Part shown: one piece after another, positions 1 to 64,000 of the stretch
Position numbering within the stretch: the stretch's first letter is position 1
Layout: each line of letters opens with the position of its first letter
DNA from: Anaerolineaceae bacterium
Lineage (GTDB): Bacteria > Chloroflexota > Anaerolineae > Aggregatilineales > Phototrophicaceae
Direction: 5' to 3'
DNA length: 64,000 bases
Assembly (NCBI GenBank): GCA_002699585.1
Contig: PABP01000038.1
Coordinates: forward strand, 930,001 to 994,000
Translations under genes and position numbers: made by a program
Notes under the pieces: model-generated
The model's database searches: none
Told to the model about the DNA's origin: nothing
What the model saw: only the letters and a program-made list of their open reading frames with translations

Positions 1-25
1 AGTTGCGTTTTGAAAGGTATTTCCA

Positions 26-670
26 ATGAAGCAAGCCATGATGTTCGTCGGTGGGTGGGATGGTCATGAACCCAAGCAAACTTCGGCCCGTTTTGCCAAG
101 TTGCTGGAAGAAGCCGACTACGAAGTCAAACTGTATGACAACCTCGATGTGCTGACCGACGTCGATTATCTCAAATCGCTTGATTTGATTGTGCCCGTCT
201 GGACGATGGGCAAGATCGAAAAAGAGCAGGTCCAGGGCCTGATTGCGGCTGTGGAAAGTGGTGTCGGGCTGGGCGGCTGGCACGGCTGCATGGCGGATTC
301 TTTCCGTGACAGCACCGACTACCAGTTCATGGTCGGTGGCCAATGGGTGGCCCATCCGGGCAATGTGATTGATTACTACGTGCAGGTAACCGATCAAGCC
401 CACGAAATCACCCGCGACCTCAAAGATTTCCATATGCATTCTGAGCAGTACTTCATGCATGTTGATCCGAGTGTGCAGGTGTTGGCCACGACGACCTTTA
501 CTGGCGAGCATGCCGCCTGGATCAATGGTGTGGTGATGCCCGTCGTATGGACCAAGAAATATGGTGCGGCGCGCGTATTCTATACCTCGCTGGGCCATGT
601 CGACAGCGACTTTGACGTGCCGGAAGCACAGGAAATCGTGCGGCGCGGCTTGTTGTGGGCCAGCCGTTAG
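26..670 (+). CDS. ThuA-like domain protein
   Basis: This 214-residue protein resembles the ThuA (trehalose-utilisation) family, which has a class I glutamine amidotransferase-like fold and is usually found with sugar catabolism genes. Visible family features are the early [11 protein letters not shown] segment, the GGWHGC turn at residues 83-88 where amidotransferases carry the nucleophile elbow, HPG near 110, and EQYFMHVDP at 140-148. A GAAAGG Shine-Dalgarno lies just upstream of the ATG. It has no operon partner in the window; the next gene is convergent. The family fold is clear, but the substrate and reaction are unknown. Confidence 0.85.
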
Positions 671-688
671 GGCGAATGTTTTCCCTAG

Positions 689-728
689 TTTTGTCACCTT
701 TTTTGCAAAAAAGGTGACACCAAAAAAC
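689..728. repeat. Repeat D copy 1: perfect 26-nt palindrome, terminator-like
   Basis: Bases 693-718 form a perfect 26-nt palindrome (GTCACC, T6, GC, A6, GGTGAC). It starts 22 nt after the ThuA stop codon. The whole 40 nt recurs identically at 59102-59141, so it is a dispersed repeat as well as a likely bidirectional terminator. Confidence 0.85.
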
Positions 729-747
729 ACTGTCCTTAGAGAATCAG

Positions 748-768
748 GGGCACGACAATGTCGTGCCC
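748..768 (+). repeat. Repeat A copy 1: short palindrome
   Basis: A 10-bp perfect stem (748-757 with 759-768) with one spacer base, followed by TTACACGT. The copy at 17479 is followed by CTACACGT. Repeat A copies share GGGC...GCCC ends and a one-sided (C/T)TAC flank, which gives the element a direction. Confidence 0.8.
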
Positions 769-830
769 TTACACGTTGCACCCTCTAATCGCATGCTCAA
801 GACCGTTGATCTGGCTAATATCAACAGGAT

Positions 831-2639
831 CTAGCTAACAATCACTGGAATGTGCTCAAACTGGGTGACATCGACCAGGCCCAGGTCACTGATGCGAATT
901 TCAGGGATAACGACCAGGGCCAGCAAGCTGAACTGCATATAGGCGTTATTGAGCGTGCAGCCGCAATCCTGCATGGCTGAGACCATATTGGCTGACTTTT
1001 CAGCGACGACTTCGGCGCGTTCAGTGCTCATCAAGCCACCGATAGGCAGCTCGACCAGGGCAATTTCCTGACCTTCTTTATAGACGACCACGCCCCCGCC
1101 AACCTCATTCAACCGAGCGACCGCATTGGCCATATTCAGTTCATCCGTGCCGACCACAATCAGATGGTGGCTGTCATGGGCGACGGTAGCGGCTATGGCA
1201 CAGGGCACGTTCAGGCCCAGGCCATGCACGAAGCCATTGACGATGTCGCCCGTGCCACGATGACGCTCTAATAGGGCGATACGAGCAATATTCTGGCTGA
1301 TGTCCGGCATGACCTGCCCATTTACCACTGGCAGATCGACTTGCATGCGACGCGTCGGGGCCTGATTTTCGATGACGCCAATGGCATTGACCGTCACAGT
1401 GGGATTCTTATCCGAAGGCACTGCGAACTGTTCCGGCTCCACCAATGACAGCGGCCCTAAATTGACCGACTGCTTAAAGCGCTCCGGGTGTTCATATGGC
1501 GGCATGTCGATAGCCAGCTTGCCATCTTCAGCGACGACCTGTCCAGCAGCAATCACCAGCTTGGCAGCAAAGGGTTCCAGGCTGTCGCTCAGGACGATGT
1601 CGGCATAACGGCCAGGAGCGAGACTGCCCAGGTCACGATCCACGCCGAAGTGCTGGGCAGTATTGATGGTCATCATCTGGATAGCGATCAAGGGGTCCAG
1701 GCCGAGTTCGACAGCATGGTTGAGCACGCGATCCATATGGCCATCCTGCACCAGCGTCCCGGCATGGACATCATCGGTACACAGGATGAACTGACGCGGG
1801 TCGAGGCCCTTTTCGGTGATGGCTGTTACCTGGGCTTCGACATCGTACCAGGCACTACCCAGGCGCATCATGGGGCGCATCCCGCGCCGTGCGCGTTCGA
1901 CAGCATCGATTTCGCGGGTGTTTTCGTGGTCATCGGCTGGACCACCCGCAATATACGCATGGAAAGGCCGCCCCAGGTCGGGGCTGGCATAGTGACCGCC
2001 GATGGTCTTACCCGCTTTGGCCGTTTCCGCCATGATGGCGTGCATGCTGTCATCGTTGTTGAATACACCAGGGAAATTCATCATTTCGCCCAGGCCGATG
2101 ATACCGGGCCACTGCATGGCTTCGGCGACATCGTCGGACGTAATGCTCGACCCTGGTCGCTCCAGGCCGGGTGCAGAGGGAACGCACGAGGGCATCTGCA
2201 CAAAGGCATTGATAGGCATAGTCGCGGCCTCATCGACCATCATACTCACACCATCCAGGCCAAACACGTTGGCGATCTCGTGCGGGTCAGCAAAGATGGC
2301 CGTCGTACCATGCGGCAGCACCGCACGCACATACTCGGTGACAGTGCACATGCTGCTTTCGACGTGCATATGGGCATCCGTCAGGCCAGGGACCATGTAG
2401 GCGTCGTCCGCATCAATGACGGTTGTCTGCTCGCCGATGCAATAGCTGGCATCCGGCCCGATATACGCAATGCGCCCGCTGTGCACAGCAATATCCGTCG
2501 CCGGAACCACTTCGCGCGTATGGACATTCACCCAGCGGCCATTACGCACCACGAGTTCCGCAGGCAAACGCCCCATTGCGACATCCACCAACTGCTGTGC
2601 AACATCATGCCACTGCTGGCGATCTTCTTGTAGACGCAT
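831..2639 (-). CDS. ade: Adenine deaminase
   Basis: A 602-residue amidohydrolase that converts adenine to hypoxanthine and ammonia in purine salvage. The length is near the usual ~570-600. Metal-binding HMH is at residues 90-92 in GLTDAHMHVESS, a signature of the Ade family. ADPHEIANVFG follows, then GLGEMMNFPGV near 182 and the late CTDDVHAGTL metal-site segment. An AAGGGAG Shine-Dalgarno sits about 8 nt before the ATG. It is a single-gene unit between a convergent ThuA-like gene and a co-directional GNAT. No riboswitch-like fold was seen in the 107 nt upstream. The family call is firm. Confidence 0.95.
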   Translation of the reverse strand: MRLQEDRQQWHDVAQQLVDVAMGRLPAELVVRNGRWVNVHTREVVPATDIAVHSGRIAYIGPDASYCIGEQTTVIDADDAYMVPGLTDAHMHVESSMCTVTEYVRAVLPHGTTAIFADPHEIANVFGLDGVSMMVDEAATMPINAFVQMPSCVPSAPGLERPGSSITSDDVAEAMQWPGIIGLGEMMNFPGVFNNDDSMHAIMAETAKAGKTIGGHYASPDLGRPFHAYIAGGPADDHENTREIDAVERARRGMRPMMRLGSAWYDVEAQVTAITEKGLDPRQFILCTDDVHAGTLVQDGHMDRVLNHAVELGLDPLIAIQMMTINTAQHFGVDRDLGSLAPGRYADIVLSDSLEPFAAKLVIAAGQVVAEDGKLAIDMPPYEHPERFKQSVNLGPLSLVEPEQFAVPSDKNPTVTVNAIGVIENQAPTRRMQVDLPVVNGQVMPDISQNIARIALLERHRGTGDIVNGFVHGLGLNVPCAIAATVAHDSHHLIVVGTDELNMANAVARLNEVGGGVVVYKEGQEIALVELPIGGLMSTERAEVVAEKSANMVSAMQDCGCTLNNAYMQFSLLALVVIPEIRISDLGLVDVTQFEHIPVIVS

Positions 2640-2746
2640 GAACTTGGCTCCCTTCTCGCATTCTTCGATGTAATCTGCACTGTAATCAGCAATTTAACCA
2701 TGCAGTATAGACCCAGGCAGCGGCCAAGCCAAGTGAAATCGACGAG

Positions 2747-3553
2747 TTAGGTCACGCGGCAGAGATACATGGTGTTATCGCGCTCTTTGACAAAGCCGAC
2801 TTTCATGGCCGTTTTCCAGGAGCCGATGTTGTCGGCATCACAGTGCCAGCCGACCTCCGTGAAGCCCTTCGCAAAGGCCAAATCGGCGCAGGCAGCAGCC
2901 ACGACAGCAGCCAGCCCTTGCCGCCGGAAAGTTTTCTGAGTCTGGATGCCGATTTCACAGCGAGACCCACTGCGGCAGTCGGCCAGAGACCAGCTTACGA
3001 TACGCCCATCGTGTTCAATACCCATGCCAAAGCCCTCACGCAGATAGTGCGCTTGACTCCCCCAGTTGTAGCGCACCCAGCTATGAATGTGGTCGGGAAC
3101 GGTCAGGTCGGGGTCGTTCAGTAGGCCAGCATCGATGGGGCGCAGATGGTAATTTTCGGGAGCAGGCAAGACGCGCCCCTGGCGATCCGCAGGTGTGCAG
3201 ACATAATGCTGACGCGGATCAGGGGTGACGGCATAGGGCGCACACAGTTGATCCAGATAGGGCCGCCAGCCCTCGGTGGCACCAAAATACAACACGCGCC
3301 GTTCATCGGTGAAGTAATGCTCATGGAGATAGCGATTGAGTTCAGCGACGATTGTTTCTGTGGGTGTGCCTGCGATATGTGTGCCCTCTACCGTATGCAT
3401 GAGAGCAGCCGTCGGCTGTTCTGCATCATCGGCCAGGACGTAGCCCCAGTTGTGACCGTCGATGGCAGCGGGAATAGCGACGTTAAAAGCGGCGAGTGGT
3501 GCGAATAAATGCACCACCTTTGCCAAGTTTTCAGTTGTGATTTCAGTTAACAT
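2747..3553 (-). CDS. GNAT family N-acetyltransferase
   Basis: This 268-residue protein ends in a GNAT fold with the acetyl-CoA pyrophosphate-binding FRRQGLAA motif near residue 210 and a C-terminal VGFVKERDNTMY strand. The N-terminal half is an extra domain, as in two-domain GNATs. Its ATG lies 2 nt after the stop codon of the MFS exporter, so the two are translationally coupled, and its Shine-Dalgarno (GAAAG) is inside the exporter's last codons. An exporter plus acetyltransferase pair suggests handling of a small toxic compound, but the substrate cannot be read from the sequence. Confidence 0.85.
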   Translation of the reverse strand: MLTEITTENLAKVVHLFAPLAAFNVAIPAAIDGHNWGYVLADDAEQPTAALMHTVEGTHIAGTPTETIVAELNRYLHEHYFTDERRVLYFGATEGWRPYLDQLCAPYAVTPDPRQHYVCTPADRQGRVLPAPENYHLRPIDAGLLNDPDLTVPDHIHSWVRYNWGSQAHYLREGFGMGIEHDGRIVSWSLADCRSGSRCEIGIQTQKTFRRQGLAAVVAAACADLAFAKGFTEVGWHCDADNIGSWKTAMKVGFVKERDNTMYLCRVT

Positions 3554-3555
3554 AT

Positions 3556-4830
3556 TTAGCTTTCTAGCGATGTGGATTCAGGGATAGCGGCTAGCAAACG
3601 GCCATGCTGGCGAATGGTGCGACTGTAGAGGCCGATCACCGGGGCGAGGATGACCGCACCCAGCGCCAGTGCGATCCGTACACCGAACTGCTGGCCAATC
3701 AAGCCGATACCGGGGCCACCTGCGATCTGACCGAAGGCGTCCATCTGGCTGGTCATGCTGATCACAGTCGCGCGCACTTTAGGATCAAGCCCCTGGTTGA
3801 TCCAGGCTTCACGCAAGGGACCATTGATGCCGCGCATAGCCCCAATCGCCCAGATGGCGATCAACGCCAGCCAGAACTGGCCTGCCAGCGCAAAGACCAC
3901 CAGAGCCGCCATCAGCACAATGCTGGCCCGGATCAACGTGCGTGCAATCGCCACTTGATCAGCGACTTGTACCCGCCGCCGGACGAACTCAGTTGTCGCC
4001 AGACCAATGGGCATCCCCAGCAGGCTGATGACCCCGAACCAGATGACCACATCCAGGTTGCCCAACTGCGGCAGACTGAAGTTTTCCAGGATGTGCAGCG
4101 TCCAGAGACGATCATAGCCCTCGCTGAACGCCCCCCACACGAAGATAGCCGCCATCAGCGTGAGCAAGATTGGCTTGCCACGAATGGTACGCATGCCTTC
4201 AGCCGTAGTGTGGAACATCGTCTGGAAAGTGGTTCGTTCGCCTTTGGGGGCCGGTTGGAAGCCTGTTTCCTTCATGGCGACGATCATATAGAGCGAGACC
4301 AGTAGCAAGCTGATGCCCGCCGCCACAATCGGCAGACGCAAGTCGATTAGGGCCAAAACGATGCTGATGACGATGCCGACCGCCCCCGCGATTTGACTTG
4401 CTTGTGACGAGCGAATGAAGGCCGACCCGGCAGGCTCCTCACCGATTTCATCAACCAACCAGGCGCTAATCGCCCCACTGATAAAGGTCCAGCCCAGGCC
4501 GAGGACGACCTGCGAGAACAGGATCACCGCGAATGAGGGCACGACGAAGATGAAGAAGCTTAAGCCCATCAGGGCCACACCGATGATGACGGACAGACGG
4601 CGGCTGTAGACATCGGCTACCACGCCTGTGGGCACTTCAAACAGAAATGCGGATAGCTCCAGCGCGGTGCCGACCAGCACCATCTGCAGCGGGTCCAGAT
4701 GCATGACCGTCACCAGATAGACCATATTGACGGTGAAGGCCAATGTCAGGCCGAAGCGCCAGAGAAACGAAAAGATGATATAGACGCGAAAAGCGTCATT
4801 TTTAGTTGGGTTGTTGTTTATGGAGGACAA
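3556..4830 (-). CDS. MFS transporter, probable drug or metabolite exporter
   Basis: A 424-residue integral membrane protein with about 12 hydrophobic segments. The early loop carries EVPTGVVADVYSRR, the conserved MFS loop 2-3 region (GxxaDrxgRR type). The start is a TTG at 4830 with an AAGGAA Shine-Dalgarno at 4839-4844. The next in-frame ATG would remove part of the first membrane segment. It is first in a two-gene operon with the GNAT at 2747-3553. Upstream are an 18-codon leader peptide (4888-4944) and a hairpin that covers this Shine-Dalgarno, so expression is probably controlled by translational attenuation. Confidence 0.9.
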   Translation of the reverse strand: MSSINNNPTKNDAFRVYIIFSFLWRFGLTLAFTVNMVYLVTVMHLDPLQMVLVGTALELSAFLFEVPTGVVADVYSRRLSVIIGVALMGLSFFIFVVPSFAVILFSQVVLGLGWTFISGAISAWLVDEIGEEPAGSAFIRSSQASQIAGAVGIVISIVLALIDLRLPIVAAGISLLLVSLYMIVAMKETGFQPAPKGERTTFQTMFHTTAEGMRTIRGKPILLTLMAAIFVWGAFSEGYDRLWTLHILENFSLPQLGNLDVVIWFGVISLLGMPIGLATTEFVRRRVQVADQVAIARTLIRASIVLMAALVVFALAGQFWLALIAIWAIGAMRGINGPLREAWINQGLDPKVRATVISMTSQMDAFGQIAGGPGIGLIGQQFGVRIALALGAVILAPVIGLYSRTIRQHGRLLAAIPESTSLES

Positions 4831-4832
4831 AT

Positions 4833-4877
4833 TGCCCGTTCCTTATTTTGAATGCACTAGCACACAGAGGACGGGCA
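4833..4877 (-). promoter_or_regulatory. Candidate translational attenuator hairpin of the MFS operon
   Basis: In minus-strand RNA, UGCCCGUCC (4877 down to 4869), starting 10 nt after the leader stop codon, pairs with GGAACGGGCA (4842 down to 4833). One base is bulged. The second arm contains the GGAA core of the exporter's Shine-Dalgarno, so the closed hairpin would hide it just before the TTG start. A ribosome held on the leader peptide could change the fold. No stretch of U follows, which argues against simple transcription termination. Confidence 0.6.
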
Positions 4878-4887
4878 GCGAGGCTAT

Positions 4888-4944
4888 CTAGCGCGAACCA
4901 CCCATCAGGCGAAAGAGACACTTGTGCAGTTGTATGGCTTGCAT
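4888..4944 (-). CDS. 18-residue leader peptide upstream of MFS exporter
   Basis: A short frame encoding MQAIQLHKCLFRLMGGSR. It has the best Shine-Dalgarno in the neighbourhood: AAGGAGGT at 4951-4958, 6 nt before the ATG. Its stop codon lies 57 nt before the exporter start and 10 nt before the first arm of the SD-masking hairpin. Short basic leaders in this position are known from erm, cat and mef/msr resistance genes, where drug-stalled ribosomes expose the downstream SD. This sequence is not one of those leaders; the analogy rests on position, the strong SD and the hairpin. Confidence 0.65.
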   Translation of the reverse strand: MQAIQLHKCLFRLMGGSR

Positions 4945-5117
4945 TTTGTCACCTCCTTCGTGATAAGCGATCAATAGCGACACTATAGCGGGAATATCGC
5001 AGCCTGTCAAATATCAGAAGCCATAAAGACGGACCAGACAGGCTATTAGGAGTTCATGACAGGCACAGGCGGCTGTGCTAAACTGAATCGATTTTCCCCA
5101 TAGGAGGAGAACCGCAT

Positions 5118-5921
5118 ATGGCTGATATCCCACGCAACCCGCTTGAAAAAGAGGGCTACATCCTGGAATTTAGTGACGATTTCGACCAAGGCGTGCTCGA
5201 TACTGATAAATGGGTGCCTTACGATCTGCCTCAATGGAGTTCACGGGAGCAGGCATGGGCACGCTATACCTTCGCTGAGAGTTCCCTGGTGCTGCAAATC
5301 GAGAAAGATCAGCCAATGAGTATGCCAAATTACGATGGTGACGTTAAAACATCCTCCATCCAGACTGGCTTGTTCTCTGGCCCGGTCGGCAGCTCAATCG
5401 GACAGCATCATTTTCGTGAGGGTTTGGTCGTGCTGGAAGAACAACCGACGATCCGTACTTATACGCCACAGTACGGTTACTTCGAAGCGCGGGTGAAGAC
5501 CGACAATCGGCCTGGGAGCATGGCAGCCATATGGATGATCGGCTTTGAAGAAATACCTGAAGAATCCGGCGAGATTGCCATGTTCGAGCTATTTGCTGAC
5601 CAGATGACGGACAGGACATCAGAGGTGCGTTACGGCATCCATCCCTGGGGCGACCCGACGCTGACCGACGAATACTATCATGAGGATTTACCCATCGATG
5701 CGACGGAATATCACATTTACGCGCTGGAATGGACGCCAGATCATGTTGATTTTTATGTGGATAACATCAAGCGGCGGACGGTGTGGCAGTCGGTCGCGTA
5801 TCCGATGCAGTTCATGATGGGGATATACGAGTTACCTGGCGAGGGCGTGACGCCACAAGAGAAGCCACGCCAGTTTTTTGTCGATTATTTTAGGGGGTAC
5901 CAGCCGATAGGCGGCTATTAA
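5118..5921 (+). CDS. Glycoside hydrolase family 16-like protein, altered catalytic motif
   Basis: A 267-residue protein with a concanavalin-like beta-jellyroll typical of GH16: FSDDFDQGVLDTDKW at residues 18-32, YGYFEARVKT near 119-128, and late YALEWTPDHVDFYVD. GH16 enzymes normally carry ExDxxE or ExDxE. Here the site reads GEIAMFE (151-157): both glutamates (E152, E157) remain but the central aspartate is Ala154. No signal peptide is visible. GGAGGAG lies upstream of the ATG. It could be a weak or altered glycosidase, or a carbohydrate-binding relative. Its TAA overlaps the convergent hydrolase's stop in the shared bases TTAA. Confidence 0.8.
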   Translation: MADIPRNPLEKEGYILEFSDDFDQGVLDTDKWVPYDLPQWSSREQAWARYTFAESSLVLQIEKDQPMSMPNYDGDVKTSSIQTGLFSGPVGSSIGQHHFREGLVVLEEQPTIRTYTPQYGYFEARVKTDNRPGSMAAIWMIGFEEIPEESGEIAMFELFADQMTDRTSEVRYGIHPWGDPTLTDEYYHEDLPIDATEYHIYALEWTPDHVDFYVDNIKRRTVWQSVAYPMQFMMGIYELPGEGVTPQEKPRQFFVDYFRGYQPIGGY

Positions 5922-6901
5922 GCAGCCGCCTGCCAAAGAAAGTCAACGACGCGCTCGATGACATGGGCATCGGCCAAAATACGATGATGCCCCAGGCCGC
6001 TGGTAATTTCACACTCGGAAAGGGGCCATACGGCGGATGTACGCATACTGCTCGACATATGAATGACCGGGTCGGTGTTATCGTGAATGATCAAACCGGG
6101 CAGGTGCAAGTGACGGGCGGCTTCGGTCATATTGCAATCAGCCAGCTTGCGAGGCAAACGCGCCTGGATCGCGCCGCAAAGATCTTGGCGCTGGCGGCTG
6201 TTAAGGTCGATCAAATCAGAGAAGAAGTCGACATGCTCGCCGATATTCGACATGGGGGCAACAAAAGCCACACGCTGGATTTGACGAAGAAGGTCGGGGG
6301 CCTGAGCCAGTACCAACGAGGTAGCGGCAGCCCCAAACGAATGAGCGACGACATGGGTCACACTATGCTGCTCAATGGCGCATTGCACCGCATTGCCAAA
6401 ATCGACCATGTCGGTTGATTGCGCGGGTGACTGACCATGTCCGGGTCCATCGAAAGCAACCACGCTGAAGCCCGCATCTAACAGGGGCTGAACCCAGTTC
6501 AGCATACGCCCCAGGTGACTTTCCCAGCCGTGGACAAGTAGCACGGTCTTTGGCCCACCCTGCCAACGATAGCCGATCAGGCGTCGCAAGCCATGATAAA
6601 CAGTGATCGGTAAAGCCCCTTCTGGCAAAGCATAATCCACCTTACGGCGACGTGGACGACGAAAGTAGCGTGTGGAGATATTCGATGCCAGTTCAGGCGA
6701 TGCCATCCAGAGGGATTTAATCCCGGTTGCCAACATACGCTGGGAGAAGTTCAGATGGAAGCCATTGCGGCGACCCTGAGTGTGATCCGGCGCGTTGTTT
6801 TTACGAGGATGTGATGCAATCGCCTGGTTCGTTGATGCGCTTTGGAGTTGTAACCGCGATATGAGATTCGCTAACAAGAGGAGTAACTTCATCGTGAGCA
6901 T
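5918..6901 (-). CDS. Alpha/beta hydrolase
   Basis: A 327-residue alpha/beta hydrolase. The oxyanion-hole HGW is at 124-126, the nucleophile elbow AHSFGAA has Ser188, the acid is probably Asp277 in DNTDPV (Asp274 is an alternative), and the base is His305 or His306 in LGHHRIL. The elbow is AHSFGA rather than GxSxG, a common variant. A hydrophobic N-terminus (KLLLLLANLI) may be a membrane anchor, followed by a basic stretch. The substrate is unknown. The gene is convergent with the GH16-like gene and overlaps it by 4 nt. Confidence 0.88.
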   Translation of the reverse strand: MLTMKLLLLLANLISRLQLQSASTNQAIASHPRKNNAPDHTQGRRNGFHLNFSQRMLATGIKSLWMASPELASNISTRYFRRPRRRKVDYALPEGALPITVYHGLRRLIGYRWQGGPKTVLLVHGWESHLGRMLNWVQPLLDAGFSVVAFDGPGHGQSPAQSTDMVDFGNAVQCAIEQHSVTHVVAHSFGAAATSLVLAQAPDLLRQIQRVAFVAPMSNIGEHVDFFSDLIDLNSRQRQDLCGAIQARLPRKLADCNMTEAARHLHLPGLIIHDNTDPVIHMSSSMRTSAVWPLSECEITSGLGHHRILADAHVIERVVDFLWQAAA

Positions 6902-7086
6902 CCCTGTGCGTGGTATGAGTCAACAAATCAATTTGTAGACACGCTGTCTATCTTACCCTGTATTCCGCAGGTAAACATCCCTAACCCACGACTACGGTAC
7001 AGGAAAGCCCTATCGTAAGAAAACACTTTATAAAAAAGTGTTTGCGAACTTTTATCGATGTTTATAGTTGACGCTACAGATGTGAA

Positions 7087-7638
7087 CTAATTCTGCGGAT
7101 GCTTGCGCAGCCACATGGCCTTGATCGCGTAGATCTCGCCCATATGACGAATGTTATCGACCAGGCCCATTTGGATGATGTTGTAGCACGTCAAGCGGCC
7201 CTCGAAGCCGACAGCCGACGTGTGCAGATCTTCGATAGGCGTGTTCTCGATGTAGCCATGAACGCGGTCGTATATATCATCAAGGTAACCCAGCAGCGTA
7301 TCGGCAGGCATCAGCGGAATAGCGGCGACTTCTTCCAACGTGTAGTCATTCACAGCGCCCCAACCATCACGACCGATGCCACGCGGATCGTAACCCGTTT
7401 TTTCGGCCCAGCCATCACGCAGCCAGCACTCGTCCTCGGCTGTCTGCCCCAGGATCATCCGCACCAGGAAAACATCCAGCAAACGGCCCATATGCCAGAC
7501 CGTCACGGCGATGTTGTTGGCCTCACCATCTGGCGACCAGTAGAGGCTGCCCTCCGGCAGGCTGTCCATGAAGCGCTTCATACGCCGCCGCGTATCTTCC
7601 AGCAAGTCGATAAGGACATCTTTGGCTGTGGTAATCAT
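7087..7638 (-). CDS. DinB-like helical-bundle protein
   Basis: A 183-residue protein of the DinB/YfiT-like four-helix-bundle type, whose members often bind a metal through three histidines and include thiol-dependent transferases. VWHMGRLLDVFL in the second helix and NIRHMGEIYAIK near the C-terminus supply typical histidines. The start was moved to the ATG at 7638 because AGGAGG lies at the right distance there. An AT-rich hairpin (AAACACTT...AAGTGTTT, about 7021-7043) downstream may be a weak terminator. A second DinB-like gene is at 32574. Confidence 0.8.
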   Translation of the reverse strand: MITTAKDVLIDLLEDTRRRMKRFMDSLPEGSLYWSPDGEANNIAVTVWHMGRLLDVFLVRMILGQTAEDECWLRDGWAEKTGYDPRGIGRDGWGAVNDYTLEEVAAIPLMPADTLLGYLDDIYDRVHGYIENTPIEDLHTSAVGFEGRLTCYNIIQMGLVDNIRHMGEIYAIKAMWLRKHPQN

Positions 7639-7744
7639 AAGTTGCCTCCTGAACCGCAAAGGCTACCTTAGGTAAATTGTGTTATCCGTCCTAGTATATC
7701 CCTTTTCGTTCACAGTGAGCAGCACACTAAGATGTCCGGGACAC

Positions 7745-9340
7745 TTACATATCGATGCAGATTGTCATCAGATCTGACCAGATCCAGCCCGCAGGCTCAC
7801 TATCTGACCAGCGAATGTGGTACCAATCGCCGGGGGTTTCACCAGCAACGATGGTCTGTATTTGAAACACCTCATAGCGAATATCAGACGATGACTTGGT
7901 CACAATATCAAAGTTAGTACCCGGTCCCGACCGAATGTTATTGCCATCGATGGTCTCACAGACCATTCGTGTTGGCGGTGGAAAATCCTCATCAGCGGCT
8001 TGAGGGCGCACCGTATCGCCAATCCATAGGCTAGATTGGCGCGTATCCCAGGGGTCCAACCAGTTTGTAGGAACAGGCTGAGATGGTGACCGTACTTCAA
8101 AATGTAGATGGGCCCCGCCCAGCCCGGTGTCACCACTCAACGCAATCGGCTGTCCTATTTCACTTACAAAATCATAGAGGCCGACGAGGGAGGCCTGCAA
8201 GTGGGCGTAACCTGTATACCACACGACAATATTATGATCGACAACTCTGGCATGTTCCATCAGCACATAGTTGCCATAAGCATCGCCACAACTGGTATCG
8301 TCAGATACACAACTCGAATTGACTTTAACGACTAAGCCCGGAGACGCGGCATAAACGTTTGTTCCAACGGGTAAGCCTGCTGGCTTGCCACCCACATCCG
8401 TACCTTCATGCCCTTCGTAGGCACGTGGCTGGGCCAGGCCAGGACATTCAAGGGCATAGTTCAGGTCCGTCCATTCCGAATCCGGATAGCATGTGACGCT
8501 CCGAGCATAGTCCGGCAGCGGCCAATACAAAAAACCGCTTACGGAGTTTGGCCCAGACGGAGGGTTAACAACCGTATCATCTGGCCAAGACGCTACTGCT
8601 TCGGCATGGGTAATGCCAATCACCTGAATGGGATAGGTTTCAAATACGGACGCCGGAGGGTCTTGTAGCGCCAGGGCTGTCTGGAACCAGAAAACCTGAT
8701 TTGTATCAGTGTTCAAAAGATAGCCGACTACACCGACCGTATCAAACCCAATGAAAACCCATTCATCAGACAAGATGGCGGCATTTCCCTTCAGCGCTGG
8801 AACCGAAGTAGATTGCTGCAACACAGCTTCTGATGTGCCTAGTTGATAGTGCCATATATTTGCTTCACCTAGATTGTGAAGCATGTATCGCTCAAGCAAT
8901 ATCAGTGTGCCATCATCTGCCCAGCCAATCGGCACGAGATAACCACGTTCGTTGGATAGCTCGTCAGCGAACAGCAATGTCTGCTGACCATCTTCAAATA
9001 GAACGATCTCGTAGCCTGGCCCTTCTGGTTCAATCGCAAGAAATACAAACTGTGTTCGATCAGGAGACCAGAAGCCCTGATAGAAACCATAGCCGTTCAA
9101 TGGGGATTCTCTTAGAGGGCTGTTCTGATAGGTGAATACATTTCGATCAGACGGTTGAAGCCATGTTGAGACTGCATCTGCTCGATAATCCGTCGCTATC
9201 AGATCATTCTGCGCAACAGCCTGCACCATGACGACATCATTCCATACGAAAACGATGAGATCATCAGCCTGGTACTGGGCACCTGAGATCGGGACAAAGG
9301 TAGCAAATATCAGGGCCAGAATACAGAAACGCAACCACAT
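7745..9340 (-). CDS. Secreted M23 (LytM-type) metallopeptidase with beta-propeller and SH3b domains
   Basis: From the ATG at 9340 this 531-residue protein begins with a signal peptide (WLRFCILALIFATF, Ala-Gln cleavage). About 250 residues of propeller-like repeats follow, such as FWSPDRTQFVFL. The M23 domain has HEGTD (His311, Asp315), His380 in YAHL, and His411-x-His413 in HLHFEV, so the zinc and catalytic set is complete. A bacterial SH3 domain (IRSGPGTNFD) closes the protein. The likely role is cutting peptidoglycan cross-links outside the membrane. GGAG precedes the chosen ATG; an in-frame GTG lies five codons upstream. Confidence 0.88.
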   Translation of the reverse strand: MWLRFCILALIFATFVPISGAQYQADDLIVFVWNDVVMVQAVAQNDLIATDYRADAVSTWLQPSDRNVFTYQNSPLRESPLNGYGFYQGFWSPDRTQFVFLAIEPEGPGYEIVLFEDGQQTLLFADELSNERGYLVPIGWADDGTLILLERYMLHNLGEANIWHYQLGTSEAVLQQSTSVPALKGNAAILSDEWVFIGFDTVGVVGYLLNTDTNQVFWFQTALALQDPPASVFETYPIQVIGITHAEAVASWPDDTVVNPPSGPNSVSGFLYWPLPDYARSVTCYPDSEWTDLNYALECPGLAQPRAYEGHEGTDVGGKPAGLPVGTNVYAASPGLVVKVNSSCVSDDTSCGDAYGNYVLMEHARVVDHNIVVWYTGYAHLQASLVGLYDFVSEIGQPIALSGDTGLGGAHLHFEVRSPSQPVPTNWLDPWDTRQSSLWIGDTVRPQAADEDFPPPTRMVCETIDGNNIRSGPGTNFDIVTKSSSDIRYEVFQIQTIVAGETPGDWYHIRWSDSEPAGWIWSDLMTICIDM

Positions 9341-9450
9341 GCAGTTCAGCTCCACGATGTTATATCGTAACGCAGTATAACATCGCAGGATAATGCATAA
9401 ATCAGCGATTAACCTACGGGAGTCCGGAGACAGTGCGGCCCGAAATCAGC

Positions 9451-12000
9451 CTATCTCACAGTAATCATGCTGCCGGATGGGGTTTTGTCGACCAAGATAT
9501 GAACCGGGAAAGCGTCGCGCAATTCGTCAATGTGGGTGATGACCAGCACCAGGTCGAAGTCCTCTTGAATGGCCGTAATCGCCTCGACGAGCTTGTTACG
9601 GCCCTGGTCGTCCTGGGTACCGAAGCCTTCGTCGATGAACAGGGTCCGCAGGTGCGCACCCGCACGGCGGGCCAGCATCTTACTGAGGGCCACGCGAATA
9701 GCAAAGTTAATGCGGAATGCCTCGCCGCCGCTGTACATTTCATAGGGACGTGTGCCCAGTTCATCGGCGATTTCAATTTCGAGCGTTTCACGTTGGCTGC
9801 CATCGACATTGGTCGTCAAGGTGCTCAGGCGCAGGTGCATACGACCATCGGTCATACGCGCCAAAAGTTCGTTAGCAGCCGTTTCCAACTCAGGGATGGC
9901 CGCTTCGATAATCATGGTCGGGACGCCATTTTTGCCGAAAGCGTATTCCAGTTCTTTGTAGAGCGCATGCTGACGCTCGGCTTCTTCGCGCTGCTCTTCT
10001 AACGAGGCGCGGCGTGTACGCAAATTTCCCAGGGCGGCAAGCTGTTGATTGGCTGAGCCTAGTTGCCCGCTGGCGGCATTGAACAGCGACCGCTGCTTGA
10101 GCACTTCTTCTCGGCGCTGATTTTTGATGACCACCTGAGCAGTCAGATCGGTAATCTGGCTATTCAACTCAAGGATGGCAGCGTCCTCGTCGGCCAGCGC
10201 TTGCTGCAAATTCTCCTGACGCGCAATCAGGCTCTCAAGTGCGGTTTGTTCCGAGGGCAGCGTCCCCTTGGCGACTTCCAATTGCAGATGCTGCTGCTCA
10301 TAGGCGCTGAACTCGGCTTTTTGCGTGCTGACCGCTTCAAATTCATCGGTGTCATAGCCGATCTTGCTGCGCTCTTCATCCAGCAGGCGCATTTGCTCAC
10401 GCAGTTCGTGACCATAGTCTTCGCTGGTCAGGGCCTGCTGAACGGCATCTAGCTCGGCCTGGGCTTTATTCAGCTTGACCTGGGCATCCTGGGCCTGGGT
10501 CGATTGGGCATGCAGCGTTCCGGCCTGCTGGCGCAAGCGCGGCAGTTGGGCAAGTTGTTCGCCATGCTGCTGCACCGTCTTCTGATGCTCGGCGACTTCC
10601 TCAGCGATGTCTTGGATGCGCTGGCTGCTATTACGATATTGTTCGCGCATGGTATCGCGGTCGGTCGACAGTTCTTCCAGCACCTGCTCACGGTGCAGTT
10701 CGTCCAACGGCTGACCACACAAGGGGCAGGCGTCACTATCACTGGTCCCCAAGCGGTCGATGCGTTCGTTGAGTTTTTTACCCTCGCTGGTGAGCGTCTT
10801 CAGGGTGGACTTGAGGCCGGACTCTTCTTGCTTGAGCTGGCTAATCTGCTCGTGAAGATCGTCACGCTGCTGCTCGACCGCTTCTAGCTCAGCAATACTG
10901 GCCTGCACATCAGCGAGTTCATCCTCGTAGGATGTCTCAATATGGCCGCGCAGCACGGCAATCGTGCCTTCCAGCTCACTCTGCTGATTTTCCAGGGTGG
11001 CTTTGGCATTGCGAAGGTCTTTTTCCAGGGCGCCGTAGCGCGTGTTGACATCGGACAACTGGCTGAGCTTGCGCCCTAACTCCGACTCACGGTCGCGGGC
11101 ATCCTGCAAAGCGGCATACCCGGCTTCGATCTGCTCGGCGGTGGCGATGATCGCTTCGTACTCGGCGATGGCTTTGCGGCGTGCATCCATCTGTTCAGCG
11201 ACAGTCTGCAAACCCTGCTCGTGGTTTGTTTTGCGCTGGACATGGCTCGCCCGCTGGGACTCCGCATTGCGCAAATTGCTATCGGCATCGGCCACTTCGG
11301 ACAGCAGAGCTTCAGCAGCCTGAAGCGCTTCTTCAGCCTGAGCATAGGCCGCTTCCGCCTGTTCCTTCTCACGCAGATATTGATCCTCTTTGGCCAGTTC
11401 CGCCTGAATTTCCTGCAAGCGCCCATCGAAATTGTTCAGTTCGGTGCGCAGGGTGCGTAGTTGGCGTTTGACACGATCCTCATAGGTACGCCATGCATCC
11501 AGCCCCAGAATTTCGCCGAGGATGCGCTTGCGATCAGCCGGATTTTTGACGGTGAAGGCATCGGCCTTGCCCTGCTGCAAAAAGGCGCTGTTGATGAAGG
11601 TTTCGTAGTCTAGACGCAGGATGTCGTCGATCTTTGACTGGGTCTGGCGCATGTTGGGTTCGTTCATGGTGAGCAGTTCGCCATCGGGCTGCACCACGAA
11701 CATATCGAGCGTGCCCTGGCCACGCTTGCCGGATTTGCGCTTGCGGATGACGCGATAATTTAGCCCTTCCTGCTCAAAATCGAGCTGGACGAACATCTCG
11801 CTCTGGCCGAGGTGCACCAGGTCGTCATCACGCTTGGCACGGGCGCGGCCCCACAATGCCCAGGTGATGGCATCCAGCAAAGACGATTTACCCGCGCCAT
11901 TTTCGCCAATCAGGCAGGCGAGGTGGATGCCTTCAAAATAAATCGGGTCCGGCGAGCGATACGCCAGAAAATTTTTCACTTCCAGCCGAACAGGGATCAT
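9451..12000 (-). CDS. sbcC: SbcC/Rad50-type SMC-like nuclease ATPase
   Basis: An 849-residue SbcC-like ATPase for DNA end processing, at the short end of the family. Walker A is GENGAGKSS near residue 33. Two long charged coiled coils (about 170-420 and 440-690) flank a zinc hook CPLCG near 425. The ABC signature is YSGGEAFRIN near 750 and Walker B is LFIDEGFG near 787. All functional parts are present. The usual nuclease partner SbcD/Mre11 is not adjacent and is not seen in the window. GGAAG lies before the ATG. Confidence 0.95.
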   Translation of the reverse strand: MIPVRLEVKNFLAYRSPDPIYFEGIHLACLIGENGAGKSSLLDAITWALWGRARAKRDDDLVHLGQSEMFVQLDFEQEGLNYRVIRKRKSGKRGQGTLDMFVVQPDGELLTMNEPNMRQTQSKIDDILRLDYETFINSAFLQQGKADAFTVKNPADRKRILGEILGLDAWRTYEDRVKRQLRTLRTELNNFDGRLQEIQAELAKEDQYLREKEQAEAAYAQAEEALQAAEALLSEVADADSNLRNAESQRASHVQRKTNHEQGLQTVAEQMDARRKAIAEYEAIIATAEQIEAGYAALQDARDRESELGRKLSQLSDVNTRYGALEKDLRNAKATLENQQSELEGTIAVLRGHIETSYEDELADVQASIAELEAVEQQRDDLHEQISQLKQEESGLKSTLKTLTSEGKKLNERIDRLGTSDSDACPLCGQPLDELHREQVLEELSTDRDTMREQYRNSSQRIQDIAEEVAEHQKTVQQHGEQLAQLPRLRQQAGTLHAQSTQAQDAQVKLNKAQAELDAVQQALTSEDYGHELREQMRLLDEERSKIGYDTDEFEAVSTQKAEFSAYEQQHLQLEVAKGTLPSEQTALESLIARQENLQQALADEDAAILELNSQITDLTAQVVIKNQRREEVLKQRSLFNAASGQLGSANQQLAALGNLRTRRASLEEQREEAERQHALYKELEYAFGKNGVPTMIIEAAIPELETAANELLARMTDGRMHLRLSTLTTNVDGSQRETLEIEIADELGTRPYEMYSGGEAFRINFAIRVALSKMLARRAGAHLRTLFIDEGFGTQDDQGRNKLVEAITAIQEDFDLVLVITHIDELRDAFPVHILVDKTPSGSMITVR

Positions 12001-12158
12001 AAAAGGCGGCTTCCAGAGGATTAACTTAAATGCGAATTAGAACAAGTGTAAGTCTAACGGCAGTGGGGTATTGCGTCCAGTACGGCGTCCAGTTATGAAT
12101 TGTCACAAACAACAGGCCACATAGGGCCAGCGTCAGCTAAGCGACTGCTAGACGACGA

Positions 12159-12186
12159 TTTACGTAAGTAAACAGAAGCCTATAAT
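12159..12186 (+). promoter_or_regulatory. Sigma-70-type promoter
   Basis: The -35 TTTACG (12159-12164) and the -10 TATAAT (12181-12186) are separated by 16 nt. The -10 overlaps an ATG at 12185, so that ATG cannot be the start; this supports the TTG at 12215. Confidence 0.6.
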
Positions 12187-12214
12187 GGAAAGGTACGCTA
12201 TAAGGAGCATTTAC

Positions 12215-13654
12215 TTGCGATATACATTCAGCGTTCCCAAATCCAAAACACTCATCTTGCTACTGGCGATGCTGCTGCTCATGGCGACAAGCATCACCCA
12301 GGCGCAGGATTTACCGCAACCGTCCGACCGCGCCATTGTGCTCAGCACACAGAATGGGCTGACCGTCGCCGAGATGCCACTGTCGGGGCCATCCTATGGC
12401 ATCAGCTTTAGCGGAGCCAACCCGGCACAGTACGCCCGCATTGACCAGATCGGCATGATTCGCTTTGTGCCGCCAGGTCAAACGGGCGAAACAATCTATG
12501 GGGACAGCCCGTATTTCAACGGTTTCACCCAGAACAGCCCGGAAGAAAATGAGCTGCTGGTGCGCGAGGTCGATATGGCCCCGGCAGGCCAGCACATGGC
12601 CTTCCGCATCAACAACCCGGCTATCGATACCCTCAGCCGGGGCGTCTGGTTCTGGCAACCGGAGCGTTTCTACGGGACCGACCCCAGCTATCAAGTGCTG
12701 CGCGTATGCCCACCCTTCTGTGATGCCACCGGAGCGACACCCGGCCAGACCTGGACAGCCCTGTCGGTAGATTGGTCGCCGGATGGCAGCGCCATGCTGA
12801 TCCACATTGAGCTAACCAACGAAAGCCGCCGCGCCCTGGAAATTCGCTATCCGATACGCGGTGAAGAAAATTCGCAGGCGATTACTGCACCCAATCCGCT
12901 GCGCTACGATTACGGCACCTGGTCGATTGACCCGACGCGCCTAATCGTCAGCGGGACCGGGCCGAACGGCACCGCTGTGTTCGGCAATGTCGGCATTGAT
13001 GGCAGCAACCCGATCATCCTGAATGCTTCCGATATTGGCCTGATCTGGGTACAAAATGCCGCCCAGACCGTGACCGGGCAACTGGTCATGCTGGGTGGTC
13101 CGAATGCGCAGCAAGCCCTGGCCCTGTATGACGACGCCGGAACACAGCTTACGGACCCCATCGGCACGAGTGCGCCCAGTGAAGTCGATTGGTCGCCGGA
13201 CCGGACTGCCGTGCGCCTTTTGGTCGATGGCCGCACCTATATTGCACAGATCGACGGCACCGTGACGGACATCAGTGACATGGTCGCCGGGACGCCCAAT
13301 ATCGCCTGGGTGAGCAACGCCCTGCCGCCTTCAGCCATTCCACTGAGCGTAACACCGGCCACCCAACCTGCCGAAACCGCCGTTCCGCCAGCGACCATCG
13401 CCGCTGACCCCGCCACACAATATGAGGTTGGGGCGCTGTTGCAGATCATCGTGCCCGATCTGACGTTGTACGCTGAACCCGCTGCCGATGCCGCTGCGCT
13501 CAGTATGCTGGCACAAGGTGAGGAAGTCATCATTACGGGAGGTCCGCTGAGTGATGCGGACAATACGTGGTGGCGCGTGCAGACGCTCAACTTCTCCGGC
13601 TGGATCGTCGCCGAACGGGATGGTCAAGCGACGCTGGGCTTTTTGTCGGGGTAA
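12215..13654 (+). CDS. Secreted WD40/PD40-like propeller protein with C-terminal SH3b domain
   Basis: A 479-residue exported protein. The TTG at 12215 is chosen because AAGGAG (12202-12207) lies 7 nt upstream and a -10 box covers the earlier in-frame ATG. A signal peptide (KTLILLLAMLLLMATSITQAQ) is followed by propeller repeats with DWSPDGSAML and DWSPDRTAVRLLV, a Pro/Thr/Ala linker and an SH3b domain starting near LYAEPAADAAALS. It is probably a cell-surface binding protein with no catalytic motif. A clear terminator follows. Confidence 0.85.
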   Translation: MRYTFSVPKSKTLILLLAMLLLMATSITQAQDLPQPSDRAIVLSTQNGLTVAEMPLSGPSYGISFSGANPAQYARIDQIGMIRFVPPGQTGETIYGDSPYFNGFTQNSPEENELLVREVDMAPAGQHMAFRINNPAIDTLSRGVWFWQPERFYGTDPSYQVLRVCPPFCDATGATPGQTWTALSVDWSPDGSAMLIHIELTNESRRALEIRYPIRGEENSQAITAPNPLRYDYGTWSIDPTRLIVSGTGPNGTAVFGNVGIDGSNPIILNASDIGLIWVQNAAQTVTGQLVMLGGPNAQQALALYDDAGTQLTDPIGTSAPSEVDWSPDRTAVRLLVDGRTYIAQIDGTVTDISDMVAGTPNIAWVSNALPPSAIPLSVTPATQPAETAVPPATIAADPATQYEVGALLQIIVPDLTLYAEPAADAAALSMLAQGEEVIITGGPLSDADNTWWRVQTLNFSGWIVAERDGQATLGFLSG

Positions 13655-13675
13655 GCTGGTCACACTAACTGGAAA

Positions 13676-13703
13676 GGCTCTGTAACATGACAGAGCCTTT
13701 TTT
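13676..13703 (+). terminator. Rho-independent terminator
   Basis: GGCTCTGT (13676-13683) pairs with ACAGAGCC (13690-13697) around a 6-nt loop, followed by TTTTTT. It ends the transcript of the 12215-13654 gene. Confidence 0.85.
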
Positions 13704-13717
13704 ATTGAGGTACGTAT

Positions 13718-14872
13718 ATGCTTATGAAAAATAAAACACTTGCAATAATCATAACTTTATTTCTCACATCAGTAGGCTTGAACGCACAAACCCAATTTCA
13801 GGGGCCAATTGTGGTTGGTATGCTCATCGGGGGTGGCAAATTAACAATCCAAGATATTGGTACATTTGAGGCTTGGACTATCCCATTGTCCGATTCATAC
13901 ACGCCTGACTACACTTGGTCACCAGATGGTTGTCATATCCTGTTCAGAGGTGTTACCAACTGGAATATCTTTTCACTCACTGACTTTACAATGGATCAAA
14001 TTCCATCTACGAGTGAAGTAGGCAAACTCACCGAATCGATTGCTTACCCGATATGGGATCTTGATAGCACGTTACTTGTGTTTTCAATAAGCAGTAATTC
14101 TTCTTACACTGCCACTGAATTCTATACTTATGATGTTACAAGTGAGGACATTAATCTTGCCTTTGAGGCACATAATGTTGGCCCAAGTGGGGCTATAAAA
14201 TGGGTATCAGAAACAGAATTATTATACGGGTTTGAGGGCAATTACTATACTTGGAACAAAATAACCAGCGAGATAGAAAATTACTTCTTTTCTTCTCCGA
14301 GATCATCTTATCCAGCAAACTGGTATCTACCTTTTTACATTACAACTCAATCCGAGAGCCAATCGGTAGCTACACGATTCTTTTCGGTCCGGCACTACGA
14401 AGCTGCACTGGCAAGACCAGAAGAGTATGAAGAATTTGGTCCTACCGAATCAGCAGAGCCACAAACAGGTTTTGATATATATTTATCTGAAACAAATGAG
14501 ATCAGGCATGTTGACATGCTAGATCAATACCTACAATCTCTAACCATCTCCCCCTCAGGAAAATTCGTAGTAGCCGCAACATATTACCGAACAACACCAG
14601 AGAATATAGACGGAATCTACCTGTATGATATTGAGAGCGATACACTGTCGCGTATAAGCGACTTTATCACTCTGATAGACTCAGAATATGGCGTTTACGA
14701 GCCATCTTTTTCATCAGATGAGCAATTACTTGCTGTGCCGACAATTGAGGGCTACGACGTTTACGACTTAGCAAGTAAGACTTCTATTTCCTTAAGTGGG
14801 GAATTTGCTGGACCATATATGAGACTCAGTTGGTCACCCAATATGGACTACCAAGTCAATCCATGTGACTGA
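13718..14872 (+). CDS. Secreted PD40/WD40-like propeller protein, AT-rich gene
   Basis: A 384-residue protein with a signal peptide (KTLAIIITLFLTSVGLNAQ) and propeller-type repeats: TWSPDGCHILF near residue 70, and late SFSSDEQLLAVPT and LSWSPNMDYQ. The gene is clearly richer in A+T and rare codons than its neighbours, which suggests recent acquisition or relaxed selection. It ends 5 nt from the convergent 14878 gene. There are two adjacent ATGs (13718, 13724). Function is unknown; it is likely a surface protein. Confidence 0.8.
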   Translation: MLMKNKTLAIIITLFLTSVGLNAQTQFQGPIVVGMLIGGGKLTIQDIGTFEAWTIPLSDSYTPDYTWSPDGCHILFRGVTNWNIFSLTDFTMDQIPSTSEVGKLTESIAYPIWDLDSTLLVFSISSNSSYTATEFYTYDVTSEDINLAFEAHNVGPSGAIKWVSETELLYGFEGNYYTWNKITSEIENYFFSSPRSSYPANWYLPFYITTQSESQSVATRFFSVRHYEAALARPEEYEEFGPTESAEPQTGFDIYLSETNEIRHVDMLDQYLQSLTISPSGKFVVAATYYRTTPENIDGIYLYDIESDTLSRISDFITLIDSEYGVYEPSFSSDEQLLAVPTIEGYDVYDLASKTSISLSGEFAGPYMRLSWSPNMDYQVNPCD

Positions 14873-14877
14873 AACTA

Positions 14878-15165
14878 CTAAACGTTATTTAGTAGCTTGA
14901 CCACGCGCACCAGGAAAAGCTGGCAGCAGGTATCCACATGGTAGTTGAGGTCCATCTGCTCGGTTTCGCGGTCGTAGCGCCCGGTGATAGTGATGCGCGG
15001 CGCATTGCCATGTTCAGCGCAGGTGACGTCCGCTAACTTGCGCTCCAGGCCCGCCCGGATGGACTGGCTCGTCTGCTGGAAGAGCATATCCAGTTCATAG
15101 GCATCCAGAAAGGCATCCTCGTGGGCGCTGCCTTCGGTGTCAAAGTCAAAGTTAATTTCCAGCAT
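14878..15165 (-). CDS. Small protein of unknown function, coupled to sugar dehydrogenase
   Basis: A 95-residue acidic protein that I do not recognise. It starts 10 nt after the sugar dehydrogenase stop, with GGGGGAG overlapping that gene's end, so it is almost certainly co-translated. It has no signal peptide or membrane helix. Predicted alternating strands and helix (EINFDFDTEG, then ITITGRYDRETEQMDLNYHV) and three cysteines (CAEHG, then a CC pair) are visible. A small oligomeric or metal-binding accessory protein is possible. Confidence 0.7.
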   Translation of the reverse strand: MLEINFDFDTEGSAHEDAFLDAYELDMLFQQTSQSIRAGLERKLADVTCAEHGNAPRITITGRYDRETEQMDLNYHVDTCCQLFLVRVVKLLNNV

Positions 15166-15175
15166 AAGCTCCCCC

Positions 15176-16300
15176 TCACTCGCTTTCTGGCATCAGGCGC
15201 ATGATCGCCCCGCCGAATTCACCAACTGTACCAAAATAGAGCGCGCCATCCGGCCCCACTTCAATGTCGATGCGACACTGCACATCGCCCAGGTCCATTT
15301 CATGTACGGCTGTTACCTGCCGCCGCGTTTCATCCAGTTCGATGCGGCGCAAATTGCCAAAGTTCCAGTCGCACATGAACAGATCGCCCTGCCACTCTGG
15401 CACAGCCGGATTGTCATAAAAGACGACGCCAGTCGGCGAAATCACGGGGGTGAAGCTCAACAGCGGCGCATAGTAAAAACCATTATCCAGGCCCGTAATC
15501 GGTTCCCTGCCGGAACATGTATAACCTTCGTGCCAGCCATAGTTAAAGCCGGGGAAAATCAGGTTGAGTTCGTCATCGCAGGTCGGGCCGACATCAACTG
15601 AGAACAGGTAGTTGGTTTCCGTGTCGAAGGTGAAGTCAAACGGATTGCGTAGGCCCAGGGCGTAGATGCTGTTGCCGTAGGGATTGTCTTCCACTGGAAC
15701 TAGGCCCTCGTCAGTGACTTCAAAACGGTGAATTTTACCGGGCATGGTGTCGAGATTCTGGGCATTGGCCGCGTTGTTGTATTCACCCAGGGACAGATAA
15801 AGATAACCATCGGCATCAAAATGGATGTTACCGCCGTTGTGAATTAACTCGCCCGTGTCGATGGGCACACTGAGCAGTTCTTCGACATCGACCGCCACGC
15901 CATCTTCCAGACGGAAGCGCACCAGCGTATTGGCCGGCCAATCCTGGGCGGTCGCTGATTTGGTATGCACGATGTATATCATCTGGTTGTTCTCAAAGTC
16001 GGGGTCCAGGGCGATGCCCAGCATACCGCGCTCGACGTTGCCGTCAGTCGGCAAGGTGATGACAGGCGTCGGGTTGAGCGTGCCATCCGGTGCGACCATG
16101 CGCACGCTGCCCGTGTTCTTCTCGTTGTAAAACAGGGTGTCATCCGGGGCGAAGGCCATCCCCACCGGATAATTCGCTGGCAAAAAGGTCTCCACAGTGT
16201 AGCGAACGCCCGTCTCTTCTTCAGTGAAAGTGGGCGATTGGGCGGCTGCTGAACCCAGCCACAGCAGCAACACAACTGCTAAAGCCAGACTTGCGCGCAT
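15176..16300 (-). CDS. PQQ-dependent sugar dehydrogenase family (GSDH) protein
   Basis: A 374-residue secreted six-bladed propeller of the soluble glucose/aldose dehydrogenase family. The signal peptide is ASLALAVVLLLWLGSAAA. Family signatures are VERGMLGIALDPDF (89-102), HNGGNIHFDADGYLYLSLGE (about 153-172, His154 matching the catalytic histidine) and LGLRNPFDFTFD. These enzymes oxidise aldoses in the periplasm with PQQ. No PQQ synthesis genes are in the window, and some relatives act on other substrates. It is first in a two-gene unit with the small 95-residue gene. Confidence 0.9.
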   Translation of the reverse strand: MRASLALAVVLLLWLGSAAAQSPTFTEEETGVRYTVETFLPANYPVGMAFAPDDTLFYNEKNTGSVRMVAPDGTLNPTPVITLPTDGNVERGMLGIALDPDFENNQMIYIVHTKSATAQDWPANTLVRFRLEDGVAVDVEELLSVPIDTGELIHNGGNIHFDADGYLYLSLGEYNNAANAQNLDTMPGKIHRFEVTDEGLVPVEDNPYGNSIYALGLRNPFDFTFDTETNYLFSVDVGPTCDDELNLIFPGFNYGWHEGYTCSGREPITGLDNGFYYAPLLSFTPVISPTGVVFYDNPAVPEWQGDLFMCDWNFGNLRRIELDETRRQVTAVHEMDLGDVQCRIDIEVGPDGALYFGTVGEFGGAIMRLMPESE

Positions 16301-16485
16301 GAGGTCACATCCTATCCAGAAAGTCGATTCAATACGAGCCGCGTGAACGGCGCATCAGCGTGGAGGATAGCAGCACCCCCGCCAAATTGACAGTCAAATT
16401 GGTTTCTCTGGGCGATTGCGTTGTGCGGTATAATCCGCCGGACTTAGATTTAACTTATTACAAATAGCGCTACTAGGATGCAGAC

Positions 16486-17460
16486 ATGGAATACGGCAAC
16501 ATCCCCGGCATAGAAAAGCCCGTTTCCCGGTTAGTACAGGGAACCGTTTACTTCAACCCATCGAACCAGGACGAGGCGTTCAAGGTCTACGACAGCGTGT
16601 ACGAGCATGGCATCAATACCTTTGATACAGCGCATGGTTATGGCAGCGGTGGATGCGAAAAGACACTGGGCGCATGGATCAACAGCCGCGGCCTGCGCGA
16701 TGAAATCGTCGTGCTGGATAAAGGCGCACATCCCTATCATGGCCGCAATCGCGTCACACCAGAGGATATCACCAGCGACATCAACGATTCGTTAGAACGG
16801 TTGGGCACAGATTATATCGACCTGTATGTGTTGCACCGCGATGACGAAAACGTGCCCGTTGGTCCCATCGTCAGTGTGCTGAACGAGCACCTCAACGCCG
16901 GACGCATCCATGCCTTTGGTGGCTCCAACTGGTCCTATCAACGGCTGAATGCCGCCAACGATTACGCTGCCCAAACCAACCAGACACCCTTTGTGGTCAG
17001 CAGCCCGCATTTCAGCGTCGCTGAGATGGTCAAGCCCGCCTGGGATGGCTGTATCAGCATTGCCGGGGAGCAGGGCAAGGCCGCACGTGACTGGTACGCT
17101 GCGCATGACCTGAGCGTGTTCACCTGGGCCAGTTTATCCGGCGGCTTCATGACCGGGCGCTTCCGGCGCGATAATCTGGATTCGTTCGATGCATACTCTG
17201 ATGGCGTGGTGCTGCATGCCTACTGCTACGAAGATAATTTCCGGCGACTGGACCGCGCCGAAGCCCTGTCCGCGCATAAAGGCATCACGACCGCGCAGCT
17301 CTCGCTGGCCTATGTCCTTAGCCACCCATTGAAAGTATACGCGCTGGTGGGGGCCATTACGCCGGAGCAAGTCGCAGAAAATGTCGCCGCATTCGATTAT
17401 GCGGTTTCCGATGCCGAGCGCGCATGGCTCGATTTGCAGACAGATGAACAGCCTTTTTAG
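16486..17460 (+). CDS. Aldo/keto reductase
   Basis: A 324-residue (beta/alpha)8 oxidoreductase using NADPH. The catalytic tetrad is complete: Asp47 and Tyr52 (NTFDTAHGYG), Lys79 (LDKGAH) and His117 (YVLHRDD). The nucleotide-binding end carries LSHPLKVYALVGAITPEQ. The length matches the family. A TATAAT at 16429-16434, itself framed by GCGG/CCGC, is the likely -10. It lies beside an Fe-dependent alcohol dehydrogenase, a class II aldolase and a PfkB kinase, which suggests a role in sugar or aldehyde metabolism. Confidence 0.92.
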   Translation: MEYGNIPGIEKPVSRLVQGTVYFNPSNQDEAFKVYDSVYEHGINTFDTAHGYGSGGCEKTLGAWINSRGLRDEIVVLDKGAHPYHGRNRVTPEDITSDINDSLERLGTDYIDLYVLHRDDENVPVGPIVSVLNEHLNAGRIHAFGGSNWSYQRLNAANDYAAQTNQTPFVVSSPHFSVAEMVKPAWDGCISIAGEQGKAARDWYAAHDLSVFTWASLSGGFMTGRFRRDNLDSFDAYSDGVVLHAYCYEDNFRRLDRAEALSAHKGITTAQLSLAYVLSHPLKVYALVGAITPEQVAENVAAFDYAVSDAERAWLDLQTDEQPF

Positions 17461-17478
17461 GGCCAGTAATCGCAAAAA

Positions 17479-17498
17479 GGGCGCGACATGTCGCGCCC
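17479..17498 (+). repeat. Repeat A copy 2
   Basis: A perfect 20-nt palindrome (GGGCGCGACA with TGTCGCGCCC) followed by CTACACGT, between convergent genes. Confidence 0.8.
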
Positions 17499-17547
17499 CT
17501 ACACGTGTTAATAGACTGAATATTGTGCCCCTTCGAGTGCCGTTAGA

Positions 17548-18705
17548 TTAGAGGGCCGCTCGTAGGATACTCGCCAATTCGTCCTCAGTCAGCACCAGCG
17601 GATTGCCTTTCATGCTGCTGGCATTCTTTGATTTCTCGATGATGATCGGGAAGTCGCTTTCGCTGATGCCATACGCGCCCAGACCAGGGATTTGCAGCAA
17701 TTCGAGCGTTTCCTGCAACCAGGCCACGCCATCGTCCAGAGTGGCATCGGGATTACCCGTCAGCCAACGCGCGATTTCCGTATAGCGGCCCACTGCCTGA
17801 TTGCCAGGGTCGCGGGCTTGCAAGGCAGCGACGTTGGTCAGGCTGGCATGGGGCAGCAGTGCCGCACATACGCCGCCATGTGGCGCGCTGAACATCCCGC
17901 CCAGAGGACCAGCAAAACCATGTACCGCGCCCAATTTGGCATTGGCCAGCGCCAACCCACCGAACAGGCTGGCCAGTGACATATCCTCACGGGCGGCGAT
18001 GTCGTCGGGATGAGTGTAAACACGGCGTAAGCTGCGCGCAGCGCGCTGAATGCCTTCACGACAAATGGCATCCGTCAGTGGATTCGCCAGATGCGAAACA
18101 TAGGGTTCGATAACCTGCGTCAGGGCGTCCATGCCGGTAACGGCTGTGATGACGGGAGGCACCGTCAGCGTCAGTTCGGGGTCCACCAGGGCGACTTTGG
18201 CCAGCATCAAAGGGCTACGCAGGCTAACTTTGACCTGATGTTCCTCGGAATGCAGGACAGCGTTGCGCGTCACCTCAGCCCCGGTTCCGGCGGTCGTCGG
18301 CACCGCAATGAACGGCAGCGGCGGCTCCTGTAATTTCTGACCTTTGCCGATAACTTCCAGATAATCCAGCGGTTGGCCGGGGTTGGTCGCCAGGGCAGCG
18401 ATGGCCTTGGCCGTATCGACCGAACTGCCGCCGCCGAAGCTGATGACCACATCACAACCTGCTGACCGCAGCGCCTCTACACCCTCCTGAACCAGGCTAA
18501 CTGTCGGTTCTTTGGGCACATGGAAAATGGTATACTCAAGTCCAGCTTGTTGAAGCGATTGATAGAGGTTGGCTGCCCGTTCCTGGGGGGCATCGGTTGC
18601 CACCAGGGCATGACGACCATAACCAGCCGCAACCTCGCCGATTTTGTCCAACGTACCCGCGCCGAAGATAATTCGTGCAGCCGTCGCAAATTCAAAATTG
18701 GCCAT
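17548..18705 (-). CDS. Iron-containing (group III) alcohol dehydrogenase
   Basis: A 385-residue Fe-ADH reducing or oxidising small aldehydes and alcohols with NAD(P). The dinucleotide motif GGGSSVDTAK is at 91-100. Metal ligands expected from FucO are Asp, His, His, His. Here they are Asp193, Gln197, His262 (VHGFAGPLGG) and His276 (SAPHGG), so the second ligand is glutamine, as seen in some maleylacetate-reductase-like branches. It is divergent from the class II aldolase at 18818; a FucO-like lactaldehyde reductase role would fit but is inference. Confidence 0.9.
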   Translation of the reverse strand: MANFEFATAARIIFGAGTLDKIGEVAAGYGRHALVATDAPQERAANLYQSLQQAGLEYTIFHVPKEPTVSLVQEGVEALRSAGCDVVISFGGGSSVDTAKAIAALATNPGQPLDYLEVIGKGQKLQEPPLPFIAVPTTAGTGAEVTRNAVLHSEEHQVKVSLRSPLMLAKVALVDPELTLTVPPVITAVTGMDALTQVIEPYVSHLANPLTDAICREGIQRAARSLRRVYTHPDDIAAREDMSLASLFGGLALANAKLGAVHGFAGPLGGMFSAPHGGVCAALLPHASLTNVAALQARDPGNQAVGRYTEIARWLTGNPDATLDDGVAWLQETLELLQIPGLGAYGISESDFPIIIEKSKNASSMKGNPLVLTEDELASILRAAL

Positions 18706-18817
18706 CGTATCTACTCGCTTTCGTATGATTTCGCTTTTTGGTGTGACACAGCCTATCGATTATAACAGGTCGTGTAGACGTTAATCTTTGTTTGGACCTT
18801 TGCCTTGAGGAGGCATG

Positions 18818-19510
18818 ATGACCGCTTCCACCTTTCAATTGACGGATGAAATCCAGGCTATGCGCGAGCGCATCGCCTATATTGGCCGCCTGATGTTTGA
18901 TCGCAACCTGACCGATGCGGGCGGGGGCAACATCAGCGCCCGTGTTGGCGACTATGTGTGTATCTCGCAAACGCTGTGCGGTGCCAATCACCAGTGGCAG
19001 ATTACGACTGACCAGGTGTTGGTACTCGACCGCCAGGGCAATATTCTGGTGGGCGATGGCAAAACGTCGCGCGAGACCAAAGTGCATCTGTCGCTGCACA
19101 ACACCTACGGTGAATATGGCACAGGCGTCATTCATGGGCATCCGCGCAATGTGATGGTGTTCGCGACTGCCGCCCAGGAGTTGCCACCCGTCATGGAAGC
19201 CACCCGTAAGTTCGGTGTGACGCCCGTGATCGAGTATGCCCCGGCCCACAGCGCCAAGTTAGCTAAATACGTGACCGAATCCATGAAGGGCCGTGAGCAG
19301 CGCATCGCCAAGCATGGGGCCGGGACCATCGCGCCCTGGCATGGTATTTTCCTGATGGGACGCACGCTGGACGCTGCTTTCGATGCTGTCGAACGGCTGG
19401 ATACCAACGCCTTCTGTATCCTACAAAGCCGCAATCTGGGCATCAACGATGGCCTTGCCGCTGCCAGCCAGCGCATGGAAGATGCCATTGCTAACTTTAC
19501 TGAAGACTAA
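18818..19510 (+). CDS. Class II aldolase (fuculose-phosphate aldolase-like)
   Basis: A 230-residue class II aldolase/adducin domain protein, of FucA size. Zinc ligands are His106 and His108 (VIHGHP) and His175 (PWHGIF); the catalytic acid is Glu86 in SRETKVHLSLH. The phosphate loop GGGNIS is near 36. These enzymes split ketose-1-phosphates into dihydroxyacetone phosphate and an aldehyde. The second of two adjacent ATGs is used because AGGAGG is only 1 nt from the first. A PfkB kinase follows and an Fe-ADH is divergent, which together resemble a deoxy-sugar pathway. Confidence 0.9.
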   Translation: MTASTFQLTDEIQAMRERIAYIGRLMFDRNLTDAGGGNISARVGDYVCISQTLCGANHQWQITTDQVLVLDRQGNILVGDGKTSRETKVHLSLHNTYGEYGTGVIHGHPRNVMVFATAAQELPPVMEATRKFGVTPVIEYAPAHSAKLAKYVTESMKGREQRIAKHGAGTIAPWHGIFLMGRTLDAAFDAVERLDTNAFCILQSRNLGINDGLAAASQRMEDAIANFTED

Positions 19511-19544
19511 GCGACAGTTAGACATCGCCCTGTAAGTGAACTGC

Positions 19545-19564
19545 GGGCACAGCATGATGTGCCC
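19545..19564 (+). repeat. Repeat A copy 3
   Basis: A 20-nt palindrome with one mismatch and a CATG core, followed by CTACG, between the aldolase and PfkB genes. It may cap the aldolase transcript. Confidence 0.75.
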
Positions 19565-19610
19565 CTACGAAGCACGATTTACTAAACCATAGAAAGAAAT
19601 CAACCAGCCG

Positions 19611-20549
19611 ATGACCATCGTAACCCTGACGGCCAACACCGCCCTCGACCAAACGGTATTCATTGACTCTTACACACCTAATCTGACCATCCGTGCCCGC
19701 GAGACCGTCCTGAGCATGGCTGGGAAGCCAACCGATGCCTCCTACATTCTGGGGCAGATGGGCGTGCGCAGCCGCGCGATGGGCTTCCTCGCCGGGGTCA
19801 TTGGCGAGACCATCAAGACCATGCTGGCGACCGTTGGCGTTCAACCGGATTTTGTACGGGCTAGCGGCCAATCGCGCATCAATACGGTCATCATTGCAGA
19901 GGCCGACAACACGCATACGACCCTGACGACCACCTCGCTGCAAGTGCTGCCAGAGCATATCGACCAACTGCGCGAGCGCTACGATCAGGCGTTGAATAAT
20001 GCCTCTTGTGTGGTCATGGGCGGCTCGCTGCCGACGACCATGTCACCGGAGTTCTATACCGAGTTCATTGCGCTGGCCGCTGAACGTGGTGTGCCGACCA
20101 TCCTCGATGTGGAAGGCGATAACCTGCGCGCTGGCCTGAAATCTAGCCCAACCTACATCAAGCCCAATGAACATGAACTGGCCGAGTTCACAGGCAAGAC
20201 GGTGAATTCCCTGGAAACGGCCTACGCTGCGGGTCAGCATATTTTGAGCGAGTACGGTACATCCTCGATTATTACACTGGGGAGCCGGGGCGCATTGGCT
20301 GTGCTGCCGGATCGCGCTTATTACGCGCCAGCTATTCCAGTCGATGTGGTCAGTCCAGCAGGTGCAGGTGATGCCGTGCTAGCGGGACTGGCACTGGCAA
20401 TTGAGCGCGGGGAACCTATTGAGGAAGGCATCAAACAAGGGATTGCGATGGCCTCAGCCGTAGTCATGAAACCGGGCACGGCTGTCCTCGACCCAGAAGA
20501 TGCGCGCCGCTTCCTGCCCCAGGTCAAGCTAGAGCCGTATACGCCTTAG
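19611..20549 (+). CDS. PfkB-family sugar kinase (1-phosphofructokinase-like) with altered substrate loop
   Basis: A 312-residue ribokinase-fold kinase of the FruK/LacC type. The N-terminal TANTALDQTV matches the T.NPALD strand of that group. The anion hole and catalytic Asp are in SPAGAGDAVLAG near residue 250. The usual GGKGxNVA substrate motif reads AGKPTDASYIL (37-47), so the sugar bound may not be fructose-1-phosphate or tagatose-6-phosphate. No SD is obvious. It follows the class II aldolase by 100 nt and may act just before or after it. Confidence 0.85.
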   Translation: MTIVTLTANTALDQTVFIDSYTPNLTIRARETVLSMAGKPTDASYILGQMGVRSRAMGFLAGVIGETIKTMLATVGVQPDFVRASGQSRINTVIIAEADNTHTTLTTTSLQVLPEHIDQLRERYDQALNNASCVVMGGSLPTTMSPEFYTEFIALAAERGVPTILDVEGDNLRAGLKSSPTYIKPNEHELAEFTGKTVNSLETAYAAGQHILSEYGTSSIITLGSRGALAVLPDRAYYAPAIPVDVVSPAGAGDAVLAGLALAIERGEPIEEGIKQGIAMASAVVMKPGTAVLDPEDARRFLPQVKLEPYTP

Positions 20550-20650
20550 TGCCAAGTCATTAGCTGCTAGTCTTTAGTTCTGAGCTAATTGCGTATGCTT
20601 GGGCCTCAGACATATAGTCTAATTTGCTAACAATGAAGATCAGGTAACAC

Positions 20651-20681
20651 AAAAAACGGCCTGCTTGATGCGGCCGTTTTT
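20651..20681. terminator. Bidirectional rho-independent terminator
   Basis: AAAACGGCC (20653-20661) pairs with GGCCGTTTT (20672-20680). The flanking A-tract and T-tract serve both the plus-strand PfkB gene and the minus-strand MgtC gene. Confidence 0.8.
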
Positions 20682-20710
20682 GATTTAATCATTCGTGTTG
20701 CATAGAAAGT

Positions 20711-21238
20711 CTAGCCGTTGGCGATCTTTTGCTCGACGGCCAGGAAGGTATTGGTATCCAACTTAGGATGCATGATGTGAGCCTGTGCAGGAACAACCTC
20801 TGGCTTCGCTTCAGCATCATTGAAGACCTTGGCGCGCTTGAGCAGGGCTAATGTCACCCACACAGCTAACGTCACATACGAGGCCAGGAACCATGCGCCA
20901 ACCCCGCAGGCCATGCCAATGGCCGCTGTCGCCCATACGCCCGCAGCGGTGGTTACATCGAGCGCGCCATCTTTCTTCTGAATGATGATGCCGCCACCCA
21001 AAAAGCCAATGCCCGTCACGATGTTGGCCGCCACACGCGCGGATTCACTGCCTGGGAAGGCATACATCGACAAGATCGTGAAGACACAGGCGCCCGTACC
21101 CGTCAGCATGTGGGTACGCAACCCAGCAGATTTGTTGGAACGGCCTCGATTCATGCCGATGATGCTGCTCAAGACCAATGCCAACGTGATATTGATTGCC
21201 AACATGACTTGCTGCTCTAGACTTATCGTCAACGGCAT
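20711..21238 (-). CDS. MgtC/SapB family membrane protein, copy 1
   Basis: A 175-residue protein with four to five membrane segments. MgtC hallmarks are GMNRGRSNKSAGLRTHMLTG near residue 30, GFLGGGIIIQKK near 80, and AAGVWATAAIGMACG. The family is linked to magnesium homeostasis or virulence, but its activity is unsettled. It is about 85-90% identical to copy 2 at 21456-21983 in the core and has the same length. AGAGG precedes the ATG. A terminator with the same design follows each copy, so the duplication probably included it. Confidence 0.92.
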   Translation of the reverse strand: MPLTISLEQQVMLAINITLALVLSSIIGMNRGRSNKSAGLRTHMLTGTGACVFTILSMYAFPGSESARVAANIVTGIGFLGGGIIIQKKDGALDVTTAAGVWATAAIGMACGVGAWFLASYVTLAVWVTLALLKRAKVFNDAEAKPEVVPAQAHIMHPKLDTNTFLAVEQKIANG

Positions 21239-21393
21239 ACCCCAACCTCTTTTTTAGATTGTCTCCAACGACATAACATAATCTTAATATATGTGGACGT
21301 GGACCTAGAAGTCAACGAAAGTGCCGTGCATTTTTTCAACATTTTATTATGGCGATGTTGCGTCATGCCCAAGTCCGAGCAGACAAGCAAATT

Positions 21394-21420
21394 AAAAACG
21401 ACCTGCAAAAAGGCCGTTTT
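21394..21420 (-). terminator. Rho-independent terminator of MgtC copy 2
   Basis: AAAACGACCT (21394-21403) and AGGCCGTTTT (21411-21420) pair fully in minus-strand RNA, allowing one G-U. It is nearly the same stem as the terminator after copy 1. Confidence 0.7.
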
Positions 21421-21455
21421 CGATATGCTATTCCAATTGCATAACGCGTGTACTT

Positions 21456-21983
21456 TCAGCTATTGGCCGTCTTATGACGTGCCGCAAACAGCGGGCTGGC
21501 ATCCAACCGCGAAGGAATAATCGTTGGGGGCGCATGGAGGATTTCAGGCATTTCTTGCTCATTGCCATTTGACTTGACCCGCTTGAGAATGGCCAGCGTC
21601 ACCCAGACGGCAAGCGTTACGTAGCAGGCCAGGAACCACGCGCCAACCCCGGCTGCCATACCAATCGCAGCCGTAGCCCACACTCCGGCGGCTGTGGTCA
21701 CATCGAGTGCACCATTCTTCTTCTGGATGATGATGCCACCGCCCAGAAAGCCAATCCCCGTTACGATGTTTGCTGCCACACGCGATGTTTCACTTCCTGG
21801 GAAGGCATACATCGACAGGATGGTGAAGACACAGGCACCGGTGCCCGTTAACATGTGTGTACGTAATCCGGCTGATTTATTGAAGCGATCACGATTCATG
21901 CCGATAATGCTGCTCAATACCAACGCCAACGTGACATTAACCGCCAAAATAACTTGCTGCTCCAACCCTATTGGAAACTCCAT
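21456..21983 (-). CDS. MgtC/SapB family membrane protein, copy 2
   Basis: A 175-residue paralogue of the 20711 gene. Differences cluster at both ends; the GLRTHMLTGTGACVFT and GFLGGGIIIQKK regions are the same. The start is set at the ATG 21983, homologous to copy 1, rather than the upstream GTG at 22004. A good promoter (22030-22058) lies upstream, with about 50 nt of leader. No Mg2+-sensing element such as a long structured leader is present. Whether the two proteins act together or the second is a spare is unknown. Confidence 0.92.
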   Translation of the reverse strand: MEFPIGLEQQVILAVNVTLALVLSSIIGMNRDRFNKSAGLRTHMLTGTGACVFTILSMYAFPGSETSRVAANIVTGIGFLGGGIIIQKKNGALDVTTAAGVWATAAIGMAAGVGAWFLACYVTLAVWVTLAILKRVKSNGNEQEMPEILHAPPTIIPSRLDASPLFAARHKTANS

Positions 21984-22029
21984 ACCCCATATCCTATTAA
22001 GCACTACTTAAAGCATTTAACACTTACTT

Positions 22030-22058
22030 AATATAGTACCTATTTTTCTTAAAGTCAA
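22030..22058 (-). promoter_or_regulatory. Promoter of MgtC copy 2
   Basis: On the minus strand, -35 TTGACT (22053-22058) and -10 TATATT (22030-22035) have exact 17-nt spacing in an AT-rich region. Confidence 0.7.
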
Positions 22059-22104
22059 GTTAACAATAGAGTGAGGGGGTTAGCATCATCTAACAAAAAA
22101 ACAG

Positions 22105-22148
22105 GCGCTCTATAGCTGAATGGACATCTGTATTCAGCTATAGAGCGC
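22105..22148 (-). terminator. Strong rho-independent terminator of the rhamnose-type operon
   Basis: A perfect 17-bp stem (22105-22121 with 22132-22148) has a 10-nt loop and, on the minus strand, is followed by a run of T. It closes the long operon that ends with the double SnoaL gene. The stem is unusually long for a terminator. Confidence 0.85.
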
Positions 22149-22183
22149 ACATATTATCATCAACGCTGAGATGGGAACCTTAA

Positions 22184-22960
22184 CTAGAATTTCCCGCTAT
22201 TTGCCCATTCTTCTCTCGGAGGGACGGGTTCAGCGTTATCCCAATGCTCGACAATTTTCCTGTTTTCCAGGCGAAATATGTCGACCTGAGCGTATTCTTG
22301 ATCCATAAAAGTTACACGGCACAAGGTCGCCACAAAATTACCCTGGCCGACAAGCAAAACGATTTCATGATAATTCAATGGGCGATCTTCAGCCAAAGTG
22401 AGGCGCTTGAAGTGCTCTAAGCCATCTGGAGCTTCCGCATTGTGTTGAATATATTGTTGATCTGAGATGTAATCATCCATCTTGGTTGGATCACCGCCGG
22501 GGATGAGCACCTCTGTGATGAACTGTCGAACAATCTCTTTGTTGGCTTCGGTCTGCTCCAGGTCCACGATTTCAGTTGGGCCATCGACAGATGTGTGACC
22601 AGAGGGTGTGCTCGGTGTGTAGGCTTTGATGACATCCCAATGCTCGATGATCTTGTCATCTTCATCGGTATCAAAGAAATCGGTCGTGACCCACTCCGAT
22701 TCGCCATTGTTGAGGCTTTGATAGGCATGTACAAAGACATATTGGCCATCGACTAGTGAGCGTATGATACGAATGTCACGTATTGGATTGCGCTGAATAA
22801 AGGGTTCGAAGAATTCAATGAAGCCTTCAGCGCCATCACGGACGCCTGTACTGTGTTGCGTGTATCGGTCACCTGTGTATCTGGCAACAGCTTCTCGCGG
22901 ATGACCATCACGAATCCCGAACATATAGAGTTGTGTTGCGTTCTCCAGCTTTTTGTTCAT
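22184..22960 (-). CDS. Tandem SnoaL/NTF2-like protein at end of sugar operon
   Basis: A 258-residue protein made of two SnoaL-like domains (about 1-120 and 135-250). The repeat is visible in YTQHSTGVRDGAEGFIEFF near 28 and YIQHNAEAPDGLEHFKRL near 170, and each half ends with KIIEHWD or KIVEHWD. SnoaL folds bind small molecules and some are isomerases or cyclases. It starts 28 nt after the class II aldolase stop and precedes the operon terminator, so it is a member of the sugar operon. Its substrate is unknown. No signal peptide is present. Confidence 0.85.
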   Translation of the reverse strand: MNKKLENATQLYMFGIRDGHPREAVARYTGDRYTQHSTGVRDGAEGFIEFFEPFIQRNPIRDIRIIRSLVDGQYVFVHAYQSLNNGESEWVTTDFFDTDEDDKIIEHWDVIKAYTPSTPSGHTSVDGPTEIVDLEQTEANKEIVRQFITEVLIPGGDPTKMDDYISDQQYIQHNAEAPDGLEHFKRLTLAEDRPLNYHEIVLLVGQGNFVATLCRVTFMDQEYAQVDIFRLENRKIVEHWDNAEPVPPREEWANSGKF

Positions 22961-22987
22961 CTTAAAGTTCCTATCTTCACCGGGTGA

Positions 22988-23746
22988 TCAGACAAACTGG
23001 CTGCGGCGGTAGATTTCATCAGGGCGATTGGTGATGTGCAAAATGACCTCGCGCGATAGGAAAACAGGCTCGCCCACTTGATAAGCCCCGACAACGATAT
23101 GTGCGCCCTTCACACACATGGCCGTGATGTTACGCACCTCAGTCGGCGTCTGCCCCAGCGCGATCATGCCGTGATTTTTCAGTAAGATGACCTTGGGCGC
23201 TTCGCCATAGGCATCCATATATTCGCGGACCTTATCACGCATGACGATAGCCAAAGGCAAGCCGGGGTCTTCATAGGGCACAAACACAGATTCCGGGCCA
23301 CAAACAACCGCTTCATCCGGGCAGGTGCGGTTCTTAGCGAAGGCCTCTGCACGGTTGCTGCACAGCAACTTGTTGACCGCAACCGGGTGCGTATGGCCGA
23401 CCCAATCAACCTGGCACTCGTGCAGCAGCATGGCATGGAATGTCACTTCGACCGAGGGCACGACCGACACGGACGGATCGACGCGGGCTTCATTGGAAAT
23501 ACGCTTGATTTCGCTGTAGGTGTCAGGCGGATTATCCAGCAGAGCCAGCACGGGTTCAAAATTCACAGCGACGAAGCCATCTGCCGTGATGGTTTCCATC
23601 TGTTGGCCGCTGGCTTTTATAAAAAAGGCGTCATCATCGATGCGGCACGAGGTATTGCCCTCGCCGATGATGACGTACTCGCGGTGTGGCTCGCCCAGGG
23701 TACGGGTGAGCTGCAAAATTTCGTCGCGCTTTTGCTGTTGTGACAT
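22988..23746 (-). CDS. Class II aldolase/adducin-domain protein (rhamnulose-phosphate aldolase-like)
   Basis: A 252-residue class II aldolase. The phosphate loop is GEGNTSCR near 29-36, zinc histidines are in GHTHP near 122, and a further His is in KNHGMIALG near 195. The acid is in VEVTFHAML. In a RhaB/RhaS-type operon it is the likely aldolase splitting rhamnulose-1-phosphate or a similar ketose phosphate, but it is not a close RhaD by length or motif. The start is set at the ATG 23746; an upstream extension lacks an SD. A GC-rich hairpin separates it from the binding-protein gene. Confidence 0.85.
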   Translation of the reverse strand: MSQQQKRDEILQLTRTLGEPHREYVIIGEGNTSCRIDDDAFFIKASGQQMETITADGFVAVNFEPVLALLDNPPDTYSEIKRISNEARVDPSVSVVPSVEVTFHAMLLHECQVDWVGHTHPVAVNKLLCSNRAEAFAKNRTCPDEAVVCGPESVFVPYEDPGLPLAIVMRDKVREYMDAYGEAPKVILLKNHGMIALGQTPTEVRNITAMCVKGAHIVVGAYQVGEPVFLSREVILHITNRPDEIYRRSQFV

Positions 23747-23808
23747 ATCTGGCCCCCAGGTATGAAGTGCTGCATATGGTTTAAGCATACAGTCTATAGG
23801 AACAGCAA

Positions 23809-23828
23809 GGGGTGCACAGAGGCACCCC
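23809..23828 (-). other. Intercistronic hairpin
   Basis: GGGGTGC (23809-23815) pairs with GCACCCC (23822-23828) around a 6-nt loop, with no T-run. It lies in the 143-nt gap after the binding-protein gene and could stabilise the upstream part of the mRNA, giving more binding protein than aldolase. Confidence 0.5.
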
Positions 23829-23889
23829 CACACCAGCTTACTAATCTGCCAGATGCCGGAAGCAAGCTGGCAAACCATCATGTTATGAC

Positions 23890-25053
23890 TTAGAAGTCGA
23901 AGTCGTTGATGTCCTCTGCCGTGAAGACATAAGGCAGGCCCAACAGAATTTCGCTGCCATTGACGACCATCAATTCGCCCAGACGGCCAGCCATCACGCT
24001 GGCATCACCTGGTTGCAGTTCGCCATCAACAATAGCGCGCATGACGTAAACTGCAGCATAACCCAGGTCAATCGGGTTCCACAGCACGACGTTCTGTACG
24101 CAGCCGTCATTGACATACGGCTTCATTGGGTTCGGGGTCGCCAAACCGATAACGGCAACCTCACCACACAGGCCAGCCTGCGTGACAGCATCGGCCGAGG
24201 CCGGGGTCGCGACACTGGTCATACCGAACAGACCGTCGAGGTCTTCACCGTATTTATTAATGAGAGTGGTCGCCTGGTTAAAGGACAGGGTTGCATCTTC
24301 CTGAGCTTCAACAGTTTCCAGCCAGGTCATGTCAGGATAGCATTCGCCAGCATACGCCCACATTTCGGCGATCCAACGAGCCTGGTTCGGGGTAGTGAAG
24401 GTGCTGGTAACGATACCGAAGCTGGCATCTTCACCCATTTCGGAAGCGAGGCTATCGATCATAGCCTTCGCAATACCGTTGAACTCAGCTTGGTTGACAA
24501 ACCATTCACGGGCATCCGGTTCACTGTTGGCATCATAACCTACCACGTGGATACCTTCTTCCAGCGCACGGCGTAGGATCGGTGCAATCGCAACCGGATC
24601 GTTAGCGGCAAACAGAATGCCATCGACATCCTGAGTGATATAGTTGTCGATGAACTGAATCTGGTCATCGATGTTGGCTTCAGTCGGACCATCAGTGGTC
24701 ACAGTGACGTTGCCCAGTTCCTCAGCGGCTTCTTGCATACCCTGGGTCGTGGCAGCGAAGTAACCAATACCGATCAACTTAGGCACGTCAACGAGCACGA
24801 TATCCTGGCCAGCGAGGTCGGGGGCATCAACGGCCACACCGCCATCATATTCTGGCATTTCCATCATTTCTTCGTCGGCCATGTCCTCTTCGGCCATTTC
24901 TTCTTCGCCGTCCATCATCGGGCAAGCTAGCGGATTCACATCAAGGTCATCGGCACCATCCCAACGATCTTCATCCTGTGCACCAGCGGGTGCGATAAAC
25001 AGTGCTAACATCAGCACCAGAACCGTCATTAGCAGAAAGGTCTTTTTTGACAT
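23890..25053 (-). CDS. rhaS: Sugar ABC transporter substrate-binding protein, RhaS-like
   Basis: A 387-residue periplasmic-type type 1 binding protein. The signal peptide (KKTFLLMTVLVLMLALFIAPAGAQ) is followed by an unusual acidic Met/Glu-rich stretch (about 45-70) and then the binding domain with NDPVAIAPILRRALEEGI, VVGYDANS, and the RhaS-type end AVIGLATPNPMKPYV and VVLWNPIDLGYA. The ATG at 25053 has AAAGGAG at good distance. A second, in-frame TTG with a perfect GGAGGTG lies 25 codons upstream. It captures a sugar, probably rhamnose or a similar one, for the two permeases. Confidence 0.88.
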   Translation of the reverse strand: MSKKTFLLMTVLVLMLALFIAPAGAQDEDRWDGADDLDVNPLACPMMDGEEEMAEEDMADEEMMEMPEYDGGVAVDAPDLAGQDIVLVDVPKLIGIGYFAATTQGMQEAAEELGNVTVTTDGPTEANIDDQIQFIDNYITQDVDGILFAANDPVAIAPILRRALEEGIHVVGYDANSEPDAREWFVNQAEFNGIAKAMIDSLASEMGEDASFGIVTSTFTTPNQARWIAEMWAYAGECYPDMTWLETVEAQEDATLSFNQATTLINKYGEDLDGLFGMTSVATPASADAVTQAGLCGEVAVIGLATPNPMKPYVNDGCVQNVVLWNPIDLGYAAVYVMRAIVDGELQPGDASVMAGRLGELMVVNGSEILLGLPYVFTAEDINDFDF

Positions 25054-25191
25054 AACGTATAACTCCTTTGGTAATAATATGGTCGATTTGTGAAACACGT
25101 ACTGACCCAGAACTTGTGTACTTCTCAAATACGGCACCTCCTCATAACCCTTGACAATAAGTACCAGGGCCGTCCCTACTTAGAGCACGCT

Positions 25192-26193
25192 CTAAGCAGC
25201 TTTGCGACCCTGAATGAAGGTATTCACCAAAATGGCGAATATCAACACCGAACCAATGACGACGATGGTAGCATCACCCGTGACACCTGTCAGCGAGAGG
25301 CCATTCTTCAATAGTTGGATGAGCACCACACCGATAATCGTCCCAGGGATGGAACCCGTTCCACCGAAGATGCTACTTCCGCCCAGCACCACCGCCGCGA
25401 TAACGTCTAGCTCCAGGCCCGTGCCCATATCAGAGCGCGTCGTGCTCACACGGGAGACAAAAATATAACCCGCTAAAGCCGACATAAAGCCGCTAAACGT
25501 GTAGATAAATAGCAAATAACGATTCACTTGCAAGCCACTAAAGCGCGCCGCCACCTCGTTGTTGCCAATGGCGTACAGCGTACGGCCCAGCGTGGTGCGT
25601 GAGAGCAAAATACCAGCGATAATCACCGCAATAAGTAAGAGCCATAGCTGCGATGGCACCCCCAAAAACTCACCCTGGCCCAGCTCATAAAACCAATCCG
25701 GGTATCCGCGCACAGACGCGCCTTCGCTGAGACCCTGGGCCAACCCACGATATAAGGCCAAGGTCGCCAACGTCATAATCAACGGAGGCACCCCGACTTT
25801 GACGATGAACCACCCGTTCATAAAGCCAGCAAATGTACCCACCAGGATGGCAAATACAATCGCAACGGGCAGCGCCATGCCCATGTCTTGCCAAGCAATA
25901 CCCAGCACAATGGCTGTCAGGCCAAAGATGGACCCTACAGAAAGGTCGATGCCCCCCGTGATGATGATGAAGGTCATCGGCACAGCCACCAGGCCGACTT
26001 CCGTCAGCAAGCGCCCCTGATTCAGCAAGTTATCTACCGTCAGGAATTTATCGGTGCGGGTGGCCAAAAAGAGCACTGCGATCACCATAATGATGAACAG
26101 CACGCCTTCCTGGCTGGTGATGATATTGCGCAGCATGTCGATAAGGGTCGGCTGCTTGCTTTCCGTCTGTGGGGTCGTTGCAGGTGCAGTCAT
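25192..26193 (-). CDS. Sugar ABC transporter permease (RbsC/RhaQ-like)
   Basis: A 333-residue inner-membrane permease of the ribose-type family, with 8-10 hydrophobic segments. Family features are ITGGIDLSVGSIFGLTAIVLG near residue 80, GNNEVAARFSGLQVNR near 215 and VVLGGSSIFGGTGSIPGT near 275. It follows the first permease by 14 nt. A small inverted repeat (CTTAGAGC and GCTCTAAG, 25179-25196) overlaps its stop codon. With the 26208 gene it forms the likely heterodimeric channel. Confidence 0.92.
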   Translation of the reverse strand: MTAPATTPQTESKQPTLIDMLRNIITSQEGVLFIIMVIAVLFLATRTDKFLTVDNLLNQGRLLTEVGLVAVPMTFIIITGGIDLSVGSIFGLTAIVLGIAWQDMGMALPVAIVFAILVGTFAGFMNGWFIVKVGVPPLIMTLATLALYRGLAQGLSEGASVRGYPDWFYELGQGEFLGVPSQLWLLLIAVIIAGILLSRTTLGRTLYAIGNNEVAARFSGLQVNRYLLFIYTFSGFMSALAGYIFVSRVSTTRSDMGTGLELDVIAAVVLGGSSIFGGTGSIPGTIIGVVLIQLLKNGLSLTGVTGDATIVVIGSVLIFAILVNTFIQGRKAA

Positions 26194-26207
26194 GGTTGCT
26201 AGCCTCC

Positions 26208-27614
26208 CTAATCAATCTGACGCCGACGACGCAGCAGGTCGGCCAGCACGGTTACGAGGATGAGGACGCCCTGTACAGCTTGCAGCCAGAAGGGCGACAC
26301 GTTGATAAAGACCATCGCAGAACGGATTGTATTGAGCAGGATAGCCGCCAATGACGAGCCAATGACCGTACCCGTCCCACCTAGGATGCTAACACCACCG
26401 ACTACCGAAGACGAGATGATCGTCAACTCCAGGCCAGGTGGTGGCGTCACCTGGATGATGGCGAACTGTGTCGCGTACAAAATACTGGCAAAGCCGACAA
26501 AAATACCATTGATAATGAACACTTGCAGCACGACACGCTTTTGAGAAATACCCGACAGGCGTGCCGCTTCCGCATTGCCACCAACGGCATAGAGCGAACG
26601 CCCCAGGCCACTGTAACGCATCCAGAGGGCCGCTAAGATCGTCAGCACGATCATGAACCAGATCGGCATGGGGATACCCAGCGGACGCATTTGCGCCAGG
26701 AAGAAGCCTTCCGGCATATCGGTGACGCGCTCGCCATTGGTCCAGATAATCAGAATGCCTTTGAGGATACTGAGCATACCCAGCGTCACCACAATCGAGG
26801 GAATACGCATGTAAGCGACCAGGAAGCCGATCAATGCGCCAACTGCCGCCCCGACCAACAGCGGTGCCAGCCACGCCAACCAGATCGGCGCACCCGCCAC
26901 CGCCAGACGACCACAGATGACCGCCAGCAGCCCGATCAACGAACCGACTGAAATATCAATGTTGCCTGTGATGATGACCATCGACATGCCGATAGCCGCT
27001 ACAGCAACATAGGCATGTCCCTGTAACACGTCGGAAATATTACGTTCGGCTAAAAAGCGCGGATTAGAAATGCCGACCGCAATCAGCATAAAAATCAAAC
27101 CCAGGGCGATGATGCTCTCCTGGTTGCCGACCAGCCGCGCCAGACGATATTTGTGCGGTGAGGGTGGCCGGGGCAAAAAGAACTGTAAGATCATCAAGAT
27201 GCCCACCACCAGGATCGACCAGAAGGCCGGCCCCATCTGGCTGATATACGTCGCTTCCTCCGCGCTGTAATCCATCGCAAAGATGATGTAGTAGGTTACG
27301 ATCATGAGCCCGCCCAGGGCAGTCAGTGCCGATACCGCCCGTGCAACACGCGGATCCAGCAAATTCCAGAGCCCGAACAATGCGGCGCCGAGCGCTGCCA
27401 GCGGGATTAACACCAGTCCATGTGTATTGAGGCCTAATTCGTTGTTGCCGCGCGACTCCGTCAGCACGCGGATGGTCGTCTGGCCCAGTTCCGGTTGGGT
27501 GACAAAGGGCAGCAGGACGTAGAAAACGATCAACGCGCCGGCCAGCACCAGCGGCACATAATGCCACCAGGCGCGTGTCATGGGCTTCAAGGGCTGTGTC
27601 GATTGCAAAGCCAT
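26208..27614 (-). CDS. Sugar ABC transporter permease, long form (RhaP-like)
   Basis: A 468-residue permease of the same family as the 25192 gene, with an N-terminal extension of about 130 residues bearing extra hydrophobic segments. ITGNIDISVGSLIGLLAVICG near 225, GNAEAARLSGISQKR near 350 and VVGGVSILGGTGTVIGSS near 405 match the RbsC group. It starts directly at the ATPase stop codon (27615), so the two are translationally coupled. The long extension is unusual for RbsC-type permeases and may add membrane helices before the core. Confidence 0.9.
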   Translation of the reverse strand: MALQSTQPLKPMTRAWWHYVPLVLAGALIVFYVLLPFVTQPELGQTTIRVLTESRGNNELGLNTHGLVLIPLAALGAALFGLWNLLDPRVARAVSALTALGGLMIVTYYIIFAMDYSAEEATYISQMGPAFWSILVVGILMILQFFLPRPPSPHKYRLARLVGNQESIIALGLIFMLIAVGISNPRFLAERNISDVLQGHAYVAVAAIGMSMVIITGNIDISVGSLIGLLAVICGRLAVAGAPIWLAWLAPLLVGAAVGALIGFLVAYMRIPSIVVTLGMLSILKGILIIWTNGERVTDMPEGFFLAQMRPLGIPMPIWFMIVLTILAALWMRYSGLGRSLYAVGGNAEAARLSGISQKRVVLQVFIINGIFVGFASILYATQFAIIQVTPPPGLELTIISSSVVGGVSILGGTGTVIGSSLAAILLNTIRSAMVFINVSPFWLQAVQGVLILVTVLADLLRRRRQID

Positions 27615-29147
27615 CTACTCTACCCCCTCTGGAAGCTCGTGGACTTCATCGCTCATCATGGCTGTGCCTACCACTTCCTGATTGGCTTCTTCGCGGCTAA
27701 ACTCGCCCACGATGCGTCCCTGGCGCATGACCAGTACGCGGTCACTCATGCCTAAAATTTCCGGCAGTTCGCTGGAAATCATCAAAATAGCGATGCCGTG
27801 CTCAACGGCCAATTCACTCATCAAACGGTGAATTTCCGACTTGGCCCCTACATCGATACCGCGCGTCGGCTCATCGATGATCAGCACACGCGGTTCGCTG
27901 GCCAGCCACTTGCTGACCACGACTTTCTGCTGGTTGCCGCCGCTGAGTTTATTCGCTACCTGATTGACGCTGTAAGCACGAATGCCCAATTGGTTAATAG
28001 CATCACGGGCCATTTCCACTTCTTTGCGGCGTTTGATGAACGTACCCTGCGCAATATTCCGCAGCACGGCCATTGAGGTATTCTCACGGATGGACATCTC
28101 GCGGACGAGGCCCTGCGTCCCGCGATCTTCAGGCACGTAGGCAATACCCTGTTCAACAGCCTGTGCTGGATGCTTGATGTGGGTCTTTTTGCCATCGATG
28201 AATACGTCACCGGATTGCGCCGGGTACACGCCGAAGATGACCTGCGCGGTTTCGCTGCGGCCACTGCCGACCAGCCCAGCCATGCCGACGATTTCACCAC
28301 TGCGCACCTGGAACGAAACATCGCGCGTGTGCGGCTCGCGGACGAGGTTGCGAACTTCCAGCACCACTTCGCCAATTTTGGGTTCCTTTTTGGGGAACAG
28401 GTTGTCAATCGTGCGGCCCACCATCATGGTGATGAGGCTCTGCTCGGTGACATCGGCGATTGGCTGTGTATCGACGTATTGGCCATCCCGCAGGACGGTC
28501 ACGCGGTCGGCCAGTTCAAAGACCTCTTGCAAGCGGTGGCTGATGTAGATAATGGCCACACCACGTTCCCGCAACAGACGCACAATGCCAAACAAACGCT
28601 CGACATCACTTTCAGTCAACGCGGCGGTTGGCTCGTCCATAATCAGAATGCGAGCATCCAGCGACAGCGCCTTAGCGATTTCCACGCGCTGACGATTGCC
28701 CACATTCAATTTGCCGATTTGCTGGTCAACATCCAGGTCATAGATATTAAGTTCCGCCAGCAGTTCCTGCGCCCGACGGGACATTTCTTGCCAATCAATG
28801 CGTTGGAAGGGACCAAATGCCGTCTTGGGCGCATGGCCCATAAAAATATTCTCGGCAACGGTCAACTGCGGGTAGAGGCCCAACTCCTGGTAGATCGTGG
28901 CAATACCCTGCTGCTGGGCTTCTCGCGGATTATTGAAGCGCACAGGCTGACCATTCAGGCGCATGACGCCTTCATCCGGCTTATGGACGCCGGAAATGAT
29001 CTTAATGAGGGTGGATTTTCCGGCTCCGTTTTCACCAAGCAAGGCGTGAACTTCGCCAGGGACCATATCGAATTGCACCCCGCGTAAGGCATGTACACCG
29101 GGGAAGCGCTTATGAATATCGTTTAATTCTAAAATTGTTTCGGCCAT
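27615..29147 (-). CDS. Sugar ABC transporter ATP-binding protein (RhaT/RbsA-like, two ATPase domains)
   Basis: A 510-residue duplicated ABC ATPase. Domain 1 has Walker A GENGAGKST (38-46), a relaxed signature LNVGNRQRVEIAKAL and Walker B ILIMDEPTAAL. Domain 2 has the degenerate GLVGSGRSE loop typical of RbsA, signature LSGGNQQKVVVSKWL and VLIIDEPTRGIDVG. It powers the two permeases downstream. It lies 123 nt after rhamnulokinase with no obvious promoter between, so it probably belongs to the same transcript. Confidence 0.95.
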   Translation of the reverse strand: MAETILELNDIHKRFPGVHALRGVQFDMVPGEVHALLGENGAGKSTLIKIISGVHKPDEGVMRLNGQPVRFNNPREAQQQGIATIYQELGLYPQLTVAENIFMGHAPKTAFGPFQRIDWQEMSRRAQELLAELNIYDLDVDQQIGKLNVGNRQRVEIAKALSLDARILIMDEPTAALTESDVERLFGIVRLLRERGVAIIYISHRLQEVFELADRVTVLRDGQYVDTQPIADVTEQSLITMMVGRTIDNLFPKKEPKIGEVVLEVRNLVREPHTRDVSFQVRSGEIVGMAGLVGSGRSETAQVIFGVYPAQSGDVFIDGKKTHIKHPAQAVEQGIAYVPEDRGTQGLVREMSIRENTSMAVLRNIAQGTFIKRRKEVEMARDAINQLGIRAYSVNQVANKLSGGNQQKVVVSKWLASEPRVLIIDEPTRGIDVGAKSEIHRLMSELAVEHGIAILMISSELPEILGMSDRVLVMRQGRIVGEFSREEANQEVVGTAMMSDEVHELPEGVE

Positions 29148-29270
29148 TAAAATGATCTTCGCTAAATATATTTGACGTTAGGCACACACAAACAAGGGTA
29201 TATCCCTTGCGCCCCTAAAAACGGGGCTGACAACACAATTATTTTTACGCTGTGGCTGCTAACAAACCCC

Positions 29271-30710
29271 TCAGCCAATAATTTTGCTCAGACGCTGCGC
29301 CTGTTCATTCCAGGCAGCCACGTTCTGCGGTTGATACGTGGTCGTATCGATACTCTTTGCCAACATTTGACGCGCTTCATCCAGATTAGCCAGGTCGCCA
29401 TAGGTGATGAACTGCACGACTGCGTTACCCAGGGCGGTCGCTTCCGCCGGGCCTGCGACGACCGGGACGCCCGTCGCATTGGCCGCCATCTGGCACACCA
29501 ACTTATTGCGCGACCCACCGCCGATGATATGCAACTGCTCCACGGGCTGGCCAGAGACATCCACCAGATGCTTCATGACCAGGCTGTATTTGAGCGCGAG
29601 GCTTTCATAAATGGTGCGAACCAGGCCGCCATCCGTATCGGGGGCTGTCTGGCCAGTGCGCGCTAAATAATCCCGAATTTGCTGCGGCATATTTTCCGAC
29701 CGGAAGAAGCTATCGTCATCCGGGTCGATGACCGCCTGGAAAGGCTCGGCTTCTTCAGAAATACGGACGAGGTCATCATAGGAATAGGCGCGGCCTTCTT
29801 CCGCCCAGATCGCGCGGCACTGTTGTACCAGCCACATGCCCATGATATTGCGCAAAAAGCGGAACGTCCCGCCATAGCCACCTTCGTTGGTCAGGTTGGC
29901 TTCGTAGGCGGCATCATTGATGACCGCGTGGTCGAGTTCCAGGCCCAGCAGGCTCCAGGTGCCGCTGCTGAGGTAAGCATAATTTTTGTTGGTGGCAGGC
30001 ACACCAACCACCGCCGCGCCCGTATCATGGCAGACTGAGGCAATCACCGGGATGCCTTCGTATTCGCCCAGGCGCGTACCGGGCTGCACAATCGGGGCCA
30101 TGCGCTCCACTGGAACGCCGACCTTGGCCAGTAATTCACGGTCCCAATCACGAGTACGCGGATCGACCGCCTGCCAGGTGCTGGCCATCGTGAACTCAGC
30201 CGCTGCCGTACCCGTCAGCATATAGTTGAAGAGATCGGCAATGGTGAAGATGGTATGGGCGGCATCAAACAGCGAACTGCCATCACGCGTCAGGCTGGCC
30301 ACCTGATATAGCCCGTTCAATTGAATGAACTGAATGCCCGTGCGTTCGTAGACTTCGCGTCGGGGAACGCGCTCGAAGACCCAATCCATCGCGCCTTCGG
30401 TGCGCTCATCGCGGTAATGCACCGGGATCGACAGCATCTTGCCCGTGCTATCGAGCATGCCGACATCCACGCCCCAGGTATCAAGGCCGATAGACGCAAT
30501 CTCATAACCATCAGCGGCTTTTTCGATGCCATCTTTGATGTTTTGCCACAGATCGAGAATGTTCCAGTAGAGGGTATCGCGCACATAAACGGGCTTATTG
30601 GGGAAGCGGTGCACTTCCGTCATTTCGATGCGCTGGCCATCAAAACCCGCCCGCATCACGCGGCCAGATTCCGCACCGAGGTCAACCGCAATGACGTAAC
30701 GCTCACTCAT
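29271..30710 (-). CDS. rhaB: Rhamnulokinase (FGGY family)
   Basis: A 479-residue FGGY carbohydrate kinase, the usual RhaB size. The N-terminal phosphate loop is AVDLGAESGRVM, SIGLDTWGVDVG is near 75-86, and the C-terminal LHIIGGGSRNKLVCQMAANATG carries the FGGY ATP site. It phosphorylates rhamnulose at O1. It is the first gene of the operon; GAGGTG lies before the ATG. A promoter and inverted repeats lie at 30855-30944. L-rhamnose isomerase is not in the window. Confidence 0.93.
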   Translation of the reverse strand: MSERYVIAVDLGAESGRVMRAGFDGQRIEMTEVHRFPNKPVYVRDTLYWNILDLWQNIKDGIEKAADGYEIASIGLDTWGVDVGMLDSTGKMLSIPVHYRDERTEGAMDWVFERVPRREVYERTGIQFIQLNGLYQVASLTRDGSSLFDAAHTIFTIADLFNYMLTGTAAAEFTMASTWQAVDPRTRDWDRELLAKVGVPVERMAPIVQPGTRLGEYEGIPVIASVCHDTGAAVVGVPATNKNYAYLSSGTWSLLGLELDHAVINDAAYEANLTNEGGYGGTFRFLRNIMGMWLVQQCRAIWAEEGRAYSYDDLVRISEEAEPFQAVIDPDDDSFFRSENMPQQIRDYLARTGQTAPDTDGGLVRTIYESLALKYSLVMKHLVDVSGQPVEQLHIIGGGSRNKLVCQMAANATGVPVVAGPAEATALGNAVVQFITYGDLANLDEARQMLAKSIDTTTYQPQNVAAWNEQAQRLSKIIG

Positions 30711-30854
30711 GCCAGCACCTCACAAACAGCACTCGCACGATGGCGTAGAAAAGTCGATTTTGGGTGTTCAAAAAAGTGTGGCATGTAATAAAACCTATCA
30801 AAAAAACATTTCGTAAAGCTTAGCGACTGGCACAGACCAGCTCGCATCGATAAC

Positions 30855-30944
30855 AATTCAGGTCAAAAATGACCTTAATTTTGCTTATGATTGCTTTCGT
30901 TTTATTTCATGTCGAATGATAACCCGCCTATGATTGTCTGTCAA
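30855..30944 (-). promoter_or_regulatory. rhaB promoter with candidate operators
   Basis: On the minus strand, -35 TTGACA (30939-30944) and -10 TATCAT (30916-30921) have 17-nt spacing. Just downstream, ATGAAATAA (reverse copy, 30902-30910) matches two copies in the deoR promoter. Further in, 30855-30880 is a 26-nt palindrome, AATT-AGGTCA-AAAA-TGACCT-AATT with one mismatch. DeoR is the obvious candidate for the ATGAAATAA box. Confidence 0.65.
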
Positions 30945-30984
30945 TTACTGACCATCTGGCCAATACAGCAAAACGCATAGGCGC

Positions 30985-31764
30985 TTATCGTACCGAAACC
31001 ACTTTGACGTTCAGGTGCTGCAAAGCGCGGCGCTGCGGCAATGGCGTCTCCTCAGTCGTCAGGATCAGATCGACATCTTCAGCCTGAGCGTAAGTATAGG
31101 GCGCGACCTGCTCCCATTTGCTGCTATCCAGCAAAGCGACTTTGCGCATGCTATGCGACAGCAGAGCCTGCTTCATCACCATTTCTTCTTCGCTGACTTC
31201 CGTCAGGCCATTCTGCGGTGTGATGCCCCAGGCGCTGACAAAGCCGATATTCAGATTGATGTCCGGTAGGCTTTGCGGCATCCCGACCAGAGAAAAAGAA
31301 TCGCGCCGGATTCGACCCCCCGGCATCAAAACGCGGATGCGCGGATACGGCAGCACCATTTCCGCGACCAGCAGATTATTGGTAACAATCGTCAGGCTAT
31401 CCAGGTGGGCCAGATGGGGCACAATGCGGCAAACAGTCGTGCTGGCATCCAGCGCGATAGCATGGCCGGATTCCACCATCAGGGCCGCGGCACGTCCCAG
31501 GGCGTCTTTTTGTTCCTGGTACTGGGTACGTCGAATATCAAAGGACAGTTCCGGCTGCTCTTTGCCCAGGCGGACAGGCTGCACCGCGCCGCCATGCGTC
31601 CGGGCGAGCAAGCCTTCGGACTCTAAAGCGCGTAAATCCTGGCGGATCGTGACCGCGCTCACTTTGAGCTGATCGCTAAGGTCGTTGACGAACACGCGCC
31701 CATTGTCCCGCAATTGGTCCAGGATCAGGCGGCGGCGTTCTTCCATGAAGAGAGGTTCGGACAT
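30985..31764 (-). CDS. DeoR-family transcriptional regulator
   Basis: A 259-residue repressor. The N-terminal winged helix (LRDNGRVFVNDLSDQLKVS followed by TIRQDLRALE) is typical of DeoR, and the C-terminal phosphosugar-sensing domain contains ALDASTTVCRIVPHL and VTNNLLVAEMV. It lies upstream of the rhamnose-type operon on the same strand and likely controls it, sensing a phosphorylated sugar. Two ATGAAATAA boxes in its own promoter region and one in the rhaB promoter fit autoregulation plus operon control. Confidence 0.92.
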   Translation of the reverse strand: MSEPLFMEERRRLILDQLRDNGRVFVNDLSDQLKVSAVTIRQDLRALESEGLLARTHGGAVQPVRLGKEQPELSFDIRRTQYQEQKDALGRAAALMVESGHAIALDASTTVCRIVPHLAHLDSLTIVTNNLLVAEMVLPYPRIRVLMPGGRIRRDSFSLVGMPQSLPDINLNIGFVSAWGITPQNGLTEVSEEEMVMKQALLSHSMRKVALLDSSKWEQVAPYTYAQAEDVDLILTTEETPLPQRRALQHLNVKVVSVR

Positions 31765-31812
31765 AATCAGGAGAATCCGTTATTTAAGCCTAAGTCGCAT
31801 AAACACAACAAT

Positions 31813-31853
31813 ATGAAATAATATGAAATGAAATAACTATGCCCCATAGTATA
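31813..31853 (-). promoter_or_regulatory. deoR promoter region with repeated ATGAAATAA boxes
   Basis: Two perfect copies of ATGAAATAA lie at 31813-31821 and 31828-31836, in a stretch with a 10-nt ATATGAAAT repeat. The -10 is TATACT (31848-31853 on the minus strand), so the boxes sit right at the transcription start. No convincing -35 was found. Confidence 0.55.
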
Positions 31854-31905
31854 GACGAAAACCGGACTGCTTTGCGAATTCCCAGATTTCGCCCAGGCAG
31901 TGTGC

Positions 31906-32571
31906 TCAAGAAGCGACCTGAATGCGATGAATGAGTTCGACTGAAAACTCGGTAAGCTGGTCGATTTTGGCATCGCACAGTGCCAGAATATCATCGGGCA
32001 GCGGGAAATCCGGGCTGGGCGCGGCGATAGCATACATGCCAGCAGCCTTTAAAGCACGGATGCCATTGGCGCTGTCCTCAATGCCGATACTGACATCGGG
32101 CGTCACGCCGAGCAGTTTCATGGCTTCCAGGTAAATATCCGGTGCGGGTTTGCCCTTCGCGATGCTATCGCCATAAATCATCACCTCAAAAATCTGATCC
32201 AGTCCCGTCAGGCGCAACACCTCTTTGATGATTTCCGTCGGCGAGCCGGACGCCAGCCCACAGCGATAATTAGCGGCGGCAAGCTCTACCGCGCGCAGAG
32301 CGCCGGGGCGCGTTGGCATGCGTTCTTCATAATGGGCGATGACGCGCTGCTTCATCTCAGCGATGATGGCATCGACCGTCATATCCAGGTTGAGCCGCTC
32401 CTGCATGACCTGCGCCCAGCCAACCGTGCTGCGGCCCATCGCCAGGCGCTGGTCGGCATCGGTCCACTGCTTGCCGCGATCCTGGGCAAACTCAATCCGC
32501 GACTGCGACCAGTAAACTTCGCTATCGACCAGCACCCCATCCATGTCGAATATAACGGCCTCAATCGCCAT
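31906..32571 (-). CDS. HAD-superfamily phosphatase/phosphomutase-like
   Basis: A 221-residue HAD subfamily IA protein. Motif I FDMDGVLVDSE (8-18) has the nucleophile and acid aspartates, motif II Ser is in LASGSPTEII, motif III Lys is in KGKPAPDIYL and motif IV is IEDSANGI. The helical cap suits sugar phosphates or beta-phosphoglucomutase-type substrates. It is coupled to the upstream DinB-like gene (2-nt gap). Its place beside deoR and the rhamnose operon suggests a sugar-phosphate phosphatase, which is inference. Confidence 0.92.
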   Translation of the reverse strand: MAIEAVIFDMDGVLVDSEVYWSQSRIEFAQDRGKQWTDADQRLAMGRSTVGWAQVMQERLNLDMTVDAIIAEMKQRVIAHYEERMPTRPGALRAVELAAANYRCGLASGSPTEIIKEVLRLTGLDQIFEVMIYGDSIAKGKPAPDIYLEAMKLLGVTPDVSIGIEDSANGIRALKAAGMYAIAAPSPDFPLPDDILALCDAKIDQLTEFSVELIHRIQVAS

Positions 32572-32573
32572 AG

Positions 32574-33068
32574 TTAGCCCTTCGCCTGCTTCAGAATGCG
32601 CGTGACCTGTTCCAGATGATTAACATCATGATGCCCGACCTGCATGACGGAATCGGTCATAGTGAAAAAACCGCGCTCCGGGTGGATGCCTGTGCGCTGC
32701 CACTGTTCCTCGTCCAGCTTGAGGTAGAAGCGGATAAATGTACGGCGCACGGCGGCTAGTTCTGCTAGCACGGTTTGCAAGTCTTGCTCGTTATAGCGTC
32801 GTTCGATGGCCAGCGCTTCATGATCATAAGCGGGCAGTTGCGGATTGTCCTGCTCAATCATCATCTGGGCACGGCCCATGAAAAATACGTCGAAGTCGCG
32901 GACATGGCACAAGACTTCCAGCGTCGTCCAGCCATCCGGACCATCGCGATAGGTTATCGCCTCTTCCTGAGTGACATCCGCCAGCACATTTTGCCACAGC
33001 TTGAGCGTGTTCTGCATCAGCCCAATATGTCGCCGTTGAATTTCTGCTAGTTGTTCTACTGCTTGCAT
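32574..33068 (-). CDS. DinB-like helical-bundle protein
   Basis: A 164-residue DinB-fold protein. VLCHVRDFDVFFMGRAQMM is in the second helix and QVGHHDVNHLEQVTRIL near the end, giving the conserved histidines of the family's metal site. The ATG at 33068 is used; the upstream ATG at 33104 lacks an SD. It is upstream of and translationally coupled to the HAD gene. The function of most such proteins is unknown; some use thiol cofactors. Confidence 0.8.
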   Translation of the reverse strand: MQAVEQLAEIQRRHIGLMQNTLKLWQNVLADVTQEEAITYRDGPDGWTTLEVLCHVRDFDVFFMGRAQMMIEQDNPQLPAYDHEALAIERRYNEQDLQTVLAELAAVRRTFIRFYLKLDEEQWQRTGIHPERGFFTMTDSVMQVGHHDVNHLEQVTRILKQAKG

Positions 33069-33269
33069 GTTCTGCACTTTCTGTGATGCGGATAACCCGA
33101 TCATTCACTGACTTAGCACTGATTATTGGATGCCTATGATAGCCACAAGATTACATAATGAAATCATGAAAGAAACCTGACAGGCTACGTACCTACTTTG
33201 CCAACGTTAGGGGCTTCGTTTACAATCAGCGCATCGCACCATCCATTAATGATATGGAGTGTACCATCC

Positions 33270-33758
33270 ATGAGTGACGAAAAACAAACCCCGCCGGAGC
33301 CACGCCCGGAAGAAAAAATGCTCAATGACTTGAAGGAAAAAGGCGACGAACTCAAGGGCACGCTCAAAGATTGGGGCATCGACCTGGACCAGTTTTTGAA
33401 CCGGGCCAACCAGGCCGGGGAAGAAGCCAAGTCGCAGTTCATGAAGGCCGTGAACGACTTACAAGCAGCGGTCGATGAACAGACCCAGGACAAACCACCC
33501 AGCACCAGCACAGCCGCCCCTACCGAACCCACAAAAGATGCCGCTGACGAATTCTTCAAAGAGATGGAAGCCGCCGTTAAAGATATTCAAGCGGGATTTA
33601 AGGCTGCCGGGGAACGTCTGCACAAACAATTGGATACGGCCATAGAACAGTCGAAGGAAACAGCCGAGGAACGCGGCGAGCGCCTGGGTGATGAAGCCGA
33701 CGATTTGATGGATCGCATCAACAACATGGCCGATGACATGACAGACGAAGACGAGTAA
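33270..33758 (+). CDS. Acidic alpha-helical protein of unknown function
   Basis: A 162-residue protein, strongly acidic and rich in Glu, Asp, Lys and Gln, with a Pro/Thr break near 72-90 and long helices on both sides (KDIQAGFKAAGERLHKQLDT). It has no signal peptide or membrane segment. It looks like an apolipoprotein or YtxH-type amphipathic helical protein. The ATG at 33270 has GGAG upstream; a longer frame to 33198 lacks an SD. It stands alone, closed by a strong terminator. Confidence 0.75.
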   Translation: MSDEKQTPPEPRPEEKMLNDLKEKGDELKGTLKDWGIDLDQFLNRANQAGEEAKSQFMKAVNDLQAAVDEQTQDKPPSTSTAAPTEPTKDAADEFFKEMEAAVKDIQAGFKAAGERLHKQLDTAIEQSKETAEERGERLGDEADDLMDRINNMADDMTDEDE

Positions 33759-33778
33759 ACCGCATACGACGTAACCCA

Positions 33779-33807
33779 AAAGGCCGACTTATGCAGTCGG
33801 CCTTTTT
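33779..33807 (+). terminator. Rho-independent terminator
   Basis: AAAGGCCGACT and AGTCGGCCTTT (33779-33789 with 33795-33805) pair around a 5-nt loop and run into T. Confidence 0.85.
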
Positions 33808-33895
33808 TCATGTTGACTTGAAAATTCGTAATGATCTTCTTTACTTCCCCAACCCCCATCCTCAGTCCTTAAAGCGACCATTCAGGCTAACGAAT

Positions 33896-33934
33896 GTCCC
33901 CTCTCCTTCGGGGAGGGGATTCAGGGGAGGGGTT
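33896..33934 (+). repeat. Repeat C copy 1, abutting the TIR-like gene's stop
   Basis: A GC-rich element with a CCCCTC-TTCG-GAGGGG hairpin and the tail GATTCAGGGGAGGGG. It ends on the stop codon of the minus-strand DUF4062/TIR-like gene. A partial inverted piece (about 33846-33870) precedes it. Confidence 0.75.
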
Positions 33935-35363
33935 ATTCACCGTTGCCATTCTCAGCGTCTTTGAGGTCGTTGAGTATCCACAGGATGGACTTGCGCAGCT
34001 GCTCGCGTAATTGTTCGCCGCCTTCGATGCTATTTTCATAGGCGATGAAGCGCAAATGGCGAATGTCGAAGGGCACGGCTTCAAAATCAGGCTGCTGGGT
34101 GAGCAGGATGGTCGGCTTGCCCAGGGTATGGGCGATGCCCAACTCATAATACACATTCGGATTGACGAGCGTGGTTTCTGCCAGCACTAGGCGACAGCCA
34201 TTGAGCGCCGCCCACACTTCGCTCATGATGGAGCCGCGCTGCGACGCGAATTCATCACCGCGCTTGATGGTCAGGTTGAGGTCATGCGCTGTCGGCACGA
34301 TGATGTTCTCGTAGATGCTGTTATAAGGCTCTTCAAAGGGCATCACCATGAACAGGTCCATCTGGAACTGGCTGCGCACCAATGGACGATCAAACACAGG
34401 ATCGGCTTTGAGCCAGCCATCCGGCACACGCTCCTGGAGCACCAACTGCTGGGCTTCGTGCAGGTCGAGCGCACGTTGGACGATAAGCTGAATATCATCG
34501 CTGACCATCGCAAAGGCACGCTCGACCGTATTTTGCAGGGGATCAACAGCCTGGGCGCTGGCATCAATCACGCCCCCGACCTCACCTCCAACGGCGGGCA
34601 TTTCCTCTGTCTGGCCATCAATGCTACCGGGCGCAGGCTGCGGAATCGGAGCCGAGGGTTTAGCTGGCGCAGGTGGTGGCGGTGGCGCGACTGACGGCGC
34701 TGGCTCGGCACGTTCCTCACGCCTGAACCATCCGCCTCGGCTGCGGCTGGGTTCCTCGGGTTCTTCCGGTTCGCTGCCGCTGGTAAATTCGTCTTCATCA
34801 GCCGCTTCTTCTTCAGCCGCTTCTTCTTCAGCAGGCACGCCCTCAACAGCGCCGACCTCCTGGGTGGTTGTGTTGGGCGTCACCTGGGCCTGGACCGTTG
34901 TGCGGCGTTGGTCGCGCAGCATGGTGGCTTTGTTGGCAAGTTCCACGTCTATTTTCGCGGTGAGATCCGCTAGCGAGCTGAAATAGTTGATGACAAAGCG
35001 CTCGGCAACCTGGCGCAAAAAGCGCTGCTGACGCTCATCGCTGGTGTGTTTGGCAGTTTCGTGGACGAACACCAATATGGAAAGGCCCTGTTCCAGCGCA
35101 TATTGATACTCGCGCTCGACCTGCGACATGGACTGCCCCGGCATGGGGGCATCAAAATGACCGTCATAAATGGCGATCATGAGATCCGCCTGGGCGATGG
35201 TATAGGGTTCGAAGTCATCGCGCACCACAGACGCCGCTTCCGCGGTAAAGCTCTTGCTAGCTTCGTCGTTACGAATGCCGAGCGTGGTTTTCATCAGGCG
35301 CAGAGGGAGCTGCAAGGCGTGGTCGGCCAAAAATTGCTTGGAAATACTAAAAACAATCTTCAT
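33933..35363 (-). CDS. DUF4062-like plus TIR-like two-domain protein
   Basis: A 476-residue protein. Residues 1-140 resemble DUF4062 (FSISKQFLADH, then DLMIAIYDGHF, SQVEREYQYALEQGLSI, LVFVHE), a Rossmann-like domain often N-terminal in STAND and TIR-type defence proteins. Residues 145-330 are an acidic, Pro-rich linker with a helical part. Residues 330-476 match a TIR-like or nucleoside-deoxyribosyltransferase-like domain (MDLFMVMPFEEPYNSIYE, VLAETTLVNPNVYYELGIAHTLGK). Such domains process nucleotides or NAD. It stands alone. A role in immunity or signalling is inference. Confidence 0.75.
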   Translation of the reverse strand: MKIVFSISKQFLADHALQLPLRLMKTTLGIRNDEASKSFTAEAASVVRDDFEPYTIAQADLMIAIYDGHFDAPMPGQSMSQVEREYQYALEQGLSILVFVHETAKHTSDERQQRFLRQVAERFVINYFSSLADLTAKIDVELANKATMLRDQRRTTVQAQVTPNTTTQEVGAVEGVPAEEEAAEEEAADEDEFTSGSEPEEPEEPSRSRGGWFRREERAEPAPSVAPPPPPAPAKPSAPIPQPAPGSIDGQTEEMPAVGGEVGGVIDASAQAVDPLQNTVERAFAMVSDDIQLIVQRALDLHEAQQLVLQERVPDGWLKADPVFDRPLVRSQFQMDLFMVMPFEEPYNSIYENIIVPTAHDLNLTIKRGDEFASQRGSIMSEVWAALNGCRLVLAETTLVNPNVYYELGIAHTLGKPTILLTQQPDFEAVPFDIRHLRFIAYENSIEGGEQLREQLRKSILWILNDLKDAENGNGE

Positions 35364-35607
35364 TTATGGGTTCCTCTATCCGGTCCGCTATCGGCTCCAC
35401 AATACGTCATGGATAGCCACACTACCATCATAGCCGCAACTCGGTCGTCGACCCATCAAAAAGCCGTAAAGAATACAACCTATCTGATGAGCACGTCGGC
35501 TGCATAAGTTACAGGTGTCATGATAATAAGTTATAGACGTATGTGTAGGAAGTCAGCTCGCCTAGTAAACTGAGACCAGTATCCCTGATAAGAGGTCTAT
35601 ACCCAAC

Positions 35608-35988
35608 ATGTCCTATAAAACACGAAAACTGGCAGGCTATGATGCCATCCTGACAGAGCTGTACGCTGATTTTGATCTGGAGCAGGAAATCGGCCAGGTT
35701 GATATGGATACCATAGCTATCCTGGAAGCATCAGATCGCAAGCTGGCCATCATCATCGACTTCCAGACCAAATTGAACTTTGAAGACATCCTTCTGGGGG
35801 CCAATACGGTCGCACGGGGTGAAGCCCCCGTTTGGCATCACCCCAAGGTAAAGAAGGTTTATCTAGTATCGAACGATCCGGCGATCCAGGCCGTGGCCAA
35901 GGGTATGTCATCACCGACCTTTGGCAGCCTGAATATTCAGGTCGTGCATTCCGTTGATGAAGCCAAGGTGCACGTACCCACAATCTAG
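35608..35988 (+). CDS. Small conserved-looking protein, possibly SpoIIAA/STAS-like
   Basis: A 126-residue soluble protein without signal or membrane segment. Alternating helix and strand (KLAIIIDFQTKLNFEDILLG, then VKKVYLVSNDPAIQAVAKG, then NIQVVHSVDEAKVHV) resembles the SpoIIAA-like or STAS-like fold used in signalling. This rests on pattern only. AAGAGG lies 12 nt before the ATG. The 244-nt gap upstream shows no clear element. It is convergent with the membrane protein at 36011. Confidence 0.6.
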   Translation: MSYKTRKLAGYDAILTELYADFDLEQEIGQVDMDTIAILEASDRKLAIIIDFQTKLNFEDILLGANTVARGEAPVWHHPKVKKVYLVSNDPAIQAVAKGMSSPTFGSLNIQVVHSVDEAKVHVPTI

Positions 35989-36010
35989 GCTGAATCCCAA
36001 CCCGAAGCCG

Positions 36011-37063
36011 CTAATCCCCGGCAACCGGCACAGGCGGTGGCGGCGCGTTGACACGGAAGCTATCAATGCGCCCGGTAAAACGTGCGAAAAGCAGCCACAG
36101 GCCATACGTCACGAAGACCATGCCATATTCGATGGCCGGGATGCGAATGACTTCGTTAAGCTGATACGGTTGGCGAATGAACAGGTAAATCACCAGCAGC
36201 GTGGCGACAAAACCCAGATAGATGGCATTGCGCACCCAGGTCTTGAGGTTGAGCGCGTGCATCTGGGTGACGATGAACATGGTCAGGAAGCCCAGGGCGA
36301 ACATATAGACCAACCCACCGCCCTGGCCGATGGCGATGACCGCCGCATGCGGCAGTACCAGCAGTTCAATCAGCACGATCCACTTTTTGTTGAGGTGCAT
36401 GCGTGTGAACATCAGCGATCCCTGCACCATCACCAGCATAACCTGTACGAAGCCAATCAGGTGGCCCCAGGTGAAGACCATCGGATGGAACCAGAAGGTA
36501 TAGATCACGGCAAAGCTGAAGGCATAAGAATGGTAGCGCTTCATCCATTCGTAGAACTCTTTACGGAAGCTGACTTTGCGCCCAAAGAACATCCCCCGCC
36601 GCCGATTTTCCATAGCGACGATGATGAACAACATCATAATGACCGTAAATTGAGCAGTCCAACTGGGGACATCCTGCGCCAGACCATCATAGAAAATCGC
36701 CGTCTGGATGTAATGCAGCACAATAAAGAAGACATTCACACCCAGCGCAACATAATTAATCGGCTTGAGTTCGCTGGTATAACGCAGGGACAATTTTTCG
36801 GTCGCCCAGTAAACGGTCACCCAGACCGCCAGCGTGTGCAGGGCAAAGCCCAACCAGGCCGTCAAACGCGACAAAGCGGTGGGGTCCGCCCGCTGCCATT
36901 TATAGAAGAATCCCAGGAACATATCCGGCGCAGACGGGTCTACGGTCGCCAGCGGGAACTGCGTTAAAACACCGCCGAGGGCAATAATTGCCAAACAAAC
37001 ACCAATCGAAAAAATAATGCCCCAATCAGCCCCTTGCCGATCGGTCTTGATGATGGACTGCAT
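36011..37063 (-). CDS. Polytopic membrane protein of unknown function
   Basis: A 350-residue protein with about nine hydrophobic segments, separated by a basic, aromatic loop (ENRRRGMFFGRKVSFRKEF). Several histidines lie within or beside helices (FALHTLAV, VLHYIQTA, WFHPMVF, WGHLIGF), a pattern that could bind haem or metal, but no family motif is certain. The C-terminus is proline-rich (PPPPVPVAGD). The start is set at the ATG 37063 with GGGAG 8 nt upstream; an extension to 37168 would add an unlikely N-terminus. Confidence 0.8.
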   Translation of the reverse strand: MQSIIKTDRQGADWGIIFSIGVCLAIIALGGVLTQFPLATVDPSAPDMFLGFFYKWQRADPTALSRLTAWLGFALHTLAVWVTVYWATEKLSLRYTSELKPINYVALGVNVFFIVLHYIQTAIFYDGLAQDVPSWTAQFTVIMMLFIIVAMENRRRGMFFGRKVSFRKEFYEWMKRYHSYAFSFAVIYTFWFHPMVFTWGHLIGFVQVMLVMVQGSLMFTRMHLNKKWIVLIELLVLPHAAVIAIGQGGGLVYMFALGFLTMFIVTQMHALNLKTWVRNAIYLGFVATLLVIYLFIRQPYQLNEVIRIPAIEYGMVFVTYGLWLLFARFTGRIDSFRVNAPPPPVPVAGD

Positions 37064-37275
37064 ATGTCTCACTCCCATGCCACATGGTAGCGGCCTAGAT
37101 CTGCCGCTGTCGAAAAGCTGCGTCATAGTGTAAACAGCCAATATGAGCATCAGCTTGGGCACACACAAAAAGTCGATTAGTTAATAACAGGCGCATCAGT
37201 GTAATTATTGACGCACACAGCAAGCGCGGCTACCATCTAGGCATCGCCCACTGACAACATAAAAAGGCTGCTCGC

Positions 37276-39375
37276 TTGACGGATACCCAGTTACGTTACG
37301 CCAAGACCATCATTGTGCCCATCGCCCGACCAGATACCGCGCCGCATATGTTGGAACTGGCCACATCATTAGCCCAACCTGACGAAGGGCGCATCATCGC
37401 GTTGACGGTCAGTGTGGAAGGTCAGCGCGAGCGCGCTGAAGAAACGATGGAAGGCTGCGAACCCGTCGTCGATGAATTCATTGAAGCAGGCTATCACGTC
37501 GAACTGATTGCCCAACCCGCCGCGACGATCACGCGCGGCATCTTGGATGCGACCCGTGAATATGGTGCGGATTTACTCATTTTGGGCGTGCAGCAGGCGA
37601 CGCATCACGATGTCAAGCTGGGGACGCTGGTCGAAAACATTATCCAGGCAGCGACCTGCGATGTGCTGGTGTATCGTCTGGGCAACACGCCTGATTTCGA
37701 CCATGTGGTCGTCACGCTCGATGGCCGACGCCACAATTTGAACGCGCTCCGGCAAGCTGTCGCCATTGCGCGCGCGCTCAAGTTGCCGCTGTCACCCATG
37801 TATATCCACCGCGATTACGTCTACCGGGAAGATCTCGAACAGGATCAGAATACCCTGCTCGTCCAGCACGATACGGGCAGCACCCTCAAAGAGATCGTCC
37901 CCGGCAATCGCCCGGAAGAACACATTCTAAAAAGTCTGGATGAAGACGACTTGCTCATCATGGGGTTCCGGCAAAAGTCGGAGTTCGACAGCCAGCTCGG
38001 CAACAACTTGACCCGTACCCTGCTCAACCGAGCACCGGGTCCGGTACTGCTGGTCTCGCGGCTGTATGAAGACAACACACGCCTAGACATCGTCCAGCGG
38101 CGATTGCAACGCTTTAACCCGGCCCTGACCGGCGCCGAACGCAGCGAACTGCTGTGGCAAGCCCAAAAAACGGCCCTGGGCGGCATTGATTATCTGGCAA
38201 TGATCTTGCTATCGGCCTTACTGGCCTCACTCGGTCTGCTACTGAACAGCGTGGCGGTCATCATCGGGGCCATGCTGGTCGCACCGCTGATGTCACCGCT
38301 GGCATCACTGGCTACCGGGTTGGTCACCAGCCGCTACCCGGTGACGCAGCGCGCCTTGATTTCCCTCATCGAAGGTATCGTCCTGTCGCTGGTCATTTCG
38401 ATTGTTGCTGGCTTCATCATCCCAGTAGGCACACCCACATCAGAGATGTTGGTGCGCGGCAACCCGACCTTACTCGATGCCGCCATCGCCTTTGTATCCG
38501 GTATGGTCGCAGCCTACGCCACTGCCCGCAAAGAAATTCCGGCAGCACTGGCAGGTGTGGCTATAGCCGCTGCCTTGATGCCGCCATTGTGTACTGTCGG
38601 CCTGGGCATCGCCTTCAGCGACTTCCAATTGGCACTGGGGTCGGGCCTGCTCTTCTTGACCAACATTTTGTTCATCATCGTAGCTGAATACGGCGTGTTC
38701 TTCCTGCTGGGTATGCGCTACGTCGACCGTGACCGCAATGAGGAGCAAATCAATGAGTGGACGACGCGCCTGTGGTTGGCCGTCATCGGGCTAATGATCT
38801 TATCCGTCGCGGGCATGCTGATCTTGCTGGGACGCCGTGCCCTGGATGAAGCCAGCATCATCAATTACATCAGCGAACAAATTCCGGGTGCGCAGTATGT
38901 CAGCCTGGAGACATCTGAGGAAGATGGCGTGTTGTCGATTATCTATACCGCGCGTACCCTAGGCGACATCGCGCCGGAGCGCGTGGACAGTACCGAAGCC
39001 GGACTCAGCGATTTGTTGGACCAACCTGTCGATCTGGAACTGGCGACCCTGCAAATTGTCCGTTCGCAAAGTGACGTCCGCCGTGCTCTCATCGACTATC
39101 TGGAGACAACGGACAGCGATATTCGCTTGCAGGATTACAACGTCGAAGAAACAGACGCGGGTCTGGTCGTTGAGGCCGTGTGGCGCAGCGGGAACGGCAT
39201 TAATTCCGAGGATGTGCTGGCCGCCGAAGAAGCCCTGAGCGTGGCCTTAGACCAACCGGTAACGCTGTCGGTAGTCGTGCAGCAGGTGGTCAGCCCTGCG
39301 ATGGTCGAAGCCTCTACCGCCACACCCACAGCAACCGCCGAGGCTGAGGCTGAGGCCACCGAAAGCAGTGAATAA
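37276..39375 (+). CDS. Universal stress domains fused to DUF389 membrane protein
   Basis: A 699-residue protein. Residues 1-130 and about 135-260 are two Usp-like domains (DLLILGVQQATHHDVKLGT is the first nucleotide loop; HILKSLDEDDLLIMGF the second). Residues 285-510 are a DUF389 (TIGR00341-type) membrane domain with LGLLLNSVAVIIGAMLVAPL and a late helix. A soluble domain (about 525-670) and a TATPTA-rich tail follow. The start is TTG at 37276 with AAAAAGG 8 nt upstream. The stop codons of this gene and the convergent amidase abut. The ligand is unknown. Confidence 0.85.
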   Translation: MTDTQLRYAKTIIVPIARPDTAPHMLELATSLAQPDEGRIIALTVSVEGQRERAEETMEGCEPVVDEFIEAGYHVELIAQPAATITRGILDATREYGADLLILGVQQATHHDVKLGTLVENIIQAATCDVLVYRLGNTPDFDHVVVTLDGRRHNLNALRQAVAIARALKLPLSPMYIHRDYVYREDLEQDQNTLLVQHDTGSTLKEIVPGNRPEEHILKSLDEDDLLIMGFRQKSEFDSQLGNNLTRTLLNRAPGPVLLVSRLYEDNTRLDIVQRRLQRFNPALTGAERSELLWQAQKTALGGIDYLAMILLSALLASLGLLLNSVAVIIGAMLVAPLMSPLASLATGLVTSRYPVTQRALISLIEGIVLSLVISIVAGFIIPVGTPTSEMLVRGNPTLLDAAIAFVSGMVAAYATARKEIPAALAGVAIAAALMPPLCTVGLGIAFSDFQLALGSGLLFLTNILFIIVAEYGVFFLLGMRYVDRDRNEEQINEWTTRLWLAVIGLMILSVAGMLILLGRRALDEASIINYISEQIPGAQYVSLETSEEDGVLSIIYTARTLGDIAPERVDSTEAGLSDLLDQPVDLELATLQIVRSQSDVRRALIDYLETTDSDIRLQDYNVEETDAGLVVEAVWRSGNGINSEDVLAAEEALSVALDQPVTLSVVVQQVVSPAMVEASTATPTATAEAEAEATESSE

Positions 39376-40137
39376 CTAACTCGGAGGCACGTAGCCTTCA
39401 GTGCCGATAGTGAGGTTGGTCGCGGCGGCGAAGCGCGGCATATAAGCGGCCAAGTTGTCGCCGGGGCATTCGGTGATGTCGCCATTAAAATCGCGGTGAG
39501 TAGCAATGTGTGTCAGTTGCAGCCAGTCGGCCAGCCATACCATCAGCGTAATCGCACCCTCAATCTGGCGCATCGGCGGGGGATCTACGGCATAGTTACC
39601 CAGCAAGCACACACCGACCGTACCCGTGTTCGCGCCTTCCACATGGGCACCGCGCACGCCAACATCACGGCCTTCGTAAATCGTGCCATCGCGCCCAATC
39701 AAGTAATGATAGGCGACATCGGCCCAGCCATTGCGGCCTCGGTGCAAATCCTGAATTTCGTGCAAAGTGGCGCGGTCGTTTTCTTCCAAAAAAGCCGAGT
39801 GATGCACGACCAGCGTATTATAAACTTCCGGCAGTGGTTGATCGTAAACACGCCAACCACCGGGATTGGTCGCGCTGTAAAAGCCGCCTTCATTACGCGC
39901 GCTATGGTCAGGGGCCAGTGCGCCCCATGCTTCACGGGCGACAATCTGTGGGCCGGGTTGTGGGGTCATGGTCTTTGTTGGCTCCGCAGTCGGTGACGCA
40001 GGGACCGGGGTGCGCTTGCGCTGCTGGCTGAAGATCAGCAAGCCTGTGCCACCACACGCCCCCATCATGCCCGTTCCCAGGCCCAGCAGTCCCAGGGCCA
40101 GCAGGGCATCACGCCGCGTCATCCGCGATTTTGGCAT
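39376..40137 (-). CDS. Exported N-acetylmuramoyl-L-alanine amidase (PGRP-type)
   Basis: A 253-residue amidase_2/PGRP protein that cleaves the peptide from glycan in peptidoglycan. The N-terminus is TAT-like (SRMTRRDALLALGLLGLG) with a nearby GACGG cysteine that could be lipidated. A Pro/Thr linker leads to the domain. Zinc ligands are His112 (VVHHSA), His214 (ATHRDF) and Cys224 (ECPGD); Tyr143 matches the catalytic tyrosine. Its ATG is 1 nt from the upstream TPR-like gene's stop, so the pair is coupled. Confidence 0.9.
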   Translation of the reverse strand: MPKSRMTRRDALLALGLLGLGTGMMGACGGTGLLIFSQQRKRTPVPASPTAEPTKTMTPQPGPQIVAREAWGALAPDHSARNEGGFYSATNPGGWRVYDQPLPEVYNTLVVHHSAFLEENDRATLHEIQDLHRGRNGWADVAYHYLIGRDGTIYEGRDVGVRGAHVEGANTGTVGVCLLGNYAVDPPPMRQIEGAITLMVWLADWLQLTHIATHRDFNGDITECPGDNLAAYMPRFAAATNLTIGTEGYVPPS

Positions 40138-40138
40138 C

Positions 40139-40513
40139 TTAGAAAGCGAAGACCAGGATCAGCAGCAGGGCCACCAGAATGACCACCACAATATAGCCAC
40201 CAATCCCTAACCGGAACAACAAACGATTGCGCTTAAACGCATCGTTATAAGACATCTTGTCCAGCAGCTTTTGCGCGGTTTCGTTCTCTGGGTCGACATC
40301 GAGCACACGATTCAGCCAACGCCGACGCTCTGCCGGGGCCGGGGACAGTTTGGCCATCCACATCATCGCCCGCGTATTGCGCCGATCCTGCTGCAAAATC
40401 TCGCCCAACAGCACCTTGGCCCCCTGGCGATTGCCCTCACGGGCCGCCGTGACTGCCATGTTATACAACTCTTCACGATGCGGTTGGTTCGCAACGATTG
40501 GCTTTTTGGCCAT
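40139..40513 (-). CDS. TPR-like protein with C-terminal membrane anchor
   Basis: A 124-residue protein. A TPR-like helical pair (YNMAVTAAREGNRQGAKVLLGEILQQD, then RRRWLNRVLDVDPENETAQKLL) is followed by a single C-terminal membrane helix (GGYIVVVILVALLLILVF). The ATG at 40513 has AGAGG 9 nt upstream; an in-frame TTG at 40570 is an alternative. It may tether the coupled amidase or another envelope protein, but no partner is shown directly. Confidence 0.75.
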   Translation of the reverse strand: MAKKPIVANQPHREELYNMAVTAAREGNRQGAKVLLGEILQQDRRNTRAMMWMAKLSPAPAERRRWLNRVLDVDPENETAQKLLDKMSYNDAFKRNRLLFRLGIGGYIVVVILVALLLILVFAF

Positions 40514-40622
40514 AGCCGCCATCCTCTCTTGAACGATCTCTGCCGAACTACTCTCTTCATTATGGAGCAAAATCCCTCACCCATGCAAGTAAGGTCGTTC
40601 TCAATGATGCGATTACGCTAAC

Positions 40623-41681
40623 CTACATCACCATATTGAACAGATAGCCGGTCAGCAAAATACTCACGCCGATCACGGCCACCAGGATAGCCAGCAATTG
40701 CGGCTTCAACACGCGCCGCAGGATAATCAGCTCGGGTAAGCTCAGGGCGACCACGGACATCATAAAGGCCAGGGCTGTACCCAGGGCCGCGCCTTTGCCG
40801 AGCAATGCGCTGACGATGGGAATGACGCCCGCTGCGTTAGAATAGAGGGGGATACCCAGCAGCACCGACAGGGGAACCGACCACCAGGCATCTTCCCCCA
40901 TGATATTGACGAGCGCATCTTCCGGCACAAAGCCATGAATTGCCGCGCCAATGCCAATGCCAATAATGACGAACAACCAGACTTTGCTGACGATCTCGCG
41001 CGTCTTTTCCGCGGATTCGGCAAAACGCTCGATCCAGGTGGGTTTTTCAACTTCAAAGCCCGCAGCCGCGCGGTTGGCCTTTACATTGAACACAAATGGC
41101 TCGACATAGCGCTCCAACTTCATACGGCCCAGCAATATTCCTGCCACAACCCCAATGACGATGCCCGAGACCAGATACATCAGTGCCACCTGCCAACCGA
41201 ACATCCCCAGCAGCAGCACCAGAGCAACTTCGTTCATAATCGGTGAAGTAATAAGGAAGGAGAAGGTGATGCCCAGCGGAATGCCAGCTTCCACAAAGCC
41301 GATGAACAGCGGCACCGAAGAGCAAGAGCAAAACGGCGTCAGGGCACCGAATAGGGATGCCATCAAATTACCTACCCCCTCACCGCGTTTTTCCACAACA
41401 GCGCGGACCTTTTGTGTATCAATGAAGGTTTGTAGCAGGCTGATGAGGAAAATCATGCCCGTTAGCAGCAGCAGAATTTTGGGCACATCGTAAACGAAAA
41501 AGTTCAGTGACTCGCCCAGTGCGTCATCCACGCCGAAGCGCAGTAAGTCATACGTAAGCCAATCGGCAATGGCTTGTAGAGAGTTATAAAGCCCGATCCA
41601 CAAAACAGCCAGCGCCCCTACCAGAACAAAAGCACGACGATCTGTATTGATCTTTGGCAAAAATTGCACATGCGTTGACAT
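40623..41681 (-). CDS. Permease of the YraQ/ArsP (DUF318) family
   Basis: A 352-residue membrane protein with about eight segments. The TPFCSCSSVPLFIGF motif with Cys118 and Cys120 and the second half SLLGIPLYSNAAGVIPIVSALL are typical. Relatives export organoarsenicals or move other metalloids and thiol compounds. It is last in the arsR-thioredoxin-permease cluster, with an ArsR-type box of its own upstream at 41694-41709. The substrate is not proven. Confidence 0.9.
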   Translation of the reverse strand: MSTHVQFLPKINTDRRAFVLVGALAVLWIGLYNSLQAIADWLTYDLLRFGVDDALGESLNFFVYDVPKILLLLTGMIFLISLLQTFIDTQKVRAVVEKRGEGVGNLMASLFGALTPFCSCSSVPLFIGFVEAGIPLGITFSFLITSPIMNEVALVLLLGMFGWQVALMYLVSGIVIGVVAGILLGRMKLERYVEPFVFNVKANRAAAGFEVEKPTWIERFAESAEKTREIVSKVWLFVIIGIGIGAAIHGFVPEDALVNIMGEDAWWSVPLSVLLGIPLYSNAAGVIPIVSALLGKGAALGTALAFMMSVVALSLPELIILRRVLKPQLLAILVAVIGVSILLTGYLFNMVM

Positions 41682-41693
41682 CTGTCAGTCCAT

Positions 41694-41709
41694 ATTCAAA
41701 AACTTGAAT
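41694..41709. promoter_or_regulatory. Second ArsR-type operator, before the permease
   Basis: ATTCA-AAAACT-TGAAT repeats the core of the box before arsR with one base changed in the spacer. It lies 13 nt before the permease start, so ArsR may act again here. Confidence 0.6.
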
Positions 41710-41759
41710 GTATTGAGATAAAAAGACGACCCTGTAAGCAAACAGGGCCTATATACACG

Positions 41760-42002
41760 CTATTCGCGTTCGCGTGCCCAGGTCACGATCTGGTCCGCTT
41801 TGGGAATGCGCCCGCTAGAAACAACCATTTCATTGATGACCAGCGCCGGAGTTTGCATGACACCATAGGCAGCGATGTCGGCATAGTCAGTCACTTTGGT
41901 CAATTGATAAGCGACCTGTCCTGCTTCTAAAGCAGCGCGTGTTTCGCGCTCTAAACGTTGGCAGTTGGAGCAACCAGAACCGAGTACTTTCACCTGTAAC
42001 AT
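41760..42002 (-). CDS. Thioredoxin-like small redox protein
   Basis: An 80-residue thioredoxin-fold protein (redox-active disulfide family, TM0996-type) with GSGCSNCQRLE near residues 7-17 and TPALVINE (cis-Pro) near 50. It follows arsR by 26 nt and precedes the permease. The ATG at 42002 has AAAGGAG upstream; the longer frame is unlikely. In YraQ-type operons such proteins probably keep cysteines or the transported compound reduced. The fold call is firm, the role inferred. Confidence 0.88.
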   Translation of the reverse strand: MLQVKVLGSGCSNCQRLERETRAALEAGQVAYQLTKVTDYADIAAYGVMQTPALVINEMVVSSGRIPKADQIVTWARERE

Positions 42003-42028
42003 GGAATGATCTCCTTTGTGTGAGATAA

Positions 42029-42373
42029 CTATGGAATTTCCGTGAGTAAGATGGTTGAACAAGCGGGGCAGGTACAGCCATCGATCTTTTCCAGTCCCAT
42101 AGATGGCATCGGGCCGATGAGAACCTCAAGCAGACTTGCCACGTCCTCATCGATGAGCGTGTAATAGACCTGTAGGCCATCCTTACGCGAATCAACCAGT
42201 CCGGCATCACGCAGGGCCATCAACTGCTGCGAGACATAAGCCTGCCGCCGATCCAGTGCGCGCTCGATGTGGCACACGCACGTTTCGCCGCGTCGCAGCA
42301 TGTCCAGTATTTGCAAGCGAATAGGATGGCCCATCACTTTCAGTTTGCTGGCCACCGTCTCGAAATCCATCAT
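42029..42373 (-). CDS. ArsR/SmtB-family repressor
   Basis: A 114-residue metal- or metalloid-responsive winged helix. GETCVCHIERAL is the ArsR-type metal site motif (family form ELCVCDL), and RRQAYVSQQLMALRDAGLV is the DNA-reading helix. An extra CTCPAC motif near the C-terminus could be a second thiol site. It is the first gene of the cluster. A perfect 9-bp inverted repeat lies just upstream (42384-42407), fitting autorepression. Confidence 0.92.
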   Translation of the reverse strand: MMDFETVASKLKVMGHPIRLQILDMLRRGETCVCHIERALDRRQAYVSQQLMALRDAGLVDSRKDGLQVYYTLIDEDVASLLEVLIGPMPSMGLEKIDGCTCPACSTILLTEIP

Positions 42374-42383
42374 ACGCCACCAT

Positions 42384-42407
42384 CTATATTCAAAAACCTG
42401 AATATAG
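42384..42407. promoter_or_regulatory. ArsR operator upstream of arsR
   Basis: A perfect inverted repeat, CTATATTCA and TGAATATAG, with a 6-nt spacer AAAACC. It starts 10 nt before the arsR start codon. Confidence 0.75.
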
Positions 42408-42507
42408 TTTATTCCTTACAGGCGGCATCAGGTAGCAACGGATGTCATCTCTTACCCATGACGAGCTAACATTTTTGTCGCCCGGTTGGGTGACGCCATT
42501 TTGCCGA

Positions 42508-42536
42508 TTGAGCCATAACGAGCACTCATGTATAGT
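42508..42536 (+). promoter_or_regulatory. Promoter of the phosphodiesterase gene
   Basis: TTGAGC (-35, 42508-42513) and TATAGT (-10, 42531-42536) with exact 17-nt spacing. Confidence 0.6.
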
Positions 42537-42574
42537 CTAGGGTTCTTCTGATGTCTTTTATACAGGAGTCGTCG

Positions 42575-43888
42575 ATGTCCTTTACTTTTGCGAGTACCGC
42601 TGCCACGCTAGAAGCCAAAATTCGGGCGAATCGCCTGATCAATCCCCCTACGGCCTGGGCCGATGAACTGGTTTATCCGTCTTATGAGGATCTGTCCCTG
42701 CGTAATATCGGCCACAGCGTCACGCAACTGCTGGGTGCTCCCCTGCCCAATAGCGCCCCGCTGGATGCACGCGTCTGGGGTGACGCCCTGCCCACAGACA
42801 TCGACCGGGTGGTGGTCTTCCTGATGGATGGCATGGGCTACCTGCATCTGCAACAGCTCATCAACGAAGACGAGACCATTCGCAGTAGTGTGGAACAGCT
42901 TACGCAAGGACGCGGTCCGGTGCCGTTGACTTCGGTCGCGCCGACTTCAACCGCCATCGCCCTGACCACCCTATGGACGGGCGGCACACCCGGCCAAACG
43001 GGCCTGTTGGGCACGACCATGCACCTGCGCGAGTTCAGCATGATTGCCAGTATGCTGCGCTTTACGCCATATCCTGGCAAACACATGCCGGAAGCATTGA
43101 TGCAGTGGGGCATGGAACCGGAAAACTTCGTGCCGCTGCCCGGTATTGCGGAACATCTGGCCGAGGCAGGCATCGCCACCTATCAGGTGCAGGATCGTAT
43201 CTTGATGGGGTCGGGCCTCTCACGCATTCTGCATCGGGGTGTGGAAGGCGCCTATAAGCATTGCAGCAGCAGCGATATGCCCCTGCGCCTACATGATGCC
43301 CTGCGCGAGACGCGCGGTCAGCGCTGTTATGTCGGCGTGTATTGGCCCGGTGTCGATAGCATCGCCCATGTATACGGCGCCCACAACAAGTACACCCAGC
43401 AGGAGATCAAAACCCAGCTTGGGATGCTGGCCGACGTACTCGCCTCACCCGATGTGCAGGATGGCCATACGCTGGTGATGATCGTCGCCGATCATGGCGA
43501 GTACGACGCACCCAATACCATCGATATCGCCACCCACCGGGACGCCGCTGCCCTCCTGGCGGGCAGCGCTCATGGACTCAGCGGCGATAAGCGTCTGGGT
43601 ATTCTGCATGTGCGCAGCGGCCATGAACAAGCCGTCAAGACGGCGATTGATACGCACCTCAGCCATGCCCTGACCTATATCGAAAGTGCCAAAGCGATTG
43701 CCGCCGGGTTCTATGGGCCGCAGCCGCACGCCCCCGGAACCGCCCATCGTGCAGGTGACCTGATCGTCATTCCGCGCCAGGGCTGGCTGATCGAGGATAC
43801 CAGCGTCGGCAAGCTGGATCTGGTATCCTGGCATGGTGGCCTCAGCGAATGGGAAATGCTCATTCCGCTGTTGTGGCAGCGTATTTAG
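42575..43888 (+). CDS. Alkaline phosphatase superfamily (type I phosphodiesterase/nucleotide pyrophosphatase) protein
   Basis: A 437-residue metallo-phosphodiesterase of the alkaline phosphatase superfamily. FLMDGMGY (Asp85) and the nucleophile segment APTSTA near 125 are followed by GVDSIAHVYG (about 272-281, Asp and His ligands) and VADHGEYDAP near 305. No signal peptide is present, so it is probably cytoplasmic. The substrate could be a nucleotide sugar or a glycerophospho-compound. The ATG at 42575 has AGGAG 6 nt upstream. Confidence 0.85.
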   Translation: MSFTFASTAATLEAKIRANRLINPPTAWADELVYPSYEDLSLRNIGHSVTQLLGAPLPNSAPLDARVWGDALPTDIDRVVVFLMDGMGYLHLQQLINEDETIRSSVEQLTQGRGPVPLTSVAPTSTAIALTTLWTGGTPGQTGLLGTTMHLREFSMIASMLRFTPYPGKHMPEALMQWGMEPENFVPLPGIAEHLAEAGIATYQVQDRILMGSGLSRILHRGVEGAYKHCSSSDMPLRLHDALRETRGQRCYVGVYWPGVDSIAHVYGAHNKYTQQEIKTQLGMLADVLASPDVQDGHTLVMIVADHGEYDAPNTIDIATHRDAAALLAGSAHGLSGDKRLGILHVRSGHEQAVKTAIDTHLSHALTYIESAKAIAAGFYGPQPHAPGTAHRAGDLIVIPRQGWLIEDTSVGKLDLVSWHGGLSEWEMLIPLLWQRI

Positions 43889-43933
43889 CAACTCAAAACT
43901 ATTTTGAGATTTTCATAGAAAGGGGAGAGACCC

Positions 43934-44836
43934 ATGCATTTTGCGGATACATCAAGTGGTAGGCCTTTTTCAAAAGACCCGGCAGTGGTTCATTTCCAGG
44001 GAAAATACTGGATGTACTATACGCTGCCGCCGCGTGTTGATGATCGAGAATATAGCATCGGCATCGCAACCAGTGAAGATCTCGAAAACTGGCAGGTTGT
44101 CGGCAAAATTAACCCAGCAGCAGGCTATGAGAAAAATGGACTATGTGCCCCCGGCGCGTTGATCCATGAAGGCAAGATCCACCTCTTCTACCAGACGTAT
44201 GGCAACTGGGAGAAAGACGCCATCTGCCATGCTTATTCTAAAGATGGCCTGAACTTCGTTCGTAACGAAACCAACCCCATCTTCGCCCCCACCGGCGATT
44301 GGACCGCAGGGCGGGCTATCGACGCCGATGTGATTGCCCATGAGGGCCAGCTTTACTTGTTCTACGCCACCCGTGACCCCGGTATGCAAATACAGATGTT
44401 GGGTGTAGCTGCCGCGCCGCTCGATGGCGGGTTCCGGCGGGAGACATGGCAGCAGTTGAGTGATGGTCCCATCCTGAAGCCGGAACTGCCCTGGGAACAA
44501 CAATGCATCGAAGCGCCCGCCCTGTGCAAACACGGTGATACTTTCTTCATGTTCTACGCAGGGGCATATAACAACAAGCCGCAGCAGATTGGTGTGGCAT
44601 CCAGTAAAGATCTGGTTCACTGGCAGCGAGTCTACGATGAGCCGATTTTGCCCAATGGCGCACCCGGCACATGGAACAGCAGCGAGTCGGGGCATCCGTA
44701 TCTGTTCACCGATACCAGCAAGCCAGAGCCGGAGATGTGGCTGTTCTTCCAGGGAAATAATGACATGGGCAAATCCTGGTATCTATCCAAGAAGCGCGTT
44801 CTCTGGCGTGATGGGCTGCCCGTTATCGCGGACTAA
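43934..44836 (+). CDS. Five-bladed beta-propeller glycosidase-like protein (GH43/GH32/GH130-like)
   Basis: A 300-residue protein without signal peptide. Candidate catalytic residues are Asp15 (SKDPAV), Asp130/Asp132 (AIDADV) and Glu193 (CIEAPAL), the D-D-E arrangement of GH43/GH32 clans. Repeats such as WMYYTLPP, LYLFYATRD and FFMFYAGAY mark the blades. AGGGGAG precedes the ATG. It follows the phosphodiesterase by 45 nt and may share its transcript. The sugar substrate is unknown. Confidence 0.85.
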   Translation: MHFADTSSGRPFSKDPAVVHFQGKYWMYYTLPPRVDDREYSIGIATSEDLENWQVVGKINPAAGYEKNGLCAPGALIHEGKIHLFYQTYGNWEKDAICHAYSKDGLNFVRNETNPIFAPTGDWTAGRAIDADVIAHEGQLYLFYATRDPGMQIQMLGVAAAPLDGGFRRETWQQLSDGPILKPELPWEQQCIEAPALCKHGDTFFMFYAGAYNNKPQQIGVASSKDLVHWQRVYDEPILPNGAPGTWNSSESGHPYLFTDTSKPEPEMWLFFQGNNDMGKSWYLSKKRVLWRDGLPVIAD

Positions 44837-44922
44837 CATACGCTTGACCACCTTACAACTGGTCAGCCCCTTAAGCTGCGGTACAATAACCCGCTGTTGA
44901 CCGTCTCTGAAAGCATACACAC

Positions 44923-45870
44923 ATGCGCCCACGTTTGGACATCCCGCGCATAACGACCCTGCTGCTCCTGCTATTGAGCATGAGCCTCGCGCCCATCTTG
45001 GCCCAGGAAGAACAACCAGCCAGCCCGACGCCGCGCGTTCAGCCGCCTGCAACCGTGACCCTACAAGGCGACGGTTTTACGGTCGGGCAGTATTTTGGGC
45101 CGCTGGCCCAGGGGCAGGTCGGCTTATTGGAGCTAAGCGGCACGGACATCAGCTCGGCGTATGCCCTGCTGAGAGATCGCGAGTACGATTTCCATTTGCT
45201 GGGCGATCATTGGTACGCGCTGCTGGTGGCAGATATCGATGCCCAGCCACGAGCCTACCCGCTGGCGATCATCGTGCAGCGCGCCGACGGCCAGGTGCTC
45301 ACACTCGACAGCCAGATTACGATTGAATCCGCCGGGTACATTCGGCAGAGTTTTGCTGTACCCGCCGACCGCGCTTACCTGACTGAACCGGAAGTTGAGC
45401 GCTATGAGTTCGCTCGGCTGAATGCCTACACCAGCCCGCAGACACCCGCCCCACTGTGGGACGAGGGCCTTTTCCAGCGACCGATGAGCAGCGATTACAC
45501 CTCCGGCTTCGGCCAATTCCGCATCCTGAACCAGAACAGCATCACCCGGCATACCGGCTGGGACCAGCGCGCACCCGTTGGAACGCCCGTTTACGCGATG
45601 GCCAGCGGAACGGTCGTTTTCGCCAGCCAACTCGATATTCGCGGGAATTACGTGCTGATTGACCACGGTTGGGGCGTATACAGCGGCTATGCCCACTTTT
45701 CACAGTTCAATGTGGCTGAGGGACAAACCATCGAGCGTGGCCAGTTGCTGGGGCTATCGGGCAATACGGGCCGCAGCAATGGCCCCCACCTGCACTGGGA
45801 AATCAGCGTGCAGGGCGAGTGGGTCGATGGCGATGCCTTCATCAACATGTGGCTACCGACCCAACCCTAG
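44923..45870 (+). CDS. Secreted M23 metallopeptidase
   Basis: A 315-residue exported peptidase. A signal peptide (ITTLLLLLLSMSLAPILAQ) precedes a Ser/Pro linker, a roughly 150-residue beta-rich N-domain and the LytM domain with RHTGWD (His210, Asp214), His258 (YAHF) and His289-x-His291 (HLHWEI). The site is complete. It acts on peptidoglycan cross-bridges. The HEXXH peptidase gene starts 2 nt after its stop. Confidence 0.92.
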   Translation: MRPRLDIPRITTLLLLLLSMSLAPILAQEEQPASPTPRVQPPATVTLQGDGFTVGQYFGPLAQGQVGLLELSGTDISSAYALLRDREYDFHLLGDHWYALLVADIDAQPRAYPLAIIVQRADGQVLTLDSQITIESAGYIRQSFAVPADRAYLTEPEVERYEFARLNAYTSPQTPAPLWDEGLFQRPMSSDYTSGFGQFRILNQNSITRHTGWDQRAPVGTPVYAMASGTVVFASQLDIRGNYVLIDHGWGVYSGYAHFSQFNVAEGQTIERGQLLGLSGNTGRSNGPHLHWEISVQGEWVDGDAFINMWLPTQP

Positions 45871-45872
45871 CC

Positions 45873-46607
45873 ATGCCGACCATCAGCCTCAACGGCCAGC
45901 CCGTCGAATACCTCGTGCGCCAGAGTGGGCGCGCCAAGTACCTCAGCCTGCGCATTGACAGCCAACGCGGCCTCCAGGTGGTGACGCCTAAGCGCGTTCG
46001 TGTCACTCAGGCCGACATCGACGCCCTGCTGAAAAGCCGCGCCGATTGGATCCTCAAGCACCTGACGCGCATGGACAACGCGACGGCAGGCATCACCCGT
46101 GACTATGCCGACGGCAGTTCGATGCCCTACCTGGGCGATGACATCCCGCTACAGCATATTCCGGCTGCTGGGGAACGGATCAGCGTCCGGTTGGATAGCA
46201 AAAAAGGCGTTTTCATCGTGCGTGTGCCGGATGCCCTGCGTGGACAGTCCCGCACCGACGCCATCCGCGAGGCTTTCGGCAAGTGGTACAGCAAGCAAGC
46301 CCGTGAGCACATCCCACCGATTGTCGAGCATTGGGCGCAGCAGATGAACCTGACCATCGGTGCCATCCGCATCAAGGACCAGCGGACGCGCTGGGGCAGC
46401 GCCAGCAGCAAAAACAACCTCAATTTCAATCGCCGCCTGATGATGGCCCCGCCGACAGTCATCGAGTACGTGGTGATACATGAACTGTGCCACTTCTTCG
46501 AGATGAACCACTCGCCGCGTTACTGGGCGCATGTGGCCACCCACTGCCCGGATTACAAGCGCCTGCGCAAATGGCTGAAAACCAACAGCGCCGCCTTGCA
46601 ACTATGA
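45873..46607 (+). CDS. SprT/YgjP-like zinc metallopeptidase
   Basis: A 244-residue DUF45/WLM-type protein. The zinc site is HELCH (His203, Glu204, His207) with His213 in EMNHSPRYW. An arginine-rich RWGSASSK segment near 173-180 is typical of the YgjP group. No signal peptide is present, so the protein is cytoplasmic, unlike the secreted peptidase before it. The ATG is used 2 nt after the M23 stop, with no separate SD, which suggests coupled reinitiation. Targets are unknown. Confidence 0.9.
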   Translation: MPTISLNGQPVEYLVRQSGRAKYLSLRIDSQRGLQVVTPKRVRVTQADIDALLKSRADWILKHLTRMDNATAGITRDYADGSSMPYLGDDIPLQHIPAAGERISVRLDSKKGVFIVRVPDALRGQSRTDAIREAFGKWYSKQAREHIPPIVEHWAQQMNLTIGAIRIKDQRTRWGSASSKNNLNFNRRLMMAPPTVIEYVVIHELCHFFEMNHSPRYWAHVATHCPDYKRLRKWLKTNSAALQL

Positions 46608-46610
46608 GCC

Positions 46611-46634
46611 GTAGGGGCACAATATATTGTGCCC
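46611..46634 (-). repeat. Repeat A copy 4 (reverse orientation)
   Basis: A perfect 20-nt palindrome (46615-46634) with the CTAC flank on the reverse strand (GTAG at 46611), starting 3 nt after the peptidase stop codon. Confidence 0.8.
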
Positions 46635-46653
46635 GACCTGATCTGCTGGAAAA

Positions 46654-46689
46654 TTCACCACAGAGAACACAGTGGTCACAGAGAGAAAA
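46654..46689 (+). repeat. Repeat B copy 1
   Basis: TTCACCACAGAG, a variable core, then TCACAGAGAGAAAA. An inverted copy lies at 48497-48532 on the other side of the TIR-TPR gene. Confidence 0.8.
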
Positions 46690-46690
46690 A

Positions 46691-46729
46691 GTCCCTCGCC
46701 CTGTGGGAGAGGGATTTAGGGTGAGGGCC
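46691..46729 (+). repeat. Repeat C copy 2
   Basis: GTCCCTCGCCC-TGT-GGGAGAGGG with the tail ATTTAGGGTGAGGG. It lies directly after repeat B and is in the same orientation as the copy after the TIR-TPR gene. Confidence 0.8.
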
Positions 46730-46797
46730 AATTGCGTCTCTCTTAACATTGCGCCATAATAGCCGTATTGACCCGTTCACCTCAGCCGAATGCCACT

Positions 46798-48396
46798 ATG
46801 ACCGATTCCAGCAAACGTATTTTTCTTAGTTACCGCCGGAGTGTCGCGCAACATCTGTCGCTTTTGCTGTTCAAAGAATTACGCAGGCAGGGTTTCGACG
46901 TATTCCGAGACTACAGTAGCGTAGGCCCTGGAAAATTTGAGGAAATTATTCTCAACCAGATCACGACGCGCGATCATTTCATTCTGCTTCTGACGCCAGG
47001 AACACTTGATCGCTGTAACTATGATGAGCAGGCTGAACATCCCAAAGTACCCAATCCTGATGACTGGCTGCGCCGTGAGATTGAACATGCGATCTTTACA
47101 GGCAGAAATATTATTCCACTGGTGGTAGATGACTTTTCATGGGATAACATAAGACCGAAACTCACAGCTGGCTTGAAACCACTAGCAGATTTCAATGGTC
47201 CTACTCTGCATACAACACACGATATGCTTTTCGACACGAGTATCGAGATATTATGCAGGGACTACCTTACTAAAGCGGTCACAGAAGCAACTGCTGAACC
47301 GACGCCAAAAGTAGAAGAAGACGCTGAAGAAATTATTGAGGCAAGCGAATCAGAAGCAGTTGATGAAAAAGCTCTCGAGGCGGAACGTCATTTCTCTGAG
47401 GGTTACATTGCCAGCGAAAACAAAGACTACGAAACAGCCATTGAGAAATACACTCAAGCCATTGAACTAAGACCTAAATGGGATTTCCCGTACAACAATC
47501 GTGGCAATTGTTATGCATTATTGGGCCGATATGAAGAGGCCCTGGCCGATTACAAACACGCAATAATGATCAATCCAAATTATGTTGAAGCATATAGCAA
47601 TCGCGGCAATGCTTATCGGTCTTTAGGTCGCTATGAAGAGGCCCTCGCTGATTGTGATTTCGCTATCAGTCTCAATAGTAAGTATGCTGACGCTTTCAAC
47701 AATCGAGGTGTTCTATATTCCGAACTGGAAAAATACGATGAGGCAATCAAAGATTACAAACAGGCAATAAGATTTAACCCCAGGTTTGCAGAAGCTTTCA
47801 GCAATCGAGCTAAGTTATTTAGTAAATTGCAGCGCAACAACGAAGCACTCGCTGACTACAAACGGGCTATAAAAATAAATCCAGATAACGTCGATTACTA
47901 TTTCAATCGTGGTAGGGCTTATATGGATTTACAGCGCTACAAGCAAGCAATCATCGACTATAATCAAGCGATTGATCTTGATGAGAACTACGCTTATGCA
48001 TACAACAATCGCGGATTCTGTTATTATCGTCTAGGCAACTACAAGGCAGCATATCGTGATATTAATAAGTATTTAGATTTATCGCCAGAGAACGCTGATG
48101 CCCACAACAATCTAGGAGTGATTGAATTTATCTTCGGTAACTATTTGAAAGCCAAAGAATTCTTGAGGAAAACACTGCAACTTGAGCCAGATCACTTCTT
48201 TGCTAAAGCAAACTTAGGCATTACTCAGCATGCCTTCGGCGAAATAACTGAAGCACATGCTCTCTGGCGGCAACTCGTCGAAAAAGATGAACATCACATG
48301 GACGCGGATTGGGTCGGCAAAGAGTACAACTGGGCTGAACCCCTCATCGAAGAAGCGCGTAAGCTCATCGCCTCACTCAAGGGTGCAGACGAATAA
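46798..48396 (+). CDS. TIR domain protein with TPR repeats
   Basis: A 532-residue protein. Residues 1-140 are a TIR domain: KRIFLSYRRSVAQHL opens it, FDVFRDYSSVGPGKFEE follows, and DWLRREIEHAI has Trp90 and Glu94 where NAD-cleaving TIRs carry their glutamate. After an acidic linker, nine or ten TPRs run to the C-terminus (AIEKYTQAIELRPKW, LADYKHAIMINPNY and so on). The ATG at 46798 is used; a TTG at 46768 is possible. The gene is AT-rich and bracketed by repeat families B and C, which suggests transfer. NAD-based signalling or defence is inferred. Confidence 0.88.
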   Translation: MTDSSKRIFLSYRRSVAQHLSLLLFKELRRQGFDVFRDYSSVGPGKFEEIILNQITTRDHFILLLTPGTLDRCNYDEQAEHPKVPNPDDWLRREIEHAIFTGRNIIPLVVDDFSWDNIRPKLTAGLKPLADFNGPTLHTTHDMLFDTSIEILCRDYLTKAVTEATAEPTPKVEEDAEEIIEASESEAVDEKALEAERHFSEGYIASENKDYETAIEKYTQAIELRPKWDFPYNNRGNCYALLGRYEEALADYKHAIMINPNYVEAYSNRGNAYRSLGRYEEALADCDFAISLNSKYADAFNNRGVLYSELEKYDEAIKDYKQAIRFNPRFAEAFSNRAKLFSKLQRNNEALADYKRAIKINPDNVDYYFNRGRAYMDLQRYKQAIIDYNQAIDLDENYAYAYNNRGFCYYRLGNYKAAYRDINKYLDLSPENADAHNNLGVIEFIFGNYLKAKEFLRKTLQLEPDHFFAKANLGITQHAFGEITEAHALWRQLVEKDEHHMDADWVGKEYNWAEPLIEEARKLIASLKGADE

Positions 48397-48398
48397 AA

Positions 48399-48438
48399 GT
48401 CCCCTCTCCTTCGGGGAGGGGATTTAGGGGTGGGGTCT
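48399..48438 (+). repeat. Repeat C copy 3, abutting the TIR-TPR stop
   Basis: CCCCTCTCC-TTCG-GGGAGGGG hairpin with ATTTAGGGGTGGGG tail, beginning two bases after the stop codon of the TIR-TPR gene. The UUCG-capped stem could act as a terminator or mRNA cap. Confidence 0.8.
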
Positions 48439-48496
48439 AATCTCTGTGTTAAATCTTTCTTTTCCCCTTCCATCCTTTGCACCTTTGCCTTGACTC

Positions 48497-48532
48497 TTTT
48501 CTCTCTGTGAACCGTGTGCGCTCTGTGGTGAA
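48497..48532 (-). repeat. Repeat B copy 2 (inverted)
   Basis: The reverse complement reads TTCACCACAGAG, a variable core, then TTCACAGAGAGAAAA, matching copy 1 at 46654 outside the core. Confidence 0.8.
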
Positions 48533-48830
48533 AAAAACGCACCACATGGTCAACCACATGGAACCCTTTTGGCCCCCAATCTGTGCTACCCTCTCCATGA
48601 GCGAGAGGAGCACCTCACCATGCCGAACACCCCATTCAGCCAGCAGCCAACCCCAATTTTCACTATAAATGTAGGGGAAGAACTTTTTCTCTCGCTAGCA
48701 GCTAAATATGGCAGAAAAACGCAATTTTGACCCAAAATGACCCCCTAAAGTCCGTTATCATCACATTGCAGAGATTCAGGGAATAGGTTTTTTTGCCTAA
48801 TGCAGCAGTATAGTGCGGATAGTGCAACAA

Positions 48831-48860
48831 AAAACGACGAGGGGGTGTCCTCGCCGTTTT
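48831..48860 (-). terminator. Rho-independent terminator of the SH3b gene
   Basis: AAAACGACGAGG and CCTCGCCGTTTT (48831-48842 with 48849-48860) pair with one mismatch or G-U and, on the minus strand, are followed by T-rich sequence. Confidence 0.7.
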
Positions 48861-48881
48861 GGGGAAAAGTCGTATTTTTAG

Positions 48882-49952
48882 CTAACGTGCACCGGGCGGG
48901 TTCGAGAAGCGGAACTCATCGGGGTTCACGCGGGCCATCCAGTAGCCCACTCCCGGCGAGCCTTCCGACATCCAGCCGACCACCTCGGTACTGGCCAGCA
49001 CACGGATCTGCCACCAGTTCATGTTCTCCACGCACACCGGTCCGCCCTCAATGATGAAGGGCACGCCATCCACCAGCGTGAACAGCAGCGTCTGGTCGGT
49101 CCCCGGCATGGCCCGCAGCGACTTGGGCGTGCTGTCGGTGTAATTCACATAACCGCGCATGCCGATGCTCAGGATGCCATAGGGCGGCGCACACAGCGTG
49201 CCGTCTTCCAGCGAGGGCAGGTCCTGCGGCACCATCAGCGCGACCTCGTTGCCGCCTTCGGCCATCCAGCCGTCGTACACGATGCCTGCAACTTCGGCAC
49301 GGACGTACCACCAGCGCACGCCATCCACGCACTGTGGCCCCTGCAAAATCAGGACCGGGTTCTCAAAGGGAACGACGGTCTTGGTCAGGGCAGATGTCGT
49401 CGGGGCGTCGTGGATGCGCACATTATAGAGCAGGTCCACTGTCTCCCCGACTTCAAAGGGATAGGTGCTGGTGCAAGCGTTACGATTTTCCGTGCCGGGG
49501 GCGCTGATCCAATAGCCGCCTTCGTAATCACGGCGACCCTCAGCCACCCAGCCGGGATTGCCCGTGCCAGTGATCTTCCACCAGTTGAGGCCCTGGTTGC
49601 ATATCGGCCCATCCACGATGACCGCATCCACATTAAAGGGGTCGTCGATGACATTGCCGCGTTCATCGCGGTTGTCGATCATCGTGTTCCAGACGATGGC
49701 CCCCGATTGGCTGGGCATGTTGCGGATGTTCACCCCCGGTTCGATGTAGATGACATCACCGGGAACCAGCGGGAAAGCCGGGAAGCAACCTGTTGCCGCG
49801 TCGGGCAGTTCTTCTACAGGCAGGATAGTCTCGCCGGGTGCAATCGGGCGTGGGTAATCGTCGTCCTCATCCTGGGCGATGACCGGCAAAGCCAGCAGCA
49901 CCAGCATCAGCAAGACGAATATAGGGCGTAACTTGGTCATGGTTTTGTGCAT
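48882..49952 (-). CDS. Secreted protein with three SH3b-like repeats
   Basis: A 356-residue exported protein. After a signal peptide (RPIFVLLMLVLLALPVIAQ) and an acidic stretch, three similar units follow: PGVNIRNMPSQSG to NWWKITGTGNPGWVAEG, LLYNVRIHDAPTTSA to RWWYVRAEV...GWMAEG, and LRAMPGTDQTLL to NWWQIRVL...GWMSEG. Each has paired cysteines. These are bacterial SH3-type wall- or peptide-binding modules without a catalytic domain. AGGAGA lies before the ATG. It is probably a cell-wall-associated adaptor. Confidence 0.85.
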   Translation of the reverse strand: MHKTMTKLRPIFVLLMLVLLALPVIAQDEDDDYPRPIAPGETILPVEELPDAATGCFPAFPLVPGDVIYIEPGVNIRNMPSQSGAIVWNTMIDNRDERGNVIDDPFNVDAVIVDGPICNQGLNWWKITGTGNPGWVAEGRRDYEGGYWISAPGTENRNACTSTYPFEVGETVDLLYNVRIHDAPTTSALTKTVVPFENPVLILQGPQCVDGVRWWYVRAEVAGIVYDGWMAEGGNEVALMVPQDLPSLEDGTLCAPPYGILSIGMRGYVNYTDSTPKSLRAMPGTDQTLLFTLVDGVPFIIEGGPVCVENMNWWQIRVLASTEVVGWMSEGSPGVGYWMARVNPDEFRFSNPPGAR

Positions 49953-50027
49953 CGCACACCATCTCCTAACGGTACGCCTCTATTGTAACCCAGGGTGCGG
50001 GATTGGAAAACGTGACGCTGGGGCTAG

Positions 50028-50558
50028 TTATTCAACCTCTTCGCCTTTGGCGGTCAATGCACGGTGCAGCGGCTCGACCAACTCAGCATTGTAGGCCTTG
50101 AGCGCCTGACGCAGCTTGGCCAGGGCGGCTTCCGGTTGGGCCAGTTCAATCACCAGCGCCGGATGCCCTTCTTCGAGGCGTTGCGACAGCGCCTGGAACA
50201 CTTCGCCAGGGAAACCAGTATCGACCAGGTGGGCCACAAAGCGTCCGACGATGCTGCCCAGCAGCGCACCAACCAGGGCGGCGGCAATGATGGCAAAGAT
50301 CGCGCCGAAGAAGGGCAGCGTGAATGCGCCCAACTGGATCATGCCCAGGGCGGCGACCGCCGCGCCGAGTACCAGGCCTGCTAAAGTGCCCTCACTGGGG
50401 CTCATATCATCATCCAGCACCACGAACTCGCCCGTGGCTGCTTTGGCGACCACGGCAGCCCGCTTGATGAGGATGCTCTCTGTATCTGTCAGGTGGTTCA
50501 GTGCGCGCAGCATAATAGCGCGCGATGGGAAAACTGCGACCACAATATTTGTATTCAT
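50028..50558 (-). CDS. DUF1269-like protein with glycine-zipper membrane hairpin
   Basis: A 176-residue protein. A central hydrophobic hairpin (about 60-110), rich in Ala and Gly (LAGLVLGAAVAALG, IIAAALVGALLGSIVGRF), lies between soluble parts. The N-terminal AVFPSRAIMLRALNHL fits DUF1269-type proteins, which have a ferredoxin-like domain and a Gly-rich membrane pair. GGGAG lies before the ATG. Such proteins are often stress-linked; no partner is nearby. Confidence 0.75.
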   Translation of the reverse strand: MNTNIVVAVFPSRAIMLRALNHLTDTESILIKRAAVVAKAATGEFVVLDDDMSPSEGTLAGLVLGAAVAALGMIQLGAFTLPFFGAIFAIIAAALVGALLGSIVGRFVAHLVDTGFPGEVFQALSQRLEEGHPALVIELAQPEAALAKLRQALKAYNAELVEPLHRALTAKGEEVE

Positions 50559-50861
50559 GCCGATCTCTCCCTGTTAAGCGCTTTTGTGATGATAGCAACG
50601 GCGCATGTGCAAATCGGATTTAGTATACGGCAAGTAATTTCTCGCTTTCATTGAGAACAGGCTAACAGGCCTACATTAGAATAGCCATAGCAAATTCACC
50701 CGATTGCGAACAGGATCGTTCTGTGCAATTTGCCACAAAGGCCTTAAGGGTGACGTTAAGAGAGCCGCCATACCTCTCGATTTGTGACAAACTCCCTGCT
50801 GCAAACGGCACTCAAACTCCGTATACTAGCCGCACCATTCGCAAAAGAACGGGTATAGCTC
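50559..50861. other. Divergent intergenic region
   Basis: A 303-nt gap between divergent genes. TATACT at 50822-50827 is a likely -10 for the 50862 gene, without a clear -35. No small gene, RNA fold or repeat was recognised. Confidence 0.5.
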
Positions 50862-52685
50862 ATGTTATTGTTCATCGTGTTCGTCGTCGGCGCGGTCATT
50901 ATCGGGGCCGGAGCGATGCTCTCCCCAGCTTGGCCCACCTCACAACCTCGTATTGGCCTCAGCTCGGCCTTTAGTCTGGCGCTGTTGGTCGGCGGTGCGG
51001 TGTGGTGGTCTTCCATGTTCACCTGGCAAACGCTGGTCATCGACTACATGATGTTCGCGCTGGTATCGTTTGTGGTGCTGGGCGGGACGCTCAGTGGGGC
51101 GCAGGCCCGCGCAGAAGAACGCGGGGAAGAACTCGAAGACCAGGACATGGGCTGGCCGGGTCCGCAAGACCTGCTCTTTCTGGCATTGGTCGGGATTGTG
51201 GCCGTGCTGCCGCTGATCTTGACGCCCATGCCCCCCGGATTTGGCTCAGCGGAAACGGGATACCTGACGGTGACGGCTAAACTGGGCGGCACGTTGGAGA
51301 CATTAGCCCCGTTCCACCCGGAGGTACATTATCTGCACCCACCGGGCTACCCAGCGATTGTGGCTTACCTCAGCGCCCAAATGAAGCAACCGATTCCACT
51401 GGTGATGTTCGCGCTGGGGTCGGTGCTGGTAATGATCGCATCCTGGGGTGCTTATGACCTGGGCAGCGAAATTGAGGATAAGCGCCTGGGACGTGCGCTA
51501 ATTGTGGCGCTGCTGATTGGCCTGGGAATGTTGCGCACCTTCCTGGGAGGTGACTTCACGCTGTTGATGGGCCTCGCCTTCGGCATCGCGGCGATTGCAT
51601 TCCTGATGCGCACTACGCGCAGTGTGAATCGTATTGACGCCCTGGGAGGTGGCCTGATGATGGGCGCGACCTTCCTCGCCAGCTTCGAGATGGGCATTGT
51701 GCTGCTGCTGGGCTATATTGCCCTGCTGATCGCTATGGCGCTGGTAGGACGCGAGCAAGTCTCTGGCAAGACCTGGCTGATGATGACGGTCGGTGTGCTG
51801 GCAGGGCTGGCCTTTGGCATTGGCCCCTGGGTAGCTCGTAACTGGGATTTACTCACCACCGTCAACCGTTCGGCGGCTGCCGCTGACCTGAGCACTTTCC
51901 TGGCATTTAACGTCATTTTGCTGCCGCTGGCGCTGGTGGGCCTATGGGCGGCCTGGGTAAGCCATACACAGCGGGTACGTTGGGCGACTGTCGTCAGCGT
52001 CATCTGGCTGATATTGATCCTCGACGTGGCTGTAATTGGCATCCTGCCGAGTGTGCTGCCGATGATCCGGCGGCTGATTGGCCCGAACGCGCTGGCCCAA
52101 CTGGGCGCGATGATCCCACTGGCGATCCTGGGCGGGATTGGCGTGCTGTGGCTGTGGGAACGTGTTCCAGCGGGTTGGCGCAGTCTGATGCGCAACCGCG
52201 TTTATTGGATTGGCGGCGCGGCGGCGGCAGTGCTGGCATTGGTCATCATCGCCTCTGATAGCACCTGGGACTTCCTGAACAATACGCTGGACTTACCTGC
52301 AGTTGCCAGTACCCCAGCGGAAACAGAAGCCGCCTTATGGGCTTATGACAATCTGCCTGCTGATGCCCGCATCCTGACAGAAGATGATCTAGTTTGGTTG
52401 CCTGTGCTGGCAGAACGTGATGCATCCTCAGCATTCATCGTTGCCGAATCGGCCAATGTGCCGGACGCGATCATCCAATTAACCGATGATGATACGCTGA
52501 CGAGCTTCCTGGCGGACCTGGACACGGCACAGGCATCCGACCTGACGAGCGAAGGCTGGACGCATGTCGTCACCACGCTGCCGGATGACAGCCTGGGCGT
52601 TACGGTGTCTGAGCTAGACGAAAGCCCGGTCCTGAGCTTGAAGTATGATGTCGACGGGGTGCAGGTATGGGAGATTACACCGTAG
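50862..52685 (+). CDS. Large polytopic membrane protein, GT-C glycosyltransferase-like
   Basis: A 607-residue protein with about 12-13 membrane segments over the first 470 residues, then a soluble C-terminal domain of about 130 residues (ETEAALWAYDNLPADARILTED onward). An early extracytoplasmic loop carries PMPPGFGSAETGYLT and HPEVHYLHPPGYPA, recalling the first loop of GT-C transferases, where acidic residues are catalytic; the exact site is not clear. It may transfer sugars from lipid carriers. Confidence 0.7.
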   Translation: MLLFIVFVVGAVIIGAGAMLSPAWPTSQPRIGLSSAFSLALLVGGAVWWSSMFTWQTLVIDYMMFALVSFVVLGGTLSGAQARAEERGEELEDQDMGWPGPQDLLFLALVGIVAVLPLILTPMPPGFGSAETGYLTVTAKLGGTLETLAPFHPEVHYLHPPGYPAIVAYLSAQMKQPIPLVMFALGSVLVMIASWGAYDLGSEIEDKRLGRALIVALLIGLGMLRTFLGGDFTLLMGLAFGIAAIAFLMRTTRSVNRIDALGGGLMMGATFLASFEMGIVLLLGYIALLIAMALVGREQVSGKTWLMMTVGVLAGLAFGIGPWVARNWDLLTTVNRSAAAADLSTFLAFNVILLPLALVGLWAAWVSHTQRVRWATVVSVIWLILILDVAVIGILPSVLPMIRRLIGPNALAQLGAMIPLAILGGIGVLWLWERVPAGWRSLMRNRVYWIGGAAAAVLALVIIASDSTWDFLNNTLDLPAVASTPAETEAALWAYDNLPADARILTEDDLVWLPVLAERDASSAFIVAESANVPDAIIQLTDDDTLTSFLADLDTAQASDLTSEGWTHVVTTLPDDSLGVTVSELDESPVLSLKYDVDGVQVWEITP

Positions 52686-52701
52686 GCTGAGCAATAAACC
52701 A

Positions 52702-52741
52702 GACCCCTATCCTCAATTCCTTTCCCCATGAGGGGCAAGGA
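52702..52741 (-). repeat. Repeat C copy 4 (degenerate)
   Basis: Read on the minus strand it gives CCTTGCCCCTCATGGGGAAAGG and then ATTGAGGATAGGGGTCT, a decayed version of repeat C. It starts 17 nt after the membrane-protein stop. Confidence 0.55.
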
Positions 52742-52922
52742 TGCCTTGCTCATTAATTTGGTAGCACGTACACGACATTCTAAGCAGAGGTCACATCCCT
52801 AAAACGCGCCTTATCTCTATCTCGTCGATAGACTGTTGAGGCATTCCCCCAAAAATTGAGGGTAAGGCGTGGCAAAAGGCTCTTACAATGGGATTGTAAG
52901 ATTAATCTATGTGGGAGCCATC

Positions 52923-54431
52923 ATGAGCGTGATCCGCAGCCTCGCGCCAAAAAAATGCCCGAATTGTGACGCACCGAAGAGCCTGTTCGTCGATGATGAC
53001 CGCAAGCTGACCTGCCGCCTGTGTGGCTGGAAAGAAGGCCAAACCGAAGACGAGAAGGCTCCACCACCCCCACAGCGCAAGAAGATGGACTGGCCACTAT
53101 CCTATGGCACGATCCATCCGGGGCGTGTCGAAACCTGGACGCAGGCCAAGTTCAACAGTGGCATTGATGCTGTGCGTCAGGAGCGCTACGACGATGCGAT
53201 TCGCTCGTTTGAGCAGGCGGTGGATAACCAGCATGACTTTTTAGATGGGCATCTGTGGCTGGCACGTCTGCACGATGAGCCTGACCTCAAACGCAAACAC
53301 TATGGTGTGATCGTCGCCTACCAGCCCAACCACGAAGAAGCTATCCGCGAACTGATGGTCCTCAATGGCCAACTAACAAAAGAAGAAGCCAACCGCACTG
53401 TTGAAGGCCAGGAGCAAGTGGTGGTGGCCGTCGATAGCCCGGTGAAGGCCACTGCCGCCACGATTCAATGCTCGGAGTGTGGCAGCAGCGATATGCGCCA
53501 CTTTGAAGGTGAGCCATTCGCGACCTGCAACACTTGCGGCCATCGGGAGCGGGTCGGCCATGGCGACTACGGCATGAAAAGCTTCACCATGTCGATCCTG
53601 AAGCAGCGCGGCCAAACGGCCAAGTGGGATGTCGGCGAGCGATTGCTGCACTGCAACAATTGCAGCGCCCAGCGCACCGTCACCGCCGAAACGCTCAACC
53701 AGGAGTGCCCTTTCTGTGGCAGCAAGCAGGTGATCGTCAAGGATGCGCTCGACAGCTTTGTGCAGCCGGATGGCCTGATCCCCTTCCATGTGGATAAAGC
53801 ATTCGCCGAGGATGCCATCTGGAAAGCGGCGGAAAGTGGCGTCGAGAAGTTAAAAGGCTTTTTCGTCAATAACAAGGTCCGGCAGACGCTGGTCAATGGC
53901 GTTTATTTGCCTTTCTGGTATTTCGATACGGTCTGGAGCGTGAAGCGGGTCATCAAGCCCAAGAATGATTCGATCTATGATTCCAGCACCCTCAGTGCGA
54001 TACAACGCAGCGTCCGCACGGAAGAAATGACCGAAGCAGAGAACAACTGGCCTGTAGCGGCCTTCACATCGCCCAGCCCCAAGCTGGTCAATCGGTTGGG
54101 GCGCTTTATGGTCGATCAGGTGCAGTCCTATGATGCGCGGCTGCTAGGTGAACACGCCGCCGAAATCTACTCGAAGGATTTTCAGAAAGCTTCTCTACAA
54201 GCGCGGAACCAGTTGGTCAAGCTATTGCGGAACCAACACGGCACCCAGCCATTCGGTGACGAGGAAGTCACCGTCACGCCCATGCTGACGCAGATGCAGT
54301 TCCGGCTGGTGCTGGCCCCGGTGTGGGTGGTCACGATCATCGAAGCTGACGGGGATGTGCGTCCCGGTCTGGTACATGGCCAAACCGGGAAAGCGGTACT
54401 CGGCAAAGCGAGGAAACCCGAATTGGCTTAA
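52923..54431 (+). CDS. Protein with three zinc ribbons and a TPR-like segment
   Basis: A 502-residue cytoplasmic protein. Three zinc ribbons are seen: Cys12/15/31/34, Cys183/186/202/205 and Cys244/247/262/265. Between the first two is a TPR-like helical pair (FNSGIDAVRQERYDDAIRSFEQAV near 77-100). The C-terminal half is a beta-rich domain (GVYLPFWYFDTVW, MQFRLVLAPVWVVTIIEAD). It could be a nucleic-acid- or protein-binding adaptor; no family name is certain. The ATG at 52923 has GGGAG upstream. Its stop overlaps the convergent SDR's stop in the shared bases TTAA. Confidence 0.8.
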   Translation: MSVIRSLAPKKCPNCDAPKSLFVDDDRKLTCRLCGWKEGQTEDEKAPPPPQRKKMDWPLSYGTIHPGRVETWTQAKFNSGIDAVRQERYDDAIRSFEQAVDNQHDFLDGHLWLARLHDEPDLKRKHYGVIVAYQPNHEEAIRELMVLNGQLTKEEANRTVEGQEQVVVAVDSPVKATAATIQCSECGSSDMRHFEGEPFATCNTCGHRERVGHGDYGMKSFTMSILKQRGQTAKWDVGERLLHCNNCSAQRTVTAETLNQECPFCGSKQVIVKDALDSFVQPDGLIPFHVDKAFAEDAIWKAAESGVEKLKGFFVNNKVRQTLVNGVYLPFWYFDTVWSVKRVIKPKNDSIYDSSTLSAIQRSVRTEEMTEAENNWPVAAFTSPSPKLVNRLGRFMVDQVQSYDARLLGEHAAEIYSKDFQKASLQARNQLVKLLRNQHGTQPFGDEEVTVTPMLTQMQFRLVLAPVWVVTIIEADGDVRPGLVHGQTGKAVLGKARKPELA

Positions 54432-55378
54432 ACAGCCACCATAGCGGGTTGCAATTCATCATAGGTGACGCCCGTCAGGTCAGCCGAGATGGCCCACAGG
54501 CGGGCAGCATCACGTTCATTGAGGGCCGCATCCGTCGGTTTTTCTTCCTTGGGATAGCCGCGCATGCTCATAAATGACGGTCCATAGTATTTGCCGCCTT
54601 CTGCCTGGGGTGACGTTCCGGCATAGAGCTGGGGCAAGGCCCCCATCGCCTGGGATTGTGACATGACTGGCATCAATACGCTGTAGAGCGCACGCTCGAA
54701 TACGTTACCGGAGGCATCGGCTGTGTTGGATTGCAGATTGGTGTTGGACAAACCTGGATGAGCGGCCATGCTGCGCGTGGATGATCCGTTCGCCACCAAT
54801 AAGCGATTGAGTTCGTTGGCGAAGAGGATGTTGGCTAGCTTGCTCTGGCCGTAAGCAACATACCGTGAATAGGATTTTTCGCTCATTAGATCATCGAAGT
54901 TGATGCCACTGACTGTCCGATGTGCACCACTGCTTACGGATACCACACGGCTGTTGGGTGTCGATAGCAATTTGGGCAGCAGCAAGCCCGTCAGGGCGAA
55001 GTGCCCCAGGTGGTTGGTGCCAAACTGCATTTCAAAGCCATCCGCTGTCTGGCTCTGGGGGACGGCCATTACACCAGCGTTGTTATACAACTGGTCGAGG
55101 CGGTCATAGCGGCTGTTGAAAGCCTGGGCGAATTCACGGACAGATGCCAGGTTAGCCAGGTCAAGCTGCATGACGTCGATGGTGGCGTTGGGCACTTGCT
55201 TGAGAATGTCCGCGCGGGCTTTTTCGCCCTTTTGTATGCTGCGGCTGGTCATCACAACATGGGCATTTTTACGAGCGAGCGCCAGGGCAGTTTCATAGCC
55301 CAGGCCGCTGTTGGCCCCGGTGATGACGATGACTTTGCCTGTTTGATCGGGTATGTCGTTGGCGGTCCAGTTAGCCAT
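54428..55378 (-). CDS. Short-chain dehydrogenase/reductase (retinol dehydrogenase-like)
   Basis: A 316-residue classical SDR. TGANSGLG binds the cofactor near 20-27, YNNAGVM is near 97, VSVSSGAH contributes the serine, and YxxxK is in YVAYGQSKLAN. The long form resembles retinol/WW-domain or protochlorophyllide reductase-type SDRs. TetR lies upstream on the same strand. A perfect 20-nt palindrome (55453-55472), identical to the core of the tetR operator, lies 75 nt before this start, so TetR likely controls it. Confidence 0.92.
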   Translation of the reverse strand: MANWTANDIPDQTGKVIVITGANSGLGYETALALARKNAHVVMTSRSIQKGEKARADILKQVPNATIDVMQLDLANLASVREFAQAFNSRYDRLDQLYNNAGVMAVPQSQTADGFEMQFGTNHLGHFALTGLLLPKLLSTPNSRVVSVSSGAHRTVSGINFDDLMSEKSYSRYVAYGQSKLANILFANELNRLLVANGSSTRSMAAHPGLSNTNLQSNTADASGNVFERALYSVLMPVMSQSQAMGALPQLYAGTSPQAEGGKYYGPSFMSMRGYPKEEKPTDAALNERDAARLWAISADLTGVTYDELQPAMVAV

Positions 55379-55452
55379 AATGTTTTGACTCCTCTATTTG
55401 CTTACGATTGTCGGATTCATTACGTCTGCATCGCGTAAAATTACCATGAGTG

Positions 55453-55472
55453 TTGAATGAACGTTCATTCAA
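55453..55472. promoter_or_regulatory. TetR operator upstream of the SDR gene
   Basis: A perfect 20-nt palindrome, TTGAATGAACGTTCATTCAA, in the tetR-SDR gap. The same 20 nt occur at 56075-56094 over the tetR start. Confidence 0.8.
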
Positions 55473-55493
55473 TACAGATCAAAAAAAGAGCCA

Positions 55494-56090
55494 TCACCGG
55501 GCGATGGCCGCGAGGCAGGCTTCAGCCACAGCCAGAAGCTCATCTTCGGTCAGGAATAGGCTGCCTTTGATCTGCTGTTTGGCCAAGCCAGCGGCAACAT
55601 GCATCGTCAGCTCATGAATCACCGGGAACGGCAAGTCTTTGACATAGCCCTTGGCCTGCGCTTCATCAATCAGTTGAACCAGCCAAGCATACTTCGCCAA
55701 CAGGTCTTCGTTTTCCTCAAACTGCGGGTATGGGGAATTTTCGTACTGCTCGATGAAGCGGGTTTGCTGTGGGTGGCGCACATAATAATGATAACTGTTC
55801 AGCCAGAGCGTGATGAAACTATCCGGCCAGGGGGCATCCTGAGGATTGCCAATCATCATCGCTTCTAACAGATGCTCTTTGATATGCACATAAAGCGCCT
55901 GAATGAGGTCGTCTTTATCAGCGAAGTAGTGATAGATGATGCCGGCACTGACGCCGGATTGTTTGGCAATTTTGGAAATGGGCGCACCATGAAAACCATG
56001 CTCGGAAATGAGATCGAGCGTGGCATTGAGTATAGCGGTGCGTTTTTCGACTTCGGTCACGGCGTCACACTTTATTGAATGAACGTTCAT
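55494..56090 (-). CDS. TetR-family transcriptional regulator
   Basis: A repressor of up to 198 residues. The HTH (ISEHGFHGAPISKIAKQSGVSAG then IIYHYFADKDDLIQALY) is a standard TetR head; the rest is a ligand-binding helical domain, with YHYYVRHPQQTRFIEQYENS near 90-110. With the ATG at 56090 the operator (56073-56096) overlaps the first six codons, so a GTG at 56057 may be the real start, although neither has an SD. It likely represses itself and the SDR gene. The inducer is unknown. Confidence 0.9.
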   Translation of the reverse strand: MNVHSIKCDAVTEVEKRTAILNATLDLISEHGFHGAPISKIAKQSGVSAGIIYHYFADKDDLIQALYVHIKEHLLEAMMIGNPQDAPWPDSFITLWLNSYHYYVRHPQQTRFIEQYENSPYPQFEENEDLLAKYAWLVQLIDEAQAKGYVKDLPFPVIHELTMHVAAGLAKQQIKGSLFLTEDELLAVAEACLAAIAR

Positions 56091-56096
56091 TCAATA
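56073..56096. promoter_or_regulatory. TetR auto-operator
   Basis: A perfect 24-nt palindrome containing the 20-nt core found upstream of the SDR gene. It covers the possible ATG of tetR. Confidence 0.8.
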
Positions 56097-56309
56097 TAGC
56101 GATAAGGGGGATTGCTGTCAAGATGGGCTGATAAGAAACCGCTAAAGTAGCTAGGCAAAACCCCAAACGGCATTTATGCCAGATTGCCTATTTGCACGGT
56201 CGGCAGGGTGATAGCATAATAAGCATGCGCACCTCATAAACGCATTTCTAACTTGGATTTCTAACAAAGGTGCCTTTACAAAACAGATTTCACCCTTTGG
56301 GAGCGCCCA

Positions 56310-57248
56310 TTGTTTTCTCGCATACAGATTTTAGGGATTGTGCTGCTGGTCATGGCACTGGCAGGTTGTTCCGGTGAACCGGCTGCCGCCAACGACCCAG
56401 CCCAACAAACGGATTTACAGACCGTCGCCGATGGCAGCGATCAACAGCAGCAAGCTCAGCCGACATCTGCTGATACTGGCAGTACAAGCCAGGACAATAC
56501 GGAGCTGGTCGCGCGGGTGAATGACGTGCCGATCACTCAGGCGGAATATGAGGCAGAACTGGCTCGTCGTCTGAATAACAGCTCTGTATCCGACCCGCAG
56601 GCCGTCGCTAACCTCGTGTTGGATGCGTTGATCGAGCAGGAATTGATCGAGCAGGCCGCGCCTGTTTTGGGCGTCAGCGTGACTGACGAAGACGTGACTG
56701 CAGAAATTGCTGCTCTGCGCTCTGGGTTGAGCGATGAGGACTGGCAGGCAGCTATGGCCCTCAACGGTTACACCAACGAAGCCGATTTCGCGGAAGCCCA
56801 GCATGATGCCCTCATCGCGCAACGGGTGCGTGACGCGGTCCTTGGCCCGCTGACGGGTGATGTCATGCAGGTCCATGCGCGGCATATTGTGGTGCGGACC
56901 GAACAGCAAGCCAATGATATCCTGGCACGGCTGGAAGCTGGCGAAGCCTTCGAGACGTTGGCACAAAATTTAAGCATCGATGTAACCACCAAAGATCGGG
57001 GTGGCGATCTGGGCTGGTTCACGGCCAATGAGCTGATGGACGAGCGGCTTTCCGATGTGGCCTTTGGCCTGGAGCCGGGGCAAATCGCGGGACCGATCCC
57101 GACGCTAATTGGCTATCATATTATTCAGGTGATTGAACGCGCGGAGCGCCCGGTTGAGCCAGAACGCATGCCGCTGCTCATGGAAAACGCTTTCCTGAAC
57201 TGGCTGGATGGGCAATATCGGGCGGCCATTATCGAGCGTTATCAATAG
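56310..57248 (+). CDS. Parvulin-type peptidyl-prolyl isomerase lipoprotein (SurA/PrsA-like)
   Basis: A 312-residue lipoprotein. The signal ends in a lipobox, LAGC at about 17-20. A Gln/Ser/Thr linker leads to a SurA-N-like helical domain (VARVNDVPITQAEYEAEL onward), then the rotamase domain (VHARHIVVRTEQQANDILARLEAGEAFETLA, and DLGWFTANEL, GYHIIQVIERA). It assists folding of exported proteins. The start is a TTG at 56310 with GGGAG upstream. It is followed, after 170 nt, by the two linker proteins. Confidence 0.9.
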   Translation: MFSRIQILGIVLLVMALAGCSGEPAAANDPAQQTDLQTVADGSDQQQQAQPTSADTGSTSQDNTELVARVNDVPITQAEYEAELARRLNNSSVSDPQAVANLVLDALIEQELIEQAAPVLGVSVTDEDVTAEIAALRSGLSDEDWQAAMALNGYTNEADFAEAQHDALIAQRVRDAVLGPLTGDVMQVHARHIVVRTEQQANDILARLEAGEAFETLAQNLSIDVTTKDRGGDLGWFTANELMDERLSDVAFGLEPGQIAGPIPTLIGYHIIQVIERAERPVEPERMPLLMENAFLNWLDGQYRAAIIERYQ

Positions 57249-57418
57249 GCAACAGACAGAAAAAGCACGTATGACCCGATGCGCGTTATAATCATTGTCG
57301 ATTTTTCGGTGGCACAGTTTTGATAGTCACGCGACAATAACGTGATATGACGCCATAGCATGGCAATGCCTATCGCGGGATAAAACCAAAAGAGACATCC
57401 ACAAAAAGGACGTGGTTT

Positions 57419-58228
57419 ATGGGGGATCGGATCTTTAACTTCATCAGTGTGCTGGCCTTGCTCGCCTCGATATTGGTCATGGCAGGGGTTGCCTATGTGT
57501 TCACCCAACCCAATACGCGGCAAGAAGCGATCCAGCAGACCGAATTGGCCTTTTTGCCGCCAACGGCATTCCTGGCATCGCCAACACCATCGCAAGTCCC
57601 GACTGAAACGCCGATTCCGTCGCCGACCTTCCCGCCGACTTTTACGGCGACCTTTACAGAAACGCTCTCGCCAACGCCTTCAGAGACTTATACGCCGACT
57701 GTTACGCCGTCACCGACAATTACCAACACGGTGGGGCCAACCTTTACGCCCACTATCACTGAAACACCGACTATCACCGCCACGCCGAGCATTTCGCCGA
57801 CCTTCACACCCAGCATAACGCCGACTGGACCGACACCGATTCCGCCAGCTACCGTTTCGCCCTATCTGTTTAATCAGCGCGAGCCAACCCAGTTCGTGGC
57901 CAACTTCGCCAACGCTGCCGGGTGTTTGTGGCAAGGCATGGGCGGCGCGGTCTACACGCTGGATAATCAGCCCGTTCCGCTGGAATCCGGCTATCAAGTG
58001 CATGTGTTCAATGACCTGTTTGACCGTTACGTCAATGTGGGGTCGAACTCGCAGTATGGTGCGGCCAGTGGTTGGGAAATGGCGCTGGATACACAGCCCA
58101 ACAACCAGCTTTATTTCGTCGTGCTGGAAAGCTCGATTGGTACGGAGCTATCGCCGCGCATTCAGGTACAGTTCCCAGGTACCTGCGAGGGCAATACGGC
58201 ACTCATCAACTTCCGTCAGACGCGCTAA
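57419..58228 (+). CDS. Membrane-anchored Thr/Pro-rich protein, first of a paralogous pair
   Basis: A 269-residue protein. An N-terminal membrane helix (FISVLALLASILVMAGVAYVF) is followed by a stalk of about 90 residues of TP, TPT and SPT repeats (50-145) and a C-terminal domain (about 160-269) with GCLWQGMGG, ESGYQVHV, SGWEMAL and GTCEGNTALINF. The next gene carries a domain with the same cysteine, tryptophan and glycine pattern. AAGGAC precedes the ATG. It is probably surface-exposed; no catalytic motif is visible. Confidence 0.8.
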   Translation: MGDRIFNFISVLALLASILVMAGVAYVFTQPNTRQEAIQQTELAFLPPTAFLASPTPSQVPTETPIPSPTFPPTFTATFTETLSPTPSETYTPTVTPSPTITNTVGPTFTPTITETPTITATPSISPTFTPSITPTGPTPIPPATVSPYLFNQREPTQFVANFANAAGCLWQGMGGAVYTLDNQPVPLESGYQVHVFNDLFDRYVNVGSNSQYGAASGWEMALDTQPNNQLYFVVLESSIGTELSPRIQVQFPGTCEGNTALINFRQTR

Positions 58229-58236
58229 GGGCCAGC

Positions 58237-59088
58237 ATGAGCAATAAACGCAGGCGCAGCTTATTCCAGCGATCAACAGAAAACGACGCAGCAAAAGACA
58301 ATTCGGTCGATGAACCGGACTTCATGGACTGGCTGCCGGATGATGAGGAAGAAGCTGAAGATCTGGACCAATTGCGTGATAGCGACGCGGTCCGTCCGTT
58401 GAACATCACGCCGGAAGAAGAACGCTTCCCGCCTGTGGAAGTCCGGCCAACACCCATAACGGAGAGCACATTCTACAAGGATGCGGACCTGCATGAACCG
58501 CCGCCTATAGAATATGAGCCGGTCAAGTGGGGTACCAACCTGCTGGCGCTGCTGTTCCTGGTGGCGACGATTGGCATAATCCTGGCGCTTTTTATCGTGT
58601 GGCAAGACCCTTATAGCCAGCTCAATCCGTTCCCACCGCCGACGCGCTATGTGGAGATTACGGCAACGCCGGGGCCAACTGTCCCGGCAACTGCCACCGC
58701 CGCCCCAACTGTCGAGGTCGTTCAAAGCGCGTTTGCCTTCTCATTAGCGGGCGATGTCATCTACACGACCAATGGCAACGACAACGGCTGTGATTGGACG
58801 AGCATCGTGGGTACGGTACAGACGACCAGCGGCGAAGCCGTCGATGGCTACCGGGTGACGATTGATGACGGAACCAACGAGCAGGCAGTCTTTACCGGGA
58901 GTGCGCCACGACTCGGCCCTGGGGGTTGGGAACTGGTCTTGGGCGAAACGCTCATCAACAGCCAGTATGCGGTGCAGTTGACAGATGCGCGTGGTGAGGT
59001 GATGTCTGAGCCCCTGCTGGTCGATATGACGGGTGATTGTGCCCGCAACGTGGCTATCGTGAGTTGGCAGCAAAACAGCGAAAGTTAA
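58237..59088 (+). CDS. Membrane-anchored linker protein, second of a paralogous pair
   Basis: A 283-residue protein. The N-terminal 95 residues are charged and acidic (probably cytoplasmic), then comes a single membrane helix (LLALLFLVATIGIILALFIVW), a short Pro/Thr/Ala stalk and a C-terminal domain (about 180-283) with GCDWTSIVG, VDGYRVTI, GGWELVLG and GDCARNVAIVSW. These match the spacing in the previous gene's domain. AAGG spans the preceding stop codon, so translation is coupled. The two may form a complex across the membrane. Confidence 0.8.
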   Translation: MSNKRRRSLFQRSTENDAAKDNSVDEPDFMDWLPDDEEEAEDLDQLRDSDAVRPLNITPEEERFPPVEVRPTPITESTFYKDADLHEPPPIEYEPVKWGTNLLALLFLVATIGIILALFIVWQDPYSQLNPFPPPTRYVEITATPGPTVPATATAAPTVEVVQSAFAFSLAGDVIYTTNGNDNGCDWTSIVGTVQTTSGEAVDGYRVTIDDGTNEQAVFTGSAPRLGPGGWELVLGETLINSQYAVQLTDARGEVMSEPLLVDMTGDCARNVAIVSWQQNSES

Positions 59089-59101
59089 GATAGCTATTTG
59101 A

Positions 59102-59141
59102 TTTTGTCACCTTTTTTGCAAAAAAGGTGACACCAAAAAAC
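59102..59141. repeat. Repeat D copy 2: perfect 26-nt palindrome
   Basis: Identical over 40 nt to 689-728, with the palindrome at 59106-59131. It starts 14 nt after the stop codon of the 58237 gene and is followed by a repeat A element, as in copy 1. Confidence 0.85.
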
Positions 59142-59196
59142 GCTAAATTGAGACATCGATGGGTTTCATCTGTAGCATTTGTCGCAATAAAACTTT

Positions 59197-59216
59197 GGGC
59201 AAGACATATCTTGCCC
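59197..59216 (+). repeat. Repeat A copy 5
   Basis: A 20-nt near-palindrome (GGGCAAGA and TCTTGCCC ends) followed by CTAC, 55 nt after repeat D copy 2. Confidence 0.75.
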
Positions 59217-59294
59217 CTACAATCTACGCTCACTCGTAGAACCAAAATTCATCATCCGTCCTAAGTCAATACACGCTAGCAAGCACCCATAAAC

Positions 59295-59687
59295 TTAGTC
59301 AGTTTCGACTTTGTAGTTGAGTTGGAGTTCATCGCCGGGTAGGCCGCGAATGCCCCAATTGTGACGCGGTGTTTCCGTGACAGTGATTTCCACATCCTGC
59401 GGGGAGATCGTCAACTGATCGTGAAGACGCTCAAAAAGCAGGCGAAAGAGCGTCTTTTTTGCTGTCACTGAACGCCCCTCAAACATGGAAATTTCGATGA
59501 TTGTGTACTGCTCGCTGCGGCCCGGCGGATAGATGAAGTCGTCAGCTTCCAACGGGAAAAAGCGCTGGAAACGCTTATCAGACGGTATGCTGAGCGCATC
59601 CATCAGGCAGCTATGGATGATGTCTGATAACTGGCTGCGGTGCTGGTTAATGTGTGCGCGATGCCCATAAATTTTGACCTGTGCCAT
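59295..59687 (-). CDS. Tautomerase-superfamily protein without an N-terminal proline
   Basis: A 130-residue protein of the tautomerase_2 type. IIEISMFEGRSVTAKKTLF near 62-80 and ETPRHNWGIRGLPGDEL near 106-122 are family hallmarks. Active tautomerases use Pro2 (Pro1 after Met removal); this one starts MAQVKIYG, so the catalytic proline is absent. It may use another chemistry or only bind. The gene is divergent from the GNAT at 59776. Confidence 0.85.
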   Translation of the reverse strand: MAQVKIYGHRAHINQHRSQLSDIIHSCLMDALSIPSDKRFQRFFPLEADDFIYPPGRSEQYTIIEISMFEGRSVTAKKTLFRLLFERLHDQLTISPQDVEITVTETPRHNWGIRGLPGDELQLNYKVETD

Positions 59688-59722
59688 CGTTACCCTATCC
59701 TGCTGACTCTAAAATCGCTATG

Positions 59723-59751
59723 CTGTCACCTGATACGCATTGTATTATAGT
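59723..59751 (+). promoter_or_regulatory. Promoter of the RimJ/RimL-type GNAT
   Basis: CTGTCA (-35, 59723-59728) and TATAGT (-10, 59746-59751) with 17-nt spacing, about 25 nt before the start codon. Confidence 0.5.
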
Positions 59752-59775
59752 CGCGACTGGATATAGGAGTTGGTT

Positions 59776-60336
59776 GTGCTGGAACATAATCTATTTCGAG
59801 GTAAGTCCATCCGGCTGACTGAGCTGGGCCAGGAAGACATCGCAACCATTACACAGTGGTACCAGAACAGCGAATTCGGTCGCCTATTTGATGCCGACCC
59901 GGCCTATCCGCGCAGCCAACGCCACTGGAAAAGCTGGTTTGACGAAGAAGACAAGGACAAAAACACGTTCGTATTCGGCATTCGTCCGCTGGATAATGAG
60001 CGCCTGATGGGCATCGCGACACTGGATGGCATTCTATGGCCGCATCAGACAGCGTGGCTGGCTATCGGCATCGGTGATACCCACCAACGCGGGCGCGGCT
60101 ATGGCACGGAAGCCCTGCGGTTGCTGATCCATTTTGGCTTTTACGAGCTGAATCTGTATCGTCTGCAACTCTCGGTCTTCGAGTATAATACGAGAGCCAT
60201 CGCCGTGTATGAGCGCCTGGGTTTTACGCGTGAAGGCACGTACCGCCAGTTTTTGGCACGCGAAGGCAAGCGCTACGATATGTACTTATACGGGCTGCTG
60301 CGCGACGAATGGACATCATCAACGACTCGTCCATAG
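59776..60336 (+). CDS. GNAT family N-acetyltransferase (RimJ/RimL-like)
   Basis: A 186-residue acetyltransferase. The acetyl-CoA loop is HQRGRGYGTEALRLL near 108-122 and the C-terminal AIAVYERLGFTREGTYRQ is typical of RimJ/RimL or spermidine-type GNATs. The start is GTG at 59776, 6 nt after AGGAG; a TTG at 59770 is too close to the SD. It forms a single-gene unit. The substrate could be a protein N-terminus or a small amine. Confidence 0.9.
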   Translation: MLEHNLFRGKSIRLTELGQEDIATITQWYQNSEFGRLFDADPAYPRSQRHWKSWFDEEDKDKNTFVFGIRPLDNERLMGIATLDGILWPHQTAWLAIGIGDTHQRGRGYGTEALRLLIHFGFYELNLYRLQLSVFEYNTRAIAVYERLGFTREGTYRQFLAREGKRYDMYLYGLLRDEWTSSTTRP

Positions 60337-60477
60337 CATTCATCAGCCCATAACATTTATCAGGTTAACTTGAGATGGATGCGCAATTTATAACCTGACA
60401 ACCCATCATCAACATGCCAGCTACAGGCTGGCAACCTATCCCCTAACTGACCATAGCCAACCAAGAATGAGGCCCTT

Positions 60478-61737
60478 ATGCGCAAGCAACAACTCTTGAT
60501 TTTGACGAGCACGCTGATTTTGATGGCAGCGTTCGGGGTGCTGCTCACCGCTCCGACGGTCGTGCAGGCCATTGGCGAGATTACACCGACGCCCGTCGAG
60601 GATGAGGCAACACCAGAGCCAACCATCGCACCCACACCTGTGCCGACTGTCGCACCCGCAGTTCAACCCGCAGACGAACCCGCAGATGACGTTGACGCCC
60701 AGGTAGAAGCACTATTTGACGAAGCCCTGTCGGTGTTCCAGCAAGGCGATTTCGATGGCGCAATCGATTTAGCCAATCAGGTGCTTGAGCTGCAACCAGA
60801 TAATGCGGAAGCGTTGTGGGTCCGGGGTCTGGCGCGCAGCCAGATCGGCAATTTGCAACTGGCGATTGACGACTATACCTTCGCGCTGCAACTGGTGCCC
60901 TATCGCTGGGATATCTACACGCTACGCGGCGATGCCTTCGTTCAGCTCCAGGAGTATGACAACGCCAATGCCGATTATGAAAGGGCGCTGGAATACAATC
61001 CGCGTTATGAATCGGCGTATTTTGGACTGGCTGCGCTGGCGGACAGTCGGGGACGGCTAGATGAACTCGAAGTCTACCGGACGATGGCGCTGGGTATGTT
61101 GGAGTTCGAACGCAATAACCTGTCGGAAGCGATTGGCTACTTCACCGATGTGCTGGTACTGGACAATACGTCACGCATGGCGGCATATGCGTATTACAAC
61201 CGCGCGCTCAGCTTCCACACGATGGAAGATTTTGAATCCGCGATTGAGGACTATACCGAAGCGCTTGCGCTGTACCCAGACATGCACGATGCGTATCTCG
61301 GTCGTGGGATTGCGTATCGCAACACGGATGACATCGCCGCAGCGGGCAGCGATTTTGTGAACCGCATCGAGATTGTCGAAAGCGACAGCGTGACGCAGGC
61401 GATTGGCTTCGGCGAGGAAATCGACGTGGCGATGACCTATGGCGCAGTTTATCGGCTGACGTTCAATGGCGTGGGTGGGAACAGCATCACGATTTCCACA
61501 CTGAGCGAACCGAATACGGGCGTTGATCCGCTTATCGCGCTGGTTGGGCCGGATGGTGAGGCCCTGGCGGGTGATGATGACCTGGGCGGCGGTCCTTTCG
61601 GCTATGACAGCGAGATTGCCGATTTCCGGCTGCCGGCTGATGGCGAATACACGATCCTGGTCAGCCATGCCAACGGCGGCTTCGATGGCAATGTGCGCGT
61701 CAGCCTGGCGTGTGATATGGATGTGTGCAGTAATTAA
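60478..61737 (+). CDS. Secreted TPR protein with pre-peptidase C-terminal-like domain
   Basis: A 419-residue exported protein. A signal peptide (LLILTSTLILMAAFGVLLTAP) and a Pro/Thr linker are followed by about six TPRs (75-300; FQQGDFDGAIDLANQVLELQPDN, AAYAYYNRALSFHTMEDFESAIEDYTEAL) and a PPC-like beta-sandwich (about 305-415; YRLTFNGVGGNSITIST, DPLIALVGPDGEALAGDDD). It is probably a surface protein that gathers others. A 7-bp hairpin (60415-60433) lies in the leader. No protease domain is present, although PPC domains often accompany one. Confidence 0.88.
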   Translation: MRKQQLLILTSTLILMAAFGVLLTAPTVVQAIGEITPTPVEDEATPEPTIAPTPVPTVAPAVQPADEPADDVDAQVEALFDEALSVFQQGDFDGAIDLANQVLELQPDNAEALWVRGLARSQIGNLQLAIDDYTFALQLVPYRWDIYTLRGDAFVQLQEYDNANADYERALEYNPRYESAYFGLAALADSRGRLDELEVYRTMALGMLEFERNNLSEAIGYFTDVLVLDNTSRMAAYAYYNRALSFHTMEDFESAIEDYTEALALYPDMHDAYLGRGIAYRNTDDIAAAGSDFVNRIEIVESDSVTQAIGFGEEIDVAMTYGAVYRLTFNGVGGNSITISTLSEPNTGVDPLIALVGPDGEALAGDDDLGGGPFGYDSEIADFRLPADGEYTILVSHANGGFDGNVRVSLACDMDVCSN

Positions 61738-61764
61738 TCCAATTAGATAGGCTATAGCGGCAGC

Positions 61765-61784
61765 GGGCACAAAATATTGTGCCC
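61765..61784 (+). repeat. Repeat A copy 6
   Basis: A 20-nt palindrome with one mismatch (GGGCACAA and TTGTGCCC ends) followed by CTACG. It lies 15 nt before another copy. Confidence 0.8.
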
Positions 61785-61799
61785 CTACGTGACGAAAAC

Positions 61800-61819
61800 G
61801 GACGCAGCATGCTGCGTCC
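61800..61819 (+). repeat. Repeat A copy 7, tandem with copy 6
   Basis: A perfect 20-nt palindrome (GGACGCAGCA with TGCTGCGTCC) followed by CTACG. It has the same layout as the others but a different arm sequence. Confidence 0.75.
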
Positions 61820-61914
61820 CTACGATTCCTATTTTGGCTAGCGAGAGACACAACCCCAGGTGGCATATTTGGCCACACCATGCTTACGATAGGAACCCTT
61901 ACACTCTATAGGAA

Positions 61915-61950
61915 ACAAAAAACGGCTCATCGGATGATGGGCCGTTTTTG
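61915..61950. terminator. Bidirectional rho-independent terminator
   Basis: AAAAACGGC and GCCGTTTTT arms with inner TCAT/ATGA pairing, flanked by A and T runs. It serves the convergent TPR-PPC and AAA/R3H genes. Confidence 0.8.
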
Positions 61951-61981
61951 TGTTGTGTGACCAGCGATTAAGCTGTCTTGA

Positions 61982-63598
61982 TTAAGCTGTTTCGCCGAAG
62001 ATGCGCACGCGGCGTTTGGGTTCATCACCAAAGCTGCGTGAGGTCAGTTGTGCACGGCGCGCGACGCGATGCTGCTGTTTACGAATGTGCGATACCTGGG
62101 GTGCGAGGTCTACGAATGGCTCCTGACCGGAGCGAATGCGCATGATCGCTTGTTGGGCCTCAAGTATCGCCTCATCAAAAGGGTCATCAGCCGCGTTGCG
62201 TTCCTCCAGTTTGAAGAGATCAATCAAGAAGTTCTCCATCTGGGAAACGGTATTCGCGCGCAGTACATACAGGGGTTTGCCCTGTTTTTCAGCATCGGAA
62301 ATGGCACGGGGCCGATTGCGATAGTAGCTCTTCAGCGTGACAACCGCGTCGGCGTCGTTCATCTTCTCGCTGATTTCCAGCGGGACGTTCATCCGGCGAG
62401 CCGCCTGCTCCAGACGGTTGCGAGCCACGCCATAGGCATGCACCGTCTTCAGTGACAGGTTGGCGCTAGGCGCAGGTGCCAGTTCCATCTTCTCTTTACG
62501 CGACATGCTGGTGTTCTGATTGCCGCGTACCATACGAATCGACCCATTGCTGTTGTCGGTACCATTGCCGCCATTTTTGCGCAGGCGCGACTCCAACTGT
62601 AGGGCTTCTTCGCGGGTTTCGATTGTGCCATCAGGCTGACGTTCACGCAGCAAAATGGGCAGCGGACGTCCGCGCAGGATAGCATCCACCGATTCAGCGA
62701 CATCCTGATGCACCGCGAGCGAATTGCGATCACGGATTTCCACCAGGATTTCAAATGTCGGTGGGCTACGCCGTTCAAGCACGGTTTTTTGCGTGCCGCG
62801 ACGGCGGGCTTCATCGTCAGAGAGCGTAACGGACTCAATGCCGCCGACCAAATCGCTCAGGGTCGGGTTGAGCATGAGATTTTCAAGCGTGTTACCATGC
62901 GCGGTACCAATGAGCTGAACACCACGTTCAGCAATGGTCCGGGCAGCCATCGCTTCCATCTCACGACCAATTTCGTCAATGACGATCACTTCTGGGTTAT
63001 GGTTTTCCACCGCTTCAATCATGACTTCGTGCTGGCGCTCTGGATGGCTGACCTGCATCCGGCGGGCACGGCCCACTGCCGAATGCGGCACATCACCATC
63101 ACCACCAATTTCGTTGGAAGTATCTACGATAACAACGCGCTTGTCCTCTGCTAGGATGCGAGCGACTTCGCGCAGCATGGTCGTTTTGCCGACGCCGGGT
63201 GCGCCCAGCATGAGCACACTCTGGCCGGATTTGACCAAATCTTCGATGATGTCGATGGTCCCATAGACCGCACGACCAATACGGCAGGTCACACCAATGA
63301 TTTCGCCTTTACGATTGCGAATCGCACTGATGCGGTGGAGCGTACGCTCCATACCGGCGCGGTTATCTGCATCGAAATCGCCAATCCGCGCGGCCATTTT
63401 GTCGAGGTCTTCGCGGGTGATTTCTTTATCAGAGAGAACGACTTCTGAATCCACATAACGTGCAGTCGGCAGCCGTCCGAGGTCCATGACAACTTCTAGT
63501 AGATTGTTGCTATCTCCGTGTTCTTCCAGCGCGTAATTGATATTGAGTGGCAGCACGCGCATGAGTTTATCGATGTCGTCTGTGATCCGTTTTTCCAT
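61982..63598 (-). CDS. AAA ATPase with C-terminal R3H domain (SpoIIIAA/Ycf45-like)
   Basis: A 538-residue ATPase found mainly in Chloroflexota, Cyanobacteria and plastids (Ycf45 group). Walker A is GAPGVGKTT (132-140), Walker B is EVIVIDEIG near 203-211, and [17 protein letters not shown] and [15 protein letters not shown] are family segments. After a linker, the C-terminal R3H nucleic-acid-binding motif is [20 protein letters not shown], near 500-520. It probably acts on nucleic acid or a secretion-like assembly; the real role is unknown. It starts 6 nt after the upstream GNAT-like gene. Confidence 0.92.
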
Positions 63599-63604
63599 AC
63601 AGCG

Positions 63605-64000
63605 TTATGTGTATTCCTCATCATCACTTACAGGTATCGAGCAAAGGGCTGGCATAGCTGGCTTGGCCACATCGGATTGGCCCAGACTAACGCGTCTGAA
63701 GCCAGGGTGACGGATGCCAGCGGCAATATGCTTTACCATGACAGCCTGCTCAATCCAGGGTTCGAAACCGATGTCTTCGATTGAGTGTGACAGCCAGTCC
63801 TGGTAACTACGTACGCATACATAGATGGGTACGCGGCGCGCCCGGCCCATATGGGCGATGGTCGCTTTCACCAGGTCGGATGCGTGTTCGACGGCATCGG
63901 TATGGATGTAGGGCAAAATGTAGATGCCGTTTTCGCCTTCTGAGAAGGCGATATAAGCCAGGATGCGTTCATCCTTGCGATAGACCAGCCCGCGCAAATC
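63605..64000 (-). CDS. Partial GNAT-like protein cut by the window edge
   Basis: The C-terminal 130 or so residues of a gene that continues past 64000. Strand-helix order (ILAYIAFSEGENGIYILPYIHTD, DLVKATIAHMGR, VPIYVCVRSYQDWLSHSIEDIGFEP) fits the C-terminal half of a GNAT, with the late SIEDIGF turn. It is probably co-transcribed with the AAA/R3H ATPase. The start is outside the window. Confidence 0.65.
   Translation of the reverse strand, partial: DLRGLVYRKDERILAYIAFSEGENGIYILPYIHTDAVEHASDLVKATIAHMGRARRVPIYVCVRSYQDWLSHSIEDIGFEPWIEQAVMVKHIAAGIRHPGFRRVSLGQSDVAKPAMPALCSIPVSDDEEYT

Follow-up and report, generated by a model that had tools for sequence, protein, structure and literature searches.

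A predicted leader-frame attenuator before a TetA(P)-like exporter operon in an Anaerolineaceae bacterium, and similar leaders among Chloroflexota

The leader locus and the operon behind it

The window analyzed here, a 64,000-nucleotide stretch of DNA from an Anaerolineaceae bacterium, carries on its minus strand an 18-codon leader frame located between a sigma-70-type promoter and two genes, which encode an MFS exporter and a GNAT acetyltransferase (Table 1). Judging from the promoter sequence, the transcript likely starts near 4975, upstream of the leader frame; this placement speaks against transcripts starting downstream of 4944, which the original prediction had regarded as evidence against an attenuator. 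The sequence UGCCCGUCC (4877-4869), 10 nt past the leader stop, is complementary to GGAACGGGCA (4842-4833), and segment B, as defined here, starts 8 nt beyond that stop. Read from the minus strand, all the coordinates originally reported for the leader frame, its near-ideal Shine-Dalgarno (SD) sequence, the hairpin that masks the exporter SD and the TTG start were confirmed. The leader SD, in the form AAGGAGGT-N3-8-ATG, occurs at 15 sites in the 6.7-Mb genome, compared with 5 sites for the reversed pattern. There is no U-run 3' of the SD hairpin, as had been noted originally, and the stretch from the leader to the exporter lacks an intrinsic terminator, which supports translational control at this locus. 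Two features were absent from the original prediction, namely, the promoter and the fold-back of the 5' UTR onto the leader. The intergenic region that contains the leader promoter is shared with a divergent gene on the plus strand (5118-5921), which encodes a GH16-family glycoside hydrolase.

Table 1. Predicted elements of the leader locus and the genes downstream, in window coordinates
Feature	Position	Strand	Remarks
Sigma-70-type promoter, TTGACA-17-TATAGT	5010-4982	minus	11/12 consensus matches; upstream of the leader
Promoter boxes	TTGACA 5010-5005; TATAGT 4987-4982	minus	17 nt spacer
Segment 1 (5' UTR/leader SD)	4972-4952	minus	Predicted to pair with the leader's second half when no ribosome is bound
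Leader SD, AAGGAGGT	4958-4951	minus	6 nt 5' of the leader ATG (4944-4942)
Leader ORF, MQAIQLHKCLFRLMGGSR	4944-4888	minus	18 codons; TAG stop ends at 4888
Segment A, GATGGGTGGT	4906-4897	minus	G-rich 3' part of the leader; +38 to +47 from the ATG; proposed anti-sequestor
Segment B, GCTGCCCGTCC	4879-4869	minus	Arm 1 of the SD hairpin; partner is A or D
Segment D, GGAACGGGCA	4842-4833	minus	Arm 2 of the SD hairpin; overlaps the exporter SD
Exporter SD, AAGGA	4844-4840	minus	9 nt 5' of the TTG start (4830)
MFS exporter	4830-3556	minus	TTG start; 424 aa; Pfam MFS_1; TetA(P)/Tet(40)-like
GNAT acetyltransferase, PF12746	3553-2747	minus	Pfam E 3.2e-25; 2 nt past the MFS stop

The profile matches identify the exporter as a clear relative of TetA(P), not TetA(P) itself. 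Its nearest NCBIfam models are NF000043 TetA(P) (E 9.4e-97, 324 bits) and Tet(40) (E 2.1e-88), and it scores well under the cut-offs for the named genes (324 vs 750 bits in the case of TetA(P), and likewise for Tet(40)). The original prediction took the erm, cat and mef leaders as the nearest models; for a TetA(P)/Tet(40)-like exporter, the tetracycline-type attenuators and the toiL leader of E. coli are closer in function. The exporter has no sequence match among solved structures; the acetyltransferase matches one solved chain, 7b3a, a putative acyltransferase. The two genes presumably form one operon, in which the acetyltransferase would be co-expressed with the exporter. Among the few relatives whose neighbors were inspected, none has a GNAT gene downstream, so the acetyltransferase appears to lie outside the conserved unit. 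The genome that contains the window encodes a second TetA(P)-like MFS protein (contig C25:133994-135124), which is 37% identical to the first and has no detectable leader, and in another genome (G062, contig C40:272145-275839), three TetA(P)-like MFS genes are arranged in tandem.

Folding of the leader RNA and a possible switch

Folding of the minus-strand RNA, a check proposed along with the original prediction, yielded the SD hairpin (4888-4828) at -20.2 kcal/mol (z -2.79), a value equaled by only 1 of 200 shuffles, and the B:D pairing within it also beats shuffles (p 0.02). The 5' helix, in which segment 1 pairs with the second half of the leader, reaches -25.8 kcal/mol (z -2.97; 1 of 200 shuffles), and the fold of the whole leader, -48.1 kcal/mol (z -2.41). 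The values for the alternative A:B helix are -17.6 kcal/mol and z -1.38 (4906-4897 with 4879-4870), and the duplex test of the leader end against the hairpin arm gave -14.9 kcal/mol (p 0.07), so that this pairing is only modestly supported by the folding models. With a ribosome modeled on the start codon, the minimum-energy fold flips to A:B, but the ensemble still favors B:D (0.81, vs 0.18 for A:B); hence, the A:B switch would need a kinetic or co-transcriptional order of events. Once freed from B, segment D retains the option of a weak pairing with the start region.

An SD-bearing short frame between a promoter and a gene, followed by a hairpin that blocks the downstream ribosome-binding site (RBS), is the anatomy of leader-ORF attenuators, and the best reading of the sequence is that the window element works like a ribosome-mediated translational attenuator. 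We consider it probable that such an attenuator, with translational output, controls the MFS-GNAT operon. In the mechanism we propose, transcription would begin around 4975, and a ribosome would load at once onto the strong leader SD. During normal translation, the ribosome would reach the leader stop and cover segment A, allowing B:D to form and hide the exporter SD (OFF). In a leader without a ribosome, B:D would form again, with segment 1 holding the second half of the frame (OFF). Were an inhibitor to arrest the ribosome on or close to the leader start, segment 1 would be covered and segment A (about +38 to +47) would remain open; being made before B, segment A would capture B and expose D, such that the MFS and GNAT genes are translated (ON). 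This scheme presupposes that the leader is translated and that the A:B switch operates at the window locus. The pump would export the inducer, a drug that targets the ribosome, and a tetracycline-like compound is the simplest guess.

The hairpin could also be controlled more simply, without any A:B pairing, in the manner of cat or toiL: a ribosome that stalls within the 3' portion of the leader, or on its stop codon, would melt or block it directly. To this arrangement we assign some, limited probability: at the window locus, B:D is strong and A:B modest, and in toiL, stalling disrupts a repressive hairpin (PMC12121999), but segment B, lying 8 nt past the stop, could be reached solely by ribosomes near the leader end. 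In addition, the A motif recurs at about +40 and matches the terminators of relatives, as described below, which argues for a second pairing partner. A rather unlikely possibility is that the locus is constitutive or coupled to stress and does not sense antibiotics, with the leader serving to load ribosomes that reinitiate at the TTG or the 5' helix stabilizing the mRNA. The very strong leader SD, the weak TTG start of the exporter and the strength of the 5' helix would agree with such a role. However, the 57 nt from the stop to the TTG, containing a -20 kcal/mol hairpin, provide a poor geometry for reinitiation, the terminators of relatives imply conditional control, and the gene family is that of a drug exporter.

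Leaders of TetA(P)-like exporters across Chloroflexota

MFS homologues were gathered at the family, order, class and phylum levels, along with contigs of named genomes, and the upstream DNA was fetched; the contigs come from Anaerolineae, Ktedonobacter, Thermomicrobiales, Herpetosiphonaceae and other groups, mostly from metagenome bins. Of the 226 distinct regions upstream of TetA(P)-like MFS genes, 51 contain a leader whose SD is 5 nt or longer; dinucleotide shuffles gave 11.6 +/- 3.3 such regions, and the opposite strand 11. A leader together with a promoter is present in 23 of the 226 (0.05 in shuffles, none on the opposite strand). In a wider scan for a promoter, an SD and a short leader, with genus g22 left out, 40 of the 195 distinct regions passed (shuffles, 0.33 +/- 0.54; opposite strand, 2) and 155 did not; the gap between the promoter and the ATG clusters near 36-45 nt. 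The strict scan overlooks some real-looking leaders (for example, those of L062, L063 and L106), so the architecture should be at least as frequent as these counts indicate. On the MFS tree, the leader labels are scattered, with 14 changes vs 15.0 when the labels are shuffled, that is, no better, in part because the leader scan gives false negatives. Among the homologues collected, no second genome has the exact compact element of the window.

The original prediction regarded orthologues that keep the MFS gene and lose the leader as evidence against it. Such orthologues exist, as none of the 31 upstream regions in genus g22 passes the scan for a promoter, an SD and a leader, and the only same-genus homologue retains the MFS gene and lacks the leader, but the outcome of this check is mixed. 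In g22 loci (e.g. L013:390-1448) and at L004:2729-3922, the leaderless MFS gene lies directly behind a gene for an APH-family phosphotransferase, which makes for another resistance-like gene pair; in the g22 examples and the same-genus homologue, the MFS gene in this position is apparently under a different promoter. The leaderless state of these relatives and the lack of conservation of the leader peptide are what one would expect if the short frame and the hairpin of the window had arisen by chance and had no function. We nevertheless consider this very improbable, in view of the 40 combinations of promoter, SD and leader at homologous positions, where 0.3 are expected, and of the z-scores of the window's own folds; for the leader architecture as such, the comparative data make a chance origin unlikely.

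The leader peptides diverge among the homologues, and none of those examined contains a close relative of the window peptide. The N-terminus is more uniform: M-[STR]-[VIAT] opens 26 of 33 leaders from several families, often encoded as ATG-TCA-GTC or ATG-ACA-ATT, and the rest of the peptide differs. A resemblance between LFRLKG in L166 and LFRLMGG in the window peptide was set aside because nothing else connects the two. At the RNA level, a G-rich motif (GGGTG, GGAGNG or GAGYGYGC), defined post hoc after inspection of the sequences, starts at +34 to +52 in 15 of 31 leaders and at no earlier position, with 0.9 occurrences in shuffles; the window leader also contains it, about +40 from the leader start. 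Given that the peptide is not conserved and the RNA motif recurs, sensing may depend on the position of the ribosome and not on peptide-specific arrest. For the same reason, the original suggestion that the inducer may be new, as the peptide is not a known one, does not follow.

The intercistronic regions vary in both length and sequence, to the extent that a single alignment or consensus fold of all leaders is unworkable, and pairing was therefore tested locus by locus against shuffles. The SD region is paired with an upstream segment at p<=0.05 in 15 of 41 leaders (Fisher p 6e-11, with the caveat that the relatives are not independent). When SD accessibility was computed in a generic way for ribosomes at various codons, the ON and OFF states of the relatives could not be told apart. 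In genus g3, an arm past the leader, CTCACTCGTG, pairs with CACGAGTGAG at the MFS start; across 9 distinct sequences, 94.4% of the cells are paired, compared with 23-58% in slid controls, a count that excludes L050, L063, L064 and L070, for which another register is needed. The original prediction proposed covariation of the stem in relatives as a check: in g3, two pairs with double changes are in its favor, but the column-shuffle control is modest (29/500 for the percentage paired and 15/500 for the covariation score) because these sequences vary little.

Of the 53 leader-bearing relatives, 18 have terminator-like hairpins (shuffles, 7.6 +/- 1.2), and the strongest U-tailed terminators, in L102, L146, L147, L151 and L160, range from -17 to -29 kcal/mol. 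Seven loci (these five, L098 and L103) have similar leaders with strong U-tailed terminators, roughly of the form GGCCRYGGGNGCGC...CCYRYGGCC-TTTTTG. In four of these, the leader end can pair with the 5' half of the terminator (L098, -29.4; L147, -27.9; L151, -29.8; and L103, -20.5 kcal/mol; p 0.002-0.02); in the other three, this pairing is not significant (L102, p 0.89; L146, p 0.42; L160, p 0.07). The terminators also raise the possibility of transcription attenuation at the window locus, through a Rho-dependent or weak terminator and with the SD hairpin being incidental, which we consider distinctly unlikely, considering that no intrinsic terminator lies between the leader and the exporter there. 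The best reading of these sequences is that the output is translational at the window locus and transcriptional in many relatives. Thus, the idea of a leader-ORF attenuator before an efflux operon gains from the local anatomy and the phylum-wide recurrence, but the translational mode of control cannot be generalized, as indicated by the U-tailed terminators of relatives.

Both the window and its terminator-bearing relatives would fit a single switch strand, A, at the leader end, which would take up B; the latter would be arm 1 of a terminator in some loci and of an SD hairpin in others. We tentatively suggest that these leaders might constitute a phylum-wide class of Chloroflexota attenuators that sense ribosomes stalled on or close to the leader start codon, whatever the peptide. 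The switch strand would be the G-rich motif, placed at a nearly fixed distance (about +40), and the output would have been swapped repeatedly between a terminator and an SD mask, with the attachment to TetA(P)-like exporters maintained.

Comparison with known leader-controlled systems

Most of what is known about leader-ORF attenuators comes from Firmicutes and Proteobacteria; the present observations point to their use for a tetracycline-type pump in an environmental phylum represented largely by uncultured genomes. No description of such leaders in Chloroflexota was found in the open literature searched, and there was no Rfam match for the window at the gathering cut-offs or for 12 loci, including that of the window, at E<=0.1. 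The comparative set splits the features that recur (the promoter-leader spacing, the position of the RNA motif and the pairing logic) from those that do not (the peptide and the output), so that peptide-independent sensing of initiation-stalled ribosomes becomes testable.

Ribosome arrest within the erm and cat leaders depends on a specific nascent peptide together with the drug. The window resembles ermC and cat-86 in having a strong leader SD, a short frame and a masked downstream SD, and the four-segment geometry of ermC (1:2 and 3:4 vs 2:3) is similar to that proposed here. The window peptide, however, appears unrelated and is not conserved among homologues, the A:B helix is modest, and comparison of the homologues examined revealed no conserved arrest peptide of the ermC/cat type.

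The toiL uORF of the topAI-yjhQP operon in E. coli shares with the window a short leader frame and a downstream RBS hidden in a hairpin (PMC12121999). Several drug classes are sensed by toiL. With tetracycline, which holds ribosomes on start codons with a 3' edge at +16 to +18, the ribosome stops on the toiL start codon (3' edge at about +18); this frees the RBS and induces topAI (PMC12121999). Stalling on a start codon thus has a precedent as a trigger, and segment A of the window (+38 to +47) falls outside this footprint. Unlike the window element, toiL controls a toxin-antitoxin system instead of an exporter, and its hairpin contains the uORF itself; an A/B/D switch with terminators in relatives is not described for it (PMC12121999). 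Control by a leader ORF is also found in the antibiotic-resistance genes vmlR and mef(E), and in vmlR the two modes of attenuation, transcriptional and translational, are reported to act together, but these genes belong to other families and to Firmicutes hosts, and their leaders are unrelated (PMC9226507, PMC4335068).

In the tet(L) and tetA(P) systems, as in the window, a tetracycline-type efflux gene follows a leader region. The tet(L) leader works through reinitiation. The attenuation of tetA(P) looks transcriptional, and the intrinsic terminator between leader and gene that characterizes mef(E)- and tetA(P)-type systems is lacking in the window and present in its relatives. On plasmid pHD0315_2-5 of Paraclostridium bifermentans (L326:380-900), we observed, ahead of tetA(P), AAAGGAG, a frame of 8 codons (MRKEVVFN) and two hairpins with U tails, an arrangement that, at the sequence level, fits attenuation as a recurrent habit of this pump family.
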